Positions 1 through 64,000 of a stretch of DNA of 64,000 nucleotides are shown piece by piece. The notes below the pieces were generated by a model. The model did not search any database. It was given only the letters and a program-made list of their open reading frames with translations, and had not been told where the DNA came from. Source of the DNA: Bdellovibrio sp. KM01. GTDB lineage: Bacteria > Bdellovibrionota > Bdellovibrionia > Bdellovibrionales > Bdellovibrionaceae. The stretch is from the NCBI RefSeq assembly GCF_013752535.1, contig NZ_CP058348.1:3224001-3288000 (forward strand). The letters are read 5' to 3'. Made by a program: the position numbers and the translations under genes. Numbering within the stretch: the first letter of the stretch is position 1; the number at the start of each line of letters is the position of its first letter.

Positions 1-1
1 G

Positions 2-226
2 GAGTATCAGCGTCTTCAAGTCGCAAAAGCTCAAGTTGTTGCGATTCAAAGAGCCAGCGGACAATCCTGCACTTTCGATAGTGATTGTGAAATCAAAATC
101 GAATGCAAAATGTCCAGCAGTGCTCCTTATAGCAGACAGTGTGCAGGTAACGGGAAAACCTGCAACTTCGACTCTGATTGCACACTTCCCGGCAGTTGTT
201 CTTTTAACACCTGCACGAATAGATAA
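2..226 (+). CDS. C-terminal fragment of a cysteine-rich protein
   Basis: An open frame enters from the left edge and runs 74 codons to a TAA at 224-226, so the start of the gene is outside the window. The visible part has two copies of a short motif, C-x-FDSDC (SCTFDSDC and TCNFDSDC), each followed by further cysteines, and ends in FNTCTNR. Regularly spaced cysteines of this kind usually form disulfides in exported proteins, so a periplasmic or surface location is likely, but no signal sequence can be seen. I do not recognise the family. The stop lies 17 bases before the lpd start, so the two could be co-transcribed. Confidence 0.6.
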   Translation, partial: EYQRLQVAKAQVVAIQRASGQSCTFDSDCEIKIECKMSSSAPYSRQCAGNGKTCNFDSDCTLPGSCSFNTCTNR

Positions 227-243
227 ATTTAAAAGGAATTCAT

Positions 244-1665
244 ATGCAAAATTTTGACGTAGTAGTAATTGGTGCGGGTCCCGGTGGTTATGTTGCCGCT
301 ATCCGCTCTGCGCAACTTGGTTTTAAAACAGCAGTTATCGAACGTGAGTTCTTGGGTGGCGTGTGCTTGAACGTGGGTTGTATCCCATCTAAAGCCATGA
401 TCACGGCGACTCACCTTTTGCACAAAGCTCAGCATAACTTCAAAGATATGGGCTTGATGATCAAAGGCGATATCAATGTTGATATGAAACAACTTGTGAA
501 GTGGAAACAATCCGTTTCAGACAAAATGTCGAGCGGTGTTGGTCAACTTCTTAAAGGTTACGGCGTAACTCACATTAAAGGCGACGCTGAATTCAAATCT
601 TCTAAAGAAATCTCTGTTAAGTCATCTGCAGGCACTGAAGCTATCCAAGCTAAGTACTTCATCGTGGCTACAGGTTCTCGTCCAATTGAAATCCCTGGTT
701 TCAAATTCGACGAAAAAGACATCTGTTCTTCAACGGGCGCTTTGGCATTCGACGAAATTCCAAAACGCGTGGCAGTTATCGGTGGTGGCTACATCGGTCT
801 TGAGATCTCTTCATACCTACGCAAACTAGGAACTGAAGTGACTGTGATCGAAGCAATGCCATCATTGCTTGCTGGTGTTGTTGATCCAGACTGTGCGAAC
901 ATCGTTGTACGTAAGCTTGATAAAGCGGGCGTAAAAATCATGTACGGTGCAAAAGCTAAATCTCAGAAAAAAGCTAAAGACGGTTACGAAGTGACTGTTG
1001 AAATCAACGGTAAAGAAGAAGTTGTTAAATGCGATAAGATCCTAGTCACTGTTGGACGTCGTCCGAACGGTGACCAAGCGAACTTGAAAGCTGCGGGTAT
1101 CGCAGTTGACGAGCGTGGCTTTGTTAAAGTGGATGCTCAACGCAGAACAAACGTTCAAAACATCTTTGCTATCGGTGATATCTGTGGTCAGCCAATGCTG
1201 GCTCACAAAGCTTCACACGAAGGTGTGTTGGTTGCTGAAGTGATCTCTGGCGCGAACCGCGTTTACGACGCGAAAACAGTTCCAGCAGTTGTCTTTACAG
1301 ATCCAGAAATCGCATCTGCAGGTATGACTGAAGCTGAAGCAAAAGCCAAAGGTCACACGGAGCTTAAAATCGGCAAATTCCCATTTGGTGCCAACGGCCG
1401 CGCTGTCAGCATGATGGAAACCGAAGGCTTCGTAAAAATGATCGCTGATGCAAAAACGCATGTACTTCTAGGTGTTCACATCGTGGGCCCTGAAGCTTCG
1501 AACTTGATCTCTGAAGCAGTTCTTGCGATCGAGATGGGCGCACGCATTGAAGACTTGGCTCTTTCAATCCACCCTCACCCAACATTGGGCGAGACGATCA
1601 TGGAATGTGCTGAGGCAACATTGGGTCACGCAATCCACATCATCCAAAAGCCTCTGAAGAAATAG
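244..1665 (+). CDS. lpdA: Dihydrolipoyl dehydrogenase (E3)
   Basis: Flavoprotein that reoxidises dihydrolipoamide with NAD+ in pyruvate/2-oxoglutarate dehydrogenase or glycine cleavage complexes. At 473 residues it has the usual family length. Visible features are the N-terminal FAD-binding GAGPGGYVAA, the redox disulfide GGVCLNVGCIPSK (Cys41 and Cys46), the NAD-binding GGGYIGLE near residue 180, the second FAD motif IFAIGDICG, and the C-terminal HPHPTLGE carrying the active-site His. The ATG at 244 is preceded by AAGGAAT. The E1 and E2 genes are not adjacent: upstream is an unrelated cysteine-rich gene and downstream a terminator, so this E3 appears to be a stand-alone or shared subunit. Confidence 0.95.
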   Translation: MQNFDVVVIGAGPGGYVAAIRSAQLGFKTAVIEREFLGGVCLNVGCIPSKAMITATHLLHKAQHNFKDMGLMIKGDINVDMKQLVKWKQSVSDKMSSGVGQLLKGYGVTHIKGDAEFKSSKEISVKSSAGTEAIQAKYFIVATGSRPIEIPGFKFDEKDICSSTGALAFDEIPKRVAVIGGGYIGLEISSYLRKLGTEVTVIEAMPSLLAGVVDPDCANIVVRKLDKAGVKIMYGAKAKSQKKAKDGYEVTVEINGKEEVVKCDKILVTVGRRPNGDQANLKAAGIAVDERGFVKVDAQRRTNVQNIFAIGDICGQPMLAHKASHEGVLVAEVISGANRVYDAKTVPAVVFTDPEIASAGMTEAEAKAKGHTELKIGKFPFGANGRAVSMMETEGFVKMIADAKTHVLLGVHIVGPEASNLISEAVLAIEMGARIEDLALSIHPHPTLGETIMECAEATLGHAIHIIQKPLKK

Positions 1666-1680
1666 GTACGGACACACTTT
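1665..1680 (+). repeat. Dispersed intergenic GGTACGGACACACTTT element
   Basis: The 16-mer GGTACGGACACACTTT begins on the last base of the lpd stop. The same sequence occurs as an inverted pair at 47401-47416 and 47507-47522, and shorter versions occur at 16141-16160 and 55024-55043. Always at gene boundaries. Confidence 0.6.
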
Positions 1681-1710
1681 TGGTAGCAATAGCGCATCAA
1701 AAACTAAAAA

Positions 1711-1738
1711 GGGAGTTCACATGAACTCCCTTTTTTTA
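1711..1738. terminator. Bidirectional rho-independent terminator
   Basis: GGGAGTTC/GAACTCCC stem with a four-base loop, followed by seven T on the plus strand and preceded by AAAAA on the same strand. It sits between the convergent lpd gene and the minus-strand gene at 1751, so it can serve both. Confidence 0.9.
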
Positions 1739-1750
1739 TTTTTAGACCAT

Positions 1751-2815
1751 CTACATATCTAGTGGATTGTCGGATTTTGGCTTCGCGGTTTTTTCTTTAC
1801 CGAACAGGATGTCTAGACTCAGATTGACCGTTGTTGTTGGTGCAAATCCGTCGTCATACTTCCAGGCGCAAAGTGGAGAGATCTCCACAAAGATCCAATT
1901 CAATTTTCTGAATCCCGTACGATAAGTAAAGCCTGCTGTATAAGCGTCCGTGTACATCTCAAGTTTGATTGAACGCATGTTGAATCTTAAATCAAAAGAG
2001 AACAGGCTTTTATCCTGAAAGCTGTAAATCCAAGAAGGCCCTTGAGTCGTACCAAACACCGATGGCTCACTCATGTACCAATTCGCTTCATTCACGAAAC
2101 GTAAAAGGAAATAACGGCTGTAAGCATAGTCCGATGCCAAAGAGACTTTACTTGCCCAGTAAGTTTGTGAATCCCAACCAATCTCGTCGAGTAAGTGATG
2201 GACCACGTTTCCAGTCAGATAATTTCGACTGGCGCGAAGCTTTCCATAATACCCCACAGGCCAGCTCCAACGAATCCCCGTCTCTGTAGCGAAATCCCAG
2301 GGATTTTGCTCTTTAAATTCTTCGGGAGTGATGAAGTCCTCGTCAAACATGGGAGCTGGTGCCTCGCCAGGCTTACGATTCCAATAGTCATTGAACGCGC
2401 GCTCTTTCGCTTTTAAGTTTGGCAAACTTAAGATGAGAGATGTCGACACCGTGTTTTCGTGTTCGCCCGTGGTCGCATTATATAAAACTCCCGTCGAGAG
2501 TTTTAAGCTGCTGGAGTAATACTCATCCAAGGCACGCGAATTTCCGAACAAACCGTCGACTTTATTTGCCAGCAAGATCACACGATCTGAAACCACTTTA
2601 CGTGAATCAGTCATGAATCCACGACTTTGATTATCGGATTTTCGTTTTTTTCGAGTTTTCTTAGGGGGAACAGAGGCAGCTGGCGCCAATTGGTTTTGTG
2701 CAACCTGCGTACTCGGAACATCAGAGACCGCTTTAGAATCAGGGGCTATCGTCGCCATTTGCGAATACGCTGGAGAAGATAGCAATAATAAAGCAACGAC
2801 AAACCTAAGCGACAA
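1751..2815 (-). CDS. Predicted secreted or outer-membrane protein of unknown function
   Basis: About 354 residues. It begins with a hydrophobic export signal (LSLRFVVALLLLSSPAYSQ), then a low-complexity basic stretch (KKTRKKRK) and a body rich in aromatic residues and alternating polar/hydrophobic strands. That pattern, with a short charged tail, suits an outer-membrane beta barrel, but I do not recognise the family. Two starts are possible: a GTG at 2830, which lies inside a perfect 12-bp inverted repeat, or the TTG at 2815 just after it, preceded by AGAGG. I chose the TTG because the signal peptide starts there. The gene follows the thiolase gene on the same strand. Confidence 0.6.
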   Translation of the reverse strand: MSLRFVVALLLLSSPAYSQMATIAPDSKAVSDVPSTQVAQNQLAPAASVPPKKTRKKRKSDNQSRGFMTDSRKVVSDRVILLANKVDGLFGNSRALDEYYSSSLKLSTGVLYNATTGEHENTVSTSLILSLPNLKAKERAFNDYWNRKPGEAPAPMFDEDFITPEEFKEQNPWDFATETGIRWSWPVGYYGKLRASRNYLTGNVVHHLLDEIGWDSQTYWASKVSLASDYAYSRYFLLRFVNEANWYMSEPSVFGTTQGPSWIYSFQDKSLFSFDLRFNMRSIKLEMYTDAYTAGFTYRTGFRKLNWIFVEISPLCAWKYDDGFAPTTTVNLSLDILFGKEKTAKPKSDNPLDM

Positions 2816-2823
2816 ATAAACCT

Positions 2824-2853
2824 CTGACACTGATCATATAAGATCAGTGTCAG
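2824..2853. repeat. Perfect 12-bp inverted repeat upstream of a secreted-protein gene
   Basis: CTGACACTGATC at 2824-2835 and its exact reverse complement at 2842-2853, separated by ATATAA. It lies between the thiolase stop and the start of the downstream minus-strand gene. There is no U-tract in that direction, so it is a poor terminator; an operator or 5'-leader hairpin is more likely. Confidence 0.6.
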
Positions 2854-2870
2854 TTGTCACTCATTCATGT

Positions 2871-4151
2871 TTATCTTTCAACGATTGCTGTTACACCCAT
2901 ACCGCCAGCAGTACAGATCGAAATCAATCCACGACCACTGCCTTTTTGGGAAAGCATTTTCGCAAGCGAAATCAGGATACGGCCACCCGTCGCAGCGAAT
3001 GGATGTCCAAGCGCCAAGGATCCACCATTCACGTTCAGTTTACTGCGATCAATGGAGCCCAGTGCTTTGGTCAGACCCAATTTCGTGCGGCAATACTCTT
3101 CGGATTCCCACGCTTTCAACGTACAAAGAACCTGACCTGCGAAAGCCTCGTGAATTTCATAAAAATCAAAATCCTGCAAAGTCAGACCGTTACGCTCAAG
3201 CATACGAGCCACAGCATAAGTAGGAGCCATTAACAGACCTTCACCGCCTACGTAATCAACGGCCGCAACTTCAGCGTCAGTCAGATACGCGAGCACTGGC
3301 AAATAATGTTTCTGAGCGAAGTCTTCACTGCCCAACAAAACTGCGGAAGCGCCATCTGTCAAAGCGGTACTGTTCCCTGCCGTCAAAGTACCTGTTCCCG
3401 TTTTATCAAAAGCAGGTTTCAGTTTTGCCAGTTTTTCCAATGTCGTATCACCGCGAACCAAAGTATCTTTTTTCAAACCTTTGAAATCAAATACCAGGTC
3501 TTTAAAAAATCCAGCATCCCAAGCTTTTGCGGCATTCTGATGGCTGGCCAAAGCAAGCTTATCCTGCTCCTCTTGAGAGATGTGCCATTCTTTCACCATA
3601 AGCTCTGTATGTTGCCCCATGGAAAGACCCGTGCGCGGCTCAACCACCACAGGAAATTTTGGCTTAATGTCATTGATCGAAAGTTTGGCGAATTTGCCCA
3701 AGCGACCCATTAATGTTTTTTCTTTTTGCGCATCCATCAACTTCCAAGTGAATTCGTGCGGCAGTACGCCTTGAATATCACTATTTGTATCCGTCCCGCC
3801 GGCAATACCAGATTCAATTTGGCCGGCAGCGATTTTCAAACCGATGTGCCAAGCTGTTTCCAATCCTGTACCGCAAGCTCTTTGCACATCGTATCCTGGC
3901 GTATGAGGATCAAGACCAGAGCTCAAAACGCTTTCACGAGTCATGTTCCAGTCTGCAGCATTTTTCATAACTGCCCCAGTGGAAACATCACCCACACGAA
4001 CGCCTCTAATGTTGGTTTTATTAACAAGGTCTTGCAGCACAGCCGTCATCAACTCTTGGTTGGATGTACGTACATAGTTTGTCTGAGACTTTGTAAATGG
4101 AGTTCTGGAACCTGCTAGAATCGCAATCGGACGCATCTGTTTCGTTTTCAT
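2871..4151 (-). CDS. fadI: Acetyl-CoA C-acyltransferase (FadI-like thiolase)
   Basis: Thiolase of 426 residues, close to the FadI length (about 436). It would cleave 3-ketoacyl-CoA with CoA in fatty-acid beta-oxidation, or condense acetyl-CoA. The nucleophilic Cys93 is in DVQRACGTGLET; the other catalytic residues are in EIHEAFAGQVL, GGSLALGHPFAATGGR and the C-terminal CTAGGMGVTAI. The start ATG (minus strand, 4149-4151) lies 93 bases from the divergent TetR gene, with a perfect inverted repeat in the gap, so repression by that regulator is likely. No FadJ/FadB partner is adjacent. The FadI rather than AtoB assignment rests on the long loop after the nucleophile (IQGVLPHEFTWKLMDA) and is moderately sure. 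Confidence 0.88.
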   Translation of the reverse strand: MKTKQMRPIAILAGSRTPFTKSQTNYVRTSNQELMTAVLQDLVNKTNIRGVRVGDVSTGAVMKNAADWNMTRESVLSSGLDPHTPGYDVQRACGTGLETAWHIGLKIAAGQIESGIAGGTDTNSDIQGVLPHEFTWKLMDAQKEKTLMGRLGKFAKLSINDIKPKFPVVVEPRTGLSMGQHTELMVKEWHISQEEQDKLALASHQNAAKAWDAGFFKDLVFDFKGLKKDTLVRGDTTLEKLAKLKPAFDKTGTGTLTAGNSTALTDGASAVLLGSEDFAQKHYLPVLAYLTDAEVAAVDYVGGEGLLMAPTYAVARMLERNGLTLQDFDFYEIHEAFAGQVLCTLKAWESEEYCRTKLGLTKALGSIDRSKLNVNGGSLALGHPFAATGGRILISLAKMLSQKGSGRGLISICTAGGMGVTAIVER

Positions 4152-4179
4152 ACAATGTCCTTTATGTAGGCTTGATTAT

Positions 4180-4197
4180 CTACCTATCGGTAGGTAG
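4180..4197. promoter_or_regulatory. Candidate TetR-family operator
   Basis: CTACCTA-TCGG-TAGGTAG, a perfect 7-bp inverted repeat around a 4-bp centre, placed between the divergent thiolase and TetR-family genes. The TACC..GGTA core resembles sites of fatty-acid-type TetR regulators. Binding by the adjacent regulator is inferred from position. Confidence 0.7.
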
Positions 4198-4244
4198 AAT
4201 ATACCCAAAGCCCCTCACGCGCAACCCCTATCCGGAGGCATAAA

Positions 4245-4802
4245 ATGGAGACCAAGACCCAAGCCATTGAAATAGCTAAAAACTACCTCCAATTGCGCGG
4301 CTATAATGGTTTTAGCTTTCAGGACATCGCCGACAAGCTGGGGATTCGCAAAGCGAGCCTGCATTACTATTTCGCCTCCAAGGAAGACCTGGGCCTGGCC
4401 CTGCTCGAAGACTATACCCAGTCTTTTCAACAATGGGTCGAAAAGCACGAACAACGTGGTCCTTTGGAGAAAATCAAAAAATTCATCGACATGTACCACT
4501 CTTTCTCCCAAGACAGCTTAAAAGTCTGCCCCGGCGGAGTGCTATGCATCGACTACAATACGCTTCCAACAAAATTACAGAAAGCCGTGGTTCATTTCCA
4601 AGAACAAAACCAAGCTTGGCTTGAAACCCAAATCAAAAAAGCTCAAAAGCTTTCTGAAATCAAAAAAGACCTAAACCCCAAAGATACAGCCATACTATTA
4701 ATAAGCACCTGCCAAGGCAGCCTTCAATTAGCCAGAATGCAAAACAACCCCAAGCTAATGAAGGCAACTGGACTTAATCTAATTTCCCTCATCGAGAAGT
4801 AA
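4245..4802 (+). CDS. TetR-family transcriptional regulator
   Basis: 185-residue repressor-type protein. The N-terminal helix-turn-helix is clear: GFSFQDIADKLGIRKASLHYYFASKEDLG (about residues 20-50, quoted in parts as FSFQDIADKLG, IRKASLHYYF and ASKEDL), the classic TetR pattern ending in YYF..K. The C-terminal half has a helical ligand/dimer domain with Cys residues (VCPGGVLC). The start is preceded by CCGGAGG. It is divergent from a beta-oxidation thiolase gene and probably senses an acyl-CoA or fatty acid; the ligand is inference only. Confidence 0.9.
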   Translation: METKTQAIEIAKNYLQLRGYNGFSFQDIADKLGIRKASLHYYFASKEDLGLALLEDYTQSFQQWVEKHEQRGPLEKIKKFIDMYHSFSQDSLKVCPGGVLCIDYNTLPTKLQKAVVHFQEQNQAWLETQIKKAQKLSEIKKDLNPKDTAILLISTCQGSLQLARMQNNPKLMKATGLNLISLIEK

Positions 4803-4836
4803 CTTTTCGAACTCCCGCCGTTAGCGGTGCGAAAAG
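4803..4836. other. Stem-loop after the TetR gene
   Basis: CTTTTCG at 4803-4809 pairs with CGAAAAG at 4830-4836, with a nested CCG/CGG pair between. It starts directly after the TetR stop codon. There is no T-run after it, so it is not a standard intrinsic terminator; it may stabilise the 3' end. Confidence 0.4.
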
Positions 4837-4939
4837 AAACTAGACGAATCAAAAGTCCTGAACATATGTGAAGCAACGTGAGTGTGGTTCCAAAGTGGTG
4901 CTACCCTAGAGTCCTGGGTATTTTTCATGGAGGAAAAAT

Positions 4940-6118
4940 TTGAACCACTTATCGCGCGTTCTTATCGTGTGTGCACTCTTGCTTGCATCAACTTTCGCTT
5001 CCGCAGCTCAACAAGTAAAAGAATGGAACATGTTGGTATTTCTGAACGGAAACAACAATCTTGATTCGTTCGGTCCAATGAATATCAATCAAATGGAACA
5101 AGTTGGCTCCAATGAAAACTTGAACATCCTGGTTCAGTGGGCCTCAGCTAAAAAAAGCAGCGTTTCCCGTCTTTTAATTCAAAAAGACAATGACACAAAC
5201 AAAGTCACTTCCCCTGTTGTTCAAAACATGGGTGCGGTTGATATGGGTGACTGGAAAGAATTGGTTAAATTTGTAGAATGGGCTAACCAAAACTACCCTG
5301 CAAAAAAATACTTCGTGGTTGTATGGGATCACGGCGGTGGCTGGCACTTGGCTTCTATACCTGGTATGAAACCAATGGATATTTCTTGGGATGATAATAC
5401 TGGCAACAACATCACGACTGAACAATTGGGTCAGGCGATGGCTGAATCTGCAAAAATCCTGGGTCACAAAGTAGACATTTACTCCTCTGATGCGTGCTTG
5501 ATGGGTATGGTTGAAGTGGCATCTGAAATGTCTGAATCCGTTCAGTACTACTTGGGTTCTCAAGATGTCGAGCCAGGTGCTGGCTGGCCATATGCGACTT
5601 TCTTGACGAAATGGGCGCAAGACCCAATGATGAGCGCCGCCGACCTTGTTAAAGTTCACGCTGCAGACTATTTGGCTGCATACAATGGCGGAGTTTACGG
5701 CAATCGCAAAGTGACGATGTCGGCTTACGATCTATCTCACATCGATTCTTACGAACAATCTTTGAAGCAACTTAGCACAGAGCTAGCAGGATTGGACAAC
5801 GCTGCTTTAGCGAAGGTGGCTCGCTCTGCCAAAAACGCCAAGCTTTTCACATACTGGGACTACCGTGACGTGATTGATTTCATCGATCTTGCGACAAGAA
5901 ACGGAATCACAACTCCAGCGATGCAATCCGTCCGCGACGCTCAAAACCAGTTCGTGATCGCCAACAGCCAAAACCAAGATTCAAAAACTTGGGGAGTTTC
6001 TATCTGGCTTCCGTCCAACAGCTCGGACTATTCCGGATATATCGAACGCTATCATGGCTTAAAATTCAACCAGAGAACAAACTGGGCTGATTTAGTCACT
6101 AAGATCCAAGGTAAATAA
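4940..6118 (+). CDS. Secreted clostripain-family (C11) cysteine peptidase
   Basis: 392 residues with a signal peptide (about residues 1-22, ending ASA). The rest matches peptidase family C11: the conserved opening EWNMLVFLNGNNNLD, catalytic His131 in VVWDHGGGWH and catalytic Cys186 in SSDACLMGM, followed by a family-typical YYLGSQDVEPGAGWPY. These enzymes usually cleave after Arg and often self-activate. The start is a TTG at 4940 with a strong GGAGG seven bases upstream; no ATG fits the signal peptide. The gene is followed by a terminator and stands alone. An exported protease suits digestion of prey or environmental protein, which is inference. Confidence 0.88.
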   Translation: MNHLSRVLIVCALLLASTFASAAQQVKEWNMLVFLNGNNNLDSFGPMNINQMEQVGSNENLNILVQWASAKKSSVSRLLIQKDNDTNKVTSPVVQNMGAVDMGDWKELVKFVEWANQNYPAKKYFVVVWDHGGGWHLASIPGMKPMDISWDDNTGNNITTEQLGQAMAESAKILGHKVDIYSSDACLMGMVEVASEMSESVQYYLGSQDVEPGAGWPYATFLTKWAQDPMMSAADLVKVHAADYLAAYNGGVYGNRKVTMSAYDLSHIDSYEQSLKQLSTELAGLDNAALAKVARSAKNAKLFTYWDYRDVIDFIDLATRNGITTPAMQSVRDAQNQFVIANSQNQDSKTWGVSIWLPSNSSDYSGYIERYHGLKFNQRTNWADLVTKIQGK

Positions 6119-6123
6119 AAAAA

Positions 6124-6150
6124 GGGGCCAACAGGGCCCCTTTTCTCTTT
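6124..6150 (+). terminator. Rho-independent terminator of the C11 peptidase gene
   Basis: GGGGCC/GGCCCC stem (6124-6129 and 6135-6140) followed by TTTTCTCTTTT, seven bases after the stop codon. Confidence 0.85.
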
Positions 6151-6180
6151 TCATGCATAAAAGTTCCCATGAAAAACAAA

Positions 6181-6203
6181 GGCCACAGGGAATCTCTGTG
6201 GCC
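6181..6203. repeat. Intergenic hairpin without U-tract
   Basis: GGCCACAG (6181-6188) and CTGTGGCC (6196-6203) form a perfect 8-bp stem. It follows the terminator of the preceding gene and is about 130 bases from the next start. A degenerate TTACGGACACTTTC at 6211-6224 next to it resembles the dispersed GGTACGGAC element. Confidence 0.45.
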
Positions 6204-6331
6204 TCCCCTCTTACGGACACTTTCTGTGCCCTTTATCAAAGGCTCCTTGGTACATCCCTTGTACTCTTCTAAATCAACTCCCTAGCCCTTACAAAACGGG
6301 GCCTTAAGAGGAATATAGAAGGAGATGGCCT

Positions 6332-8107
6332 GTGCTACTGTCGAAATCCTTTACAGCTGATAAACGCTTTGCGATCCCGTGTGGATTGATCATCGCCTTT
6401 GTCTTAAGCTTGGGGTCGATAGCCAACGCCGCAGAATCCTGCACTTCCATATTTTCTGAAGGAAACGCTTGGCCACCGGCCAATTGGAAACAGCACCTTC
6501 AAGAGGTCAAAGTTCACGCAAAATCTCAACCCATGGGAAATGTTCAGCGAAAATATGTTGAGACCCCCGCTGATGATCCCCGTCTTTATTATAACAAGTA
6601 TGGTGAACACCATGTCGACTCGACGAAAACAAACTGGGAGTTCAGTTCTTTTTTAGAAGCTGATATTCAGGCGGAAGTCCAATCCGTCAGTCAGAAGTAT
6701 CAATACGTCGAATCGCACAATTCAACGGGCGGCCCGTATCTTTTTAAAAACACCCAATCTCAGCGCGAATTCATCGTTTATGATATCCCTCGCCTGAGCG
6801 AATTTCCTTCATCTAAAAAATATTCCGCGGCCCTAGAAAAATACCTGGGCCGTATTGAAAAAATCGTTGAAGAAGGAATTTGGAATAAGGACCTCGATAA
6901 TTTCTTCCACGGAACAAATCCCCTTCAAAATGGAAAAATGCGAGAAAAGATTGCTCAAGGTAAAACCCTCAAAGCAGCTCGCTCGACATTTCTGTCTGCC
7001 CCAACACACGTCACGGCGTTTCCTGTCGAATTAATTCCAGGAACCAAGATGGGACGAATTGCTTTTCGCGAAGAGTGGGACCAAGGCGACATGGTTACAA
7101 CCGTTATCCGCACCCAGATCGTAGGATCTACAAAAGCTACCGAAGCCTTGATGCTAAAGGGGAAAGAAGAACAAAAGAAATGGGTGATCGATTTAATTTC
7201 AGAAATTTATCCAGATTACGTCGACCGTCGTCACTGGACAGAGTCTTTTATTAAAGCAGACTTTAACGAGGTCTTAGAGACATTGAACTCAACAACGTAT
7301 GTCATGGTCCGAGCAAAAGGCGCCTCTGGCAAACCTGGTGAACTGTTGGCCGCTTTAGGAATCAACAGAGCCCCCTATGGAAAAGCACAAATGCGTGACC
7401 CACAAAGTGGACGATGGATGGAGTTCACAGGATCGTTTGGTTCAACGGTTTACGATTTAAATCCGACAGCACAATCCACAATTCCCGCTGATATGGGCCT
7501 TATCCGCGAAGGCAAGGTGCCTTTGCTAAAGATGGAAGCGTATCTTGGTGAAGGATTCAGAATGCCACGTCCCTCCGTAATTGAAGCCGTCAAGTTCGAT
7601 AACAACTCTCCTCGCTTTGTTAATGGCGAGTTCGTCGGCAAGCAACCGGTCTATATGAGCTCCGGAGAAATTTTTGAACCTGTTAAATTCTATTTATCAA
7701 GAACGAATCAAATGCGTGGCGAGGCTTTGACGAGTGTGTTCTCTCACATCGCTGATCTTTTAATTCAGCCGGATCGTGATCACCGCCCCGCAGAGCTTGG
7801 CCAAGCGATGTACACGTTTAATCCAAAAACAGAGGGCTCCCGTCTGTATACAAAACGCGGAATGAACTTGATGAAAGAATATGGCAGCGCTGAAAAAGAC
7901 GGAACAGAATGGCATATCTTCGGTTCCAGCATCGAAAGCTATTTGAACAACTTCCACCATCCCGATTTAACAGAACGAGAGAATAAAGAAGCCGCGCAGT
8001 CTTTGTACCGCCTGCGACGTTACTTCAAAGTATATACTGAAGAGAACACAATCACAACTATGACTGAAGAGCAATTTCAAGCCTGGCAAAAAGAGCAAGA
8101 CGAATAA
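6332..8107 (+). CDS. Secreted protein of unknown function
   Basis: 591 residues. The first 34 form a signal peptide (basic start, hydrophobic FAIPCGLIIAFVLSLGSIA, cleavage near ANA|AES). The mature part is large and soluble-looking, with few cysteines, many charged residues and no membrane segment. I see no catalytic motif I can name. The start is a GTG at 6332 with AAGGAG seven bases upstream. It is a single-gene unit between a terminator on the left and a bidirectional terminator on the right. Likely periplasmic or exported; function unknown. Confidence 0.75.
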   Translation: MLLSKSFTADKRFAIPCGLIIAFVLSLGSIANAAESCTSIFSEGNAWPPANWKQHLQEVKVHAKSQPMGNVQRKYVETPADDPRLYYNKYGEHHVDSTKTNWEFSSFLEADIQAEVQSVSQKYQYVESHNSTGGPYLFKNTQSQREFIVYDIPRLSEFPSSKKYSAALEKYLGRIEKIVEEGIWNKDLDNFFHGTNPLQNGKMREKIAQGKTLKAARSTFLSAPTHVTAFPVELIPGTKMGRIAFREEWDQGDMVTTVIRTQIVGSTKATEALMLKGKEEQKKWVIDLISEIYPDYVDRRHWTESFIKADFNEVLETLNSTTYVMVRAKGASGKPGELLAALGINRAPYGKAQMRDPQSGRWMEFTGSFGSTVYDLNPTAQSTIPADMGLIREGKVPLLKMEAYLGEGFRMPRPSVIEAVKFDNNSPRFVNGEFVGKQPVYMSSGEIFEPVKFYLSRTNQMRGEALTSVFSHIADLLIQPDRDHRPAELGQAMYTFNPKTEGSRLYTKRGMNLMKEYGSAEKDGTEWHIFGSSIESYLNNFHHPDLTERENKEAAQSLYRLRRYFKVYTEENTITTMTEEQFQAWQKEQDE

Positions 8108-8148
8108 AAAGGGACCACCAAGGCCCTTTGTACTCCTGACGTTAAAGA

Positions 8149-8176
8149 AAAGCCCAGCTTAAACTGGGCTTTTCAA
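8149..8176. terminator. Bidirectional rho-independent terminator
   Basis: AAAGCCCAG/CTGGGCTTT stem around TTAAA-type loop, with T-rich sequence on the plus side and A-rich sequence on the other. It separates the convergent genes ending at 8107 and 8204. Confidence 0.85.
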
Positions 8177-8203
8177 TTTTTTGAGATCAAAGTTCTCTGA
8201 TAA

Positions 8204-9811
8204 TTATTTTACGCAAGAATAGTAAACTTGGTATTGGCCTTGTGGAAGATCTGCGCTGAATACCATGTTCACACCTGACACTGTGTAAGCACCAGCGTAT
8301 GGCTGACCGTCTTTAAGAACAGAGATCGATCTTACTGAGTCAACCACTGGAGCACATGACAGAGTGAAAGTTTTCAATGTTTTGCGAACACCGTCAGCGA
8401 TACCAGACACTTGAGCTGCGTAATCAGAGGCACACACGTCACCGATCACACCACCCGTTAATTTAGAGATCTGTTCGTAACGGTAACCGTAAGCATAACC
8501 ATTCGTAGACTTACAAGCTGTATCACCAGGGCGAGTGATGATGGAGTGGAAGCTGAACGCTTTTTGACCACCATAAGTTTGACCGATGAAGTTCAACAAG
8601 GATTGTGGATCATTTTTAGTACCGTTTTTAGATTCATCTTCGTCAGAGATCGTAAGGACTGCCAATTGAGCGTCAGGGCGTACGAAGTTCACGTTACCAC
8701 CGCTTTGAGACAATGATCTTTCGATCGCACGGTAAGTTACATAGATCGCTTGCTCGTCACCGCTACCAACCTCAGATCTTTGCAAAGTTGCACCCAACAA
8801 TGTTTGCGCTTCAGCGTCAGCCATTGCAGAAGTCAGGATGTACTGACCTTTTTTACCAGTCAATTGCACCAAGCGACCGTCACCCAAAGTGATATCACGA
8901 GGATCTGTTGTCGTAACCGCAATCTGCCAGTCCAAACCTTTCATAACACTGAGAAGGTTTTTCACACGGCTCGCCATATTTTTTTGTTCGTATTCCATAG
9001 AACCGGAGTTGTCGATCACGATCAACAAGTCCACTTTTTTGTTCGGAGTAACTTGGACATTTTGAACAAGTGATTTGTATTTTGAAGACACATCAAAAGT
9101 AATGGATTTTGCAGATGAATGAGCCAATTTATCTGTTGCTGTAACTGCAAGGGTGTATGTACCAGAAACCATACTGGGAACCTTGATCGTATTTGTACCT
9201 GCTGCACAAGTTTTGGAAACTCCTGCGAACGAGCAAGTCACTTTATCAACACCAGAACCCGCATCGGATACTGTGAATACGATTTCTACGTCAGAACCTT
9301 CTTCAACAGTTGAAGTTGGGTATTTGGCGAAAACGATTTCAGGACCCGCTTCGTCAATCAGGATGCTGGCATTCAAACACTCAGAAGTACGACCGTCGTA
9401 GTCTTTATACATAACGCTCAAAGTAACATTCTGATTAGTCGATGCACTTTGATACATTTTAGAATCAACGAATGGCTCGTAAGAACCATTAGAACAATCA
9501 GCACCAGTGGAAAGCTTTAAGTAAGCTGCACTGAAAACAGAGATGAAGTTAAGCTCAAGCTTTGCTGAATCTGTTAGTTTTGCGCCGTTATTGATTTGGA
9601 ATACCGCTGCTTCACCAGATGGTGGAGCTGGCGTTGCCGAAGGGCTTGGTTCAACTGTAGGAGTTGGAGAAGGTTCAGTCACTACACTGAAATCACTGTT
9701 TGTATTGCTGCCGGAGCCAGCACTACCGAATTCGACGCTACCTTGGTTTTCTAAACATGCCGTCAGGTTGAAAGTCATTGCTAGTAGTAAGGCCCATCCT
9801 AGATTCTTCAT
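8204..9811 (-). CDS. Lipoprotein with a von Willebrand factor A domain
   Basis: 535 residues. The signal peptide ends in lipobox LTAC (Cys19). Next is a Ser/Pro/Thr-rich linker (residues about 40-65) typical of surface tethers, then an Ig-like region with VTDKLAHSS-type strands, then a VWA domain with the MIDAS motif VIDNSGSM (Asp267) and a later ISDEDES acidic loop. VWA lipoproteins bind ligands or proteins through a metal ion at the cell surface. The ATG is preceded by GAGCGGAAG. It is alone in its transcription unit as far as can be seen. The ligand is unknown; adhesion is a reasonable guess. Confidence 0.85.
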   Translation of the reverse strand: MKNLGWALLLAMTFNLTACLENQGSVEFGSAGSGSNTNSDFSVVTEPSPTPTVEPSPSATPAPPSGEAAVFQINNGAKLTDSAKLELNFISVFSAAYLKLSTGADCSNGSYEPFVDSKMYQSASTNQNVTLSVMYKDYDGRTSECLNASILIDEAGPEIVFAKYPTSTVEEGSDVEIVFTVSDAGSGVDKVTCSFAGVSKTCAAGTNTIKVPSMVSGTYTLAVTATDKLAHSSAKSITFDVSSKYKSLVQNVQVTPNKKVDLLIVIDNSGSMEYEQKNMASRVKNLLSVMKGLDWQIAVTTTDPRDITLGDGRLVQLTGKKGQYILTSAMADAEAQTLLGATLQRSEVGSGDEQAIYVTYRAIERSLSQSGGNVNFVRPDAQLAVLTISDEDESKNGTKNDPQSLLNFIGQTYGGQKAFSFHSIITRPGDTACKSTNGYAYGYRYEQISKLTGGVIGDVCASDYAAQVSGIADGVRKTLKTFTLSCAPVVDSVRSISVLKDGQPYAGAYTVSGVNMVFSADLPQGQYQVYYSCVK

Positions 9812-10005
9812 CTTCCGCTCCTCATGTGCGAGTACACATACATTGTTGCGATATCTTCAGATGATTTTCAAAGCAATCTCACTCTGGGAATGTTTCGTAA
9901 ACTCCTTAGACAAAGGCGCGAATTTGGCCGTCAAAAAGTTCGCCACTCCCGATAAAACTCAGTCAGAGCGCGGGTTTGCGGGCACACCAATGTTAGAATG
10001 TCTTA

Positions 10006-10434
10006 TTATTGGAATGACGGCGCGGAAGCCCGGAACTTGCGAACCAGGGGCATAATCAGAGTTTTGTGATTGATGCCGCTATCCAGGCACACATCGAAAA
10101 AATCCAGCAAATCTTTTGTGGTATTCGCTTCGATATCGCCATCAAGGAAGGCCATCGACCAATCACCGAACAGACGTTTATCACTGCGCTCTTCGATCAA
10201 AATTTTCAACGTGTGATTGCGATTGTCACGACGGATGATGTTCAACAAAGCTTGAATCTTAGCTTCGTCACCCTCAAGAACCTGCAGGAAATAACCTTCG
10301 CGCAAAATAAGAACGCCCGAGATATCATCTCGAGCGTTGTTTTTACGTGAAGAATTAAGAATATTACGGATATCCGTATAACTGAGACTCTCGGCCGCGT
10401 AACTGACGTAAACGAGATGAAATACTGAGCTCAT
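10006..10434 (-). CDS. BLUF-domain blue-light sensor (FAD)
   Basis: 142 residues, almost only a BLUF domain. All the flavin photocycle residues can be placed: Tyr9 (LVYVSYA), Asn33 (KNNARDDISG), Gln51 (YFLQVLEG), and Trp92 and Met94 in GDWSMAF, equivalent to the Tyr, Asn/His, Gln, Trp and Met of AppA. It has a short C-terminal helical tail but no effector domain, so it must act through a partner. Its ATG overlaps the stop codon of the MaoC gene by one base (TAATG), so translation of the two is coupled. Its last genes upstream in the operon are a hydratase and a PhoH ATPase. Confidence 0.93.
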   Translation of the reverse strand: MSSVFHLVYVSYAAESLSYTDIRNILNSSRKNNARDDISGVLILREGYFLQVLEGDEAKIQALLNIIRRDNRNHTLKILIEERSDKRLFGDWSMAFLDGDIEANTTKDLLDFFDVCLDSGINHKTLIMPLVRKFRASAPSFQ

Positions 10435-10856
10435 TACTTAGGAATCGCGAAATCTTTTGCCATCATGATAACAGCTTCACCTTTAACAACCATGTCGCCG
10501 TTTTCTTTAGTCACATTCGTTTCAACTGTCGCGATGCCTTTTTCTTTGCGCATAGCTGTAATTCTGATTGTGATTTTGATGGTGTCATCGATGAAAACCG
10601 GATTAACAAATTTCATCGATTGACCAAGATAGATACCGCCCTCACCGATGCACTCTACAAGAGCTCTGGAAATCAGAGCTCCGCAGATCATTCCGTGAGC
10701 GATACGACGGCCAAAACGAGTTTGAGCCGCGTAAGCATCGTCCAAATGAATAGGATTATGATCTCCAGACAATTCAGCAAATTGACGAACCATTTTATCC
10801 GTCACTTTAACTGTCGCTGAGTTCGTGAAACCTACATCAATATTTGGAACCTGCAT
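10434..10856 (-). CDS. MaoC-like (R)-hydratase, hotdog fold
   Basis: 140 residues. It has the hydratase-2 signature FAELSGDHNPIHLD, with likely catalytic Asp32 and His37, then GRRIAHGM, as in PhaJ-type (R)-specific enoyl-CoA hydratases and related dehydratases. It would hydrate trans-2-enoyl-CoA to (R)-3-hydroxyacyl-CoA. It lies nine bases after the PhoH gene and overlaps the BLUF gene by one base, so the three form one operon. Substrate chain length cannot be read from the sequence. Confidence 0.88.
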   Translation of the reverse strand: MQVPNIDVGFTNSATVKVTDKMVRQFAELSGDHNPIHLDDAYAAQTRFGRRIAHGMICGALISRALVECIGEGGIYLGQSMKFVNPVFIDDTIKITIRITAMRKEKGIATVETNVTKENGDMVVKGEAVIMMAKDFAIPK

Positions 10857-10865
10857 CTCTTACTC

Positions 10866-12182
10866 CTACAAAATATTCGCTGCCAATTCTGCAAGTGGCG
10901 AACGTTCACCTTTAGTCAGTGTTACGTGTGCCGCAATTGCATGGCCTTTAAATCTTTCAACCGCATACGTTAGACCGCTGTTCGCTGAATCCACGTAAGG
11001 GTTATCAATCTGATAAACGTCACCAGTTAGGACTACTTTTGTCCCCTGACCGGCACGCGTAACAATTGTCTTGATCTCGTGCGGAGTCAAGTTTTGAGCT
11101 TCATCCACGATCAGGTATTGTTTTGGAATGCTGCGACCGCGAATATAAGTCAGCGGCTCAATGTTTAGCATCCCCTGATTGATTAATTCCTGAGCACGAC
11201 CAGCTGCTTTTTTGTCCGCACCCATCAGAAACTCTACGTTATCGAAAATTGGTTGCATCCAAGGATTCAGTTTCTGCTCGATGTCACCAGGAAGGTAACC
11301 GATGTCGCGACCCATGGGGAAGATCGGACGAGATACCAGAAGTCTTTGGAATTGCCCTTGATCCAGAGTTTTATGAAGACCTGCGGCGATCGCCATCAAA
11401 GTTTTACCCGTACCGGCTTTACCCACCAAAGATACGAACATGATTTCATCGTTCAACAGGCAATCCAAAGCGAAAGCCTGCTCCACATTGCGAGCATGAA
11501 TACCCCAGATAGAGTCAGCCGCTTGCATCAAGGGAACAACTGCTTTTTCAGCCAGGCTGTAACGACCTATCGCTGAATGATTTGGATTCGATGAATCCTT
11601 CATGATCACGTATTGATTCGCCAAAAGCTTTACGTCTGTTTCGAAACGTTTTTCTTTATAGAAAGCATCGATTTGCGCCGGAGTGATAGCGATCTCTTGA
11701 TAACCTTCGTACAAGTCATCACGGTTGATATCGTTTGCGTCGTAGTCAGTTGCGATCACACCATAAACGTCAGCTTTGATACGAAGATTGATATCTTTCG
11801 TAATCAATTCAACTTTATAGCGAGGATGTTGTTTTTGAAGTGCCAGAGCCGTATTCAAGATACGGTTGTCAGCTTTTTGAGCATCCATCTCTGCCGGCAT
11901 ACCTGCAAGCATGTAGTCCGTGTTGATGTAAACCATGGTTTCAGAGTTATCGATCTGAACACCACTTGCCAAAGAGCCCTTACCACGAAGTACGTCGATA
12001 AAGCGGCTGAATTGACGGGCATTTCGACCGTTCTCACCTTGGTCTCTTTTAAATCTGTCTACTTCTTCGATAACGGAGATAGGAATGTGAACGTCTGCTT
12101 CTCCAAAGCGCATGATGGCCTGGGCGTCGAACAGGATTACATTGGTATCGACAACAACTTTTCTGCGTTTAGCTTTGCTCAA
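10866..12182 (-). CDS. PhoH-family ATPase with N-terminal PIN domain
   Basis: 438 residues from the start chosen here. The PIN nuclease domain opens with KVVVDTNVILFD and carries further acidic residues (about 1-140); the PhoH ATPase domain has Walker A VGKAGTGKTLMAI and Walker B YLIVDEAQNLTP. PhoH2-type PIN-PhoH proteins are RNA helicase/RNases. The start is a TTG at 12182 with GGAGGG four bases before it, which places the PIN motif at the N-terminus as in relatives; an ATG-initiated frame reaches 12269 but adds a proline-rich stretch with no family similarity. First gene of the PhoH-MaoC-BLUF operon. Confidence 0.88.
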   Translation of the reverse strand: MSKAKRRKVVVDTNVILFDAQAIMRFGEADVHIPISVIEEVDRFKRDQGENGRNARQFSRFIDVLRGKGSLASGVQIDNSETMVYINTDYMLAGMPAEMDAQKADNRILNTALALQKQHPRYKVELITKDINLRIKADVYGVIATDYDANDINRDDLYEGYQEIAITPAQIDAFYKEKRFETDVKLLANQYVIMKDSSNPNHSAIGRYSLAEKAVVPLMQAADSIWGIHARNVEQAFALDCLLNDEIMFVSLVGKAGTGKTLMAIAAGLHKTLDQGQFQRLLVSRPIFPMGRDIGYLPGDIEQKLNPWMQPIFDNVEFLMGADKKAAGRAQELINQGMLNIEPLTYIRGRSIPKQYLIVDEAQNLTPHEIKTIVTRAGQGTKVVLTGDVYQIDNPYVDSANSGLTYAVERFKGHAIAAHVTLTKGERSPLAELAANIL

Positions 12183-12259
12183 ACAACCCTCCGTAGTTAG
12201 AGCCCCGCGTGGGACTCTTAAAAAGACAAATGGGACTTGCGGCATCCTAGCCGGTGGTG

Positions 12260-12323
12260 AATCCCACATAAGCGCTCAGCAAGAGCGCTTACAATCCCAC
12301 AGCTAAATTGCAACAAATCCCAC
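12260..12323. promoter_or_regulatory. Three AATCCCAC repeats flanking a hairpin upstream of the PhoH operon
   Basis: AATCCCAC occurs at 12260-12267, 12293-12300 and 12316-12323 (GTGGGATT reading toward the operon). Between the first two is a perfect 8-bp hairpin, AAGCGCTC/GAGCGCTT, at 12270-12290. A related GTGGGACT lies nearer the start at 12209-12216. Possible regulator sites or leader structure; no known motif is recognised. Confidence 0.35.
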
Positions 12324-12367
12324 GACCAAAGTCTACGGAAAAGGTTTCCTAATCGAAATTAATAGAA

Positions 12368-12877
12368 CTAAGAAATATTTGAAACTTGAACGTCACCAGA
12401 GTCTGTTTTCAAAGACGCGCTGACGTTTTCGATGAACTTCACAAAATGATGAAGCGCAACATCATTCAAAGTGCCTTTCACGAAGTTAGCACCATGACGA
12501 ACAGTGCCTTCATCTTCGATCACGCGCACATTTGAAACGTTGATAGTGAACGGGAAATATGTGGAGTGGTTAAGATAAACACGCATCGCCACTTCTTCAT
12601 CCATTTGGAATGAACCTTCTTGAAGATCCATATCGAAGGCCAAACCATTTTCAGAGATGTCGTACAAAGCCACTTTCATCAGGCCTTGTTCAGGGAGCAC
12701 TACGAACGCACCCACGAACTCAGTCAAAATGGTGCGCTTCACATCACGACGCTCACGACTTAGCATTTCTTGGCGAGCTTCGGTCATATCTAGGACCTCA
12801 CCCTTGCTGCCTTTGTGGCCAATTTCCAAAGAATTCTGAGTTCTTAGGCGTTCTGTAATGTCTAAAACTTTCCCCAT
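12368..12877 (-). CDS. PilZ-domain protein (c-di-GMP receptor candidate)
   Basis: 169 residues. It contains both halves of the PilZ cyclic-di-GMP site: RRDVKR (Arg44-x3-Arg48) and DISENGLAF (Asp73, Ser75, Gly78, the DxSxxG box), in the right order and spacing. The first 40 residues are a charged extension. It is a single-domain protein, so it probably relays the signal to a partner. A likely active diguanylate cyclase is encoded in the same window at 31007-31936. Not obviously in an operon. Confidence 0.85.
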   Translation of the reverse strand: MGKVLDITERLRTQNSLEIGHKGSKGEVLDMTEARQEMLSRERRDVKRTILTEFVGAFVVLPEQGLMKVALYDISENGLAFDMDLQEGSFQMDEEVAMRVYLNHSTYFPFTINVSNVRVIEDEGTVRHGANFVKGTLNDVALHHFVKFIENVSASLKTDSGDVQVSNIS

Positions 12878-12970
12878 TTATCCCCCTGTATCGATAAAGA
12901 CTTATCGGCAGAAAACGTTTCAACTTTAGCCACCTTGCACTTTAGTCCAGTTCCGGCTTAAAATGAGACA

Positions 12971-13879
12971 ATGAAGAGGATCCACGCCTTTATATTCGTA
13001 ACCATGGCGATCAGCTTACTGCTGCATCTGGGACTGATCACGGGAGTGATTGTCTGGGGCCCTCTATTCTCGCCTCCGAAACCAGAGACGATCGAGATCT
13101 CTTTGGATACGCCTCCTCCAACGGCTCCTTCAAAACAATCGAAAAACAATCAGCAGATTGTGCGTAAATCATTGGTACCCGATCAACTAAAGGCTCCGGA
13201 TGACGACACTTTAGCGAGATTTCTTTCCGAGCAACGCCAACGCGTGAAGAAAGAAATGCAGGCCTCTGATAACGGTATGACAGAGAACCGCACCAACACC
13301 TCGACGCTTCCGAAAAAGTCAGTGACTCCACCGAAGCAGGCGCAAAAAGCCCAAGAGAAAACTCAGGTCGATAAAAACGACACCGACAAAAATGGTTATC
13401 GCACAGTGGACATCACCAAAGAACTGGCCGAGATGAATGCTCTTAATCAAGGGCAATCCACTGTGGGAGAGTCTTTGCCGACGGATGTGAAAATTGGTTC
13501 TTTCACGGCTTTGAATACGGATCGCTATTTATTTTATTCTTTTTATGCGCGCATCGAAGAGCTGGTTCGCTATCGCTGGGAAACCCGCGTGATGACGACG
13601 ATCAACGGCATGGATCCCGCTTTGGCGATGAATTTAAGTCGTCGCAACTGGAATACTCAGGTTGAGTTCTTGTTAGACAAACGAGGCTTTTTGCAAAAAG
13701 CAATGGTCATGAAAGAGTCTGGAGTTAAAGGATTCGATGCTGCTGCCGTGAATGCCTTTAAGGAAGCCCGTGTCTTCCCAAATCCTCCCCAAGAAATGAT
13801 CGAAGAGGATGGCTACATTCACTTGCGCTATACATTCACAGTCAACTACGCACCACCCACATTGGTGAACAGCCGCTAG
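12971..13879 (+). CDS. TonB-like energy-transducer protein
   Basis: 302 residues with TonB layout: short basic start, one N-terminal membrane anchor ([23 protein letters not shown], shown in part as residues 8-30), a Pro/Lys-rich periplasmic linker with DTPPPTAP, and a C-terminal TonB domain in which a variable region leads to [20 protein letters not shown] and [20 protein letters not shown]. TonB links the ExbBD motor to outer-membrane transporters. No exbB/exbD is adjacent, so this may be one of several paralogues or an AgmX/GltG-like variant. The last four bases overlap the convergent msrB gene. Confidence 0.8.
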
Positions 13880-14295
13880 CCGTGTTTTCTTGGAACAAAT
13901 TTTAAAGCTGCAGAGTTAATGCAGTAACGAATTCCCAATGGTGGCGGACCGTCATCAAAGACATGTCCCAAATGCCCGTTGGAATCTTTCGCACGCACCT
14001 CAGTTCGAATCATGCCGTGAGAAAAATCGGGTTTTTCCACCACCACGTCAGGTGAAATAGGTTTGGTAAAACTGGGCCAGCCACACTCTGAATCAAATTT
14101 ATCATCGCTGGAAAAAAGCGGCACACCGGAAACCGCATCCACGTATACACCGGGTTCTGTGTGATTCCAAAATTCATTTCCAAAAGGTGCTTCGGTGCCG
14201 TTCTCGACCATGATCCGATATTGTTCAGGGGTCAGGAGTTTTTTCAATTCAGCTTCGTCTTCGGGCAATCCGCACTTCAATACTTTTTCATTCAT
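13876..14295 (-). CDS. msrB: Peptide-methionine (R)-S-oxide reductase
   Basis: 139-residue MsrB, which repairs methionine-R-sulfoxide. The catalytic Cys125 is in [11 protein letters not shown] and the resolving Cys71 in [19 protein letters not shown] is also conserved. The two CxxC pairs that bind structural zinc in most MsrB proteins are absent: the first is YVDAVSG here and the second RAKDSNGH. This is the zinc-free subtype. There is no signal peptide, so it is cytoplasmic. Confidence 0.92.
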
Positions 14296-14385
14296 AGGAC
14301 CATAGTAGGACTTCTGCTTCCTTTAGTCCAGAGAGTGGCAGATTTCATGTCACTCACCACTAAGCCTTGGTAATATCAAAGGAAT

Positions 14386-14964
14386 ATGAATAGATTTTTA
14401 TTCGCTTCACTATGTGCTTTGTTATCTGTGACTGCTTTTTCTTTTTCCGCTCACGCCATCGCTATCGAGTTGGGTGCGCAGTACGGCCACAAGACACAAA
14501 CTTATGACACGAACAACTACAATGAAATGGAATCTATGACGGGCTCCATGTCGTTCTATTTGTGGGAACGTATTGCTCTGGAGCTTAGTTACACCGATGC
14601 GCAATCTGTCGTTGTGTCGAAAGCCTATGCCTCTGATCCAAAGCGTACGACGATTCAAAGATCGCAAATTTTGGGTTCTGATTTGATCCTGATTTTGGCA
14701 GACAAAAAAGCCTTGTTCCAACCCTACATCAAGGGTGGCTTGGCACAGATCAATCGTAAGCAAACGATCAAAATCGAAAACCAAGATACTTACGAAAATG
14801 AACCTGACAGTGCCGTGGCTCCATCTTATGGTGTGGGTTTAAAAATTTCGCTCACGGAAACTTTCGGTATCAAACTGAGTTACGACGCTTGGGAAACTCC
14901 GATCGGCGGGGGCTCTAAAACCAACGACTCTGCAATCCGCGCCGGCGTCACATGGATGCTGTAA
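14386..14964 (+). CDS. Outer-membrane beta-barrel protein
   Basis: 192 residues with a signal peptide (cleaved near SAHA|IAI) and about eight amphipathic strands, such as GAQYGHKTQTYD, IALELSYTDAQ, YIKGGLAQINRK, YGVGLKISLTE and FGIKLSYDAWE, ending in an aromatic/leucine strand (RAGVTWML). This is the small OmpW/OmpA-like barrel pattern. Its last 13 bases overlap the next lipoprotein gene, so the two are translationally coupled. Ligand unknown. Confidence 0.75.
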   Translation: MNRFLFASLCALLSVTAFSFSAHAIAIELGAQYGHKTQTYDTNNYNEMESMTGSMSFYLWERIALELSYTDAQSVVVSKAYASDPKRTTIQRSQILGSDLILILADKKALFQPYIKGGLAQINRKQTIKIENQDTYENEPDSAVAPSYGVGLKISLTETFGIKLSYDAWETPIGGGSKTNDSAIRAGVTWML

Positions 14965-16079
14965 AATATCTGCTTGTGCTATTACCCTTGCTTGCAGGCT
15001 GCCAGATTAATTACCTGGCAAGCTCGGGCTACAATCAGATGAAACTCCTTAATGCCCGCGTCCCTATCGACGCAGCCCTGAAAGATCCAAAAATCAGCGA
15101 TCAAGAAAAACGCAAACTGGAACTCGCCCAAAAAGCACGCGCCTTCGCAGAAAATGATTTACACCTAAAGCCCACAAAAAATTATACCAGCTACGTAAAA
15201 CTTGATCGCCCTTACGTCACCTATGTTGTGAGTGCTGCGTATAAATGGGAATTAAAGCATTATCAGTGGTCTTATCCCTTCGTAGGCAAAATGCCTTACA
15301 AAGGTTACTTCAACGAAGAAGACGCAAAAATCCAAGAACAAGAACTGCAAATCGAAGGCCTCGACACTTACATGCGCGGAGTTTCGGCCTATAGCACTCT
15401 GGGGTGGTTCAACGATCCGCTGCTAAGCTCTATGTTAAGATATAAAGATTATGATCTGGTAAACACCATCATTCACGAAACCGTGCACGCCACGTTGTAC
15501 ATTAAGGGCAACGCCGACTTCAACGAAAGCTTAGCCATGTTCCTGGGCAACAAGGGTGCAGAACAATATTATCTAAAAACCGAGGGCGACAACTCCCCCA
15601 CACTCGCTCAAATCAAAAAAGACAACGAAGACGACAAGATCTTTTCCAAGTTCATCAGCGAAGAACTAAAAGACCTGGCGACTTGGTATAAAGATCTGCC
15701 ACCCGCAGAACACATCGAAGAAAAAAGAATGGCCAGAATCCAAGCCATCCAAGAAAAATTCAAAAAAGAAGTGCTACCAACCATGCACACTAAAAACTAC
15801 GAAAAGTTCACCACAGCAAAACTAAATAATGCCCGCTTATTAGTCTACAAAACCTATATGCAAGACCTGGCCGACTTCGAAACCCTGTACCAACAAAGCG
15901 GCAAAAGCATGCAAGTATTCATAGAAAAATGCAAAGCTCTCGAAGGCGAAAAAGACCCCGCAAAAAAACTAAAAGAATTAATTGGCACAAAATCTGAATC
16001 CGAGCTCAACGCCAATATTCCATCAGCAGAAATCCAACAGGACCAAAAGAAAAAAGAATCCAAAATCCCCACGCACTAG
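14952..16079 (+). CDS. Lipoprotein of the predicted aminopeptidase family (HExxH)
   Basis: 375 residues. A lipoprotein signal ends LLAGC (Cys16). The central part carries HETVHATLY, an HExxH zinc motif, followed about 13 residues later by FNESLAMFLGNKGA, whose Glu is the likely third ligand. This matches the predicted aminopeptidase family (COG4324/PF10023), whose opening NYLASSGYNQMKLL is also typical. The C-terminal 150 residues are Lys/Glu-rich and helical. It starts inside the barrel gene upstream. Peptidase activity is a family prediction. Confidence 0.85.
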   Translation: MDAVKYLLVLLPLLAGCQINYLASSGYNQMKLLNARVPIDAALKDPKISDQEKRKLELAQKARAFAENDLHLKPTKNYTSYVKLDRPYVTYVVSAAYKWELKHYQWSYPFVGKMPYKGYFNEEDAKIQEQELQIEGLDTYMRGVSAYSTLGWFNDPLLSSMLRYKDYDLVNTIIHETVHATLYIKGNADFNESLAMFLGNKGAEQYYLKTEGDNSPTLAQIKKDNEDDKIFSKFISEELKDLATWYKDLPPAEHIEEKRMARIQAIQEKFKKEVLPTMHTKNYEKFTTAKLNNARLLVYKTYMQDLADFETLYQQSGKSMQVFIEKCKALEGEKDPAKKLKELIGTKSESELNANIPSAEIQQDQKKKESKIPTH

Positions 16080-16083
16080 CGTG

Positions 16084-16114
16084 CGCGAAAATCGAACAAT
16101 CGAAAATCGAAAAT
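16084..16114 (+). repeat. CGCGAAAATCG/ATCGAAAAT tract
   Basis: CGCGAAAATCGA followed by repeated ATCGAAAAT units, immediately downstream of the aminopeptidase-family gene. The core recurs in reverse orientation at 43481-43499. Confidence 0.45.
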
Positions 16115-16140
16115 AGAGTTGAACATCGACTCCACTGGAG

Positions 16141-16160
16141 AAAGTAAGTCCGTACCTTTT
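16141..16160 (-). repeat. Dispersed element, 20-bp identical copy
   Basis: AAAGTAAGTCCGTACCTTTT, identical over 20 bases to 55024-55043. Its reverse complement contains the GGTACGGAC core shared with 1665-1680 and the pair at 47401/47522. Confidence 0.65.
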
Positions 16161-16320
16161 GGGCTCCACCCGAGAAGGACAATTCGACACCGAATATTTA
16201 GTCTAGCTTTCCAAAACCGCACCACGCGCCCCGATGCGGAATCTTTATGGCGACATATATATGATGCAATTCTGTCTGCAGGAATCTGGATGAGCAGTAT
16301 AATCGATCTAATGATGAACG

Positions 16321-16451
16321 AGGCTTCCCGTGTTGACTGAGGAGCGCCTCCGTCGAGTTCCGCAGTCCTTTGTAGTCAACACGAAGCCATCCATATAATC
16401 GAGCGAGGACTGTCCGAGTAAGGAGGCGCTCCTCAGTCAATACGGGAAGCC
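16321..16451. repeat. 131-bp element bounded by 30-bp inverted repeats
   Basis: The left arm is 16322-16351 (starts GGCTTCCCGTGTTGACTGAG) and the right arm 16422-16451; they are reverse complements apart from one mismatch. The inner part repeats fragments of the arms, including GTCAACACGAAGCC at 16375-16388. Compatible with a MITE-like or REP-like unit or a large RNA hairpin. Confidence 0.65.
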
Positions 16452-16547
16452 GCCGCGCACCCATAAGATTTCCTTATATGCCCCATAACAAATTCCGAAA
16501 AACATAAATTAAATCATATATTTAGAGTCATTTTGGCTCTGCGGAAG

Positions 16548-16564
16548 TGGCACCGAGATTGCTA
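16548..16564 (+). promoter_or_regulatory. Sigma54-type promoter ahead of the ECF sigma operon
   Basis: TGGCACCGAGATTGCTA matches the sigma54 -24/-12 consensus TGGCAC-N5-TTGCW, with exactly ten bases between GG and GC. Transcription would begin near 16575, giving a leader of about 115 bases before the sigma gene at 16689. No upstream activator site was identified. Confidence 0.65.
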
Positions 16565-16688
16565 TAAAGAAAGGCGTAGGCACGTTGGTTTGGGGGAACG
16601 AATTTACGATGTGCCGGGGGGAGTTACAAAGCTCTTCTGGGAAAAAAATTCAGGAAGTTAACCGAATTTATACAGAAGCGAGTCTTAT

Positions 16689-17300
16689 ATGCAGAAAGAT
16701 CTAATAGGGTTATCGGATCTTGAACTGGTTGAAAAAGTGAAGTCTGGAGACAGAAGATCTTTTTCCGAACTCGTGAAACGACATCAGAGAAGTGTACTGC
16801 GACTGAGTTTGAGATTCATGAAGGATACGGATGCCGCTGAGGACGTGACTCAGGAAGCTTTCATCAAAGCTTACGAAAAACTAAATTCCTTTGAGGGTCG
16901 TGCTTCTTTCAAGAGCTGGTTATTTCAGATCGCGGTAAATACTGCACGCAACAAATTGCGCGAATTCAAAAGAGACACTGTTGATTTTGAAGATGCTAAT
17001 TTGGCAGTAGATGCGGAGGCTGAAAACACTCTCGTTCACACGGCGGTTGCTGACATCCTTCAGAAAGAAGTAGAAAAGCTGCCGATGAAACAGAAAACAG
17101 CTTTGGTTCTGCGCGTGTATGAGGATCTTAGCTTTAATGAAATTGCTGATATTATGGAATGTCCATATGACACAGCTAAGGCGAACTACCGCCATGCCTT
17201 ACTAAAACTACGTCAGACTTTTGAGGAACAAAATGACCTTAAAAGCTGGAGTGAAGAAGTTGGTGGCTTCTTCCAAACATACGCAGAAGCGGAAGGATAA
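16689..17300 (+). CDS. ECF-type RNA polymerase sigma factor
   Basis: 203 residues with the two-domain group-4 sigma layout. Sigma2 (about 25-90) contains DAAEDVTQEAFIKAYEKL and SFKSWLFQIAVNTARNKLR; sigma4 (about 130-185) contains LPMKQKTALVLRVYEDLSFNEIADIM (in parts) and the recognition helix YDTAKANYRHALLKLR. It heads a four-gene operon with a membrane anti-sigma candidate eight bases downstream and a periplasmic protein after that, as in CnrH/RpoE-type systems that sense envelope stress or metal. Expression may depend on sigma54 through the promoter at 16548. Confidence 0.92.
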   Translation: MQKDLIGLSDLELVEKVKSGDRRSFSELVKRHQRSVLRLSLRFMKDTDAAEDVTQEAFIKAYEKLNSFEGRASFKSWLFQIAVNTARNKLREFKRDTVDFEDANLAVDAEAENTLVHTAVADILQKEVEKLPMKQKTALVLRVYEDLSFNEIADIMECPYDTAKANYRHALLKLRQTFEEQNDLKSWSEEVGGFFQTYAEAEG

Positions 17301-17307
17301 AAAGCGA

Positions 17308-17790
17308 ATGGATCAAAGAGAGACCATGAATCGTTTAGATAAAGTCCGCAAAGGTCTTAAGGCAAATGACGACCTTGAGATGACTATGAGTGATGATTTT
17401 TTTGATCGGCTCCATGATAAAATTATGATGGAAGTCGAACAAAAGGTGATCGAGCCAACACCGATGTTGATGCGACCGCGAAATATGTTGCGCGCACATT
17501 GGCGTGGTTGGCTTTATCCTACCGGGGGACTTATGTCTGTCGTTTTAGCAGCGACACTCTTGGTTCCTCATATGGCAAAAGTAAATCAGGGTATGCAGCG
17601 TGCCGGCTTACTAAGCGATGGCCGCGAAAGAATTGTCACGGAAGCGATTTTATCACCTGAAGACTTGTCCCAGACTTTAATCTCCAGTCAGACGGAATCT
17701 GACTTTTTTGTGGACGTAGCCAGCGAATCATCTCAAACTTTAACGATAGCTAAACTCAATAAAATTGTGGGTGGTCGAGCAACACGCTGA
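17308..17790 (+). CDS. Probable membrane-bound anti-sigma factor
   Basis: 160 residues from the ATG at 17308, which has GGAAGGA upstream. The frame stays open upstream to 17221, but that would overlap the sigma gene by 80 bases. It has a charged cytoplasmic N-terminal region (MTMSDDFFDRLHDKIMMEVE), one membrane segment (GWLYPTGGLMSVVLAATLLV, about 73-92), and a periplasmic C-terminal part rich in Ser/Thr. The anti-sigma role rests on topology and position right after the ECF sigma gene; there is no recognisable zinc-binding anti-sigma motif. Confidence 0.7.
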   Translation: MDQRETMNRLDKVRKGLKANDDLEMTMSDDFFDRLHDKIMMEVEQKVIEPTPMLMRPRNMLRAHWRGWLYPTGGLMSVVLAATLLVPHMAKVNQGMQRAGLLSDGRERIVTEAILSPEDLSQTLISSQTESDFFVDVASESSQTLTIAKLNKIVGGRATR

Positions 17791-17801
17791 CCCTCCCAAG
17801 G

Positions 17802-18305
17802 GTGAAGATCGTGCGCTGGATTTATTCTGCTTTCATTTTAACAACATTCTTGATGCAGCCTCTGGCTGTTTTCGCCCAAAGCGCACCGTCAGGGGCCAAG
17901 CGAAACCAGCTTGAGGAGCTCATGATTTGGAAAATGAGTGACGAGCTGAAACTTTCAGCGAACGAAGAAAAAAAATTCTCTGAGATCATCAAGGATCTCA
18001 ACAAACGAAAATCAGAACTAAGTAAAACTCTTCAGTCATCCTTAGCATCACTAGGAAACATCAAAGATGCCAAGAAACTTGAAGCAGAGTTCTCCTCTTA
18101 CAAAAAAAGCTTACAGGCATTTAACAAAATCAGCGAAGAAGAGCTGGATAAACTAAAACCACTCCTGGGGACTGAACGCACTGTTCAGTATCTGCAAATT
18201 AAGCAAGATATCGCGACCAGAATCAAAGCGACCTTGACCAACCCAGATGCTCCATTGAAAGATGAGAAGAAGCCACTGCCGGCTCCTAAATTAATCATCG
18301 AGTAG
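17802..18305 (+). CDS. Periplasmic helical protein, possible sensor of the ECF system
   Basis: 167 residues with a signal peptide (cleaved near VFA|QSA) and an almost wholly helical mature part (WKMSDELKLSANEEKKFSEI and a following Lys/Glu-rich stretch). Such small exported helical proteins beside ECF operons resemble CnrX/ZraP/CpxP-type sensors, but no metal-binding His cluster is visible. The start is a GTG at 17802; a second GTG at 17811 with AAGGG upstream is equally plausible. Third gene of the operon. Confidence 0.65.
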   Translation: MKIVRWIYSAFILTTFLMQPLAVFAQSAPSGAKRNQLEELMIWKMSDELKLSANEEKKFSEIIKDLNKRKSELSKTLQSSLASLGNIKDAKKLEAEFSSYKKSLQAFNKISEEELDKLKPLLGTERTVQYLQIKQDIATRIKATLTNPDAPLKDEKKPLPAPKLIIE

Positions 18306-18312
18306 AATCCCT

Positions 18313-18798
18313 ATGTCCCTGCAATTGTCATTTTCTATCGCCGACAAAACGACGACGATTTCGCTCAAAGGACCTTTGAACGAATACTCATCCGCATTGG
18401 ATGGTGTGGAAGTGAATCCGCAGTTTGATTTGAATTTAGATTTAAAAGATCTCACTTCGATCAATTCATTAGGAATCAGAAATTTTCATTCGTGGATTTA
18501 CAGCATTGAATGCCAGCGTTTGCGACTGCTTCACTGTCCGCGTGTTTTCGTTCATCAACTCAATCTTGTGAACGGCTTCTTACCGCCGAAAGCAGAAATT
18601 GAAAGCTTCTTTGTTCCCTATTTTTCAGAAGCTTCTGGAGAAGAAACCTCGGTGCTATTCACCAAGTTCTTGGAATACAAATCGGTGGATGGAAAAACCA
18701 AAATCAGCTTCCCAAAGGTAACAGATTCGCAAGGAAACCCCATGGAATTAGACGTTCTTGAGGAAGTTTACTTTCGTTTCCTGGATTTCTACAGCTAA
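18313..18798 (+). CDS. STAS-like domain protein
   Basis: 161 residues without signal or membrane segment. Residues about 35-60, LNLDLKDLTSINSLGIRNFH, resemble the STAS pattern (strand, D, then xSxGLR) found in anti-anti-sigma factors. The usual phospho-acceptor Ser is in INSLGIR. It starts seven bases after the periplasmic-protein gene, so it belongs to the ECF operon. A role in partner switching is possible but the C-terminal 60 residues are unfamiliar. Confidence 0.5.
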   Translation: MSLQLSFSIADKTTTISLKGPLNEYSSALDGVEVNPQFDLNLDLKDLTSINSLGIRNFHSWIYSIECQRLRLLHCPRVFVHQLNLVNGFLPPKAEIESFFVPYFSEASGEETSVLFTKFLEYKSVDGKTKISFPKVTDSQGNPMELDVLEEVYFRFLDFYS

Positions 18799-18907
18799 CT
18801 AAACAACTCCTGGAGCACTAGAGCCGCGCGGAATTCACGGCTCAGCGCAATAATTAATGCAAAATTCTGATTTGTGTGGCGACATGTTCCCTATTCAAGG
18901 CGGTAAC

Positions 18908-19549
18908 ATGTCCATGACATTTAAAATCCTTATTTCGACTCTTCTTTTGAGCTTTTCATTTTCTGCGTTCGCAGGTGATGAGCTGCAAAATGGTGGCGAC
19001 ATTATCGCTTGCCCTGGTCTTGAAATTCCAGCTTACAGATCTTTGGACCTTTACGAAGGCAAGATGGTTTACAATCTGGAACCTGCATTGATCGACCAAA
19101 ACGATTACCGCGTGATTGTCAGCAAACTGATTGATCGTATTGAAAAATTTGATATCAACCGCGCTAAGCTTTACCGCGTGTTCTTAAAAAACTTTGCATC
19201 TGAAGTGCAAATGATTCCTGGCAGTGAATTCGGCAACGTTAAAGACGAAGGATTTATCACCCTTCCTCAAGGTTGCGAGCTTCAACAAGCTGCCGCACAA
19301 TTTCGCAGACCAACACCAGAAGGCATCAAATATATTTTCAACAGCAACATTTGGTCTAACATGAGCACAATGACTCGTGCTGCTTTGGTATTGCACGAGA
19401 TTGTGTACCGTGAAGCCTTGATGCCTAAAACAGGTCCTGCGACTTCTGCAAAAGTTCGCTATTTCACAGCCTATATTCATTCGTCGAAAATGGTGAATGG
19501 ATCGAGTGCAGATTATGCCAAAGCTAAGGCCTTTGCTGGGTTCAAGTAA
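18908..19549 (+). CDS. Secreted protein of unknown function
   Basis: 213 residues from the ATG at 18908, which has AAGGCGG upstream and starts a clean signal peptide (MTFKILISTLLLSFSFSAFA). The mature part begins GDELQNGGDIIACPG; a conserved-looking C-terminal segment, RAALVLHEIVYREAL, contains His-Glu that could bind metal, though it is not a full HExxH. A longer frame back to 18857 lacks support. The TAA ends exactly one base before the stop of the convergent gene at 19550, with no terminator between. Confidence 0.7.
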   Translation: MSMTFKILISTLLLSFSFSAFAGDELQNGGDIIACPGLEIPAYRSLDLYEGKMVYNLEPALIDQNDYRVIVSKLIDRIEKFDINRAKLYRVFLKNFASEVQMIPGSEFGNVKDEGFITLPQGCELQQAAAQFRRPTPEGIKYIFNSNIWSNMSTMTRAALVLHEIVYREALMPKTGPATSAKVRYFTAYIHSSKMVNGSSADYAKAKAFAGFK

Positions 19550-21685
19550 TCAGTAGCCCCGGAAAAACCAAGGGGTGCTGCTGCATTTAACCAATGTCGA
19601 GCCGGCAGACCCAGCGTTTTTTCCAGTACCCCCTGCGACACTTAGTGTTCCGCTGTAGCTGCCCGTACAATAAATCGCAATACGTCCGCCGCCGCCACCG
19701 CCCCCACGCACCAAACCATTTCCGCCTTTAGAAATAATTCCGTTTGAAACAGAGTTGATGTTTTTTGCCGTGATCCAAATACTTCCGCCAGAACCACCAC
19801 CACAATAATAATCGTTGATTTGATCTCCGCCAGACGCCGAAAGAACTGCTCCAGCGTTGATCGTAAGATTATTGGTAATCACAAACTTAATCGCACCGCC
19901 ACCCGTACCACCTAAGCCATCAGCGACCGTTCCGCAACCACCACCGCCCGAGCCTAAATCCACAGGAGCTGTCGAGGATCCATATGCCGCGCCCCCGGCG
20001 CCACCTTGCCCCGCACCACCGGCTCCGCCATAACCACCACCACCGCCACCGTTCGCATTCGCAATACCTTTTCCGGTACCGGTATTAGCAGCATTACCTT
20101 CATTCGCGGCAACAATGGCGTTACTTGCAAGTGTAATGTTGTTATAGGTGTAAGTTCCATTTTGAATCGAGCTGGTCGTTGGCAACAGCAAATCGTTTGT
20201 CGTAGTATTTATAACCACGGCCGAACCTGGCGTGGCACCGTCTGGCCAACCAGCACTTCCAATTGCCGCAGTAATCGTCAAGGATGTGCTATAAGAAGTT
20301 GTGTAGTAAATTGCAATGCGACCCCCACCACCGACTCCGCCGTAGGCATACGATGCATCCCACGCACCATCGCCGCCATTCGCAGCAATTGTTCCAGAAC
20401 CAGCAACAGAATCAGCGACAATCCAGATACTTCCACCCGATCCGCCACCTGGATAATAGTCGTCGTACCACCACGGATCAGTACCGTTTGAAGTCAAATT
20501 CCCATCGACGGTTAATGTGCCCGTAAGAACCAACTTGATAGCTCCCCCACCTCGGCCCCCTAGTCCATTGCTACTTCCGGTGTTTGCTCCACCCGATCCC
20601 TGATCGGTCGGCTCCAACATGTTGCCATAGGTTGCACCACCTAAAACACCAACATAGGCTCCACGACCGCCATAACCTGCTCCACTCCCATAATAAGTTC
20701 CATTTGTGGTGCCCTTGCCGGTACCAACGCCCGCCTTCGAGCCATGGGCATTATTCCAAAGAGTCACACCACTTGAAATGGTCATGTTACGGAAGTTATA
20801 GGTTCCATTTGAAATCGAGGAGCTTCTGTAAATGAAAAGATCATTGTTCACGTAGTCTATCCAAAAAACTGATCCTTCACTCGCTGTCCAAAATGCCGAA
20901 CTCGTGCCTGGATTGGCCGTCGCATTTCCCGAAAACGTAGTGGTCGCATAATTGATGGAGACTCGGCCGCCACCGCCAGCGCCCTTGGCGTTTGCACTAT
21001 TTGAACCGTTCGCTCGAACCGTCCCCGCCCCAGCAAACACAGCCGCTTTGATCCAAATACTACCACCGGCACCTCCGCCACCTTTGACACCGGCTGCGAC
21101 GGAATCAGTTCCGTTCATCGTGATTGTACCAGCGACCGTCATTGTTCCCGACACATCGAACTTAATAGCTCCTCCGCCGGGCCCCGAGCTTGATTGCATA
21201 CCACCAGGAGACCCTAAAGTTATTGGGGAAACCGGATCACCATATGTCGTACAAAAATCGTAAGTATTATCCAACCCGCCAAAGCCGCCATGACATCCAC
21301 CAGAAGATGCAGTGCCACTGATGGTTCCAGCCCCCGGGCCAGACGTACCGGAGTATCCTTTTCCATCACCAGTAACAGTTCCATTGATAGTCACCGTGTT
21401 AGCAATAATGGTGACGCCTGTGCCAGCCGTCGTATCAGAGAGAACCGTTAAAGTTCGCGAACTGTTCACAATCAGAGTTGAGAATGTATAAGTACCGGGA
21501 TTTAAAGTCACCGCGCCTGTGATCGTCACAATGCCCGAGGAGGTATAGTCGCCGGGTGATTGAGTCACACCTGTCCAGCTGACATCGGCACGTGCGTTTA
21601 CAACGGCAAAGAGCATGGATACGAAAAGCCATGCCTTGAAAGAATATGTATTTGAATAAAACTGCTTTATACTTTCCATACACAT
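19550..21685 (-). CDS. Large secreted glycine-rich repeat protein (beta-helix-like)
   Basis: 711 residues. A signal sequence (AWLFVSMLFAVVNARA) leads to a mature part of at least three long imperfect repeats. Each repeat has short strands (NGTYTYNNITLASNAIV), a Gly/Ala/Ser-rich stretch (GGGGGGYGGAGGAG), a GGGAIK segment, a TLTVDG-type strand, and GGGSGGSIWI followed by GGGGRIAIYY. The periodicity suggests a parallel beta helix or adhesive filament. Start is the ATG at 21685 or the ATG six bases later. It follows the fibre-like gene by 38 bases on the same strand and is probably co-transcribed with it. Confidence 0.75.
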   Translation of the reverse strand: MCMESIKQFYSNTYSFKAWLFVSMLFAVVNARADVSWTGVTQSPGDYTSSGIVTITGAVTLNPGTYTFSTLIVNSSRTLTVLSDTTAGTGVTIIANTVTINGTVTGDGKGYSGTSGPGAGTISGTASSGGCHGGFGGLDNTYDFCTTYGDPVSPITLGSPGGMQSSSGPGGGAIKFDVSGTMTVAGTITMNGTDSVAAGVKGGGGAGGSIWIKAAVFAGAGTVRANGSNSANAKGAGGGGRVSINYATTTFSGNATANPGTSSAFWTASEGSVFWIDYVNNDLFIYRSSSISNGTYNFRNMTISSGVTLWNNAHGSKAGVGTGKGTTNGTYYGSGAGYGGRGAYVGVLGGATYGNMLEPTDQGSGGANTGSSNGLGGRGGGAIKLVLTGTLTVDGNLTSNGTDPWWYDDYYPGGGSGGSIWIVADSVAGSGTIAANGGDGAWDASYAYGGVGGGGRIAIYYTTSYSTSLTITAAIGSAGWPDGATPGSAVVINTTTNDLLLPTTSSIQNGTYTYNNITLASNAIVAANEGNAANTGTGKGIANANGGGGGGYGGAGGAGQGGAGGAAYGSSTAPVDLGSGGGGCGTVADGLGGTGGGAIKFVITNNLTINAGAVLSASGGDQINDYYCGGGSGGSIWITAKNINSVSNGIISKGGNGLVRGGGGGGGRIAIYCTGSYSGTLSVAGGTGKNAGSAGSTLVKCSSTPWFFRGY

Positions 21686-21723
21686 TACGTCCCAATAAGT
21701 TCAAACAATGATTTCGATTTCAA

Positions 21724-24700
21724 TTAGTTCGCGTAACCGCTGCTCCAATTCACATAAACTTTTGTGCCCACACGCATGAACGAGTAAACCGCATTCGCGC
21801 CAGAAGCCGTGGCATTAGCTGGTAAGAAATAAAAGTTTCCAGAACCCGCTGTACCTGACAAAGTATCTGGCGACGTTTGACCAAAGGTACATGATGCCGA
21901 GAATGTCGTCGAAGCCGTGATCGCCAATGTATATACACCACCATCACGCATATTCGAGAACGTCAGTTGCGAACCACAGTTTGTCGTCACGCTTTGAGTA
22001 TTACCACGGCTCCAGTCGATTGTTGTCGTTGTGCCGTTATCGTAAGAAGCACCACGAATCGAACCATTGACTTCAAGCTTGTCATTGGCTGCGGCACCCG
22101 TACCGATACTTACGTTACCATTTGCTGACGCCACTTGAATGCGGTCACTATTACCCGCTCTGATTTTAAAATCGAAAGCATCATTTGTACCGACACTTGC
22201 AGCAGAACCGAACGAGTTACCACCGTTCACCAGAATGCCTGCACCCGTTAGCGTTGTCGCACCTGTACCACCTTTAGCAACTGGAACCACAGATCCAAAG
22301 TTCGCAGGGTCCACACTGATTGTACCCGAGCTTACCGCAAGTCCCGTTCCGACAGTCACCACACCAGCCGTTGAAGTTGTTGCTGCATTTACAGAAACCG
22401 TTGGAGTTGTTGTTCCAGTGATAACGATCGGCAAAGTTCCAGAAACACTGGTCACTCCACCAGTTGCCGCCGCCCATTTCACACCGCCTGCTGCTGAGGT
22501 ATCGACAGTCAGTACCTGACCGTTCGTAGAACTTGCAGGAAGGCGAACGTTGTTAGTGCCGTCAAACACGATCAAATCACCTTTAGCTGACATTGGAGAA
22601 AGTGCATCGAATGCGCCCAGTTTCGTCGAAGCTCCCGTACCGCCGCTTGCGATTGGCAAGACACCCGACAAGGAAGAAGCCACGATATTAGTCAGTAATG
22701 AACCATCGATCGCTGGAAGTTTATTACTTGCTCCCACCGCCACGATTTTGCCTGTTGTTGTTCCCGTATCGACAACCAATGACCCAGAGCTCAATGTTAA
22801 ACCCGCACCATATGATAGACCCAAATCAGAGCCCGTTACATTCAGTGGAGCCGCGGTTCCCAGAGCAGCATATGTCCCCGCACCTGTTCTTTGTACGATA
22901 CCGGTTCCGGTGATCGTGGTGATATCTGTCGCTGTTGGAGAAGCCCACTTGATACCATTTGCCGCTGCCGCATCCACGACCAATACTTGGCCATCGGATG
23001 AACCCACCGCCAAAGACACACTGTTCGTACCGTTATGTGTAACGATCGAACCTTTTGCCGCCAATGGAGAAAGCGCATCAAAGCCGGCAGTCTTAGTAGA
23101 CTGACCCGTACCACCCTTAGTGATCGGTACGACGGCAGTGAAATTTGTAGGATTCACAGCTAAGTTCGCGGCATCGACACTTACTAAACCAGCGGTCACA
23201 GACAAGCCGGAACCCACTTGCATAATACCTTTTGCAGATGTGGATGCATCACCAGGAGCCGTGCCGGTAGCGTCATCCGCCATCACCCAGCTTCCAGATT
23301 GGTATTTCAAAATTTTTCCATCAGCGATACCGGTCGTATCGACTGCAGCACCTTTGATTTTATCAACCGACGTAGCACCCTGTGTGCCGCTGACGTCACC
23401 GGCCAACGAACCAGAGAAGTTCGTTACCGAAGTGGGAGAATTAATCCACTGCAAACCACCGGCTGTCGAAGAAAGAATTTGTCCCGCTGTACCCCGTGCA
23501 ATGCGCACATTGTTTGTACCATCGGAAGTCACCAGATCTCCCGCGGTCGTCAGTGGTGAAAGGGCATCGAAAGCGGCGGTTTTAGAAGACTGACCCGTAC
23601 CACCCTTTGAAATTGGAACCACTGCAGAAAAGTTTGCGGGATTCACCGCCAGATTGGCAGCATCAACGCTCACCAAACCAGCAGTCACGGATAAGCCGGA
23701 TCCAACCTGCATGATACCTTTCGCAGACGTGGAAGCATCACCAGGAGCAGAACCCGTCGCATCGTCAGCCATTGTCCACTTGGTACCATCGTATTTAAGA
23801 ATTTTTCCTGTTGCGATACCAGTTGTATCAACAGTTGCGCCTTTGATTCTATCAACAGAGGTCGCACCTTGTGTGCCGCTTACGTCACCCACCAAAGATC
23901 CGCTGAAATTTGTCGCCGTCGCAGCGCTTGCAGCAACCACACCCGTCAACTGAGAACCATCAACAGCAGGCAATTTTGCAGAGCTATCCAATTGCACGAT
24001 TTGGTTTGCAGCGGTACCCATATTCACTTTGGCCACACCAGACGTGATCGAAATACCTGAAAGTGCCGCACTCGTATCGAATTGCACGATACCTTTGACT
24101 GAGTAAGAAGAATCCACAGGCGAGCCGCCTGTCGCGTCGTCAGCCATCACCCAGTTACCCGATTGATATTTCAAAATTTTACCGTCAGCAATACCCGTAG
24201 TTACGACTGGAGAGCCTTTGATTTTATCTACTGAAGTCGCCCCCTGAGTGCCGCTGACGTCACCAACCAAGGAACCCGTAAAGTTCGTAGCTGAACCTGC
24301 AGTTGTTGCAGAAGAAGCGACAACGCCAGTCAGTTGTGAACCATCCACAGCCGGAAGTTTGTTTCCCGTATCCATCGCCACGATTTTACCCGTCGTCACA
24401 CCCGTGTCGACAACCAAAGAACCCGCACTTGTCGTTAAGCCCGTACCATATGCCAAACCAATACTTGAACCCGTCACATTAATTGGAGCCGTTGTCCCAA
24501 GAGTTGCATAGGTCCCCGCACCCGTTCTTTGCACGATACCTGTACCAGTGACAGTGGTAAGATCCGTTGCAGTGGGCGCAGCCCATTTGATTCCATTAGC
24601 AGCTGCAGAATCCACCATCAACACATGACCGTCCGTGGAGCCTACTGCCAACGCCACGTTGTTAGAGCCGTCATGAGTGATAATGCTGCCTTTCGCCGCC

Positions 24701-26394
24701 AACGGAGAAAGAGCATCAAAGCCTGCTTGTTTCGTCGACTGACCGGTACCGCCCTTATTAATTGGTAAGATACCTGAAAGTGATGCAGCCACGATATTTG
24801 TCAGAGCCGAACCATCCACCGCTGGCAATTTAGCAGTGCCGTCCAATTGAACGATTTGATTTGCTGCTGTACCCGTATTTACTTTCGCCACACCCGCGGC
24901 AACCGTCATACCCGAAACAGCGGCGCTCGTATCGAACTGCACGACACCTTTTGCTGAATAAGATGAATCAGATGGCGAGCCGCCTGTGGCGTCGTCAGCC
25001 ATAGTCCATTTCGTACCATCGTATTTAAGAATTTTTCCAGTCGCGATGCCTGTTGTATCCACAGCTGCGCCCTTGATTTTATCAACGGACGTCGCTCCCT
25101 GCGTACCACTGACGTCACCAACCAACGAACCAGAAAAGTTCGTCGCCGAACCCGCTGTTGTTGCAGACGAAGCAACAACTCCAGTTAATTGCGAACCGTC
25201 CACTGCTGGGAGTTTCCCTGTGCCATCCAATTTAACAATTTGATTTGCACCTGTACCAGTATTGACTGTCGCAACACCTGCCACGACCGTCATTCCCGAT
25301 GTCGCCGCATTCGTATTGAATTGCACAATACCTTTTGCAGAATAAGAGGAGTCCACAACAGTGGAGCCCGTATCGTCATCAGCAAACACCAAAGTACCTG
25401 AAGAGTATTTCAAAACTTTTCCGTTCGCGGCTCCGGTAGTAACAACAGACATACCTTTAACTTTATCAACCGACGTTGCAGATTGAGTTCCGGACACATC
25501 ACCAGTCAAAGAACCCGTGAAGTTTGTAGCCGAGCCCGCCGTCGTAGCCGAAGTCGCTGTCGTCGCGGAAGAGGCCACGATACCCGTTAATTGCGAACCA
25601 TCGATCGCTGGAAGTTTTCCCGTGCCATCCAATTTCACAATTTGATTCGCGCCCGTACCCGTATTTACTTGCGCCACACCGTTTGTAACGACGATACCTG
25701 ATGTCGCTGCATTCGTCAGGAACTGCACCAAGCCTTTGATAGTATAAGAAGCATCCAACGAAGAACCACCACCTGCTGGTGTATCACAAGCAAAGGCAGC
25801 ACCATTGTAAGTCAGAAACTGTCCTGTCGAGCATGTCGATAGATCTGTTTTTCTAACGTAATCAGTTGCTACCAAGCCCCCCAGCTTTTCCGCTGAGACT
25901 GCGTTAGTTGCATAAGGCACAGAACGAATTTCAGAAGCGGGAACAATGTGGTTCCAACCTGCGGTGCCGTTCGGATTGAATTGCACGTCCAGAAATCTTT
26001 TGTCCGAAGCAGATAACAAAAATGTTCCACCCTCAGCACAAGACACTGTGCCGGAGTTATTCATAAACTCATAAACCTTAGACGATGAATTGGGAAAGTT
26101 GGCAGTTCCATTTCCGATAGCGACGTCAAACAACCCGTCCGATGAAATAGGAATCAAATCCGCTTGTTCACGCCACAGTGTACAGTTCGGATTATTGCCA
26201 TGAGATTTATCAACCATGATAGAGAAACTAAAAGAAGCCATCGTGAAGCCTGGACCGCCGCCCGTAGCATTTGTAATACGGCCTTGATAGGAAAAGGTCG
26301 TTGGAGCCGCATGAGCGACTCCAAACGTAAACAGAGACGTGAACAGAATCACGATTCGTATTTTACAGAATCTTGAATTTGTGTAATCTCCCAT
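21724..26394 (-). CDS. Giant phage-fibre-like repeat protein, candidate trimeric adhesin
   Basis: 1556 residues from the ATG at 26394, which has GGAGG six bases upstream and opens a signal peptide ending AHAA; the frame runs on to 26520 without support. After the signal comes a domain starting TFSYQGRITNATGG (about 30-200). Residues about 230-1420 are a mosaic of tail-fibre-type modules: GSLVGDVSGTQGATSVDKIK five times, KLPAVDGSQLTGVV-type six times, GGTGQSTKxxxFDALSPL-type five times, and TGTGIVQRTGAGTY twice. The C-terminal head includes NGNVSIGTGAAANDKLEVNG and a last 70-residue domain ending YVNWSSGYAN. The layout fits the mosaic adhesive trimer class of Bdellovibrio surface fibres; trimerisation and prey binding are inferred. 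Confidence 0.85.
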   Translation of the reverse strand: MGDYTNSRFCKIRIVILFTSLFTFGVAHAAPTTFSYQGRITNATGGGPGFTMASFSFSIMVDKSHGNNPNCTLWREQADLIPISSDGLFDVAIGNGTANFPNSSSKVYEFMNNSGTVSCAEGGTFLLSASDKRFLDVQFNPNGTAGWNHIVPASEIRSVPYATNAVSAEKLGGLVATDYVRKTDLSTCSTGQFLTYNGAAFACDTPAGGGSSLDASYTIKGLVQFLTNAATSGIVVTNGVAQVNTGTGANQIVKLDGTGKLPAIDGSQLTGIVASSATTATSATTAGSATNFTGSLTGDVSGTQSATSVDKVKGMSVVTTGAANGKVLKYSSGTLVFADDDTGSTVVDSSYSAKGIVQFNTNAATSGMTVVAGVATVNTGTGANQIVKLDGTGKLPAVDGSQLTGVVASSATTAGSATNFSGSLVGDVSGTQGATSVDKIKGAAVDTTGIATGKILKYDGTKWTMADDATGGSPSDSSYSAKGVVQFDTSAAVSGMTVAAGVAKVNTGTAANQIVQLDGTAKLPAVDGSALTNIVAASLSGILPINKGGTGQSTKQAGFDALSPLAAKGSIITHDGSNNVALAVGSTDGHVLMVDSAAANGIKWAAPTATDLTTVTGTGIVQRTGAGTYATLGTTAPINVTGSSIGLAYGTGLTTSAGSLVVDTGVTTGKIVAMDTGNKLPAVDGSQLTGVVASSATTAGSATNFTGSLVGDVSGTQGATSVDKIKGSPVVTTGIADGKILKYQSGNWVMADDATGGSPVDSSYSVKGIVQFDTSAALSGISITSGVAKVNMGTAANQIVQLDSSAKLPAVDGSQLTGVVAASAATATNFSGSLVGDVSGTQGATSVDRIKGATVDTTGIATGKILKYDGTKWTMADDATGSAPGDASTSAKGIMQVGSGLSVTAGLVSVDAANLAVNPANFSAVVPISKGGTGQSSKTAAFDALSPLTTAGDLVTSDGTNNVRIARGTAGQILSSTAGGLQWINSPTSVTNFSGSLAGDVSGTQGATSVDKIKGAAVDTTGIADGKILKYQSGSWVMADDATGTAPGDASTSAKGIMQVGSGLSVTAGLVSVDAANLAVNPTNFTAVVPITKGGTGQSTKTAGFDALSPLAAKGSIVTHNGTNSVSLAVGSSDGQVLVVDAAAANGIKWASPTATDITTITGTGIVQRTGAGTYAALGTAAPLNVTGSDLGLSYGAGLTLSSGSLVVDTGTTTGKIVAVGASNKLPAIDGSLLTNIVASSLSGVLPIASGGTGASTKLGAFDALSPMSAKGDLIVFDGTNNVRLPASSTNGQVLTVDTSAAGGVKWAAATGGVTSVSGTLPIVITGTTTPTVSVNAATTSTAGVVTVGTGLAVSSGTISVDPANFGSVVPVAKGGTGATTLTGAGILVNGGNSFGSAASVGTNDAFDFKIRAGNSDRIQVASANGNVSIGTGAAANDKLEVNGSIRGASYDNGTTTTIDWSRGNTQSVTTNCGSQLTFSNMRDGGVYTLAITASTTFSASCTFGQTSPDTLSGTAGSGNFYFLPANATASGANAVYSFMRVGTKVYVNWSSGYAN

Positions 26395-26773
26395 AAACGT
26401 CCTCCACGAACATACCGGAATCGACGATGACTCCGAACTCTTCGGTGAGATTGGTAATTTACTAGAGATTACTCGCAGATAAGTGTTCACAAGAAGAAAA
26501 GGAAACACCTTATGAACCACTCAATATGACCTAGGTCTTGTAGCAGAATGGACCGCCCGGGCTGTTCCATTGTGAAGTTTTAACTAATACAAAGTGAACA
26601 AAGAATCTTATTAAACCAAAAAAAGTGGGAGAATTCTGAATAAAAACATGAGGATTCACGTTCTGATACCGCGTCCCCTATGGAGTCATTCCTAAATAAT
26701 TTTTAGTGGATATTTACTCAAAAATCCTAATTATTTAAACCCGAGGTGGATTTAATTTTGAGACGAATTTGCT
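26395..26773. other. 379-base intergenic region
   Basis: No credible gene. It is AT-rich near 26580-26750 and must contain the promoter of the fibre-like gene and the 3' end of the upstream lipoprotein gene. I found no clear terminator or consensus promoter. Confidence 0.5.
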
Positions 26774-27208
26774 TCAAGAATTGCGGGCACGGTATAGACC
26801 TAAACAAAGATTTGCGGTCTGCTGTTTCCATTGGCCGGTTTTACTGTCAGGGTGACAGAAAATATTCATGCACGACTCTAAAAGATATTCTCCGTTGGGA
26901 TCCATTTTTAAGGCCGATGGCTCGCAGGCCTTCATCGCATCCGCCAAAAGTGTTTTGGAATTTCCCATGGGATCAACGGAAGGCAACTTAGGTTTTTGCG
27001 CAGCCGTATCTTGTGGTGCCGGAGTGGAAGCTTCTTCAGCAGCATCTGCAGATGATTGAGTGGAAGCGATCTCTGTAGAACCACTGGAAACAAAGCCTGA
27101 ACTTCCTCCAATTAAATTGTCAGTCCCAAGCTTTGCACAATTCTGATATCCCAGAAGTAACACAGGTGTTCCAATCAATAACGCCAACTTGCTGATAGAA
27201 AGCTTCAT
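26774..27208 (-). CDS. Small lipoprotein-like exported protein
   Basis: 144 residues from the ATG at 27208, directly after GGAGGGGGA; an upstream in-frame start at 27244 is less likely. The N-terminus is a basic/hydrophobic signal (KLALLIGTPVLLLGYQNC). The Cys in YQNC sits where a lipobox Cys would be, though -3 to -1 are not canonical. Then a Ser/Ala/Thr-rich linker and a C-terminal domain with four Cys (KACEP, ESCMNIFCHPD, ANLCLG). Function unknown. The last gene before the fibre-like gene on the same strand. Confidence 0.65.
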   Translation of the reverse strand: MKLSISKLALLIGTPVLLLGYQNCAKLGTDNLIGGSSGFVSSGSTEIASTQSSADAAEEASTPAPQDTAAQKPKLPSVDPMGNSKTLLADAMKACEPSALKMDPNGEYLLESCMNIFCHPDSKTGQWKQQTANLCLGLYRARNS

Positions 27209-27432
27209 TCCCCCTCCAAGCAATTTGGGTAAATGCAATTTCAAGGCTCAACCGTTTTTAACGGCCATTAAGGTGTAGATTGATTTGCAGCTGTTGATAT
27301 TTTTAAATTCGCCCAGATCCTAGACATGCCTACTCCCCTGTTTCCAGGCTGTATGGATGGGATAACAGGGCTTCTGAGGCAAGCCAGCGCGTTTTAAAAG
27401 GCAAACGAGCACACGCAGGCAAACACGTTTGT

Positions 27433-28224
27433 TTAAGTTGTGGACGAATCAATTTGAGATGCATTCAACGAAGTCGACTCGAAGTCACGCTCGTTCACAT
27501 CAGTCAGAGGATAAAGATACATGGATAAATTATAAACTTCTGTCTTAGGGCCATCTTCTAAAAGCAAACACATCTTACGTCTAAACTGCGTCAGCATTTG
27601 TTTTGCTTCTTCGATCTTTGCGACATTGATCGGCATTGTGATGGTTCCGAAATGACGTTTCTCCATCGGCACCGTACGCAAAGCCTCTTCAGACTTTCGC
27701 AAATTGGCCATGTGACCTTCCACGATGGCGGAACTTGGAATTTCTGATGTCGTCGTCAGCTGCGAAGGAATGCGCAACCAGCGGCCGTTCTTCATTTTGA
27801 TCACGCCTTGCACTTCCAAAAGATTCAGACATTCTTCGGTTTTTTCCACTGACAGCGCCAGGCGTTTAGCAATCCATTCTGTGGAGCTTTCAAAATCATC
27901 AGTCTTCATCAGATTCAAAATCGCATAAGGTTCCCAGCTGGTGATCAAACGCAATTCCTGATTTTCCAAAACTTTTTGGAAGTTCATACGTTTTGCACGA
28001 ACTGTGACGAAACTTGAAAGAGTGACTTGCTCTTCCTGAGTTAAACTTAAACCGTAGGAAATTCTGTTGGAGTAGTGATCACTGAGTGGACGGCGTTCGT
28101 GAAAGATTTCATTCAAACGACCAGGAGAGATTCCCGCTTTTTGCGCCAGCGCACGCATCGAGAAACGCGGATTTTTTTTCTGCATCTCTTCTAGTTTAGC
28201 GCTTAAAAAACGGTTCAACGTCAT
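27433..28224 (-). CDS. TIGR02147-family (DUF4423) regulator
   Basis: 263 residues from the ATG at 28224 with CAGGAG six bases upstream. A helix-turn-helix lies at the N-terminus (FSMRALAQKAGISPGRLNEIF, residues about 21-41). The rest follows the TIGR02147 layout, with a winged-helix-like middle (WIAKRLALSVEKTEECLNLL) and a C-terminal IEEAKQMLTQFRRKMCLLLE region. The family is abundant in Fibrobacter and Bdellovibrio and is presumed to regulate transcription. A perfect palindrome covers its ribosome binding site. It is a paralogue of the gene 35 bases upstream. Confidence 0.82.
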   Translation of the reverse strand: MTLNRFLSAKLEEMQKKNPRFSMRALAQKAGISPGRLNEIFHERRPLSDHYSNRISYGLSLTQEEQVTLSSFVTVRAKRMNFQKVLENQELRLITSWEPYAILNLMKTDDFESSTEWIAKRLALSVEKTEECLNLLEVQGVIKMKNGRWLRIPSQLTTTSEIPSSAIVEGHMANLRKSEEALRTVPMEKRHFGTITMPINVAKIEEAKQMLTQFRRKMCLLLEDGPKTEVYNLSMYLYPLTDVNERDFESTSLNASQIDSSTT

Positions 28225-28225
28225 G

Positions 28226-28246
28226 GGTGTCTCCTGGGGAGACACC
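28226..28246 (-). promoter_or_regulatory. Hairpin covering the ribosome binding site of the TIGR02147 gene
   Basis: GGTGTCTCC-TGG-GGAGACACC: a perfect 9-bp inverted repeat with a 3-base centre. In the minus-strand mRNA the GGAG used as ribosome site is inside the stem, one base from the ATG at 28224. It could repress translation or serve as a DNA operator. Confidence 0.6.
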
Positions 28247-28259
28247 ATAACTTAGTGTC

Positions 28260-29090
28260 TTAAACTTTATCAAGCTCAACGCATGGCGACTCCGGCAGAT
28301 TCGCTCCAGCAGCGGTCTTAGAGAGATGCTCCGGCACTGATAGAGGGAACATTTGGATATTCAGAGAGTAGACTTCACTTTGTGTACCCTGCTGCAATAA
28401 ACGAAGGATACGCCCACGGAAGCGCTCAATCATGCGCTCAGCCACTGGGATCTGCTGCGGATTCACCGTCAACGTGACACCTGTGTAACTCGAGTTCATC
28501 TCAAGCTCCATCGCCTGGCTGGCCTTTTCCAAGTGCTTCTTATAATAGTTACGACTTTCTTGATTTGCACATTCGTAAGAAGTGATCAAACGGCGGTGAA
28601 CGATTTCGATGCCGCGTTCTTCATTGCGAATCAATTCCATACGCTCCAGATTTTCCAAACCTTTTTCCACTTGCTCAGGGGTCAAAGCCAAACGTTCTGC
28701 AATCCAGTTTACGTCGTCATTGCCATTGGCAATTCTTAGTAAATTCAAAATCGCATACTCTTCCCAACCACCCATCAGATTGCCACTCTTCACACCCAAC
28801 ACGCGATCTGAATTGAAGCGACGTGATGTTACAGAGATATAAGATCTCAATTGTTGACGCTCATCTTGATTAAGTCCCAAGCCCGTGGAGATCTTTTCAA
28901 AATAAAATTCGCTGAGGGGGCGTTTGCCACGGATCAATTCGCTTAAACGACCTGGCGTGATGCCGATTTTGTAAGCAACCATACGTAGTGAAATACGACG
29001 ATTAGATTTACGAAGCTCTTCGAATTTGTTCATCATGAATTCTGTAATAGTCTGGTTTTGCATGAACACAGTATTTAACCAAGAAGTCAT
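28260..29090 (-). CDS. TIGR02147-family (DUF4423) regulator, paralogue
   Basis: 276 residues. Helix-turn-helix ISLRMVAYKIGITPGRLSEL near residue 33, then RGKRPLSEFYFEKISTGLGL, WIAERLALTPEQVEKGLENLE and VAERMIERFRGRILRLLQQG, each aligned with the neighbour downstream (for example SPGRLNEIFHERRPLSDHY). The pair clearly arose by duplication. The start is uncertain: ATG at 29090 or ATG at 29063 (MQNQTITEF), neither with a strong ribosome site. Divergent from the Ser/Thr kinase gene across 141 bases. Confidence 0.82.
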   Translation of the reverse strand: MTSWLNTVFMQNQTITEFMMNKFEELRKSNRRISLRMVAYKIGITPGRLSELIRGKRPLSEFYFEKISTGLGLNQDERQQLRSYISVTSRRFNSDRVLGVKSGNLMGGWEEYAILNLLRIANGNDDVNWIAERLALTPEQVEKGLENLERMELIRNEERGIEIVHRRLITSYECANQESRNYYKKHLEKASQAMELEMNSSYTGVTLTVNPQQIPVAERMIERFRGRILRLLQQGTQSEVYSLNIQMFPLSVPEHLSKTAAGANLPESPCVELDKV

Positions 29091-29231
29091 ATTAAGCTAT
29101 AAATCTCGCGGGGTTACGGTCAGTAACTGTTCCCTCAATTAAGACACGGGAACGGCTATTCCAATTATGGAACACTTTCTAAAACCACCGAAGTTATGAG
29201 AATGACATAAAAAACCGAAAAGTTCTCAGAC

Positions 29232-30722
29232 ATGAAGACACCAAAAAGAATCGGACAGTTTCAGATAATCAAGCGCATCGCCGCAGGCGGGATGGCAGAA
29301 GTTTATTTGGGTAAATCTGATTCAAGATTCGGTATCAGCAAACTTGTCGCGATCAAAACAACTCTGCCGGAAGATCAAAATTCTGAAATTTTTAAAGACA
29401 TGTTTTTTAAAGAAATTCGTGTCAGCGCAAATCTGAATCATCAAAACATTGTGAAGATTTATGATTTCGGAGAGCACAACAATCGCGCCTTCATGGTGAT
29501 GGAATACATTCACGGCGTGACCTTGCGTGACCTGATGTCATATCACCGCGACAAAGAAGATCCTCTGCCGACACCGTTCATTCTTTATATCGTACACCAG
29601 GTGGCCTTGGCCCTGGCCTATGCTTATCAGTCAGTGGATCCGCAAACAGGATCCTCCTTGAAACTGATTCATCGGGATATCAGTCCTCACAACATTCTGA
29701 TCTCATTCGAAGGTGAAGTAAAAATCATCGATTTCGGGATTGCCAAAGCGACCATGGATGTCGAGCAGACTCAACATGGGCAGGTTAAAGGCAAAGTCGC
29801 CTACATGAGTCCCGAGCAAATCAATCGTGAAACTTTGGACCATCGCACCGACATTTTCTCATTGGGAATCGTGTTCTGGGAGCTGCTCGCGAACACGCGT
29901 TTCTTTGCCGGAAACACGGTCGGTGAAGTCAAAGAATCCATTCGCCTTTACGATGTTGCAAATCTCCCAACTGCTGTGATCAAAGACCGCTCGGAGGAGC
30001 TTTTGAATGTTTTGCCGCGCATGCTTCATCACATTGCTCAGTTCCGCGCCGAGGATGCGAACGACCTTGCAAGGCATATAGGAACATTGCTGTCGACAAA
30101 GCATCCGGATTTTTCGGCACTGTCATTGGCCGACTATCTAAAAGAAGTCTTCGCCATGACCTATAAAGATACCATGGAACAGATCCGTCAGTTCGTTGTC
30201 GAAGACGATAAAACCATGACGATCAGTACAACCGCGACTGCTGAAGAAGTGATGTCGATGCTAACCAATAAATCCATCACAGCACCGATTCTGAAAAACA
30301 TCAAAGTACCGGCGCCACCCGTTTACGTGCCACCCGAAATGATTCCGCCACGTCCTAAGTGGACCAATCCCTCTCCGAATATTTTAAATATTCCAAATAG
30401 GCCCCTGGGCCAAAATGGAAAATTCAGCAACCTACTAAAAGGCGCAGTGGCCATAGCGTTGCTATTAACAGTGGGCCTGCTGTTGGGAAAAGAAAATCTA
30501 GAAACAAAAAAACCAGCCCCACAGGTCTACTCGTCAGTCCCAACACTGACCCCTATCCAACCCAGAAGAGCGGCCCCACAACCCGCACTCCCAGTACCAC
30601 CAAGCCCTTTTAAAAAGCCACCAACATACACGCACAAAAAAGTGCTGAAAAAAAACCGCCTCCCCGCTTCTCCAAAGCCCGCGAAGCGCACATCGCCATA
30701 CCAAAAAAACATAAAAAACTAA
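29232..30722 (+). CDS. Membrane-anchored serine/threonine protein kinase
   Basis: 496 residues. The N-terminal Hanks-type kinase (about 8-275) has the glycine loop AAGGMAEV, Lys42 (VAIK), Glu61, HRDISPHN (Asp149) and IIDFG (Asp167), then GKVAYMSPEQ and DIFSLGIVFWELL, so it should be active. A linker leads to one membrane segment (LKGAVAIALLLTVGLLLG, about 400-417) and a short Pro-rich basic tail outside. There is no PASTA or other sensor domain. It is convergent with an FHA-domain cyclase gene at 31007, making that protein a candidate reader or substrate. Confidence 0.93.
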   Translation: MKTPKRIGQFQIIKRIAAGGMAEVYLGKSDSRFGISKLVAIKTTLPEDQNSEIFKDMFFKEIRVSANLNHQNIVKIYDFGEHNNRAFMVMEYIHGVTLRDLMSYHRDKEDPLPTPFILYIVHQVALALAYAYQSVDPQTGSSLKLIHRDISPHNILISFEGEVKIIDFGIAKATMDVEQTQHGQVKGKVAYMSPEQINRETLDHRTDIFSLGIVFWELLANTRFFAGNTVGEVKESIRLYDVANLPTAVIKDRSEELLNVLPRMLHHIAQFRAEDANDLARHIGTLLSTKHPDFSALSLADYLKEVFAMTYKDTMEQIRQFVVEDDKTMTISTTATAEEVMSMLTNKSITAPILKNIKVPAPPVYVPPEMIPPRPKWTNPSPNILNIPNRPLGQNGKFSNLLKGAVAIALLLTVGLLLGKENLETKKPAPQVYSSVPTLTPIQPRRAAPQPALPVPPSPFKKPPTYTHKKVLKKNRLPASPKPAKRTSPYQKNIKN

Positions 30723-30784
30723 TCTCTCAGAAGTTAAAGAGCGACGAAAAACAAAACTCGTTCAGCCGGGATTGAATGAGACGT

Positions 30785-30968
30785 CGTGACTCGACAAGGC
30801 CACCAGACTTGGGCACAGCGGCCAGCCGCCTGCCGTGCAGCGACCTCCGTGGGCGCCTGGATGGCGCGCACCCGCCGCAGGCGGGCCACGGCTGAGCCAC
30901 GACGGCGTGTCGCGGAATCGGCAGGCGCAGGCCGATGGGACCAAGGCTGGTGGCCTTGTCGAGTGACC
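30785..30968. repeat. GC-rich structured element with 23-bp terminal inverted repeats
   Basis: 30790-30812 (starts CTCGACAAGGCCACCAG) and 30941-30963 (ends CTGGTGGCCTTGTCGAG) are reverse complements with one mismatch, and pairing extends a few bases further out. Inside are more self-complementary blocks, such as CCCGCC-GCA-GGCGGG at 30880-30894 and GGCCAGCCGCCTGCC with GGCAGGCGCAGGCC. The segment is much richer in GC than everything around it. Frames crossing it are repeat artefacts. Likely a foreign short mobile element or structured RNA. Confidence 0.7.
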
Positions 30969-30974
30969 GAGAAT

Positions 30975-31002
30975 AAAAAAACCCGGCTGTTAACCGGGTT
31001 TG
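30975..31002 (-). terminator. Terminator of the FHA-GGDEF gene
   Basis: AACCCGG/CCGGGTT stem with loop CTGTTAA. On the minus strand it is followed by seven U. It lies just after the stop codon at 31007. Confidence 0.85.
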
Positions 31003-31006
31003 TGTT

Positions 31007-31936
31007 TTAAGGAGCGACAGTGACTTTGTTTCTGCCACCTTGTTTTGATTGGTAAAGCGCTTTGTCCGCTCTTTCATAAAGCTGTGTCCACTCTGTTTCT
31101 GCCGCGTATTTTGTAGCGACACCCACGGAGATTGTGACTGGAATCTTTTTACCTTCGAAGACGAACTCGCTGGTTTCAATTGTGTGACGAATACGCTCGC
31201 CGACTTCTGCAGCCACTTTTGGATTTGAACCGGAAAGCAGCAAAACGAATTCCTCACCACCGTATCGGGCAAAGAAGTCATTCGCACGGATCAATTTCAT
31301 GATCACGATACGGCAAAGTTCTTTAAGCACATAGTCACCACCTGGGTGACCATAGCCATCGTTGATTTTTTTGAAATGGTCGATATCGAACGTCACCAAA
31401 CTAAGGGGCTCGTTCAAAACTTCAGAGCGCTTCATCGCCTCCGGGCCTTTTTCGATCAAAGCACCTTTGGAGTGAGCACCTGTCAGAGCATCTTTTTGCG
31501 CCCGCTCATACAATGCTGAAGTACTCATGGCTTCAAGGCTTCCTTTTTCAAGGAATTTGAAAATCACGTTACCGGTTTTGATTTGGTCATTGTTCTTAAG
31601 CAAGCAAGAGGCCAATGGCGGAATCGTTTGACCATTCACCACTGTCTTATTTGTCGAACCCAAATCGATCACGGAAACTTCGCTGCCATTCACTGCGAAT
31701 TTCGCATGCGAACGACTTAAACTTTTATCATCAATATAGACTTGGCTTTCAACAGAGCGGCCGATCGTAATGTCATTCGCTGTAATGGGATATTGCTTAC
31801 CCACGTATCCTGGAGGCCCAATCAAAACCAAAACTGCAGGAGGCACATCATCTGCCTCACGCAATTTACCTTTAAAAGTATCACTCGCAACTATACTGGT
31901 TTTTTCTAAATTATCAGAATCGTCATTGTTAGCCAT
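31007..31936 (-). CDS. dgcB: FHA-GGDEF diguanylate cyclase (DgcB-like)
   Basis: 309 residues from the ATG at 31936. The N-terminal tail holds LEKTSIV (Thr13 with Val at +3, a typical phospho-Thr target). An FHA domain follows (about 40-125) with ITIGR, SRSHA and DLGSTNKT, then a GGDEF domain with active RYGGEEF and an intact inhibitory RAND (RxxD) five residues before it. In Bdellovibrio the FHA-GGDEF cyclase DgcB is needed for prey invasion, and its FHA domain reads its own phosphorylated tail; this protein has the same design. The TTG further upstream is the -35 box of the promoter, not a start. Assignment as DgcB orthologue is likely, not proved. Confidence 0.9.
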   Translation of the reverse strand: MANNDDSDNLEKTSIVASDTFKGKLREADDVPPAVLVLIGPPGYVGKQYPITANDITIGRSVESQVYIDDKSLSRSHAKFAVNGSEVSVIDLGSTNKTVVNGQTIPPLASCLLKNNDQIKTGNVIFKFLEKGSLEAMSTSALYERAQKDALTGAHSKGALIEKGPEAMKRSEVLNEPLSLVTFDIDHFKKINDGYGHPGGDYVLKELCRIVIMKLIRANDFFARYGGEEFVLLLSGSNPKVAAEVGERIRHTIETSEFVFEGKKIPVTISVGVATKYAAETEWTQLYERADKALYQSKQGGRNKVTVAP

Positions 31937-31943
31937 AACGACA

Positions 31944-31972
31944 ATTATAGGGAAGGGAGTGAAGGGTGACAA
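31944..31972 (-). promoter_or_regulatory. Near-consensus sigma70 promoter placed for a leaderless mRNA
   Basis: TTGTCA at 31972-31967, a 17-base spacer, then TATAAT at 31949-31944. Only seven bases separate the -10 box from the ATG at 31936, so transcription would begin at or one base before the start codon. No ribosome site is present. Confidence 0.7.
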
Positions 31973-31983
31973 TCAACCATAAG

Positions 31984-32008
31984 AACCCCCGACTTTAGAT
32001 CGGGGGTT
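31984..32008. terminator. Strong stem-loop between dgcB-like gene and maltoporin
   Basis: AACCCCCGA/TCGGGGGTT, nine base pairs, loop CTTTAGA. It lies eight bases after the maltoporin stop (minus strand). The U-run is weak in that direction and strong (TTTTTT) on the plus strand. Confidence 0.7.
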
Positions 32009-32015
32009 TTTTAGA

Positions 32016-33353
32016 CTAGAACCAAACTTCGTACTGGTAGCCCACGTTGAAACCGCTAGATTTGTCCGCAAATGTCGGAGCGCTGTTCCCGATGTAGCTC
32101 GCACCTTGGTTCGCTGTATTCCAGAATGAATAAGAAGCATAAGCACGCATAACTGGACGTCCCCAGATGCTTTTCTTAAATGAAAGTTGTGGAGCAATGG
32201 CCACACGACCCATATCACGTGGACCTACGTAGCCACCACCGGCGTCTTTTTCATTTTGATCTTCGTAACGAGTGTAGCCAACTTCTGTTGCCAATTGGAA
32301 TCGGTCCGTGAAGTAGTATACCGGACGAACACCGACACCTTGCCACTGGACCACATTGTCTTGATCCAAACCGTTGCTGCCATAGCTTGCAGCGAAGCCA
32401 GCCATAAATGCCCAGCGATCCACAACATCCATGGACCAGTCTTCAACCAAGCGAACATTCCAAGCTTTGTTTTGGGCGCGTTGAGAAGCTTGAGAAGAAT
32501 CAACAGCACTGTTGCCGTAAACGTTGAAGTCTTTCATCGCGCCTTGACCAAATTCAAGCACGGCTTTGTTGTAACCACCCAAGCCTTTGCCTTCAAGTTT
32601 TGTCGCTAGCACATAACCATTTGTTGCCTCGAAAGTTTTCGTGCCTTGAGTGCTTTCTTTCGCCCAGGCATAAACTCCCCAGAAGCTGATGTTTTGTTCT
32701 GCGAACACTGGAATCGTTGAGTATCTGAAGTCCCAGATATTCAAAACCGGACGACCGATAGATGTCGTCGCAAAATCTTCATTGGCTTGAATCAAGTTCG
32801 CGATTGCCAATTTACCTGGGCCTACTGGAATGGCTTCAACACCGGCACCCACACCTGCCATCTCGCCGTAGTAGTACCAGTCGAAGATGAACAAATCGAC
32901 GTCACGATAGAATCTTTTACCAATCCAATACTCAATCGGATTGCCTTCAAAACCACCGGCTTTTACGTAAGCTTCGATTTCAGATTTAGGAATAGTCGTG
33001 GTTACAGTCGCGTTTGCGCCTGAAGTATCGATAGTTTGGGTCGATTTGCTTGATTCCCATTGACGTAAACCGTCAGAACTATACGCGTAGCGTAGTTGCG
33101 TTCTGAAAAATGAGGGATCGGCCTCATCTGCCTTTTTGTGATGGAATACGAATCCTAATTCAGTATAGAAGTCGCATTCATTTCCTAAACGTAGGAAATT
33201 ACCCGGCAAATTCTTATTGCGGAAGCATTCCATTTTGCCGCCTTCTTGGCTGATCCCTGTGCCACCACGAAGATACGTAGTGAAGTCAGCCTCGAGAGCG
33301 TGTGCGTTATTAACGGCAAACAATATCGTAAGAACCCAAAAGATTTTTTTCAT
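32016..33353 (-). CDS. lamB: Maltoporin-like outer-membrane sugar porin
   Basis: 445 residues with a signal peptide (cleaved near NAHA|LEA). The sequence follows LamB: YLRGGTGIS near the N-terminus, LGNECDFYTELGF, WIGKRFYRDVDLFIFDWYY, GAGVEAI, and a C-terminal strand ending in YQYEVWF with terminal Phe. The aromatic residues of the sugar-sliding track are consistent with this but were not placed individually. It is divergent from the pullulanase/maltodextrin operon, whose transporter it would feed. ATG preceded by AAGGAATAGGG. Confidence 0.88.
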   Translation of the reverse strand: MKKIFWVLTILFAVNNAHALEADFTTYLRGGTGISQEGGKMECFRNKNLPGNFLRLGNECDFYTELGFVFHHKKADEADPSFFRTQLRYAYSSDGLRQWESSKSTQTIDTSGANATVTTTIPKSEIEAYVKAGGFEGNPIEYWIGKRFYRDVDLFIFDWYYYGEMAGVGAGVEAIPVGPGKLAIANLIQANEDFATTSIGRPVLNIWDFRYSTIPVFAEQNISFWGVYAWAKESTQGTKTFEATNGYVLATKLEGKGLGGYNKAVLEFGQGAMKDFNVYGNSAVDSSQASQRAQNKAWNVRLVEDWSMDVVDRWAFMAGFAASYGSNGLDQDNVVQWQGVGVRPVYYFTDRFQLATEVGYTRYEDQNEKDAGGGYVGPRDMGRVAIAPQLSFKKSIWGRPVMRAYASYSFWNTANQGASYIGNSAPTFADKSSGFNVGYQYEVWF

Positions 33354-33447
33354 ACCCTATTCCTTGAAAAACACGAGGCTTACCCATAAAGTCCCGCCCT
33401 GACCAGACCTGATGCATGGAATTAGCAAAAAAAGTAAGGGGATTGCT

Positions 33448-36129
33448 TTGCTAGATCGACGCTTGAATCTATTGCTGACATTCATTTTCACAGCACTTTC
33501 ATTTCTATTATTAGATAATGCGTCCGCAGCGTCGCCTGCACGCGCGCAATGGTTGAGCTCGCAAAAGATGTTGGTCAAACTTCCTCAAGGTCTTCGTGTT
33601 GCCGACAACATGAGTTTTCAACTGGCCAACAGCGATATCAATTTCAGAGATGTTCCGCGCACTTATCCTCTTCCAGTCCTGCAACGTCAGGACAACTATG
33701 CGGTGGTCAGCACGGCGGGTTTAAACCGCCAGATGATCGAGGATTTGATCCATCGTCCTCTTAAAGTTTTTGTCACCAATGATCAAAACCAGCTTCTTGA
33801 TTCGACGGCGATTCAGTACGCGGGTCTGCTGGATGAACTTTATGCTTATCGCGGTAATGATCTGGGTGTAACGAATCAAGGTTCGCAATTTCAATTGAAA
33901 CTGTGGGCTCCGACGGCTTTCTCTGTGCGAGTGGCATTGTTTGCTTCGCCGACAGCGATGCAATCAGATGCTGTACTAATTCCGACTTATCAAAATGGCG
34001 TTTGGACGACATCAGTTCCCCGTCAGTACCAAAATTATTACTACCTCTATGAAGTGACGGTTTATCAACCGCTCACGGACCGTATGGAAACGTCTTTGGT
34101 TACCGATCCCTACAGCATCAGTCTTGCGATGAATGGAGCAAAATCTCAACTGGTAGATTTGGATAGCGGCGAGTCTAAACCATATGGATGGGATAACCTG
34201 ACAAAACCCTATCTGAACTCTTTCAAAGACATAACAATCTATGAACTTCACATCCGCGACTTCAGCGCCAACGACGAAAGCATCCCTTTCGTGTATCGCG
34301 GAACTTACGATGCTTTTGCTCAAGGATCCGGCCGTGGAGTGCAGTACCTGAAATCCCTGGCTGATGCAGGTTTAACCCACGTTCATCTTTTGCCATTCAA
34401 TGATTTTGGATCTGTGAATGAAGACCGCGCGACTTGGGAAACGATCAATGCGAACTCCTCGAACCTTCAGGATGCTCAAGGCGCGCTTTCGCAAATTCGC
34501 GCCCGTGATGCTTTCAATTGGGGTTACGATCCGGTTCACTTCTTTGTTTCCGATGGTTCCTATGCGATGGATCCGCAAGGGTTGTCTCGCGTGCGCGAAA
34601 CTCGCACCATGGTTCAGTCCTTAAACACGCTGGGCTTGCGCGTGGTTCAAGACGTGGTGTTCAACCACACATATGAAAATGGACTAACGGCTTTCTCGGT
34701 TTTCGATAAAATCGTACCTCTGTATTACTACCGCCTGAACGACGAGGGTTACACTTACAACTCTTCTTGTTGTGCCGATACGGCCAGCGAACACTTCATG
34801 ATGGAAAAACTCATCGTGGACTCAGTGGTTCATTGGGCAAAGAACTATAAAATTGACGGATTCCGTTTTGATTTGATGTCTTTTCACTCGCGCTCGACTT
34901 TGATGAAAGTGAAAGAGGCTTTGCGCTCTTTGACTTTGCAACGTGACGGCGTGGATGGTTCTCGCATCTATATATATGGAGAGGCTTGGCCGTTTGGTTC
35001 TTTCTATAATCAGAATCCCCAGGAATCCATGAGCCAGTTGAATGCTTATGGAACCGGTATCGGTTTCTTTAATGATCGTCTGCGCGATGCGGTTCGCGGT
35101 GGCACAACAAGTTCGTCTGAAAAATCAGATCAGGGTTTTGCCACAGGATTGTATTTTGATTTCAATCAGGAACCAGCAAATCAAAACACGCCGACGGATA
35201 TCAATCAGCAAATGGATAAAATTCGCCATTTGGGTGATGTGATCAAAGTGGGTTTGGCTGGAAATCTTCGTGATTTCTCATTCCGCGAACACTATGGAAA
35301 TGTGATCTTGGGTGGAAACCTGCTTTACCGCAACAGCCCTGTCGCAACTTCTGCAGAACCGATTGAAACCATCAACTATGTTTCTGCTCACGATGGTTAT
35401 ACGTTGTGGGATGCGATTCAGGCGAAAGCGCCTTTCTATACTCGTGGCCGCATTCCCGAAACAGCCACAGCTTCAGAACGTCAACGCATGCACCAATTGG
35501 CAATGGCGATTCCTATGCTGAGCCAGGGCATTCCATTTATGGAATCTGGCGTGGAGCTTTTGCGTTCCAAAAATGGGGACCAGGACTCTTATGATTCGGG
35601 AGATTATTTCAACCGTATCAACTGGACAGGCAACGACAACTATTGGGGTCAGGGTCTGCCACCCGCTTGGAAGAACTATAATGACTGGGCTTTCTGGCAA
35701 CCCCGCCTGCAAAATCAAGATTTGAAAGTAACACCGCAGTTGATCGCGCAAACTGCGAATTACTACAAGGGCCTTCTGCGTCTGCGTAAAGGCAGTTCAC
35801 TGTTTAAAATGAACTCTTTGGAAGAGATCATGAACGGATTGGTCTTCCTGGATAATGAAGGCACGATTGAACCGGGCTTGATCGCCATGGTTCTGCACAA
35901 TCCGAAAGAAGCCCTTTTGATTATGTTCAACAGCTCGAGAAACCCTCGAGTCTTTTCTCACAAAGTATTGAGCTACAACTGGGGTTACGACCCTGCGTTT
36001 GGACCGAATGTGGATCCTTTGCTTGCGCAAGTGATTCTCAATCGTGCTCAGTCTCAGATTCAAATTCCAGGTATGACAACAGTGGTGTTGCGACTGGCAA
36101 AGGGATCTTATTTTACGGGTGTTAAGTAA
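33448..36129 (+). CDS. pulA: Secreted type I pullulanase-like debranching enzyme (GH13)
   Basis: About 893 residues from the TTG at 33448 (AAGGGGA five bases upstream); an ATG at 33412 gives 905 residues but lacks a ribosome site. A signal peptide ends SAA. An N-terminal CBM48-like sandwich (LKLWAPTAFSVRVALF) leads to the GH13 barrel with pullulanase signature YNWGYDPVHFF, VVFNHTY, nucleophile Asp475 (FRFDLM), acid/base Glu512 (IYGEAW) and Asp649 (SAHDGY). It would cut alpha-1,6 branches of glycogen, pullulan or starch outside the cytoplasm. First gene of a tight operon: its TAA overlaps the next ATG. Confidence 0.9.
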   Translation: MLDRRLNLLLTFIFTALSFLLLDNASAASPARAQWLSSQKMLVKLPQGLRVADNMSFQLANSDINFRDVPRTYPLPVLQRQDNYAVVSTAGLNRQMIEDLIHRPLKVFVTNDQNQLLDSTAIQYAGLLDELYAYRGNDLGVTNQGSQFQLKLWAPTAFSVRVALFASPTAMQSDAVLIPTYQNGVWTTSVPRQYQNYYYLYEVTVYQPLTDRMETSLVTDPYSISLAMNGAKSQLVDLDSGESKPYGWDNLTKPYLNSFKDITIYELHIRDFSANDESIPFVYRGTYDAFAQGSGRGVQYLKSLADAGLTHVHLLPFNDFGSVNEDRATWETINANSSNLQDAQGALSQIRARDAFNWGYDPVHFFVSDGSYAMDPQGLSRVRETRTMVQSLNTLGLRVVQDVVFNHTYENGLTAFSVFDKIVPLYYYRLNDEGYTYNSSCCADTASEHFMMEKLIVDSVVHWAKNYKIDGFRFDLMSFHSRSTLMKVKEALRSLTLQRDGVDGSRIYIYGEAWPFGSFYNQNPQESMSQLNAYGTGIGFFNDRLRDAVRGGTTSSSEKSDQGFATGLYFDFNQEPANQNTPTDINQQMDKIRHLGDVIKVGLAGNLRDFSFREHYGNVILGGNLLYRNSPVATSAEPIETINYVSAHDGYTLWDAIQAKAPFYTRGRIPETATASERQRMHQLAMAIPMLSQGIPFMESGVELLRSKNGDQDSYDSGDYFNRINWTGNDNYWGQGLPPAWKNYNDWAFWQPRLQNQDLKVTPQLIAQTANYYKGLLRLRKGSSLFKMNSLEEIMNGLVFLDNEGTIEPGLIAMVLHNPKEALLIMFNSSRNPRVFSHKVLSYNWGYDPAFGPNVDPLLAQVILNRAQSQIQIPGMTTVVLRLAKGSYFTGVK

Positions 36130-38327
36130 TGCGCTATTATTTGTTTTTATTGATCACGTTTTGTTCGATGGCTGCTCAAGCGGAGAAACTTCGTATTCAC
36201 GTATGGCACCAAATGATCTATGGCCACCGTCAAGTCTTGGCCGAAGTTCTTAAAGAATTTGAAAAGCAAAATCCCGATATCACGGTTCAGGCAACTTATC
36301 GTGAAACTGAAGAACTGCGCAGCGGATATCAATCTGCTGCTATGGGTGGATCAGGTCCGGAGCTGGTTTACGGTCCTTCGGATCAAATCGGTCCCTTTGC
36401 CACCATGGGCATCATCCGTCCTTTGGATGATGTTCTGGGCGCAGACTATTTCAAACAATTCGATCCGTTGGCGGCTCCGACTTACAACGGTAAGCACTTT
36501 GCTATCGGCGATGCTGTCGGCAATCACTTGATGCTGATTTATAACAAAAAACTTCTTTCAACTCCCCCGAAAAACTCGGACGAGTTGATCGAGATGGGTA
36601 AAAAAGCAACCATTGATAAAAATGGCGACGGCCGTGTGGATCAATGGGGCTTGGTGTTCAACTACACAGAGCCATTCTTTTTCGCGCCCTTTATTCCTGC
36701 GTTCGGTGAAGACTTTATTAAAAACGACGTTCAGCCGAATTTGAATACACCAGCCCTGGCAAATACTTTCCAGTTCATTCTAGATTTGCGCGATAAATAT
36801 AAAATCATCCCCAAAGAATGCGATTACGAAACGGCCAATGCTTTGTTCAAAGACGGCAAAGCCGCGATGTTGATTAACGGTGACTGGTCCTGGGGCGATT
36901 ACAAAGAGGCGAAAGTTGATTTCGGTATTGCCCGTATCCCGATGATTTCTGGAACTGGCAAATGGCCGGCTTCTTTGGTCGGCACCAAAGGTTATTCCCT
37001 GAACGTAAACATGAAATCACCAAAGCATCAGGAAGCGGCTGTAAAGCTGTTGATGTATTTGACTTCCACACCGGTTCAGCTTCAATTCGCTGAAAAAGTG
37101 GGTATCTTGCCATCCAATCTGGATGCGCGTGATTCTGACATTGTTAAAAATAATCCGCTTTTGAAAATCTCTGCAGACATCATGGAAGTCGGCCATCCTT
37201 TGCCGATCGTGCCTGAAGTGCGTGCGATTTGGGACAGCTTGCGTATTCAATACCAAAAAGTATTGGCTGGCAGTCTGACTCCACAAGCAGGTGCTCAAGG
37301 CGCTCAAGTTCTGGCTGAAAAACAAATCGCCGAAATGAATGAAGTTCTTAAGCCTGATGCCGGTGCTTATGTGCTGAAAGCGATTTTCGCTTTGGTGATT
37401 CTGGGTGGTTTGTGGATGTCGCGCAAATCTTTGGTGGCCTTCATCAAAGGTTTCCAAGGTCCTAACCGCTTTGCTTACTATATGATGCTGCCGGCATTCA
37501 TCGGTATCTTTGCGGTGATCGTATATCCATTCTTCTATAATATCGCGATCTCGTTTTCGAACTTTAGCTTACGCACGTTCCAAGATTGGTCGCTGGTAGG
37601 CTTTACTCATTACGTGAATGCGTTTTCGGATCCGAAATTCTATTCGTTGTTCTTGAAAACCGTGATTTGGACTGTCGTAAACGTTTTCTTCCACGTGACG
37701 TTGGGTGTGTTCTTGGCTGTTATCATTAATCAAGTGATGCCATTCCAAGGATTCTGGAGAGCTCTGTTGATCATCCCTTGGGCTGTTCCTCAGTACATCA
37801 CAGCTTTAACCTGGAGAGCGATGTTCAATCAGGAATACGGACCGATTAATATCGTTCTGCAAAAGTTTTTGCACTTGTCTCCCATTCAATGGCTCAGCCA
37901 ACCGACGACGGCCTTTGCGGCCTGTATTATCACCAACGTATGGTTGGGTTTCCCATTCATGATGATTGTAGCCTTGGGCGGATTGCAGTCCATTTCTCAT
38001 TCGTTGTATGAAGCTGCCCGTCTGGATGGCGCGACTTCATGGCAGCGCTTCCGCCACATCACGTGGCCGTTGTTGATGCCTGTGATGGTTCCAGCAGCGC
38101 TTTTGGGTTCTATCTGGACATTTAATAACTTGAATGTGATCTGGCTGGTTTCAAATTCCGGCGAACCGGGAGATCAAACGCACATCCTGGTATCTTATGT
38201 TTATAAAGCGGCCTTCAACCTATATCGCTACGGTTATGCAGCGGCTGTTTCTGTGATCATCTTCCTGATCCTGGTCATCTGGGGCTTGGGAATGCTTAAG
38301 TCACAATACCAAAAGGAGACCAAGTAA
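36129..38327 (+). CDS. Fused maltose-binding protein and permease (MalE-MalF)
   Basis: 732 residues in one chain. Residues 1-18 are a signal segment; about 19-400 form a maltose-type solute-binding protein (LRIHVWHQMIYGHRQVLAEV, GPELVYGPSDQIG, MLINGDWSWGDYK, WPASLVGTKGYS, STPVQLQFAEKVG). A membrane helix near 410-430 (AIFALVILGGLWMS) links it to a MalF-type permease with six predicted helices and the EAA loop EAARLDGATSWQRF (starting at 628). There is no frameshift or stop between the parts, so the fusion is genuine. Overlaps its neighbours by one base on both sides. Normally these are two proteins. Confidence 0.9.
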   Translation: MRYYLFLLITFCSMAAQAEKLRIHVWHQMIYGHRQVLAEVLKEFEKQNPDITVQATYRETEELRSGYQSAAMGGSGPELVYGPSDQIGPFATMGIIRPLDDVLGADYFKQFDPLAAPTYNGKHFAIGDAVGNHLMLIYNKKLLSTPPKNSDELIEMGKKATIDKNGDGRVDQWGLVFNYTEPFFFAPFIPAFGEDFIKNDVQPNLNTPALANTFQFILDLRDKYKIIPKECDYETANALFKDGKAAMLINGDWSWGDYKEAKVDFGIARIPMISGTGKWPASLVGTKGYSLNVNMKSPKHQEAAVKLLMYLTSTPVQLQFAEKVGILPSNLDARDSDIVKNNPLLKISADIMEVGHPLPIVPEVRAIWDSLRIQYQKVLAGSLTPQAGAQGAQVLAEKQIAEMNEVLKPDAGAYVLKAIFALVILGGLWMSRKSLVAFIKGFQGPNRFAYYMMLPAFIGIFAVIVYPFFYNIAISFSNFSLRTFQDWSLVGFTHYVNAFSDPKFYSLFLKTVIWTVVNVFFHVTLGVFLAVIINQVMPFQGFWRALLIIPWAVPQYITALTWRAMFNQEYGPINIVLQKFLHLSPIQWLSQPTTAFAACIITNVWLGFPFMMIVALGGLQSISHSLYEAARLDGATSWQRFRHITWPLLMPVMVPAALLGSIWTFNNLNVIWLVSNSGEPGDQTHILVSYVYKAAFNLYRYGYAAAVSVIIFLILVIWGLGMLKSQYQKETK

Positions 38328-39145
38328 TGGTAAAACGTCTTCTCGCTTGGGTTTCGATCCTTTTGTTTGCAGTGTTTTCTCTGTACCCGATCGTTTATGT
38401 GATTTCAGTTTCTCTTCGTGGCGACAATGCTTTCCAAACGCAGTCTTTGGAAATCGTGGGTCCTAACTCCACACTTAAAAACTTTGTTTCTTTATTCACA
38501 GAAACAGACTTTTTGTTGTGGTTGAAAAACTCATTGATCATCAGCGGAGTCACAACATTTGCAGGCGTGGCGCTGGCTTCTTGCAGTGCTTATGCTTTGT
38601 CTCGTTACCGTTTCCGTGGTCGTAACATGATGTTGTTCTCACTTCTTACGACACAGATGTTCCCAGCTACAATGTTGATGCTTCCGTTCTTTATTATCTT
38701 GTCACAACTGCATCTGATCGACAGCTTCTGGGGGTTGTTCATTATCTATTCCTCGACAGCGCTGCCGTTCTGCATCTGGCAGATGAAGGCGTACTATGAC
38801 ACAATTCCGCGCGAGCTTGAGGAAGCAGCGCTATTGGATGGTTGTTCGCGCTGGATGATCTTTACAAAAATTATTCTGCCGGTGTCTTCACCAGCACTTG
38901 TGATCACGGCTTTGTTCAGCTTTATGTCAAGCTGGTCTGAATACGTGATTGCCGCCGTGGTTCTGCAAGATCCACAGCTTTATACTTTGCCATTGGGACT
39001 TCGTTCCTTCCAGGCAAGTCTTGCGACTCAATGGGGCCTGTATGCAGCGGGTGCCTTGATCGTAAGTATTCCAGTTTTGATTTTGTTCATCAGTATTTCC
39101 CGTTATTTGGTTTCTGGTCTGACAATGGGAAGCGTGAAGGGTTAA
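38327..39145 (+). CDS. malG: Maltodextrin ABC transporter permease
   Basis: 272 residues, the usual MalG length, with six membrane helices and the EAA loop LEEAALLDGCSRWMIFTKI that contacts the ATPase. The N-terminus (SILLFAVFSLYPIVYVISVSL) and the C-terminal LVSGLTMGSVKG are typical of the family. Start ATG overlaps the previous stop by one base (TAATG); malK starts three bases after its end. Together with the fused binding protein/permease and MalK it makes a complete importer. Confidence 0.93.
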   Translation: MVKRLLAWVSILLFAVFSLYPIVYVISVSLRGDNAFQTQSLEIVGPNSTLKNFVSLFTETDFLLWLKNSLIISGVTTFAGVALASCSAYALSRYRFRGRNMMLFSLLTTQMFPATMLMLPFFIILSQLHLIDSFWGLFIIYSSTALPFCIWQMKAYYDTIPRELEEAALLDGCSRWMIFTKIILPVSSPALVITALFSFMSSWSEYVIAAVVLQDPQLYTLPLGLRSFQASLATQWGLYAAGALIVSIPVLILFISISRYLVSGLTMGSVKG

Positions 39146-39148
39146 TTT

Positions 39149-40192
39149 ATGGCGAATATTGAATTTTCTAATCTGGCAAAAAGTTTCGGCTCCGCCAAAA
39201 TTCTTAAAGACATCAATTTGGAAATCGCTTCGGGCGAGTTCCTGGTGTTGGTAGGTCCTTCTGGTTGCGGGAAATCCACTTTGCTTCGCACACTTGCGGG
39301 TCTTGAAACTTTGGATTCAGGAACGATCAAAGTTGGCGGCAAGGTTATCAACAATGTTGAGCCTCAGGATCGTGACCTGGCGATGGTTTTCCAAAGCTAT
39401 GCTCTTTACCCGCACATGACTGTCGAAGAAAACATGGGCTTTGGATTGAAGTTGCAAAAAGTTTCTGCACCGGAAATCGCAAAGCGCGTGAAAGAGATCG
39501 CGGATCTTTTGCAGATCTCTCACCTGCTTGAACGTCGTCCGAAAGAACTTTCGGGTGGGCAACGTCAGCGCGTGGCTTTGGGCCGTGCCTTGGCTCGTAA
39601 AACTCCGGTGATTTTGTTCGACGAACCCCTTTCGAATTTGGATGCGCATCTGCGTACGCAAATGCGAGTGGAAATCAAACGTCTTCATGAAAATTCCAAA
39701 TCCACGATGATCTATGTGACCCATGATCAAATGGAAGCGACAACGATGGGTGACCGTATCGCTGTTCTTAAAGATGGCGTGATCGAACAAGTTGGGACTC
39801 CAACGGATATTTACCACCGCCCCAAAAACATGTTCATCGCAAGTTTCATCGGTTCCCCAGAGATGAATTTCATTGAAGGCAACACCGTTCGCCGCCTGCC
39901 ATGGCCGGAAGCTCAAAAAGCCGACCAAGTTTTGGGGATTCGCCCAGAAAGCTTTAAATTCAATACAGGCGATCTGAGCTCCCATGACATTGCTCTGGGC
40001 GATTACACAGTGGAACTGTCAGAAAACCTTGGGGGCCAACAAATGCTCCATGGATTATTAGATGGCCAAAGTGTGAGAATTATTACGGATTCCATGGATA
40101 AATTTTCCAAGGGGCAAAAGGTTCCAGTAAAAATAGATCTGACAAAGGCTCACCTGTTTGATAAGAAAACAGGACAGAATCAGCGTCTATAG
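39149..40192 (+). CDS. malK: Maltodextrin ABC transporter ATP-binding protein
   Basis: 347 residues. Walker A GPSGCGKST (36-44), Q-loop FQSYALYPHM, signature LSGGQ (134-138), Walker B VILFDEP (Asp158, Glu159), D-loop LSNLDAHLR and switch His in VTHDQMEA are all present, so ATP hydrolysis should be intact. A shortened C-terminal regulatory region (about 110 residues, MalK usually 370 in total) carries GIRPESFKF and a TOBE-like end. Powers the permease pair encoded just upstream; may also serve other sugar transporters in the cell. Confidence 0.93.
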   Translation: MANIEFSNLAKSFGSAKILKDINLEIASGEFLVLVGPSGCGKSTLLRTLAGLETLDSGTIKVGGKVINNVEPQDRDLAMVFQSYALYPHMTVEENMGFGLKLQKVSAPEIAKRVKEIADLLQISHLLERRPKELSGGQRQRVALGRALARKTPVILFDEPLSNLDAHLRTQMRVEIKRLHENSKSTMIYVTHDQMEATTMGDRIAVLKDGVIEQVGTPTDIYHRPKNMFIASFIGSPEMNFIEGNTVRRLPWPEAQKADQVLGIRPESFKFNTGDLSSHDIALGDYTVELSENLGGQQMLHGLLDGQSVRIITDSMDKFSKGQKVPVKIDLTKAHLFDKKTGQNQRL

Positions 40193-40200
40193 GAGACCAC

Positions 40201-41646
40201 ATGTTCTCAAAACTGCAACGATCCATTTTACTCCTGACTTTTTTGTTGGGTACTAGTTCGGCCCTTGCAGCTCCAAGAACAGTTTTCGTTCAATTGTTTG
40301 AGTGGCCCTGGAGAGAAGTTGCACGTGAGTGCGAGTTGTACCTGGGCCCATCTGGTTTTTCCGCTGTTCAAGTTTCGCCTCCCCATGAACACGTTGCTTA
40401 CAACGGTGCCTGGTGGGAGCGCTATCAAGTTGTCTCATACAAATTAGAATCCCGTGGTGGCAGTGAAGCGGAATTCGTCGACATGGTTCGACGCTGTAAC
40501 GCTGCTGGTGTCGACGTTTATGCCGATGCTGTCTTGAACCACATGGCTGGTTTCCCACAAGGTGTAGGTTTTGCCGGCTCCACGTTCACTCAAAGAAATT
40601 ATCCAGGTATTTACAGCCCGAATGACTTCCACAGCTGTGGTCGTAACGGCAACGACAACATCGTTAATTACCGTGACCTATACGAGCTACAAAACTGCCA
40701 ATTGGTGGGCTTGGCCGACCTCGCGACAGAGTCTCCGTACGTACAACAAAAAATGGCCGATTACCTAAACCACCTTTTGGATTTGGGAGTCGCGGGTTTC
40801 CGCTTTGATGCTGCGAAACACATCGCCTCTAAGGATTTGATTCAATTAAGCCGTCGTTTGAAACGTTCTGCTTACATCTTCCAGGAAATCATTCACGACA
40901 ACTACGGCCCGGTTACTTATAACGAATACTTCCCGGCTGGTGATGTGACGGCTTATGAATACCCCTTCATCCTGGGTGCAAGTATCAAGAATGGCCAGTT
41001 GGGCAACTTGATTAATGTCGCTCGTGGTATGCCTGACAGCAGCCACTCCGTTGTGTTCGTAACCAATCATGACTTAGAAAGAACTGGCGATGCCAGCATT
41101 CTTCGTTACACGGGCGATGATCACTACATCTATCGTTTGGCGCAAATCTTTATGCTCGCGTTCCCGTACGGCTATCCACAGGTTTACTCTGGATACAATT
41201 TTAACTCTTACGATCAAGGTCCTCCATTGGGCACGGATCTGCGCACGTTGGGGATCCTGACGCAAAATAACGCCTGCGTTTCACCTTGGACTTGCGAGCA
41301 CCGCTTGCCTGAAGTGGCTGCGATGGTGAACTTCCGAAACCAAACGGACAAGGCTTTCTATGTATCCAACTGGAACACAGACAATTCTACGTTTGTTTCT
41401 TTCAGCCGCGGTGGTTTGGGTTTCGTAGCCCTTAATTTCTCAAGCAATCCGATCACACGTGAATTGCAAACGGGCTTACCTGCGGGCAGCTATTGCAATC
41501 TTACTGGCCCGTCTTACAGACGCCAAACTCGCAAATGTACAGACATGAAATACGACGTCAATTCGAACGGCGCAATCACTGTTACCTTGCCTCCTTACTC
41601 ATCTCTGGTACTTTTGAATCGCGATCAAACAAAACGTACAAAGTAA
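40201..41646 (+). CDS. Secreted animal-type alpha-amylase (GH13)
   Basis: 481 residues with a signal peptide ending ALA|APR. The barrel has the four GH13 regions: DAVLNH, GFRFDAAKH (nucleophile Asp203, Arg201), FQEI (Glu229) and VTNHD (Asp291). The start VQLFEWPWREVARECE, YQVVSYKLESRGG and the position of Arg201 and Asn289 match the chloride-dependent animal-type enzymes more than the common bacterial ones. The usual C-terminal beta domain follows. It would cut alpha-1,4 bonds of starch or glycogen. It begins eight bases after malK and is followed by a hairpin. Confidence 0.9.
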   Translation: MFSKLQRSILLLTFLLGTSSALAAPRTVFVQLFEWPWREVARECELYLGPSGFSAVQVSPPHEHVAYNGAWWERYQVVSYKLESRGGSEAEFVDMVRRCNAAGVDVYADAVLNHMAGFPQGVGFAGSTFTQRNYPGIYSPNDFHSCGRNGNDNIVNYRDLYELQNCQLVGLADLATESPYVQQKMADYLNHLLDLGVAGFRFDAAKHIASKDLIQLSRRLKRSAYIFQEIIHDNYGPVTYNEYFPAGDVTAYEYPFILGASIKNGQLGNLINVARGMPDSSHSVVFVTNHDLERTGDASILRYTGDDHYIYRLAQIFMLAFPYGYPQVYSGYNFNSYDQGPPLGTDLRTLGILTQNNACVSPWTCEHRLPEVAAMVNFRNQTDKAFYVSNWNTDNSTFVSFSRGGLGFVALNFSSNPITRELQTGLPAGSYCNLTGPSYRRQTRKCTDMKYDVNSNGAITVTLPPYSSLVLLNRDQTKRTK

Positions 41647-41651
41647 GGGCC

Positions 41652-41672
41652 TACTCCAGCGGAGCTGGAGTA
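41652..41672. repeat. ACTCC-type intergenic hairpin, copy 1
   Basis: TACTCCAGC-GGA-GCTGGAGTA: a perfect 9-bp stem with a 3-base loop, just after the amylase stop. Related to 49548-49566 and 50951-50969. No U-tract. Confidence 0.6.
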
Positions 41673-41690
41673 CATCGGGTGTAGTGGGAT

Positions 41691-42671
41691 ATGAAAAAGA
41701 AAACTTATACAATCGGTTTTGATTTAGGTGGAACTAAACTTGCGGCAGCTCTTCTGGATAACTCTGGAAATATGCTGGATTTCGTAAAAGTACCGGTCGA
41801 TATGAAGCGCGAGGGCTCGGCCCAAAAAACTCAACAGCGCGTGATTCATCTGATTTCTGATATCGCTCAAGATTTCAAAAAACGTTTTCCCAAAGAAACA
41901 GCACCCTCTGTGTTTAAAGGTATTGGTCTTGCCAGTGCGGGTCCTTTGAATGCTGAAGAAGGAAAACTTTTGCACCCGGTGAATTACCCAGGTTGGAAAG
42001 TTGTTCCTATTCGTGATTTAGTAGAAAAAGAAATTAACAAAAACGGTTTTAAAACCAAAGTGTACTTCCAACATGACGCCACAGCTGCGGCCCTTGCAGA
42101 GGGATGGGTTGGTGGAGCACAAGGCATGAAGTCCTTTGCTGTTGTGACAACAGGAACGGGCGTGGGTACAGGTATTATCTTTAATGGAATGCCTTGCCAA
42201 AGCGGTGGCATGGGCTCTGAATGCGGGCACTTCGTAATCGATATGCCCGGTCTTAAAGCGAATCCTGATAAAATTCATCACTATACTGTGGAAGGTCTCT
42301 CCTCGGGCACGGGACTTTTACGTCGCGCCAAAGAAATGGGTTTCACTGGAAACTCCGTCGAACAACTGGTTGAGACAAAAGATCCAAAGTACGATGTCTT
42401 GTTTGCAGATATGGCTTTTGCGTTGGCAAGTCTGTGCCACAATCTTTCCATCGCCTTTAACTTGGAAAAAATCTTTATCAGCGGCGGTTTGATTAAAATC
42501 AAAGATCTGTTCTTCAAAGATTTGAAAGCGAACTATTCAAGAACCATTCGTCAGATCAATACGGATCTTGAATGCAAAATTGAAATCGCAAAAACCAAAA
42601 ATAATGCGGGCGTTTTGGGTGCGGGTTATCTTCCCCACCTTTATGGTAAACCGGCTCGCAAAACGAAATAG
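41691..42671 (+). CDS. ROK-family sugar kinase (probable glucokinase)
   Basis: 326 residues. The phosphate loop FDLGGTKLAAALLD, the second ATP motif VTTGTGVGTGIIF and catalytic Asp in HDATAAALAE fit ROK sugar kinases. The zinc site common in the family (CxCGxxGCxE) is missing here: after SECGHFVID the sequence runs MPGLKANPDKIHHYT, so few of its Cys remain. It closes the maltodextrin operon, so glucose from amylase/maltodextrin is the obvious substrate. Followed by a terminator. Confidence 0.85.
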   Translation: MKKKTYTIGFDLGGTKLAAALLDNSGNMLDFVKVPVDMKREGSAQKTQQRVIHLISDIAQDFKKRFPKETAPSVFKGIGLASAGPLNAEEGKLLHPVNYPGWKVVPIRDLVEKEINKNGFKTKVYFQHDATAAALAEGWVGGAQGMKSFAVVTTGTGVGTGIIFNGMPCQSGGMGSECGHFVIDMPGLKANPDKIHHYTVEGLSSGTGLLRRAKEMGFTGNSVEQLVETKDPKYDVLFADMAFALASLCHNLSIAFNLEKIFISGGLIKIKDLFFKDLKANYSRTIRQINTDLECKIEIAKTKNNAGVLGAGYLPHLYGKPARKTK

Positions 42672-42702
42672 ACTTTTTCGAATAACAATCCCAAAAATCC
42701 AC

Positions 42703-42735
42703 ACCCAGGGGCAATCTTCCTCTGGGTTTTTTATT
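42703..42735 (+). terminator. Terminator of the maltodextrin operon
   Basis: ACCCAGGGG/CCTCTGGGT stem (nine pairs, one G-T) with loop CAATCTT, followed by TTTTTATTTT. Confidence 0.85.
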
Positions 42736-42822
42736 TTGCCAGCCTCAGCTGTCATTAATTCAATTCTGACCGAATTTCAGTCTAGGTCTGCTCTTTGCAA
42801 TTCAGTTTTGCAAGGAGGCTGT

Positions 42823-43434
42823 ATGGTAACTCACAAGACAAACCCATCTCATCCAGAAGACATTGTCCAGCTGATCAAGAAAGATCATAAGCCTTTGAAG
42901 GTGTTGCTGGGAATTCTAAAGAACGAAAATGTCGCCATCACTGAAAAACGCGCCGCTTTTACAGAGTTCGCTCCCCTGTTGGAGGCCCACGCCAAACCTG
43001 AAGAAGACACCTGGTATACGTCTTTAAAGCGCGAACACCCGATGGAAGTTCAGGGCATGGAAGGCGACCTGGAACACCGACTTTCAGATCAAATTTGTAA
43101 GGACATGAAAAAAACCGTCGACGACAAATCCTTTATGGCAAAAGCCAAAGTATTGGCTGAACTCGTCGAGCACCACATCAAGGAAGAAGAAATGGAAATG
43201 CTGCCGGAATACGAAAAGTATGCAACCTTGGATGAGCGAATTGAACTCGGTCATCGATATCTTGAATTACAACAAGAAATTGAAAACCGACAATACAAGG
43301 AAAGCCATAAGTTTCCATCGTCAGTATTGGATAACATTCAGGGTAAAGTCGGCGTGCCGATTTTGCTATATATCCTCGGAGTTCCAGGATTTGTTGTTAT
43401 CCTGCTCTGGTTTTTCTTCTTCCGCGGGGAATAA
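42823..43434 (+). CDS. Hemerythrin-like (HHE) protein with C-terminal membrane helix
   Basis: 203 residues from the ATG at 42823, which has a perfect AAGGAGG five bases upstream; the open frame goes back to 42568 but overlaps the kinase gene and has no support. The helical HHE domain shows HKPLKVLLG, LEAHAKPEEDTWY and VEHHIKEEEMEMLPEY, the His/Glu ligands of a di-iron centre. A C-terminal helix (VPILLYILGVPGFVVILLWF) anchors it in the membrane with the domain in the cytoplasm. Such proteins bind oxygen or NO or handle iron; which one cannot be told. Confidence 0.85.
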   Translation: MVTHKTNPSHPEDIVQLIKKDHKPLKVLLGILKNENVAITEKRAAFTEFAPLLEAHAKPEEDTWYTSLKREHPMEVQGMEGDLEHRLSDQICKDMKKTVDDKSFMAKAKVLAELVEHHIKEEEMEMLPEYEKYATLDERIELGHRYLELQQEIENRQYKESHKFPSSVLDNIQGKVGVPILLYILGVPGFVVILLWFFFFRGE

Positions 43435-43472
43435 AAAAAAGGGAGCCCCAGTGCGTGGGGCTCCCTTTTTTC
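43433..43472. terminator. Bidirectional terminator between hemerythrin-like gene and pgi
   Basis: GGGAGCCCC/GGGGCTCCC nine-bp stem (43441-43449, 43457-43465), flanked by eight A on one side and TTTTTT on the other. Confidence 0.92.
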
Positions 43473-43480
43473 CTCTATTT

Positions 43481-43499
43481 ACGATTTTCGATTTTCGCG
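43481..43499 (-). repeat. CGCGAAAATCG tract, second copy
   Basis: Reverse complement reads CGCGAAAATCGAAAATCGT, as in 16084-16114. It lies between the terminator and the pgi stop. Confidence 0.45.
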
Positions 43500-43512
43500 T
43501 ATCTAAGTCAGA

Positions 43513-44727
43513 CTACTTTTTAAGCTTAGCCTTAGCCAAGATTTTACCCGCTTCAACACCTGGTTGATTGAAAGCATCAATTTTCAAGTACTCGCCCAAG
43601 CCTGCAACAACCAATTGCCAGAACATGAACAAGTAACCCAAAGTTTCTTCATCCAATGCTTTGGCTTTTAAAGTCATAGTAGAAACACCGTTTGCAACCA
43701 GGGCTTCTTGAGTTGCCAAAGCCTCTGCTCTTAGCAATTCACCCATCGTGCGACCTTGCAGATCCATAGTTTCTTTGAACTGGGCATTTTTAATACGCAT
43801 AGAGCCGCCTTCAGCTTCGTCTACACGTTGGAAAATGACGAATTTATCTTTCGTGCCTTCCATTACCTGTTGCAAGATCGAGTGCTGATCAGAAGCTCCA
43901 ATCGCTGCAATCGGAGTACTTACGCGAGGCGCGGGAGTCCCTGCGCGAGTCACAGGTTTCCCCAAAGACTCTGCCCACAACTGAGCATACCAGCCGCCGA
44001 AATCTTTCATGCGAGAGTTATAAGACCATAACAATGTGATCCACTCTTCACGGCCATAGGATTGAACCACTTGAGCCATTGTTTGGGTCACCGTCGCTGT
44101 GTCTAATAAAGCGCGCTTTGCACCAACACGGAATTTTTCCAAATCCAAGCCCAAGAATGCAGCCGGGAACATACCTACCGGAGAAAGAACAGAAAAACGG
44201 CCGCCCACGTCTACGGGGATTTCACATTCAGGTACTTTGTGCTTGCGTGCCCAGTCAGTCAGGGAGCTTGATTTCGTTTCAGAGATCACGATTGAGTTAG
44301 AAGCAAGGTGAAGACCCTCATCTTTGTAAACTTGATCCAAAAGTTCCAAAGCACACAAAGACTCAATTGTCGTTCCGCTCTTGGAGATAAACGCCCAGGC
44401 AACGTCTTTCAAGTCACCCAACTCATCGATCAAAGTTTCGAAAACCAGGGCATCCACATTATCAACAAAGAACATGTTGTTGGCGTTGAAGACTTCTGCG
44501 ATCACGCGAGTTCCCAAAGAACTTCCACCCAAGCCGACGATAACCAATTTTTTAAATTTAGAAGACATCTCCGAGCCGGCTTTGTGGGATTGTTGCCACA
44601 AGTTGATGCGCTCTACGAGTTGCGGGAAACCAATTTCTTTTCTTTGCAAAAACAATTTCAAAGAAGATTGGCATTCCTGAATAAGATTTTCGGGATTTGT
44701 ATGATTCGCCTGCGTGATTTCCAACAT
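43513..44727 (-). CDS. pgi: Glucose-6-phosphate isomerase
   Basis: 404 residues from the ATG at 44727 (GGAAAGAG upstream; a TTG at 44745 is in frame but follows no site). Interconverts glucose-6-P and fructose-6-P. Motifs: VIVGLGGSSLGTRVI, FISKSGTTIES and the C-terminal FNQPGVEAGK with catalytic Lys. It is shorter than E. coli Pgi (549) and closer to the short bacterial type. It connects the neighbouring sugar kinase to glycolysis. Last gene of a minus-strand group with the metallophosphoesterase and coiled-coil genes. Confidence 0.93.
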   Translation of the reverse strand: MLEITQANHTNPENLIQECQSSLKLFLQRKEIGFPQLVERINLWQQSHKAGSEMSSKFKKLVIVGLGGSSLGTRVIAEVFNANNMFFVDNVDALVFETLIDELGDLKDVAWAFISKSGTTIESLCALELLDQVYKDEGLHLASNSIVISETKSSSLTDWARKHKVPECEIPVDVGGRFSVLSPVGMFPAAFLGLDLEKFRVGAKRALLDTATVTQTMAQVVQSYGREEWITLLWSYNSRMKDFGGWYAQLWAESLGKPVTRAGTPAPRVSTPIAAIGASDQHSILQQVMEGTKDKFVIFQRVDEAEGGSMRIKNAQFKETMDLQGRTMGELLRAEALATQEALVANGVSTMTLKAKALDEETLGYLFMFWQLVVAGLGEYLKIDAFNQPGVEAGKILAKAKLKK

Positions 44728-44763
44728 CGTGATTTCTCTTTCCAACAGAGTTTGTCGGAAAAA

Positions 44764-45909
44764 TTACGAAATCGCGACGTCTTCCTCGATACGATGATAT
44801 CCGTTCCACTCTTTCAGACGTCCACGGGGGCGTCCGCCGTCTTCAGGATATTCAATCAAGCAATAGGTCAGTTTCGTGATTTTTCCAAGAGACACGATAT
44901 CTAAAGAAGTGATCTCAGTCCACGTTCCTGTATTAAAATATTCTTTGTGTTCCGACCATTGCCTGTATTGGTACACATGGGTGTGCCCAAAGACCACAGT
45001 ATGCACTCTGTCATCGTGAAGGATTTTACGCGCCGACTCACTCAAATCCGGAAAGATCGCGCTTTCCAGGATAACCTGGATAATCCTCTTCAGAGGCCAA
45101 TGACGGCGGCTGTCCTTAACAAACACGCTCCTTAAAAAGTAGCGGTTTGCCATGAAAAAGCCACGCACCAAGCTCATGGTTTCATTTACCAGCGCCCAGC
45201 GCAGCATTTTACCAAACGGACGAATCTTATCCACATGGGGATACGTCTGTTTGATTTTCAATACGACTTCCAAAAAGAAGTGAGAACCAAATGGCAGATT
45301 CAAGATCGGCTCCACCAAGTTCTTTTTTAGAAAGAATTTTTTGGGGTCCATACGATTCGCAGCTTCATGCATGTGCCCGTGCTCAATGTGAACACCATCA
45401 AAGAAATAAACGATGTTTTTAAAGCGCACCGGCGCACCAATCACTTGATTCACGTAGGCACGGCAAGCAGGCCACAACATTCCCTGATCGTGATTGCCGA
45501 CGATATAGGTGATGGACTTTCCTGGTTTGGCAGCGAATTCGGCCATGGCTTTAAAGACGTTTTCGTGGCCTTTCACGATGTCTTTTAGAATATCCAGGGT
45601 CACAGCTTCGGTAATGACTGAAAGGAAGTGCCCTTTGTAATCACATTGAAGAAAGTTAAAAAAGTCACCGTTGATGATTAGTTCAACTTCGTAATCGCGG
45701 TAAACTCCGGTAGAGTAGTAATGAATGAATTCAACCAGTTTATCGCCGTAATAGAATTCCTCGAGCGAATTGATCCCACCCTCAGCCAATAAGCGTCCTT
45801 TGCCCAGATGCAAATCGCTGATAACCACCTTGATTTTTTTTACTGGTGCGGGTTTTGCGACGACTGCCAAGCCGTCGCTGACTTCCGCTGGTGATGTGGT
45901 GGACTCCAT
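44764..45909 (-). CDS. Calcineurin-like metallophosphoesterase
   Basis: 381 residues without a signal peptide. All metal-binding blocks are present: VVISDLHLGKGR (Asp32, His34), LIINGDFFNFLQ, YIVGNHDQ, IEHGHMHE and VVFGHTHVYQY. The layout, with a long helical insert after GNHD, resembles LpxH/UDP-diacylglucosamine-type and related membrane-associated phosphoesterases, but the match is not close enough to name a substrate. AGGA lies five bases before the ATG; the upstream coiled-coil gene ends six bases before it. Confidence 0.85.
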   Translation of the reverse strand: MESTTSPAEVSDGLAVVAKPAPVKKIKVVISDLHLGKGRLLAEGGINSLEEFYYGDKLVEFIHYYSTGVYRDYEVELIINGDFFNFLQCDYKGHFLSVITEAVTLDILKDIVKGHENVFKAMAEFAAKPGKSITYIVGNHDQGMLWPACRAYVNQVIGAPVRFKNIVYFFDGVHIEHGHMHEAANRMDPKKFFLKKNLVEPILNLPFGSHFFLEVVLKIKQTYPHVDKIRPFGKMLRWALVNETMSLVRGFFMANRYFLRSVFVKDSRRHWPLKRIIQVILESAIFPDLSESARKILHDDRVHTVVFGHTHVYQYRQWSEHKEYFNTGTWTEITSLDIVSLGKITKLTYCLIEYPEDGGRPRGRLKEWNGYHRIEEDVAIS

Positions 45910-45915
45910 GAATTC

Positions 45916-47313
45916 CTACTCAGCCTTCTTGAGTGGAACAGGTCCGCCTTCCTCTTTGACTTCCAAATTAGAAAGGGCCAAACGTAGAGCACGCTCTGTA
46001 CGTTTGAATTGGTCCTGATTCCCCTCGATCGTCTTGTTCAACTCAAGACATTTATTTCTATAATTATCGAGTTCCTGGGAAAGCTGATCAATCTTTCTTT
46101 TCTGGTCAAGGATATACTCATCTTTGGACCGAACTAACGCGGCCTTCTCTGCACGCAAAAGCTCTAGACGATTTTCCAGTTCGCGTTCACGAACACGGAT
46201 CTTTTTGAAATCTGATTTTAGTCTGGTTTCCAGCTCTTCGACTTTAACGCGAGCTTTGGCCACTTCGTTTTCCTTGTACTGAAGGTTGCCCTTCAGGATC
46301 AAGATCTCGCTTTGGAAAGATTCACGGTCTTCCGCTTTCTCTTTTTCCACCGCCACGATGCGCACACCCAGTTCGTCTGTACGAGCGCGAATGATCTCCC
46401 CGGCGGAAGCCAGTTCTTCATTTTCACTGCGCAGACTTTCAACTTCTTTTTCCAGTTCCAAGATGCGCTGTTGAGCTAGCTTCAGATTTTCTGCCTGAGC
46501 CAAGCTTGCATCCACGGAAGTCATCACGTTTGCAGAACCTGCACGGTTGCTGCCACGGAAGTTACCAACGCTGACTTTCACGTCCACGTCGTTGTTTTTA
46601 CGACCGCCCACACGGGCATTCGCAAAACCCGACACAGCCAGAGTACGATCCGCATCTGTACCAGCACCGGAAGTCATTTTCGAATTTGTTAAATTCAAAT
46701 CTTGAATCGAAACCGTTTTATCTTCTTTTTGACTGTCCCCTAGCGAGGCCGCCAAATTGTCCACCGGACTTGTAAAGTCATCCTGGTAGTTCGAAGATGA
46801 AGCCGGCACATAGTGCTCCTCTGATGGAGTTGGCATTTCTACCACGACATCATCGGGCTCATCATCAATGCTATCGGCAGATTGATAACCGCCATCCGCG
46901 GAAGGACCTTGATAAGGTTCTTCGACAGGCATTTCGTATGTTGGATATTTTGGGCGAGGAGGTAAGTCAAAGCCCACCGGCTTTTCGCCATCTAACAACT
47001 CATCACCGGAAGCAAATTCTTCCACACCGTGAGCGGCATAGTCATCGTCAGCCTGATGGCTGGTGTATTCTTCTGCTCCACCTGGGAATTCAGAAGCATC
47101 GATTTCGGCACCGACATCTTTTTCCAGGCCAGCCCACATATCTTCACTCCCGTCTGCATCTGCAGATGGGGTCTGATGGAAATTCGTTGGCTCTTCGCCG
47201 GAAACTTTCCCATCTTTATGAAACGACGCATCCTCTTGAATACCGCGGACATCGTCCATCAGTGATTCAATCAGGTTTTCCGCCGCTGAAGATTTCTTTT
47301 TTCGTTTCGACAT
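45916..47313 (-). CDS. Acidic protein with long C-terminal coiled coil
   Basis: 465 residues. The N-terminal 200 are acidic and low-complexity, probably disordered (ADADGSEDMW, DDEPDDVVVEMP). A central stretch holds DKTVSIQDL and DRTLAVSGF, each a Thr with acidic/basic residue before and hydrophobic at +3, like FHA-binding sites. Residues about 265-455 are a continuous heptad coiled coil (LKLAQQRILELEKEVESLRS and on). It is cytoplasmic by composition. It resembles motility/scaffold proteins of the delta-proteobacteria in general design, but I do not recognise the family. Confidence 0.75.
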   Translation of the reverse strand: MSKRKKKSSAAENLIESLMDDVRGIQEDASFHKDGKVSGEEPTNFHQTPSADADGSEDMWAGLEKDVGAEIDASEFPGGAEEYTSHQADDDYAAHGVEEFASGDELLDGEKPVGFDLPPRPKYPTYEMPVEEPYQGPSADGGYQSADSIDDEPDDVVVEMPTPSEEHYVPASSSNYQDDFTSPVDNLAASLGDSQKEDKTVSIQDLNLTNSKMTSGAGTDADRTLAVSGFANARVGGRKNNDVDVKVSVGNFRGSNRAGSANVMTSVDASLAQAENLKLAQQRILELEKEVESLRSENEELASAGEIIRARTDELGVRIVAVEKEKAEDRESFQSEILILKGNLQYKENEVAKARVKVEELETRLKSDFKKIRVRERELENRLELLRAEKAALVRSKDEYILDQKRKIDQLSQELDNYRNKCLELNKTIEGNQDQFKRTERALRLALSNLEVKEEGGPVPLKKAE

Positions 47314-47400
47314 ACTAGTGGAATTATCGGAAATTCCTCAACTTCTCTTAAGGAACTCCCACGGGATTCCATCTAACTAGAACAAGGTCCAGCCCCCAAA

Positions 47401-47522
47401 GGTACGGACACACTTTCTCCAACCTCCGCCACATCCAAACCTCATAAAACCGTCTCAATAAGATACAGGTGGTCATTGAAGAATGATGCCGATTCGCGCG
47501 GTGGAGAAAGTGTGTCCGTACC
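47401..47522. repeat. Inverted pair of the GGTACGGACACACTTTC element
   Basis: GGTACGGACACACTTTCTCC at 47401-47420 and its reverse complement at 47503-47522, about 80 bases apart, in the gap between the coiled-coil gene and ohrR. The two arms are identical over at least 20 bases. The arrangement resembles a REP/BIME pair. Confidence 0.65.
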
Positions 47523-47556
47523 TTGTGGCGCAGGACCCCGATTGTATTAAATATAG

Positions 47557-47583
47557 ATTGTACACAATTTAATTGCACACAAT
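47557..47583. promoter_or_regulatory. Double OhrR operator
   Basis: ATTGTACACAAT (47557-47568) and ATTGCACACAAT (47572-47583), each a near palindrome, 15 bases apart. The first is very close to the known OhrR box of other bacteria. They lie 25-50 bases before ohrR, so the regulator should repress its own operon. Confidence 0.7.
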
Positions 47584-47607
47584 ATAAATGGGAGTAAGAT
47601 TGGGTGT

Positions 47608-48060
47608 ATGAACAAGAAACTTCTCTTGCAAAATCAGCTCTGTTTTCCGATCTACGCGGCTTCGCGATTGATCACTCAGCTTTATGGTGAGCACTTTAAA
47701 GCTTTTGATCTGACTTATCCGCAGTACTTGGTATTTTTGGTTTTGTGGGAAAAGGCTCCACGCAAAGTGACGGAGATCGCAGATCTTTTGATGCTCGACA
47801 CCGGAACTGTCACTCCGTTGATCAAGCGGATGGAGAAACGGGGATGGATCGCGCGCAAACGTTCTGCCAAGGACGAACGCACAGTGGAGGTTCATCTGAC
47901 TGCTGAAGGTCGCAAGCTCGAAAAACACTTCTCCACTTTGCCCGACAAATTGCTTTGCAATGTCGATTGCAGAAAAGGTGAGCTTGAGACGCTTCACAAA
48001 ACTTTGAATAAACTTAATGAGCAAATGAAAATAACCTTAGAAGGAGGTCATCATGAGTAA
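47608..48060 (+). CDS. ohrR: MarR-family organic-peroxide sensor
   Basis: 150 residues. The N-terminal LLQNQLCFPIYAASR carries the reactive Cys12 found in all OhrR proteins, followed by the winged helix VTEIADLLMLDTGTVTPLIK and a wing with KDERTVEVHLTAEG. Two further Cys (117 and 121, LLCNVDC) could form the disulfide of the 2-Cys type. Oxidation by organic hydroperoxides should release it from the double operator upstream. It overlaps ohr by eight bases. Confidence 0.93.
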   Translation: MNKKLLLQNQLCFPIYAASRLITQLYGEHFKAFDLTYPQYLVFLVLWEKAPRKVTEIADLLMLDTGTVTPLIKRMEKRGWIARKRSAKDERTVEVHLTAEGRKLEKHFSTLPDKLLCNVDCRKGELETLHKTLNKLNEQMKITLEGGHHE

Positions 48061-48466
48061 GCTCTATACAGCAGTTGCGACCGCAACTGGCGGACGCAAC
48101 GGAAAAGTAGAAAGCTCTGACGGAGTCCTAAATCTTGAAGTACGTATTCCCAAAGAAATGGGCGGATCTGGTGGGGCCTTCACCAATCCAGAGCAGCTTT
48201 TCGCTGCCGGATACGCGGCTTGCTTTGATAGCGCGCTGAACTTCGTAGCCATGCAACAGAAAACGAAAATCACGTCTTCTGTAACGGCTGATGTGGGCAT
48301 CGGCCCTAACAACGCTGGTGGCTTCGCCCTTGCAGTTAAGCTGCGTGCGAAAATCGAAGGTGTCGAGCGTGCAATCGCTCAGCAACTTCTGGAAACTGCT
48401 CACAAGGTGTGCCCATATTCCAACGCAACTCGCGGCAATGTTCCTGTCGAGATCGAACTAGTCTAA
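48053..48466 (+). CDS. ohr: Organic hydroperoxide reductase Ohr
   Basis: 137 residues of the Ohr/OsmC fold. Reduces organic hydroperoxides to alcohols using lipoyl-type thiols. The two catalytic cysteines are Cys57 (YAACFDSAL) and Cys120 (HKVCPYSNAT); Glu47 in NPEQLFAAG and the N-terminal Arg15 complete the site. AAGGAGG lies five bases before the ATG, inside ohrR. Lipoyl-dependent regeneration links it functionally to dihydrolipoyl dehydrogenase, which is encoded at the start of the window. Followed by a terminator. Confidence 0.95.
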   Translation: MSKLYTAVATATGGRNGKVESSDGVLNLEVRIPKEMGGSGGAFTNPEQLFAAGYAACFDSALNFVAMQQKTKITSSVTADVGIGPNNAGGFALAVKLRAKIEGVERAIAQQLLETAHKVCPYSNATRGNVPVEIELV

Positions 48467-48507
48467 CCCCTCCCGTAAAAGGCAAAGACTACCTATTCAA
48501 ATAATAA

Positions 48508-48540
48508 AAAAGGCAGGGACTCCCCTGCCTTTTGCTTTTC
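48508..48540. terminator. Terminator of the ohrR-ohr operon (bidirectional)
   Basis: AGGCAGGG/CCCTGCCT stem with loop ACTC (48511-48530), TTTTGCTTTTC after it and AAAAAA before it. Confidence 0.82.
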
Positions 48541-48596
48541 CAAAAAAGTGCCTGCCGGTTTTTTGCAGAAGCACCGCGCTTGCGCACCGCACCCCC

Positions 48597-48617
48597 AAAA
48601 GGTACGGCGTACCTTTT
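48597..48617. repeat. Palindrome AAAAGGTAC-GGC-GTACCTTTT
   Basis: Perfect 9-bp inverted repeat. Its right end overlaps the stop codon of the PfkB gene. The GGTACGG core is the same as in the dispersed element, fused head to head. Confidence 0.55.
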
Positions 48618-49524
48618 AGACTGTGATGACTTTTTTGTATTCTGCTAGGCGCTTTTCCAAGTCTGGCAAAGTCACTTTCGAAAGTGCTTTTACAGAGAAA
48701 TCCTGGATCGTGTGAGACGCCATCATGGAACCCATGATGCATGCTTGTTTCAAAGTGTTCACTGTTGGAACTTCTTTTTGTGCAGCGATGTAACCGAAGA
48801 AACCACCGGCGAATGTATCACCCGCACCTGTTGGATCGATCACTGTTGGGATCGGCATGGCCGGCAAGATGAAGTAACCGGATTCTTTTGTGTACATAGC
48901 GAAACCATACTCGCCACGTTTGATAACAACGGCAGAAGGACCCATTGCCGTGATCATTGGAGCTGCAGAGATCGCGTTCGAAGCGCCCGTCAGCATTTTT
49001 GCTTCGCCCTCATTGATCAATACCAAGTTCACTTTTTTAACAACTTCAAGCAAAGCGTCTTTCTTGATGTTAATCCAAAGGTTCATTGTATCAAGACCCA
49101 CAAACTTAGGTTGTTTTACTTGAGACAAAACTTGCAACTGAAGCTCAGGAGCGATGTTTGCCAAGAATACGAATGAAGAATCTTTGTAGTGCTCTGGCAA
49201 TTGTGGATTGAAGTGTTCAAAAACGTTCAACTCTGTGTTCAAAGTTTTCGCTTCGTTCATGTCGCCTTCGTAGGAACCCGCCCAGTGGAATGTTTTACCA
49301 GGAACTTTAGAAAGACCCGCCAAATCAACGCCACGGTTGTTCAAAAGATCGTAGTCTTTTTGATCGTAGTCTTCACCCACAACGCCGACAACACGCACTT
49401 TGGAAAACAAAGATGCTGCCAAAGAGAAGTAATTCGCAGAGCCACCCAAAGCACGATCTGCTCTGCCTGATGGAGTTTGAATTGAATCGTATGCAAGGCT
49501 TCCTACTACTAAAATTTCAGACAT
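48616..49524 (-). CDS. PfkB-family carbohydrate/nucleoside kinase
   Basis: 302 residues of the ribokinase fold. PfkB signature 2, DPTGAGDTFAGGFFG, includes the catalytic Asp; the N-terminal VVGSLAYDSIQTPSG and ALGGSANYFSLAASLF match signature 1. The protein lacks a long lid insert. Substrate could be ribose, adenosine or another sugar; neighbours (ohr on one side, rlmN on the other) give no clue. ATG preceded by CGGAG. Two hairpins lie between it and rlmN upstream. Confidence 0.88.
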   Translation of the reverse strand: MSEILVVGSLAYDSIQTPSGRADRALGGSANYFSLAASLFSKVRVVGVVGEDYDQKDYDLLNNRGVDLAGLSKVPGKTFHWAGSYEGDMNEAKTLNTELNVFEHFNPQLPEHYKDSSFVFLANIAPELQLQVLSQVKQPKFVGLDTMNLWINIKKDALLEVVKKVNLVLINEGEAKMLTGASNAISAAPMITAMGPSAVVIKRGEYGFAMYTKESGYFILPAMPIPTVIDPTGAGDTFAGGFFGYIAAQKEVPTVNTLKQACIMGSMMASHTIQDFSVKALSKVTLPDLEKRLAEYKKVITV

Positions 49525-49547
49525 TTTAAATTCTCCGGGATAATTCT

Positions 49548-49566
49548 ACTCCGGCGGAGCCGGAGT
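49548..49566. repeat. ACTCC-type intergenic hairpin, copy 2
   Basis: ACTCCGGC-GGA-GCCGGAGT: a perfect 8-bp stem, 3-base loop, between rlmN and the PfkB gene. Confidence 0.6.
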
Positions 49567-49580
49567 GTAAGTCAGTACTT

Positions 49581-49604
49581 AGCGCTTCGGCTTTTCGAAG
49601 CGCT
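49581..49604. repeat. Hairpin after the rlmN stop codon
   Basis: AGCGCTTCG/CGAAGCGCT, nine perfect pairs, loop GCTTTT. Seven bases beyond the rlmN stop (minus strand). No U-run follows in that direction. Confidence 0.5.
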
Positions 49605-49611
49605 ATGAAGA

Positions 49612-50865
49612 CTATTGAAGTTCTGTTTCGTTTTCAAAGCTCATCGCAGCAAATGCCGCATTTTTCGCTGCATGCTCTGCTTTATGCTCTGCCATCAACT
49701 CACGTTTTGCCTTCGGCATACCTGCCAATTTGGAATTGGAGATATCCATCGTTGCGTTTTCTTCTTTGTGCGTGCTGTTCAACTGACCGCAAGCTGCAAA
49801 GATATCGCGCCCCATGGAACGACGAAGAAGAACGTGGCACCCCAGACGGTTCAATTCCGTGTGGAAAGCTTCGATTGTCGCGTCAGAAGGACGCTCGTAC
49901 GGCGCGCCTGGATGTTCATTGAATGGAATGATATTGATTTTGCATGGTACGCCACGAGTCAGCTTCGCGACCTGACGAGCGTTTTCGATAGAATCCGTCA
50001 CACCTTTCAGCATCACATACTCGAACGTCACCTTGTCGCCGGTTTTGTCAGTGTACTGCTTGCACGCGTCCAGCAACATTGTCGTGTTCCATTTTTTATT
50101 GATCGGCATCACTTGGGTGCGGATTTCATCTGTTGGAGCATTCAAGCTCACAGCCAAACGAACTTTGGCATCAGCGATACGCCACATTTCTGGAACGATA
50201 CCAGAAGTCGATACCGTGATTTTCTTACGGGACAAATTAATACCCCATGGAGAGTGGATCACGTCGATAGTTTTGAAAACAGCTTCTGGATTGTCCAGTG
50301 GCTCGCCCATACCCATGAATACGATGTTCGTGATGCGTTGGCCTTCAGACAAAGAATCATGAACTTGCATGAACTGACCAACGATATCTTCAGTACGAAG
50401 TCTGCGTTTCAATTTTTGCTTACCCGTGAAACAGAATTTGCAACCGATGTTGCAGCCCACTTCAGAAGAAATACAAAGAGTCAGACGACCTTCAGATGGA
50501 ATCACCACGGATTCAACACTTTGGTTGTCGCCCATATCGAACAAGAACTTTTGCGTTCCATCAACGGATTTCAAGTGAGTCAAAATTTTTGGAAGCTCGA
50601 AAGAAAGAAGCTTCGGAAGTTCTGCGCGGAAGTCCTTGGACAAATTCGTCATTTGCTCTGGATCTGTCACACGTTGTTCGTAAACCCATTTAAAGATTTG
50701 TTGAGCACGGAATTGCTCTTTGCCTTTACCTTTTAGGTAAGCTTTCAAATCTTCCAAGGTCATGGAATAGAAATTTGCGGCTTTATTTTCTAGGGGTTTT
50801 GCAACGTCGTCGTCAGCGTAGTTGATAGGTGCAAGAGCAGGACTCATGCCTTCGTTCAATTCCAT
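49612..50865 (-). CDS. rlmN: 23S rRNA/tRNA adenine-C2 methyltransferase
   Basis: 417 residues. Radical-SAM enzyme that methylates A2503 of 23S rRNA and A37 of some tRNAs. The iron-sulfur motif is Cys138-x3-Cys142-x2-Cys145 (VGCNIGCKFCFTG); FMGMGEPL, the SAM-binding stretch, and the C-terminal methyl-carrying Cys in FAACGQL are present. It has about 25 extra N-terminal residues and a longer Ala/Lys-rich tail than E. coli RlmN (384). GAGGAG lies upstream of the ATG. Confidence 0.95.
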   Translation of the reverse strand: MELNEGMSPALAPINYADDDVAKPLENKAANFYSMTLEDLKAYLKGKGKEQFRAQQIFKWVYEQRVTDPEQMTNLSKDFRAELPKLLSFELPKILTHLKSVDGTQKFLFDMGDNQSVESVVIPSEGRLTLCISSEVGCNIGCKFCFTGKQKLKRRLRTEDIVGQFMQVHDSLSEGQRITNIVFMGMGEPLDNPEAVFKTIDVIHSPWGINLSRKKITVSTSGIVPEMWRIADAKVRLAVSLNAPTDEIRTQVMPINKKWNTTMLLDACKQYTDKTGDKVTFEYVMLKGVTDSIENARQVAKLTRGVPCKINIIPFNEHPGAPYERPSDATIEAFHTELNRLGCHVLLRRSMGRDIFAACGQLNSTHKEENATMDISNSKLAGMPKAKRELMAEHKAEHAAKNAAFAAMSFENETELQ

Positions 50866-50950
50866 CTCGGGGCTCCTCGGCTTATTACAGCCATGCTTGT
50901 TACAGCTGGGATCTTTATTTGATCCCTTTGGTTAGGATTAGCTGGTTTAC

Positions 50951-50969
50951 ACTCCGACTTTGTCGGAGT
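50951..50969. repeat. ACTCC-type intergenic hairpin, copy 3
   Basis: ACTCCGAC-TTT-GTCGGAGT: a perfect 8-bp stem, 3-base loop, about 85 bases upstream of rlmN. Confidence 0.55.
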
Positions 50970-51046
50970 ACGTGCAGCGGCCGATTATGTAGCATAGGAG
51001 CCCCTGAACGCCTAGCAAATCCTCTGATTTCAGCGGTTTAGCCAAT

Positions 51047-51075
51047 AAAAAAGGCCCTTAAAAAGAGCCTTTCTT
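51047..51075 (-). terminator. Terminator of the heptose-kinase operon
   Basis: On the minus strand AAGGCTC pairs with GGGCCTT (one G-U) and TTTTTTATT follows. It is about 35 bases after the stop at 51109. Confidence 0.7.
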
Positions 51076-51108
51076 GCAAAAATTGCTTATTTGACCAGAG
51101 CTTGGTGG

Positions 51109-51603
51109 TTATTCTGCGACCTTCAACAGGTCAGCCTCATAGTAACAGGCCTTTCTGAGTACCCCGGAGCGAAGTGTTTCATCATCTAAGGCCACCATCA
51201 CACCGCGATCAGTACGAAGTAAACGAATGCGCACACCCTGCTTGTTTCCAACAGACCACGTGCCACGAACGTTTGCGGCCCAACCTTCTCCACCCGAAGT
51301 GACGGCAAAGGATCCCGCCGTGTCGCGATCATTGCGTGTCTCGTAATTCATCACAGAATGTCGGTTTGATTTATAGGCATTAACAAAATCAACTCGGTGA
51401 GATTCAAACTTAGCGTCGCCAACTTTCACACTGACACTTTTAAGGCTGCCAAAGCAGTATTGAATACAATAATTGTTATTGAACTCTTTTACACGAGGTT
51501 CCCCCTCGATGACATAATTTCCGATAAATTGATCGAACGGATCTGAAGTTTCAGCGAAGGCTTGAACCGAGAAAAGTAAAATCAACGATGCGATGAACTT
51601 CAT
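51109..51603 (-). CDS. Small secreted protein of unknown function
   Basis: 164 residues with a clear signal peptide (LILLFSVQAFA|ETS). The mature part is beta-rich with Cys46 and Cys50 (NNYCIQYCFGSL) and a third Cys near the end. No family recognised. It follows the APH-like gene by 32 bases, so it is last in the hldE-type operon, just before the terminator. Confidence 0.7.
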   Translation of the reverse strand: MKFIASLILLFSVQAFAETSDPFDQFIGNYVIEGEPRVKEFNNNYCIQYCFGSLKSVSVKVGDAKFESHRVDFVNAYKSNRHSVMNYETRNDRDTAGSFAVTSGGEGWAANVRGTWSVGNKQGVRIRLLRTDRGVMVALDDETLRSGVLRKACYYEADLLKVAE

Positions 51604-51635
51604 GTTGGATCTCCTGATAGATTTCTAAAATCTCA

Positions 51636-52523
51636 TCAGGATCGCAACTCTTGAGCAATCAAAAAGGGAATGCCTAATAGCTTTTTCGTATCGCCATAAT
51701 CCCAAGCTGTTGAAATCATTGCGGCAGCAAAGGTCCACGCCTTCATTCTTTGCAAATCGAAGTTGATCTGCTCATTGAGAATCGCCATACGACGTTCCAA
51801 TGTTTTTCTTAAAGGTCGATTGACAGGATAAGCATCAAGAGGATTGTACATCATCACTGCCATTTCAAATGTCGGATCACCGACATAGCCGTGAGGATCA
51901 ATGACTTTCCAGGAATACTTATGTTGCAGAATGTTGTCGTGATGAAGATCTCCGTGAAGCAAGCGATCCTGGCTGCGATCCAACGTCAGCTCCGCGATAA
52001 TACGACGGGCTTTATCGATCATACGATCGTCGACGGCGCCCTTTAAAACATCCAGATCTTTCGCAAGGTCCGCGATATGCTTGAAGGCTCCACTGGTGAC
52101 GGTGCGCGAATTCAGCTCTCGAATGACGTTGGCAATAATGATCGTCTGTTCGTCGTCACTCAAATGTTTGGAGTGTTTTAAAGTCGTACCGGGCACCAGG
52201 AGTTCCATCAGTGTGGCACCCAAAACTTTGTCTGATTCGATCACTTGGGCCGCGACGCCGTTAAAATGGCGCAGCCACTGGCGCTCGCGATCCAAGGATT
52301 CAATATCGCAGCCGGTTTTTACGACCACTTCCAAACCGTCGGATTTACGTTTTGAAGCTCCCACGAAATGAAACGACAAATTGTCGATGGGCTTGATCGG
52401 CTCCAAATTCCAAAGCTCTTGAATTTTAAGAATGTGAGAGTCAAATTGGGAAAGCCAGGCCTCGCCCGGGGCCTTCCAGGTGGTCACAATATTTTTATAA
52501 AGATTTGAATCGCAAGAGATCAA
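51636..52523 (-). CDS. APH(6)/HUR-family aminoglycoside or hydroxyurea kinase-like protein
   Basis: 295 residues. The kinase signature RLLHGDLHHDNILQ (catalytic Asp) and later VIDPHGYVGDPTFEMAVM (metal-binding Asp) match the streptomycin-6-phosphotransferase/hydroxyurea family. The start is a TTG at 52523 with a strong GGGAGG five bases upstream. Chromosomal members are common and need not give resistance; the real substrate may be a cell-wall or sugar metabolite. Placed third in a four-gene operon. Confidence 0.82.
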   Translation of the reverse strand: MISCDSNLYKNIVTTWKAPGEAWLSQFDSHILKIQELWNLEPIKPIDNLSFHFVGASKRKSDGLEVVVKTGCDIESLDRERQWLRHFNGVAAQVIESDKVLGATLMELLVPGTTLKHSKHLSDDEQTIIIANVIRELNSRTVTSGAFKHIADLAKDLDVLKGAVDDRMIDKARRIIAELTLDRSQDRLLHGDLHHDNILQHKYSWKVIDPHGYVGDPTFEMAVMMYNPLDAYPVNRPLRKTLERRMAILNEQINFDLQRMKAWTFAAAMISTAWDYGDTKKLLGIPFLIAQELRS

Positions 52524-52547
52524 AAAAGCCTCCCATCCATCAAAGGC

Positions 52548-52928
52548 TTAGTCTTTAAAAACGTCGTAGTTCAAATCCAATTGCGGACCCAACCACATAG
52601 CCGCTTGCGTATGATCATAATGATCATCACCCGTCAGCTCATGCACCAGCACCGATAAATCACCGCGCTCGTGCATTAACCATAATACCACGTCTGTGAA
52701 TTTCTCTTTGGGAAAATTAATTTCAAACATTGGAGTCGGATGAGGACCAATTGGTTCAGGAATCAGCTGCCCCGTGAAAACCACTTGATCTTTGAATGAG
52801 ACAATCGCTTTGTTACGAAGCTCTTCGGCGAACGCGAGTTTGTCTTTTTCAAAGTAAATGTGCGCATCAAACTGCCTCGGGAATCCCTCCGGCAGCAGCT
52901 TCGAATTTACCTTGTATGACTTTTCCAT
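52548..52928 (-). CDS. DOPA 4,5-dioxygenase-like protein
   Basis: 126 residues, the full family length. The conserved residues are plain: FDAHIYFE, EPIGPHPTPMFEINF, RGDLSVLVHELTGDDHYDHTQAAMWLG (shown in parts), giving the His ligands of the metal site. The family's plant and fungal members open the ring of L-DOPA for betalain pigments; bacterial homologues are mostly uncharacterised. It is eight bases downstream of the heptose kinase gene. Confidence 0.85.
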   Translation of the reverse strand: MEKSYKVNSKLLPEGFPRQFDAHIYFEKDKLAFAEELRNKAIVSFKDQVVFTGQLIPEPIGPHPTPMFEINFPKEKFTDVVLWLMHERGDLSVLVHELTGDDHYDHTQAAMWLGPQLDLNYDVFKD

Positions 52929-52936
52929 AAGGGTTC

Positions 52937-53965
52937 TTAATGTACTTCGTTGATATATTCGATTAATTCAGGAATCTCACATGGTACGCAGCCTACTTTG
53001 CCGACCACAACACCAGCGGCGTTGTTGGCGAGCATGCAGCTGTGAACCAAGGAAAGTCCAGAAACCAAGCCCAGCGCCAATGCGGCGATAACAGTGTCAC
53101 CCGCGCCTGTAACGTCGAATACTTTTTGTGCGTAAGTTGGAACTTCAGTTATTTGATCACCGGAGAAGATAGTCATGCCATCTTTTCCACGCGTCAAAAC
53201 CACTTCTTTGGCGCCTGTGATTTTTTGCAAAGCACGGCCAACTTCGACAACCTTATTCGGGTTGCCTTTCAAATCGTCGAAATCCATGCCCGTCAAAACA
53301 ACCGCTTCGTCGTAGTTTGGTTTGATTAAATCAACGCCTTGATAGAACGAGCCCTGATTGTTGCGATGTGGATCGACCATCAATTTCTTTCCCGCTTTTT
53401 TGCAGATCGCAGAAACCTTTTCAACCACATTTCGAGAAACCACGCCCTTGGCATAATCTTCGATGATCACGCAGTCCGCTTGGCCAACATGTTTTTCAAC
53501 CATCGCCAATATGCGGTTTTCAGTTTCTTCGGAAAGATATTTTCTAAGTTCATAGTCCACACGAACAATTTGCTGCTGCTTAGCCATCATGCGCGTTTTA
53601 CGAGTCGTAGGACGCGCCTTATCCACGATCATGTATTCCCAGCTCACACCATTTTTCGCAGCAAGTTCTTTCAGAAGATTCGCACCCGTATCCTCTCCCA
53701 CCACAGAAACCATCAGCGGAGTGCCACCAAGACTGGCCACGTTTTGTGCGACATTGGCAGCTAGGCCTAAACGCATGTCTTCTTCTTCCACTTCCAGAAC
53801 TGGAACCGGAGCTTCGGGACTGATACGACGAACCTGACCCATGACATACTCATCCAAGCCAACGTCCCCGATAATGAGGATTTTTTTACCCTTCAAAGCA
53901 GGGATCTGCTTGATCAGAAGGTCTTTTTCTTGTGGGCCTAATGTAGCTTGTATAGGTGCTGTCAT
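52937..53965 (-). CDS. hldA: D-glycero-beta-D-manno-heptose-7-phosphate kinase
   Basis: 342 residues from the ATG at 53965 (TTGGAGTG upstream); the frame goes on to 54013 without a ribosome site. PfkB-fold kinase with ILIIGDVGLDEYVMGQVRRISPEAPVPVLEV (shown in part) and DVTGAGDTVIAAL, the match to the RfaE/HldE kinase domain. It makes heptose-1,7-bisphosphate for the LPS core. The second (adenylyltransferase) domain of HldE is absent, so that activity must come from a separate HldC. First gene of the operon to 51109. Confidence 0.9.
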   Translation of the reverse strand: MTAPIQATLGPQEKDLLIKQIPALKGKKILIIGDVGLDEYVMGQVRRISPEAPVPVLEVEEEDMRLGLAANVAQNVASLGGTPLMVSVVGEDTGANLLKELAAKNGVSWEYMIVDKARPTTRKTRMMAKQQQIVRVDYELRKYLSEETENRILAMVEKHVGQADCVIIEDYAKGVVSRNVVEKVSAICKKAGKKLMVDPHRNNQGSFYQGVDLIKPNYDEAVVLTGMDFDDLKGNPNKVVEVGRALQKITGAKEVVLTRGKDGMTIFSGDQITEVPTYAQKVFDVTGAGDTVIAALALGLVSGLSLVHSCMLANNAAGVVVGKVGCVPCEIPELIEYINEVH

Positions 53966-54070
53966 TTTTTCACTCCAAAAGCCATTTTTAACGGATTGCT
54001 CCCCCGCTGTCATCCCTTTCTAATGGCGGCTCTTGGCAGCAAAACAGGCTTTGTGCTAAAAAGGCGCTCT

Positions 54071-54982
54071 ATGTTCAAACCCAAAGGCAAATCTCAGGGT
54101 GCTCGTGGCCCAGCTTTCAAAAACAATTCCCGTGGTGGCAAGCCTGGCTCTCGCAATGGCGACGAGCGCAAAACCGCGTCGAATCTAATTTACGAGCAAA
54201 ATTACATCAGCCCGCGGGAAAAAGAAGAAATCCTGAAATACCTAAGCACGCTGTATCCCATCTGGGAGATGCGTTACTCCAAGAACAATCCTCCCCCTGA
54301 AAACCAAAAGCAAAGACCCCTGTTGCGCCCGGTTTACTGGTTGGGGAACTGGCAATTTGCGTGCTTGAATTACTATCATCCACCTAAAGGTATCTATAAC
54401 CGATGTGTCTCGGCAGAGCGCTATCCACCGGTTTTGGAATACCTGGTGAATAAAATAGAAAGCTTAGTAAAAGAGAAATTCGATCCTCGCGATATTCCCC
54501 GCGGCTGGACTTTAAACACCTGCTTAATCAATTACTATGGAAATCAAGTTCAAGAAGACGGCAAAAAAGTCGACTGCGCCCGCGTGGGAGAGCACAAGGA
54601 CTTCGAACCAGGGCCGGTGGCTTCAATTTCTTTTGGCGAGCGCGCACTATTTCAATTCGTGTCCAGCAAAGGCACTGAATCCAAATCAGACGTCGTCTTG
54701 CAACAGTGGCTTGATGACTGTTCATTGCAAATATTTGGTGGCGAGAAATTTAAGAAGCAACTTTTCCACCGCGTCCAACGCGTGGAAGATAAAGCCGATA
54801 AAATCTTTCCCTTGAACGACATCACCAATTTCGAAACTCGCAGAATCAATTTCACTTTCCGCTATGTTCCTGACGAACATATCGTCCCATTCAGAAAACT
54901 CTCTGAAGAGGCTCAAGACGACGTTCGCCAGTACATGGAAAAACTCGCGGAAAAATCGCCTTTCTTTAAGTCCCAGTTATAA
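54071..54982 (+). CDS. AlkB-like 2-oxoglutarate/Fe(II) dioxygenase
   Basis: 303 residues from the ATG at 54071 (AAAAAGGCG upstream). An N-terminal basic, Gly-rich tail (KPKGKSQGARGPAFKNNSRGG shown as KPKGKSQGARG) is followed by the double-stranded beta-helix domain: WTLNTCLINYYGNQ, GEHKDFEPGPVASISFG with the HxD iron motif, FHRVQRVEDKAD with the distal His, and RRINFTFRYV, the RxNxTxR 2-oxoglutarate motif. It could repair alkylated nucleic acid or modify tRNA or protein. Divergent from the heptose kinase gene. Confidence 0.87.
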   Translation: MFKPKGKSQGARGPAFKNNSRGGKPGSRNGDERKTASNLIYEQNYISPREKEEILKYLSTLYPIWEMRYSKNNPPPENQKQRPLLRPVYWLGNWQFACLNYYHPPKGIYNRCVSAERYPPVLEYLVNKIESLVKEKFDPRDIPRGWTLNTCLINYYGNQVQEDGKKVDCARVGEHKDFEPGPVASISFGERALFQFVSSKGTESKSDVVLQQWLDDCSLQIFGGEKFKKQLFHRVQRVEDKADKIFPLNDITNFETRRINFTFRYVPDEHIVPFRKLSEEAQDDVRQYMEKLAEKSPFFKSQL

Positions 54983-55023
54983 TCGGCCCTTTAATCCGTC
55001 TGGCCACTTTCGGTTTGCGGGAC

Positions 55024-55043
55024 AAAGTAAGTCCGTACCTTTT
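55024..55043 (-). repeat. Dispersed element, 20-bp identical copy
   Basis: AAAGTAAGTCCGTACCTTTT, identical to 16141-16160, between the AlkB-like and protease genes. Confidence 0.65.
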
Positions 55044-55088
55044 AGGCACAATACTTGATTAGTTAGATTCTTGTGGATGGAGAGTGCC

Positions 55089-55997
55089 ATGAGATTCAAC
55101 CTATTGAAGCAACTGACTAGTATTTTGACAGTGAACCCGCCAAGGGCGTCACTCTCCGTTTTAATGGCTCTGCTGGGCTTTTCAAGCCTTCAAGCCTGGG
55201 CAATTACAGGGGGCAGTTCTGTTGCGCCCAACAGCTCCGTGGCCTTACGCACCGTTGGCATTTTCAATGTGAAAACAGCTAACGCTTGCTCGGGAACTTT
55301 GATTACGAAAGACGTGGTTTTGACTGCGGGCCACTGCGTGATCTCTAAAAAAGAAAATCTGATTGTTATTTTCGATACTCATTTCCCGAATAAAGTCGGC
55401 GAAACAGATAAGATCGACCCTCGAAATATTCGCACGATCAAAGCTATGGCTTTCCACGATGACTTCAAAAATCTGGACGAAGCTGGTAGCGATTATGGCG
55501 ATATCGGCATTATCAAACTAGCTTCCGCTGCTCCTGAAAATTACCTCATCACGCCCCTTCTGAAAGACGTATCGAAAATCCGTCCTTCCGACACGGTGAC
55601 TTTGGCAGGATTTGGTTATTCTTCAGAAAAGACCATTGTGACAGATCGCAATTATCCGGGGATCGACACAGCCGTCAGCGAGGGCCGGGGCTATTGCAAC
55701 AACTATAAAACAAAGTGCTATGTCACCGAAGTTGAAGGTGATGGCCAGCTTCGCGAAGTACAAGTTACAATCGAATCTTTGCGCGACAAAGATATGGTCC
55801 TTAACGAAAGCAACCAAAAGGCCACTTGCAGTGGTGACTCTGGTGGTCCGGCATTTATCGATATTAACGGCAAAACTCTGCTTGCAGGTGTAACAAGCCG
55901 TACGTTGACTGATAATGACTGCGGGTCTGCTCAAGGTGTGAAGACTTTGGTTCCACACTATTTCAATTGGATCAAACAGATGATCCGGTCTATGTAA
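55089..55997 (+). CDS. Secreted trypsin-like serine protease (S1)
   Basis: 302 residues from the ATG at 55089 (GGAG six bases upstream). A long signal region ends QAWA, so the mature N-terminus is ITGGSS, the activated form of S1 proteases. Catalytic triad: His82 (LTAGHC), Asp138 (GDIGIIKL) and Ser251 (CSGDSGGP). Six cysteines allow the usual disulfides. Ser/Gly at the specificity pocket cannot be judged with certainty. Its end overlaps the convergent GMC gene by eight bases. Likely exported to digest protein. Confidence 0.9.
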   Translation: MRFNLLKQLTSILTVNPPRASLSVLMALLGFSSLQAWAITGGSSVAPNSSVALRTVGIFNVKTANACSGTLITKDVVLTAGHCVISKKENLIVIFDTHFPNKVGETDKIDPRNIRTIKAMAFHDDFKNLDEAGSDYGDIGIIKLASAAPENYLITPLLKDVSKIRPSDTVTLAGFGYSSEKTIVTDRNYPGIDTAVSEGRGYCNNYKTKCYVTEVEGDGQLREVQVTIESLRDKDMVLNESNQKATCSGDSGGPAFIDINGKTLLAGVTSRTLTDNDCGSAQGVKTLVPHYFNWIKQMIRSM

Positions 55998-57726
55998 TCT
56001 GCATTCTTTCAATCGCTCGCTCGGACAAGGCTGATATCGTTAATAACGGATTCACCCCGAGCGCTGTCGGCACAATCGATCCATCCAAAACAAAAAGTCC
56101 TGCATGCAAACTGCCATCTGCTTGGTAAACTTGGCCCAAATGATTAACCACTCCATTTTTCACCGAGTCCGCCATCACACATCCACCCAAAGGATGAACC
56201 GTCACCAGATTTTTCCCATTGATAATTAAAGTCCTTGGATTCATCACGAAATTTCCACCGAGTGCGCGGGATTGCACCTTCATCGCGCGATCAATTGTGG
56301 GATAAATGGGATCATGCTTGACCTCGGGCCAATGCACACGAATGCGACCTTTGCGATCTAATTGTAGTTTTCCGTCGGCGCGATCATGCCCCATACCCAG
56401 GTAAACCATCGAATAATTTAAAGCACCCTTTTCAATATCTTTGGACAGAGTAATATCGCGTCCCACGCGCAGGTATCGCGATGCTGAAATACGAAACTTC
56501 GCCACTCCCATCGCCAGTCTTAGCGGAATTGTGAAGGCACCAGGAAAAGTTCCCTCTTCGATAATAAAGCGATCGAACAGATTTTTTTTGTTACGATAGT
56601 CTGCTATCGAATAAATAACCGCACCCGGTTTCATATCCACGCGAATCCGACTGGCCGAGGAAAATCCAATCGCGTTCGTGCGAAAGGCGGTGTTGAAGGA
56701 AAGACCCAAAACATCACCGTTACCGGAAAATCTTTGCCCCAACTTCTCTGAAAGACTTAATCCGTGTTCTTGAGAATTTAATAATAGCTTGGTGCTCCCC
56801 ATGGTTCCTGCCGACACAATCACCTGTTTTGCTAAAACAGATTTGCGAATCCTTTCACCGTTCTGGGAAACGTACAGACAATGAATGCGATAGCCCGCAG
56901 TTAGCTTTTCAATCCATAAAACTTCGATTTGCGTGAAAATTTCAGCGCCTTGATTTTTCGCAAGCGGCAGATAGTTCATATTCAAAGTGTTTTTTGCGCC
57001 GGTATTGCAGCCCGAGCAACAATTTCCACACTCAATGCATTTAGGCTGAGTCACTCCAGGTTGTTGCGCTTGTTCACCATACAGGTTCACTGCAACCGGT
57101 GGAAACTTCACCTCCACACCGAGTTCGTGAGACGCATATTCATGGGCTCGCACTTTTGCGCTGCTCATACGCCGAGGATCAAAAGCCTGTCCTTGCAGCA
57201 TACTTTTCACCCGAGAATAGTACTTTTCAAACTGCCCTGAATGAACTTCTTCCACCAAAGCTTGTGGCCATTCGGGCGAGCGGACTGTTTCGCGATCAGG
57301 ACGAACTAAGGCTCCGGCATTGATCAACGAAGTTCCGCCCAAACCATTCCCATTTAAAACATCCATTTCGTGATTGGCGTGAACCTCAAACAAACCAAAT
57401 GGATTTTTCTTACAGCGAATATCGTTGCGAACGTCTTCAAACTTTTCAGAAAAACTTCCCGGTGGTCGCTCCGGACCACGTTCTAAAACCGCCACACGAC
57501 AACGCCCCGCCAATCGAGCCGCAGAGACAGAACCGCCATAACCAGAACCAATGACGACAACATCATACCGTTCCCGCAAATCCGAAATAGGATTCGCAAG
57601 CGGAGTATATCTAATTTTCAAAGGAACAATTTTAACCTGTGGTTCCGCCAAGCCCGTGCGCGCAAAAGCACCCATCAAACCAGCAATAAAGCCAGATTTA
57701 AGAAACGAACGACGAGAAGTCCCCAT
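55990..57726 (-). CDS. Tat-exported GMC-family oxidoreductase (cholesterol-oxidase-like)
   Basis: 578 residues from the ATG at 57726, which opens a Tat signal (SRRSFLKSG). FAD motif VVVIGSGYGGSVSAARLAG, GLGGTSLINAGALVRPD and the C-terminal HPLGGCVMAD with catalytic His and GVNPLLTISALSERA match cholesterol oxidase/GMC enzymes. A cysteine cluster, CIECGNCCSGCNTGAKNT, sits near residue 230, as in several bacterial GMC oxidases. The frame is open back to 57846 but overlaps the upstream gene. It is 73 bases after a secreted hydrolase gene, so both may act on the same lipid or sterol. Confidence 0.87.
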   Translation of the reverse strand: MGTSRRSFLKSGFIAGLMGAFARTGLAEPQVKIVPLKIRYTPLANPISDLRERYDVVVIGSGYGGSVSAARLAGRCRVAVLERGPERPPGSFSEKFEDVRNDIRCKKNPFGLFEVHANHEMDVLNGNGLGGTSLINAGALVRPDRETVRSPEWPQALVEEVHSGQFEKYYSRVKSMLQGQAFDPRRMSSAKVRAHEYASHELGVEVKFPPVAVNLYGEQAQQPGVTQPKCIECGNCCSGCNTGAKNTLNMNYLPLAKNQGAEIFTQIEVLWIEKLTAGYRIHCLYVSQNGERIRKSVLAKQVIVSAGTMGSTKLLLNSQEHGLSLSEKLGQRFSGNGDVLGLSFNTAFRTNAIGFSSASRIRVDMKPGAVIYSIADYRNKKNLFDRFIIEEGTFPGAFTIPLRLAMGVAKFRISASRYLRVGRDITLSKDIEKGALNYSMVYLGMGHDRADGKLQLDRKGRIRVHWPEVKHDPIYPTIDRAMKVQSRALGGNFVMNPRTLIINGKNLVTVHPLGGCVMADSVKNGVVNHLGQVYQADGSLHAGLFVLDGSIVPTALGVNPLLTISALSERAIERMQIT

Positions 57727-57799
57727 CCACCAAGGAAACCGCAGATTCAGGGAGAAAGAAATCTCCCCCAAAAAACATTGCAGAAAGACATGCCCCAAC

Positions 57800-59515
57800 T
57801 TACTGGGCAACAGCCCAAGATACCTGCAAGTTCGGTTTTCCGGCAATGTCTACAACAGCGACGCTCAAGTTTTGATTGATCCAGCGGACGATCATTTCTT
57901 TTTCAGAATTCGTCAGTTCTGGGTTGTGAAAACGGAAATCAAATTCTGATAGTGGCAAACTAAAGCTCATGGATTTCTCTTTGCCTTTGGAATTTTTCAA
58001 TTCGATTTCCAAATTCACGAAGTTTTTCTTTTTGCCAGGCTCTTCCACTTTGTATCTTGTGGTGGTTGTGCCGACAAAAAAGTCTTTCCACTCTTCATCA
58101 CTTAATTCCATATTCAATTTGTTCGCGCGCATTTTGAAATGCGGCGAGTGAGACAGAACATAGGATTGGAACATGGAGCTTGAAAGCTTCCAGTCGTACG
58201 CCACTGGCAACGTGCAGTGGTATCCCTCTGGAAATTCCACAACACGTATATTGCGACTGTCAATTTTCATCACTTTATTTGAAATCTTTTGTGCATTGAT
58301 CGCATACGGAACCATGAAATCGTGATCTGTGGCCCAAATCATCACAGGTTCAGAAACGTCTTTATAGTAGGGCCAAAAGTTGTTCAATCCCCAGAAGTCT
58401 TCACTGTCTTTCATTCCTGGCGGCAATTTCACAGAATTGATGTACGAAAGACCACCATGATAGGTTCTGACCACTTCGGAAACTGCTTTGTGAATGAATT
58501 TAAAGCTGTCGTATTGAACCACTCCCGGCAATTTTTCTTCGATACCGCGCAGACGACGACGTCCCCACAAATCGATAAAGGCCGAGCGAGTTCCACTGTT
58601 CGTTAAACTTTCCATCGTCTCTTTCAAATTAATCACCGGGCACAATGCCAAGAAACTTTGAATCAACGGAGAACCAGCTGGAGAGTTGTACTTGTTCAAT
58701 AATGAAGAGAACAAAACTCCAGGCCCACCCAAGCTCATCCCCATGATATGAACGCTATCCACCACGCGAGACAAAGGTTCTGTGGGATTTCGAAGCATCT
58801 GGGCGATCAAGATATTTTGAATTCCTTCATCATATCCGCCGAATGAAAACTGATTGTTGTTCGCAATGAAATCTGCACTGGTAAGGTTTTCGAGTAACAA
58901 AACATTGAATGGTGATTGTTCAAATAACATCATCATCCAGGCACGTTCAGGTCTGAAGTCCTCGATACTCGAAAAAATTCCCGAACGGAAAATCACTAAC
59001 GGACGACGTTTGGAATCCCCCTTTAAAGCTAGCAATCCTTTCAGCTTCACGTTCCCCGGAAGATTAATAACCACGCGGCGAAGAAACGGATGCTCGTAGG
59101 CGTTGTAACGCATCGTCAGATAACGACGTACATTCACCATCTCGCCCAAGTCTTCTGTCTGCAATTGCGAGCCACACTCTTGTAGGTACTTCTGCATCAA
59201 TCCACCTTGAAGTTGCGCAGAAACTGCAACGCGAGGATCTTGTAAACGGGAGGCCCACACTGAGATGTTGCAATTGTCAGTGACGGACTGTCCCTCCCCT
59301 GTTGGCGTCCAGCCTAGGATACCTTCGAATAGAAAGTTCAAAACTGCTGGATAACGCCCCGGGGCGTCGGCAAGAATAGGGTTATCTATTGCTGGAAACC
59401 AGATTCGAGGGCTTTGAAACTGCTCGATAAACGCCTGCTGAGGTGATGCAGGTTTCTGTGCAAAAGTGAAAAATGGAAATGCGCTGATGATGAGAACCAT
59501 TAGAGAACGAGACAT
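57800..59515 (-). CDS. Secreted alpha/beta-hydrolase
   Basis: 571 residues from the ATG at 59515, which starts a signal peptide (SLMVLIISAFPFFTFA|QKP). An ATG at 59551 adds 12 residues and is also possible; the frame runs open to 59764 over the divergent gdh start. Hydrolase features: nucleophile GMSLGGPG, acid ATDHDFMVP and His EGYHCTLPV, in proper order. A C-terminal extension of about 150 residues is unfamiliar. Substrate unknown: an ester or lipid is likely given the adjacent oxidoreductase gene. Confidence 0.82.
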   Translation of the reverse strand: MSRSLMVLIISAFPFFTFAQKPASPQQAFIEQFQSPRIWFPAIDNPILADAPGRYPAVLNFLFEGILGWTPTGEGQSVTDNCNISVWASRLQDPRVAVSAQLQGGLMQKYLQECGSQLQTEDLGEMVNVRRYLTMRYNAYEHPFLRRVVINLPGNVKLKGLLALKGDSKRRPLVIFRSGIFSSIEDFRPERAWMMMLFEQSPFNVLLLENLTSADFIANNNQFSFGGYDEGIQNILIAQMLRNPTEPLSRVVDSVHIMGMSLGGPGVLFSSLLNKYNSPAGSPLIQSFLALCPVINLKETMESLTNSGTRSAFIDLWGRRRLRGIEEKLPGVVQYDSFKFIHKAVSEVVRTYHGGLSYINSVKLPPGMKDSEDFWGLNNFWPYYKDVSEPVMIWATDHDFMVPYAINAQKISNKVMKIDSRNIRVVEFPEGYHCTLPVAYDWKLSSSMFQSYVLSHSPHFKMRANKLNMELSDEEWKDFFVGTTTTRYKVEEPGKKKNFVNLEIELKNSKGKEKSMSFSLPLSEFDFRFHNPELTNSEKEMIVRWINQNLSVAVVDIAGKPNLQVSWAVAQ

Positions 59516-59627
59516 AGGTCTAATTGTGTGGAAAAAGAACCACCGAGTCATCAGCTTTTTTCCCGAGTGACACTGAGTATTTACTTCATTAAACTGCCAG
59601 CGTGTATTTTTAAGGAGACACATTAAC

Positions 59628-60902
59628 ATGGACCACAAGATTGAGCCCCTGTACGACGGGCCGTTGTTCAGAAACGCTATCCAAACTCTAGATGAATCCG
59701 CAAAAATTATTAACTGTGACCCGAACGTTCTTGAGCGTCTAAAACGCCCTCGTCGTTGCATCACGGTTTCCGTTCCAGTTCGTATGGACGACTACTCTGT
59801 GAAAGTATTCACAGGCTACCGTGTTCAGTACTCTCCTACATTGGGACCCTACAAGGGCGGTATTCGTTATCACCAAAACGTAGATCTTCAAGAAGTTGTG
59901 GGTCTTGCGGCTTTGATGACTTTCAAAAACTCTGTTCTTGGTCTTCCATTGGGTGGCGCAAAAGGTGGTATCACTGTTGATCCAACTAAATTGTCACGCA
60001 CTGAAAAACAAAATCTAACTCGTCGTTATGCTTCTGAGATTGGCCCATTCGTTGGACCAACTAAAGACATCCCAGCTCCAGACGTGGGCACGGATCCACA
60101 AACTATGGCTTGGTTCATGGACACTTACTCTCAAGAGCAAGGCGGCTTTGCACAACCGGGTGTTGTAACTGGTAAACCAGTTGAAATCGGTGGATCTTTG
60201 GGTCGTAACCACGCAACTGGTTTGGGTGTGGTTTACGTAGCTGAAAAAGCTTTCGAAGTTTGCAAAATGAACATGAAAGATTCCACTATCGCGATCCAAG
60301 GATTCGGTAACGTGGGTTCCTTCGCGGCTAAATTTGCTTACGATCGTGGCGCACGCATCGTTGCAGTTTCTGACGTTTCCGGTGGTATCTTCAACGGTGA
60401 CGGTCTTGATATCCCTGAAGTACTTGAGTACATCAAAGCTCACAAGTTCTTGAAGGGTTATCCAAAAGCAACACCAATCAGCAATGAAGATTTGCTTGAA
60501 GTTAAATGTGATGCTTTGTTCCCTTGCGCTCTTGAGAACCAAATCGACACTCACAACGCTGAAAAAATCCAAGCGAAAATCATCGTTGAAGGTGCGAACG
60601 GTCCTATCACGAATGCAGCTACAAAAATTCTTTCTAAACGTGGTGTGTTCATCGCTCCAGACGTTATCGCCAATGGTGGCGGCGTAATCGTATCTTACTT
60701 TGAATGGGTTCAAGACACGATGGCGTTGTTCTGGGATGAAGACGAAGTAAATGCTAAGTTGAAAACTCTTATCACTAAAGCTTTCGACAAAGGTTACGCA
60801 ATGTCGAAAGAAAAGAACGTGGATATGAGATCTGCTGCGATGGCGGTTTCTGTTCAACGTCTCGAGAAAGCGATGCTTTTGAGAGGTCTTTACCCTCGCT
60901 AG
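59628..60902 (+). CDS. gdhA: Glutamate dehydrogenase
   Basis: 424 residues. Interconverts glutamate and 2-oxoglutarate plus ammonia. The active-site block PYKGGIRYHQNV and LPLGGAKGGITVDP (catalytic Lys) and DIPAPDVGT are typical, as is the Rossmann motif IQGFGNVGSFAA and EGANGPIT. The length and IPAPDVGT form match the GudB/RocG-type NAD enzymes more than the E. coli NADP form. AAGGAGA is eight bases before the ATG. A strong terminator follows. In a protein-digesting predator it would burn glutamate; that role is inferred. Confidence 0.94.
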   Translation: MDHKIEPLYDGPLFRNAIQTLDESAKIINCDPNVLERLKRPRRCITVSVPVRMDDYSVKVFTGYRVQYSPTLGPYKGGIRYHQNVDLQEVVGLAALMTFKNSVLGLPLGGAKGGITVDPTKLSRTEKQNLTRRYASEIGPFVGPTKDIPAPDVGTDPQTMAWFMDTYSQEQGGFAQPGVVTGKPVEIGGSLGRNHATGLGVVYVAEKAFEVCKMNMKDSTIAIQGFGNVGSFAAKFAYDRGARIVAVSDVSGGIFNGDGLDIPEVLEYIKAHKFLKGYPKATPISNEDLLEVKCDALFPCALENQIDTHNAEKIQAKIIVEGANGPITNAATKILSKRGVFIAPDVIANGGGVIVSYFEWVQDTMALFWDEDEVNAKLKTLITKAFDKGYAMSKEKNVDMRSAAMAVSVQRLEKAMLLRGLYPR

Positions 60903-60910
60903 TTTCAAAA

Positions 60911-60940
60911 AGGTGGGTTTCAAAACCCACCTTTTTTTTT
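60911..60940 (+). terminator. Rho-independent terminator of gdhA
   Basis: AGGTGGGTTT/AAACCCACCT ten-bp stem, then eight T. Confidence 0.93.
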
Positions 60941-60976
60941 GCCTTTTTCTGTATTTATTTTTGGAGTGTTTTTCTC

Positions 60977-61963
60977 ATGCGTCCTTGGCTTCTGCTTCCT
61001 CCTAAACTCGCCCATGATATTAACGGTTACGCGCTTCCTTTACTTTCTTATCTTCACGGCAAAAAAACTCCCCATTGGAACTCCTTCACCTGGAGAAACA
61101 TGACATTTCCAAATCCTTTGGGCATTGCGGGTGGCGTGGATAAAGATGCGGAACACTTGAGTGACTGGTGGAGATTGGGATGTGGTTTCGTAGAAGTCGG
61201 GACCGTCACTCCTCAGCCGCAAGCTCCAAATCCGGGTAAAATCATGGATCGCGACATGAAGCTGACGGCAATGTGGAATAAAATGGGCTTCCCCAGCCAC
61301 GGTGCTGATGAAGTATTTTATAATCTTGCTTCTTACGCTCCGAACTTTAGGACTCCGGTCTTTGTAAATATCGGGAAAAATCGCCAGACGCCAAATCACC
61401 ACGCAGTGAATGATTATCTTGAGCTGGTCGATAAGCTTCGCCCTTGGGCTGATGCTTTCGTGGTGAATATCTCGAGCCCAAACACGGCGGGTCTTCGCGA
61501 GCTGCAAAAAAAAGAAAACTTGGGTGCTTTGCTGAAGCCTATCTTGGATCGAGTCTCCCACTATGAGCCAACTCCTGTCTTGGTCAAATTGAGCCCCGAT
61601 ATGGGCGAAGAAGGACTTGCCGAAGCCGTCGCAAACTGCCAGGAAATTGGAGTGGATGGCTTCGTGTTAACAAACACGACCTTGATGAGACCAAATGGAT
61701 GTCGTTTTCCTAATGAAGGCGGCCTGTCAGGTGCGCCATTAAAGAACCTATCTCAACGCGCACTTCAAATTGCTGTTGAAACTTTAGGCAAAAAGCGTCA
61801 AGGAATGCTATTAGTAAGCGCCGGAGGGGTCTTAACTCCGGAAGATGTCTTTGAAAGATTGCAAATGGGCGCAGATCTTGTTCAAATTTACTCTGCACTT
61901 GTATTTCATGGACCAAGCTTTTTCCATGATGTGGCAGCTGGAAGGAAAAATGTCGGAAGATAG
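60977..61963 (+). CDS. pyrD: Dihydroorotate dehydrogenase (quinone), class 2
   Basis: 328 residues. FMN enzyme of pyrimidine synthesis. NPLGIAGGVDKDAE, MGFPSHGAD, VFVNIGKN, NISSPNTAGLRELQ (catalytic Ser), LVKLSPDM, NTTLMRP, and the C-terminal SAGGVLTPED with GADLVQIYSALVFHGP all fit PyrD. The N-terminal helices are shorter than in E. coli, but the class 2 serine makes it the membrane-linked, quinone-using type. Overlaps mutT by 14 bases. Confidence 0.93.
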   Translation: MRPWLLLPPKLAHDINGYALPLLSYLHGKKTPHWNSFTWRNMTFPNPLGIAGGVDKDAEHLSDWWRLGCGFVEVGTVTPQPQAPNPGKIMDRDMKLTAMWNKMGFPSHGADEVFYNLASYAPNFRTPVFVNIGKNRQTPNHHAVNDYLELVDKLRPWADAFVVNISSPNTAGLRELQKKENLGALLKPILDRVSHYEPTPVLVKLSPDMGEEGLAEAVANCQEIGVDGFVLTNTTLMRPNGCRFPNEGGLSGAPLKNLSQRALQIAVETLGKKRQGMLLVSAGGVLTPEDVFERLQMGADLVQIYSALVFHGPSFFHDVAAGRKNVGR

Positions 61964-62408
61964 TGTTGAGTTAAAACCAAGAAAACCAAAAATCCGCAAG
62001 GGTCATTGGATTCCCGTCGTTGCAGGCTTTCTGCGCAAAGACGGAAAGATCTTGGTCGGCCAACGCCCCGAAAATAATTCCTTAGCTGGGCAATGGGAAT
62101 TTCCCGGTGGAAAAATCGAAAGTGGTGAGACACCTGAACAAGCTTTGGCTCGTGAACTCGACGAGGAGCTTGGTATTGAAGCTGAAGTCGGCGACCTAAA
62201 ACTAGCGTGCACTCATTCTTATGGAGATGTAGGGATTCTCATATTATTTTATGAAATCCTATATTGGAAAGGCGAACCTCGCGCCAAACATCACATGATG
62301 CTTGAGTGGATACATCCGGAAGAACTAAAACACCGTAATATCCCCGAAGCCAATCGTAAGATTCTGAACAGAATCTACAAAGCCCTGGGACTTGAATGGC
62401 CAAAATAA
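61950..62408 (+). CDS. mutT: MutT-like Nudix hydrolase
   Basis: 152 residues from the ATG at 61950 with AAGGA upstream. The Nudix box is complete: GGKIESGETPEQALARELDE followed by ELGIE (GX5EX7REUXEEXGU). WEFPGG and VVAGFLRKDGKILVGQRP fit MutT, which hydrolyses 8-oxo-dGTP. It overlaps pyrD by 14 bases at its start and the next gene by 13 at its end, so the three genes are co-translated. Confidence 0.9.
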   Translation: MSEDSVELKPRKPKIRKGHWIPVVAGFLRKDGKILVGQRPENNSLAGQWEFPGGKIESGETPEQALARELDEELGIEAEVGDLKLACTHSYGDVGILILFYEILYWKGEPRAKHHMMLEWIHPEELKHRNIPEANRKILNRIYKALGLEWPK

Positions 62409-63511
62409 TCCTCGTTAGTACCAAAGTTCAAAGCACGACATGGCAGCTGGCTCAAGCATTGCGCTCCCAACAACATGAAGTAACAGTACTAACCAGTTAT
62501 GGCGACGTCCCTCCAGAAACAACTAACGGCATTGAATTCATGGCCTATTTTAAAAAGTGGTCTGTACTGGAAGGTTTAAAAATCATTCCGGGTCTTTTCG
62601 GAATGCAGCCTCATATTTTACACCTGATTTTAGACGATGATCGCATGAACGCAGCCCAGGTGATTTTGTCGACTTTCGCAAAATCCCATCCCAGCTGTGT
62701 GCTGACGACATCTTTATTGCACATCAAACGCGGTCTGAAAAAATCCAATCCCGTTCGTTATCTGGTCGAGGAAAGTGACATCATCACTTTTCCGACAGTC
62801 GAATCATTGGCACAATTGCGTGGCCTCAACGTCCGCTCGACAAAACAAGGTCGCGGTATTTTGCCACCGGCTTTAGATTTTAAAAATCAACAGCAGCAAT
62901 TGGGTGCTTTGGATGAAGACGAAGTTTCCTTGCTATCAAATATCCAAGATAAAGAATTTTTCGTCCTGCCCTTTCGTGAAGGCCGCTTTAATCCCGAGTC
63001 CGATCGTTTTGCCCGTTTAAAAATGCTGGCTCGTCGTCATAAAGTCGTCTTGTGGGGCAGCTATTCCCACTGGTCCCTGCGCGAAAGAAAACACTTCGCC
63101 AACTGGATGGAAAAAAACGGTTGCGGTGACCGCTGGGTGGTGACCGGAGAAATCTCCCCTCATCTATCCAGAATTCTATTAGAGAAATCTGTCGCTTTCG
63201 TGATGGCGGGGCAGTCTTTTACGCCTGTGGAAATGACTGAGTATTATATGCGCGCGATCCAGGCGAAATCGACTTTGATCTTGGATTCCAAACAGACCAG
63301 CGTGCACGCGGATCTTTGGAAAAACACTGTGAATTGCTGGGTACTGAATGCCGACAGTTTACACAAGGATCTGGTTAAACTTTTAGAGCGTACAAATTTA
63401 TCGTTACCCGAAGCCCTCTCTGAAGACTGGGCACAAAGCAGTCATATTGTTGATTCATCCATGAATGAATTAAACCGACTGTACAATCGGGCCTTGGCTT
63501 CTGCCAGATAG
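62396..63511 (+). CDS. Glycosyltransferase-like protein
   Basis: 371 residues. The N-terminal part looks like a GT-B Rossmann domain (MAKIILVSTKVQSTTWQLAQ, RSQQHEVTVLTSYGD), followed by a second domain with VVLWGSYSHWS, WVVTGEISPHLSRILL and a loop with SFTPVEMTEYYMRAIQAKST at the place of the donor-binding E-x7-E region of GT4 enzymes. The motif match is weak, so a non-catalytic or divergent transferase is possible. Starts inside mutT. Followed 18 bases later by another such gene. Confidence 0.65.
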   Translation: MAKIILVSTKVQSTTWQLAQALRSQQHEVTVLTSYGDVPPETTNGIEFMAYFKKWSVLEGLKIIPGLFGMQPHILHLILDDDRMNAAQVILSTFAKSHPSCVLTTSLLHIKRGLKKSNPVRYLVEESDIITFPTVESLAQLRGLNVRSTKQGRGILPPALDFKNQQQQLGALDEDEVSLLSNIQDKEFFVLPFREGRFNPESDRFARLKMLARRHKVVLWGSYSHWSLRERKHFANWMEKNGCGDRWVVTGEISPHLSRILLEKSVAFVMAGQSFTPVEMTEYYMRAIQAKSTLILDSKQTSVHADLWKNTVNCWVLNADSLHKDLVKLLERTNLSLPEALSEDWAQSSHIVDSSMNELNRLYNRALASAR

Positions 63512-63528
63512 TCTTTTAATCTTTATTC

Positions 63529-64000
63529 ATGTTCGCGAAAAAATCCGCACTGCCGGAATCTCTTAACATTTGCCTGACCTCGCATCGTTTTCCGATTCTT
63601 AGTCGGGCAACTGATCATGGTTTTTTGTGGCCTATCGCTCGCGGCCTGGCTCGCGAGGGACATAAGGTCACGGTTATTTCCGCGAACTCCCCTTTAAAAA
63701 AACCTGAAGTGACCCGCGATGGTGTTCGCGTGTTTTATCTGAACGAGGGTGAAAAAAATCTTGCTCACTTGCGCTTTCAAATGGCGGTTCGTCAAAAGTT
63801 CATGCAGCTTCACCGCGAAACACCGTTTCACATTGTGCATTCGATTGATAAATCGGGTTATCGCATCGGCAATCGTAAAAAAGATCTGAAAGTGGCAGTC
63901 GCTTACGACGTGGAAGCCACGCAAATGTCACAATTGTTTGCGATCCTGGCGATGAAGCAGGAAACCTTGCCAAGTATTCTGACGACGGGCCTTGCGACAG
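63529..64000 (+). CDS. Glycosyltransferase family 4, N-terminal part (truncated by window end)
   Basis: 157 codons are visible from the ATG at 63529 to the right edge, without a stop. The opening ICLTSHRFPILSRATDHGFLWPI, quoted in parts as LTSHRFPILSR and GFLWPIARGLAREGHKVTVIS, is the acceptor-binding Rossmann domain of GT4 enzymes with the usual G-H-K-V-T-V strand, then DGVRVFYL and FHIVHSIDKSGY. It follows the previous glycosyltransferase-like gene by 17 bases, so a surface-sugar operon probably continues to the right. Confidence 0.8.
   Translation, partial: MFAKKSALPESLNICLTSHRFPILSRATDHGFLWPIARGLAREGHKVTVISANSPLKKPEVTRDGVRVFYLNEGEKNLAHLRFQMAVRQKFMQLHRETPFHIVHSIDKSGYRIGNRKKDLKVAVAYDVEATQMSQLFAILAMKQETLPSILTTGLAT

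Follow-up and report, generated by a model that had tools for sequence, protein, structure and literature searches.

It is proposed that the C-terminal tip of the 1556-residue fibre encoded in the window (the whole analysed stretch of 64,000 nucleotides from Bdellovibrio sp. KM01) would serve as a dock, and that the secreted protein encoded directly downstream may be an exchangeable adhesin head, a reading by analogy with phage fibres to which we give a probability of about 0.6. It draws on the membership of the fibre in the mosaic adhesive trimer (MAT) family, on a tip module found across the class Bdellovibrionia, on the coupling of this module to secreted genes, on the diversity of these partners, on one fusion and on one replacement of tip and partner as a cassette. 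From these observations, physical docking, a trimeric state, surface display and prey binding are what we infer.

The positions of the features are collected in Table 1. The fibre gene starts at an ATG (26394–26392) with a good ribosome-binding site; a longer frame beginning with GTG at 26520 would give 1598 aa, and the ATG is better supported. The GC content of the gene is 50%, compared with 46% for the window, and scans for promoters and terminators gave results at chance level. The motif TFSYQGRITN stands after the signal peptide; signal peptides were judged by eye, and in the survey described below both ORFs and signal peptides were called by crude scripts. The shaft contains five copies of the GDVSGTQ.ATSVDKIK-type module (three exact), six of the KLPA.DGS.LT..V type (three exact) and five of the GGTG..TK type, and repeated 8-mers number 350 in the fibre versus none in ten shuffles. 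The preliminary description of this gene had named the 1556-residue frame, the conserved N-terminal domain, these module numbers and a distinct C-terminal tip, all of which were confirmed in the sequence, the tip as a compact domain. It had also noticed no intramolecular chaperone at the C-terminus, in agreement with which neither an SDxxxK-type motif (motif scan) nor an S74 match (Pfam search) was found, and had counted the fibre among the longer members of its class, as it proves to be the third longest of eight MATs in its own genome (the longer ones having 1972 and 1846 aa). The tip, which it took to be the last 70 residues, had to be redrawn to about 120 (residues 1435–1556). Searches of Pfam and of PDB sequences with the fibre and with the tip gave nothing passing the cut-off.

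Table 1. Positions of the fibre, its parts and the adjoining gene in the window, and of small lipoprotein genes at other loci
Feature	Position	Strand	Evidence
MAT-family fibre gene, 1556 aa	21724..26394	-	ORF, ribosome-binding site, N-terminal-domain profile (E 2.8e-48)
Ribosome-binding site GGAGG	26401..26405	-	sequence
Signal peptide MGDYTNSRFCKIRIVILFTSLFTFGVAHA, predicted	26308..26394	-	read by eye
MAT N-terminal domain, conserved, residues 30-185	25840..26307	-	profile A4; 99% identity in G012
Mosaic shaft, reshuffled modules	22093..25839	-	sequence repeats, comparison with relatives
C-terminal tip module, ~120 aa, proposed docking domain	21727..22092	-	alignment A1, AF2 model, 64/144 genomes
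Partner gene: secreted 711-aa glycine-rich (23% Gly) protein	19550..21685	-	ORF; co-linear in L049, L050, L051
Segment replaced in G012: C-terminal part of fibre and partner gene	19544..23050		left edge sharp at 19544, right edge gradual within shaft
Small lipoprotein loci	L059:2996-3325, L063:793-1080, L064:2167-2451, L067:8010-8345, L096:1622-1882, L108:9088-9426		

In MAT proteins the signal peptide is followed by a conserved domain of some 130 aa; strain HD100 has 21 of them, 13 with S74 and eight with non-S74 ends, and their single deletions result in weak phenotypes (PMC10769870). The window fibre is matched by a profile (A4) built from 30 N-terminal domains, and because of this match and of the absence of S74 it is, by its sequence, an NS74-type (non-S74) member of the family. 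This bears out its preliminary assignment to a known class of Bdellovibrio surface fibres, the N-terminal domain being common to MATs (PMC10769870). The same profile finds eight MATs in the window’s genome (G000) and three in G022. In the genome G006 (3,782,950 bp), which we take to be that of HD100, ORFs of 1031 and 1151 aa match Bd2133 and Bd1334. Exactly 21 places are found there by the profile, equal to the published number of HD100 MATs (PMC10769870), and the tip class of the window is carried by one of the 21. The species group of G000, G012, G011 and G022 has three to eight MATs per genome as against 21 in G006, with the docking-type tip on half of them (4/8 in G000). As a separate observation, small lipoproteins of 86–112 aa, with a lipobox of GCS[LMF][ED].. 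or ACSFE.., overlap the start of several MAT genes of the same tip class (Table 1) and are candidates for a surface anchor of MATs; none was found in the window.

The tip module occurs more than 100 times in the class, in 64 of 144 genomes and 28 of 69 genera, with up to six per genome; its alignment (A1, 58 members) is too diverse to drive pattern scans of contigs. The AlphaFold2 (AF2) model of the tip monomer is confident (pLDDT 88.6). Its nearest folds are predicted phage tail-fibre proteins or their ends (E 6e-7, TM about 0.6), and in the PDB no Foldseek match below 0.001 was obtained. With VIA, the top row was a phage capsid spike (Z 6.9, 6.0 Å, 112 aligned). Further rows comprised the N-terminal domain of CBA120 TSP4 (7rfo; Z 5.7, 3.4 Å, 90 aligned), a T4 baseplate chain in 5iv5, gp10 by its length (Z 5.1, 4.0 Å, 95 aligned), and T4 gp9 (1qex; Z 4.7, 3.5 Å, 91 aligned), all with Z below 8, at which the likeness may mean a mere common arrangement. 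As these phage proteins carry other tail parts, the weak resemblance of the modelled fold to them is taken as a hint only. The solved NS74 tips gave neither a phmmer nor a profile match to the window tip and were not listed by Foldseek or VIA, which is no proof of difference. The peptide in the Bd2133 tip crystal was considered as a precedent for docking and rejected, as this tip (L132) has no evident sequence resemblance and no co-directional neighbour. In a search of contigs with the four closest tips, only a Patescibacteria MAG was found. There, a related tip domain (35%) is carried by a protein whose N-terminus is like that of type IV pilins (L184:5161-6369), and its gene is followed directly by that of a secreted-looking protein of 1677 aa (L184:6372-11405).

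The evidence for coupling comes from a survey in which the surroundings of tip matches were fetched and the gene after each fibre was classified, a direct partner being one on the same strand within 100 bp. The survey covered 57 discovery loci and 40 held-out loci, the latter fetched once the pattern had been noticed, and a direct secreted partner was present in 39 of the former and 25 of the latter. Taken together, 64 of 97 tip fibres are followed by such a gene, compared with 3 of the 36 MATs that have other ends (Fisher 9e-10), a control that is imperfect, since another MAT comes next after 13 of 24 S74 MATs, and that amounts to 3 of 23 when these are left out. With similar C-termini removed, the numbers are 42 of 70 and 3 of 28 (p 5e-6). 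Fibre and partner are separated by −92 to +97 bp, and more than half of the pairs touch or overlap, a spacing expected for translational coupling. The remaining 33 of 97 tip fibres are without a direct secreted partner. Among them are L058, L092 and L094, whose tips are among the nearest to the window tip outside the glycine-rich clade. The fibres of L067 and L093 have neighbours that look like membrane-type proteins by eye, a convergent RCC1-like gene lies near the fibre of L110, and in L063, L070, L108 and L163 a secreted RCC1 protein comes after the fibre with one or two cytosolic genes between. The intervening cytosolic protein of these four loci has 336–377 aa (L070:9316-10449, L063:11647-13244, L108:5426-7019, L163) and appears TPR- and glycosyltransferase-like by eye, the one in L070 being without a Pfam match; its gene is sometimes accompanied by a methyltransferase-like one, and modification of the partner is possible.

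Judged by eye, the partners are exported through Sec or Tat. They reach up to 2045 aa and fall into ten or more unrelated Pfam classes, many being lectin- or propeller-type: LamG, RCC1, NHL, DUF5122/Rax2, Kelch, SBBP, two glycine-rich kinds, PA14 with Big_2, FGE-sulfatase-like, Lcl_C, thrombospondin type 1 and DUF7483. When mapped on a tip tree built from 119 columns, in which many forks are weak, the class of the partner changes at least 27 times, where the minimum is ten and the shuffled mean 38 (0/200 shuffles as low). Being fewer than in shuffles yet above the minimum, these changes indicate that tips and partners are linked and that partners are exchanged. The LamG type and the glycine-rich type of the window track the tip, while RCC1 is scattered; within the genus, the majority of RCC1 genes lie away from such fibres. 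In one locus (L068), the tip is followed within the same ORF by a domain (Lcl_C) homologous to the C-terminus of separate partners. It matches L153_1 (36%, 8e-18), L156_1 (3e-7) and a gene 1.25 kb downstream of the tip fibre L080_5 (8e-16), these three being its only significant matches among the proteins of the loci compared. The fibre of L083 also extends past its tip, by 122 aa with no match. Just past the signal peptide of partners, the motif [AGSPNT]FW occurs in 9 of 33 discovery and 4 of 25 held-out proteins versus 1 of 229 control secreted proteins (p 3.5e-4), and this sole control is apparently the indirect RCC1 partner of L070. The aromatic motif (e.g., GAFWK) is found in partners of unrelated fold, its link to one tip clade is weak (p 0.024), and the window partner is without it. 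Only the strict motif is claimed, because a weight matrix made from the discovery partners performed poorly on the held-out set (AUC 0.62) and was rejected.

In the window, the partner gene starts 38 bp past the fibre stop on the same strand. Its product is a predicted beta-helix with glycine-rich insertions and the C-terminus WFFRGY (model pLDDT 64); neither a Pfam family nor, with this model, a significant fold match was found for it. The nearest relative, G012, is 90–92% identical to the window in the flanks, and its tip has 34% identity to the window tip. Where the window has the glycine-rich gene, G012 encodes two proteins, one of 377 aa that matches no Pfam family and an RCC1 propeller of 772 aa. 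Because G022 and G011 have the pair of fibre and glycine-rich partner at the same place, the replacement of tip and partner probably happened in the lineage of G012. In G035, which belongs to another genus, a tip 71% identical lies at a non-homologous place on a different shaft, and its partner is a glycine-rich protein of 1610 aa overlapping the fibre gene by 25 bp. Relatives of the glycine-rich partner with the FFRGY end also occur on their own, at a distance from all tip fibres, and the window’s own genome has one such relative; as these carry the same end, WFFRGY is no evidence of docking, and its candidacy as a docking motif was rejected. The lone paralogue (L185:8668-10821; G000:C1 about 1324727) is 55% identical, keeps the WFFRGY end and could serve, in trans, a tip fibre that has no partner of its own, for example L055. 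Elsewhere in the window, at 30786–30967, there is a GC-rich intergenic palindromic element with 41-nt arms (85% complementary) and about 18 dispersed copies in the genome, fewer in relatives including G006; it belongs to no Rfam family.

The coupling might also be read in another way. The tip itself could be the receptor-binding domain, and its neighbour an independent surface protein that is merely co-transcribed. We consider this unlikely, though it deserves serious attention, as the solved tip of Bd2439 itself binds glycans (PMC10769870), partner families (glycine-rich, RCC1) are also found alone, and a third of the tip fibres lack a direct partner. However, tight coupling to many unrelated folds is specific to the tip class of the window, a partner-type domain is fused to the tip in L068, and in G012 tip and partner were replaced together. 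The chance that the tip binds prey itself and the partnerless third are the main reasons why our confidence in the dock reading stays near the value given above.

Much less probable is that the neighbour helps the fibre to assemble or acts as its trimerisation chaperone, in the manner of T4 gp38 or Tfa, substituting for the missing S74. Its position directly downstream of an S74-less fibre would fit such a role, and T4 gp38 is such a chaperone (PMC12892980); it is disfavoured because the partners are exported, large and diverse, of unrelated lectin, propeller and glycine-rich classes unlike one conserved chaperone, and the partnerless tip fibres also argue against it. That the locus is of phage origin, as a prophage remnant or tail-fibre cassette, and no surface system of the host is hardly credible: the likeness of the tip model to predicted phage tail-fibre ends is set against the signal peptide and MAT N-terminal domain of the fibre, synteny over four species-level genomes, surrounding loci in which no phage structural genes were noticed on reading, and the search with the four closest tips, which found no viral contig with the tip.

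In the preferred dock-and-head reading, the conserved N-terminal domain would hold the fibre at the cell surface and the repeat shaft would project it outward, as suggested by the family. The C-terminal knob, presumed trimeric, would be the dock for the separately encoded secreted protein, which in the window would be the glycine-rich head touching prey or another surface. The dock would be generic, and heads would be exchanged from lineage to lineage, either singly or in a cassette that includes the tip. It had been suggested that the last 70 residues of the fibre decide its target; as the tip is a common module tied genetically to an exchangeable secreted protein, the choice of target lies, judging from these sequences, more probably in the neighbour gene. 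We see even odds that this extends to a two-part prey contact throughout Bdellovibrionia, with a generic MAT dock and interchangeable heads attached via a short terminal motif, the candidate library of separately encoded heads comprising propellers, lectins, glycine-rich and PA14 domains. If so, the target range would change through the swap of one downstream gene. This bears on how Bdellovibrio recognizes many different prey. If the tip class is a dock, the genes of specificity would be neighbours annotated as RCC1, ‘RTX toxin’ or hypothetical proteins; an earlier paper noted RCC1 repeats in Bdellovibrio proteins that bear the RTX toxin annotation (PMC5941755). In the literature searched (the supplements of PMC10769870 lying outside its scope), we found no study of partner-type neighbour genes as adhesins and no paper linking MATs to downstream partner genes. 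The pairing offers testable protein pairs, e.g., the L064 fibre of HD100 and its NHL-propeller gene.

When compared to the NS74 MATs of HD100 (Bd2133, Bd1334, Bd2439, Bd2734, Bd2740), the window fibre is alike in its signal peptide, conserved N-terminal domain, long mosaic shaft of phage-fibre-like modules and non-S74 tip. It differs in that its tip class has no PDB match by sequence and in its linked secreted partner gene, none being present beside the genes of Bd2133 and Bd1334. The closest functional parallel is provided by the T2/S16 gp37/gp38 system, a trimeric fibre with a separately encoded glycine-rich tip adhesin setting host range. In T2-type phages, gp38 sits on gp37, contacts it by its N-terminus and sets the choice of receptor (PMC12892980). 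What is shared with this system is that the partner is encoded immediately downstream of the fibre. However, no sequence or significant fold similarity of the window partner to gp38 was found, and the partners in Bdellovibrionia are of many unrelated folds and exported by the bacterium. The arrangement of dock and head would thus work like gp37/gp38 rather than belong to that system.
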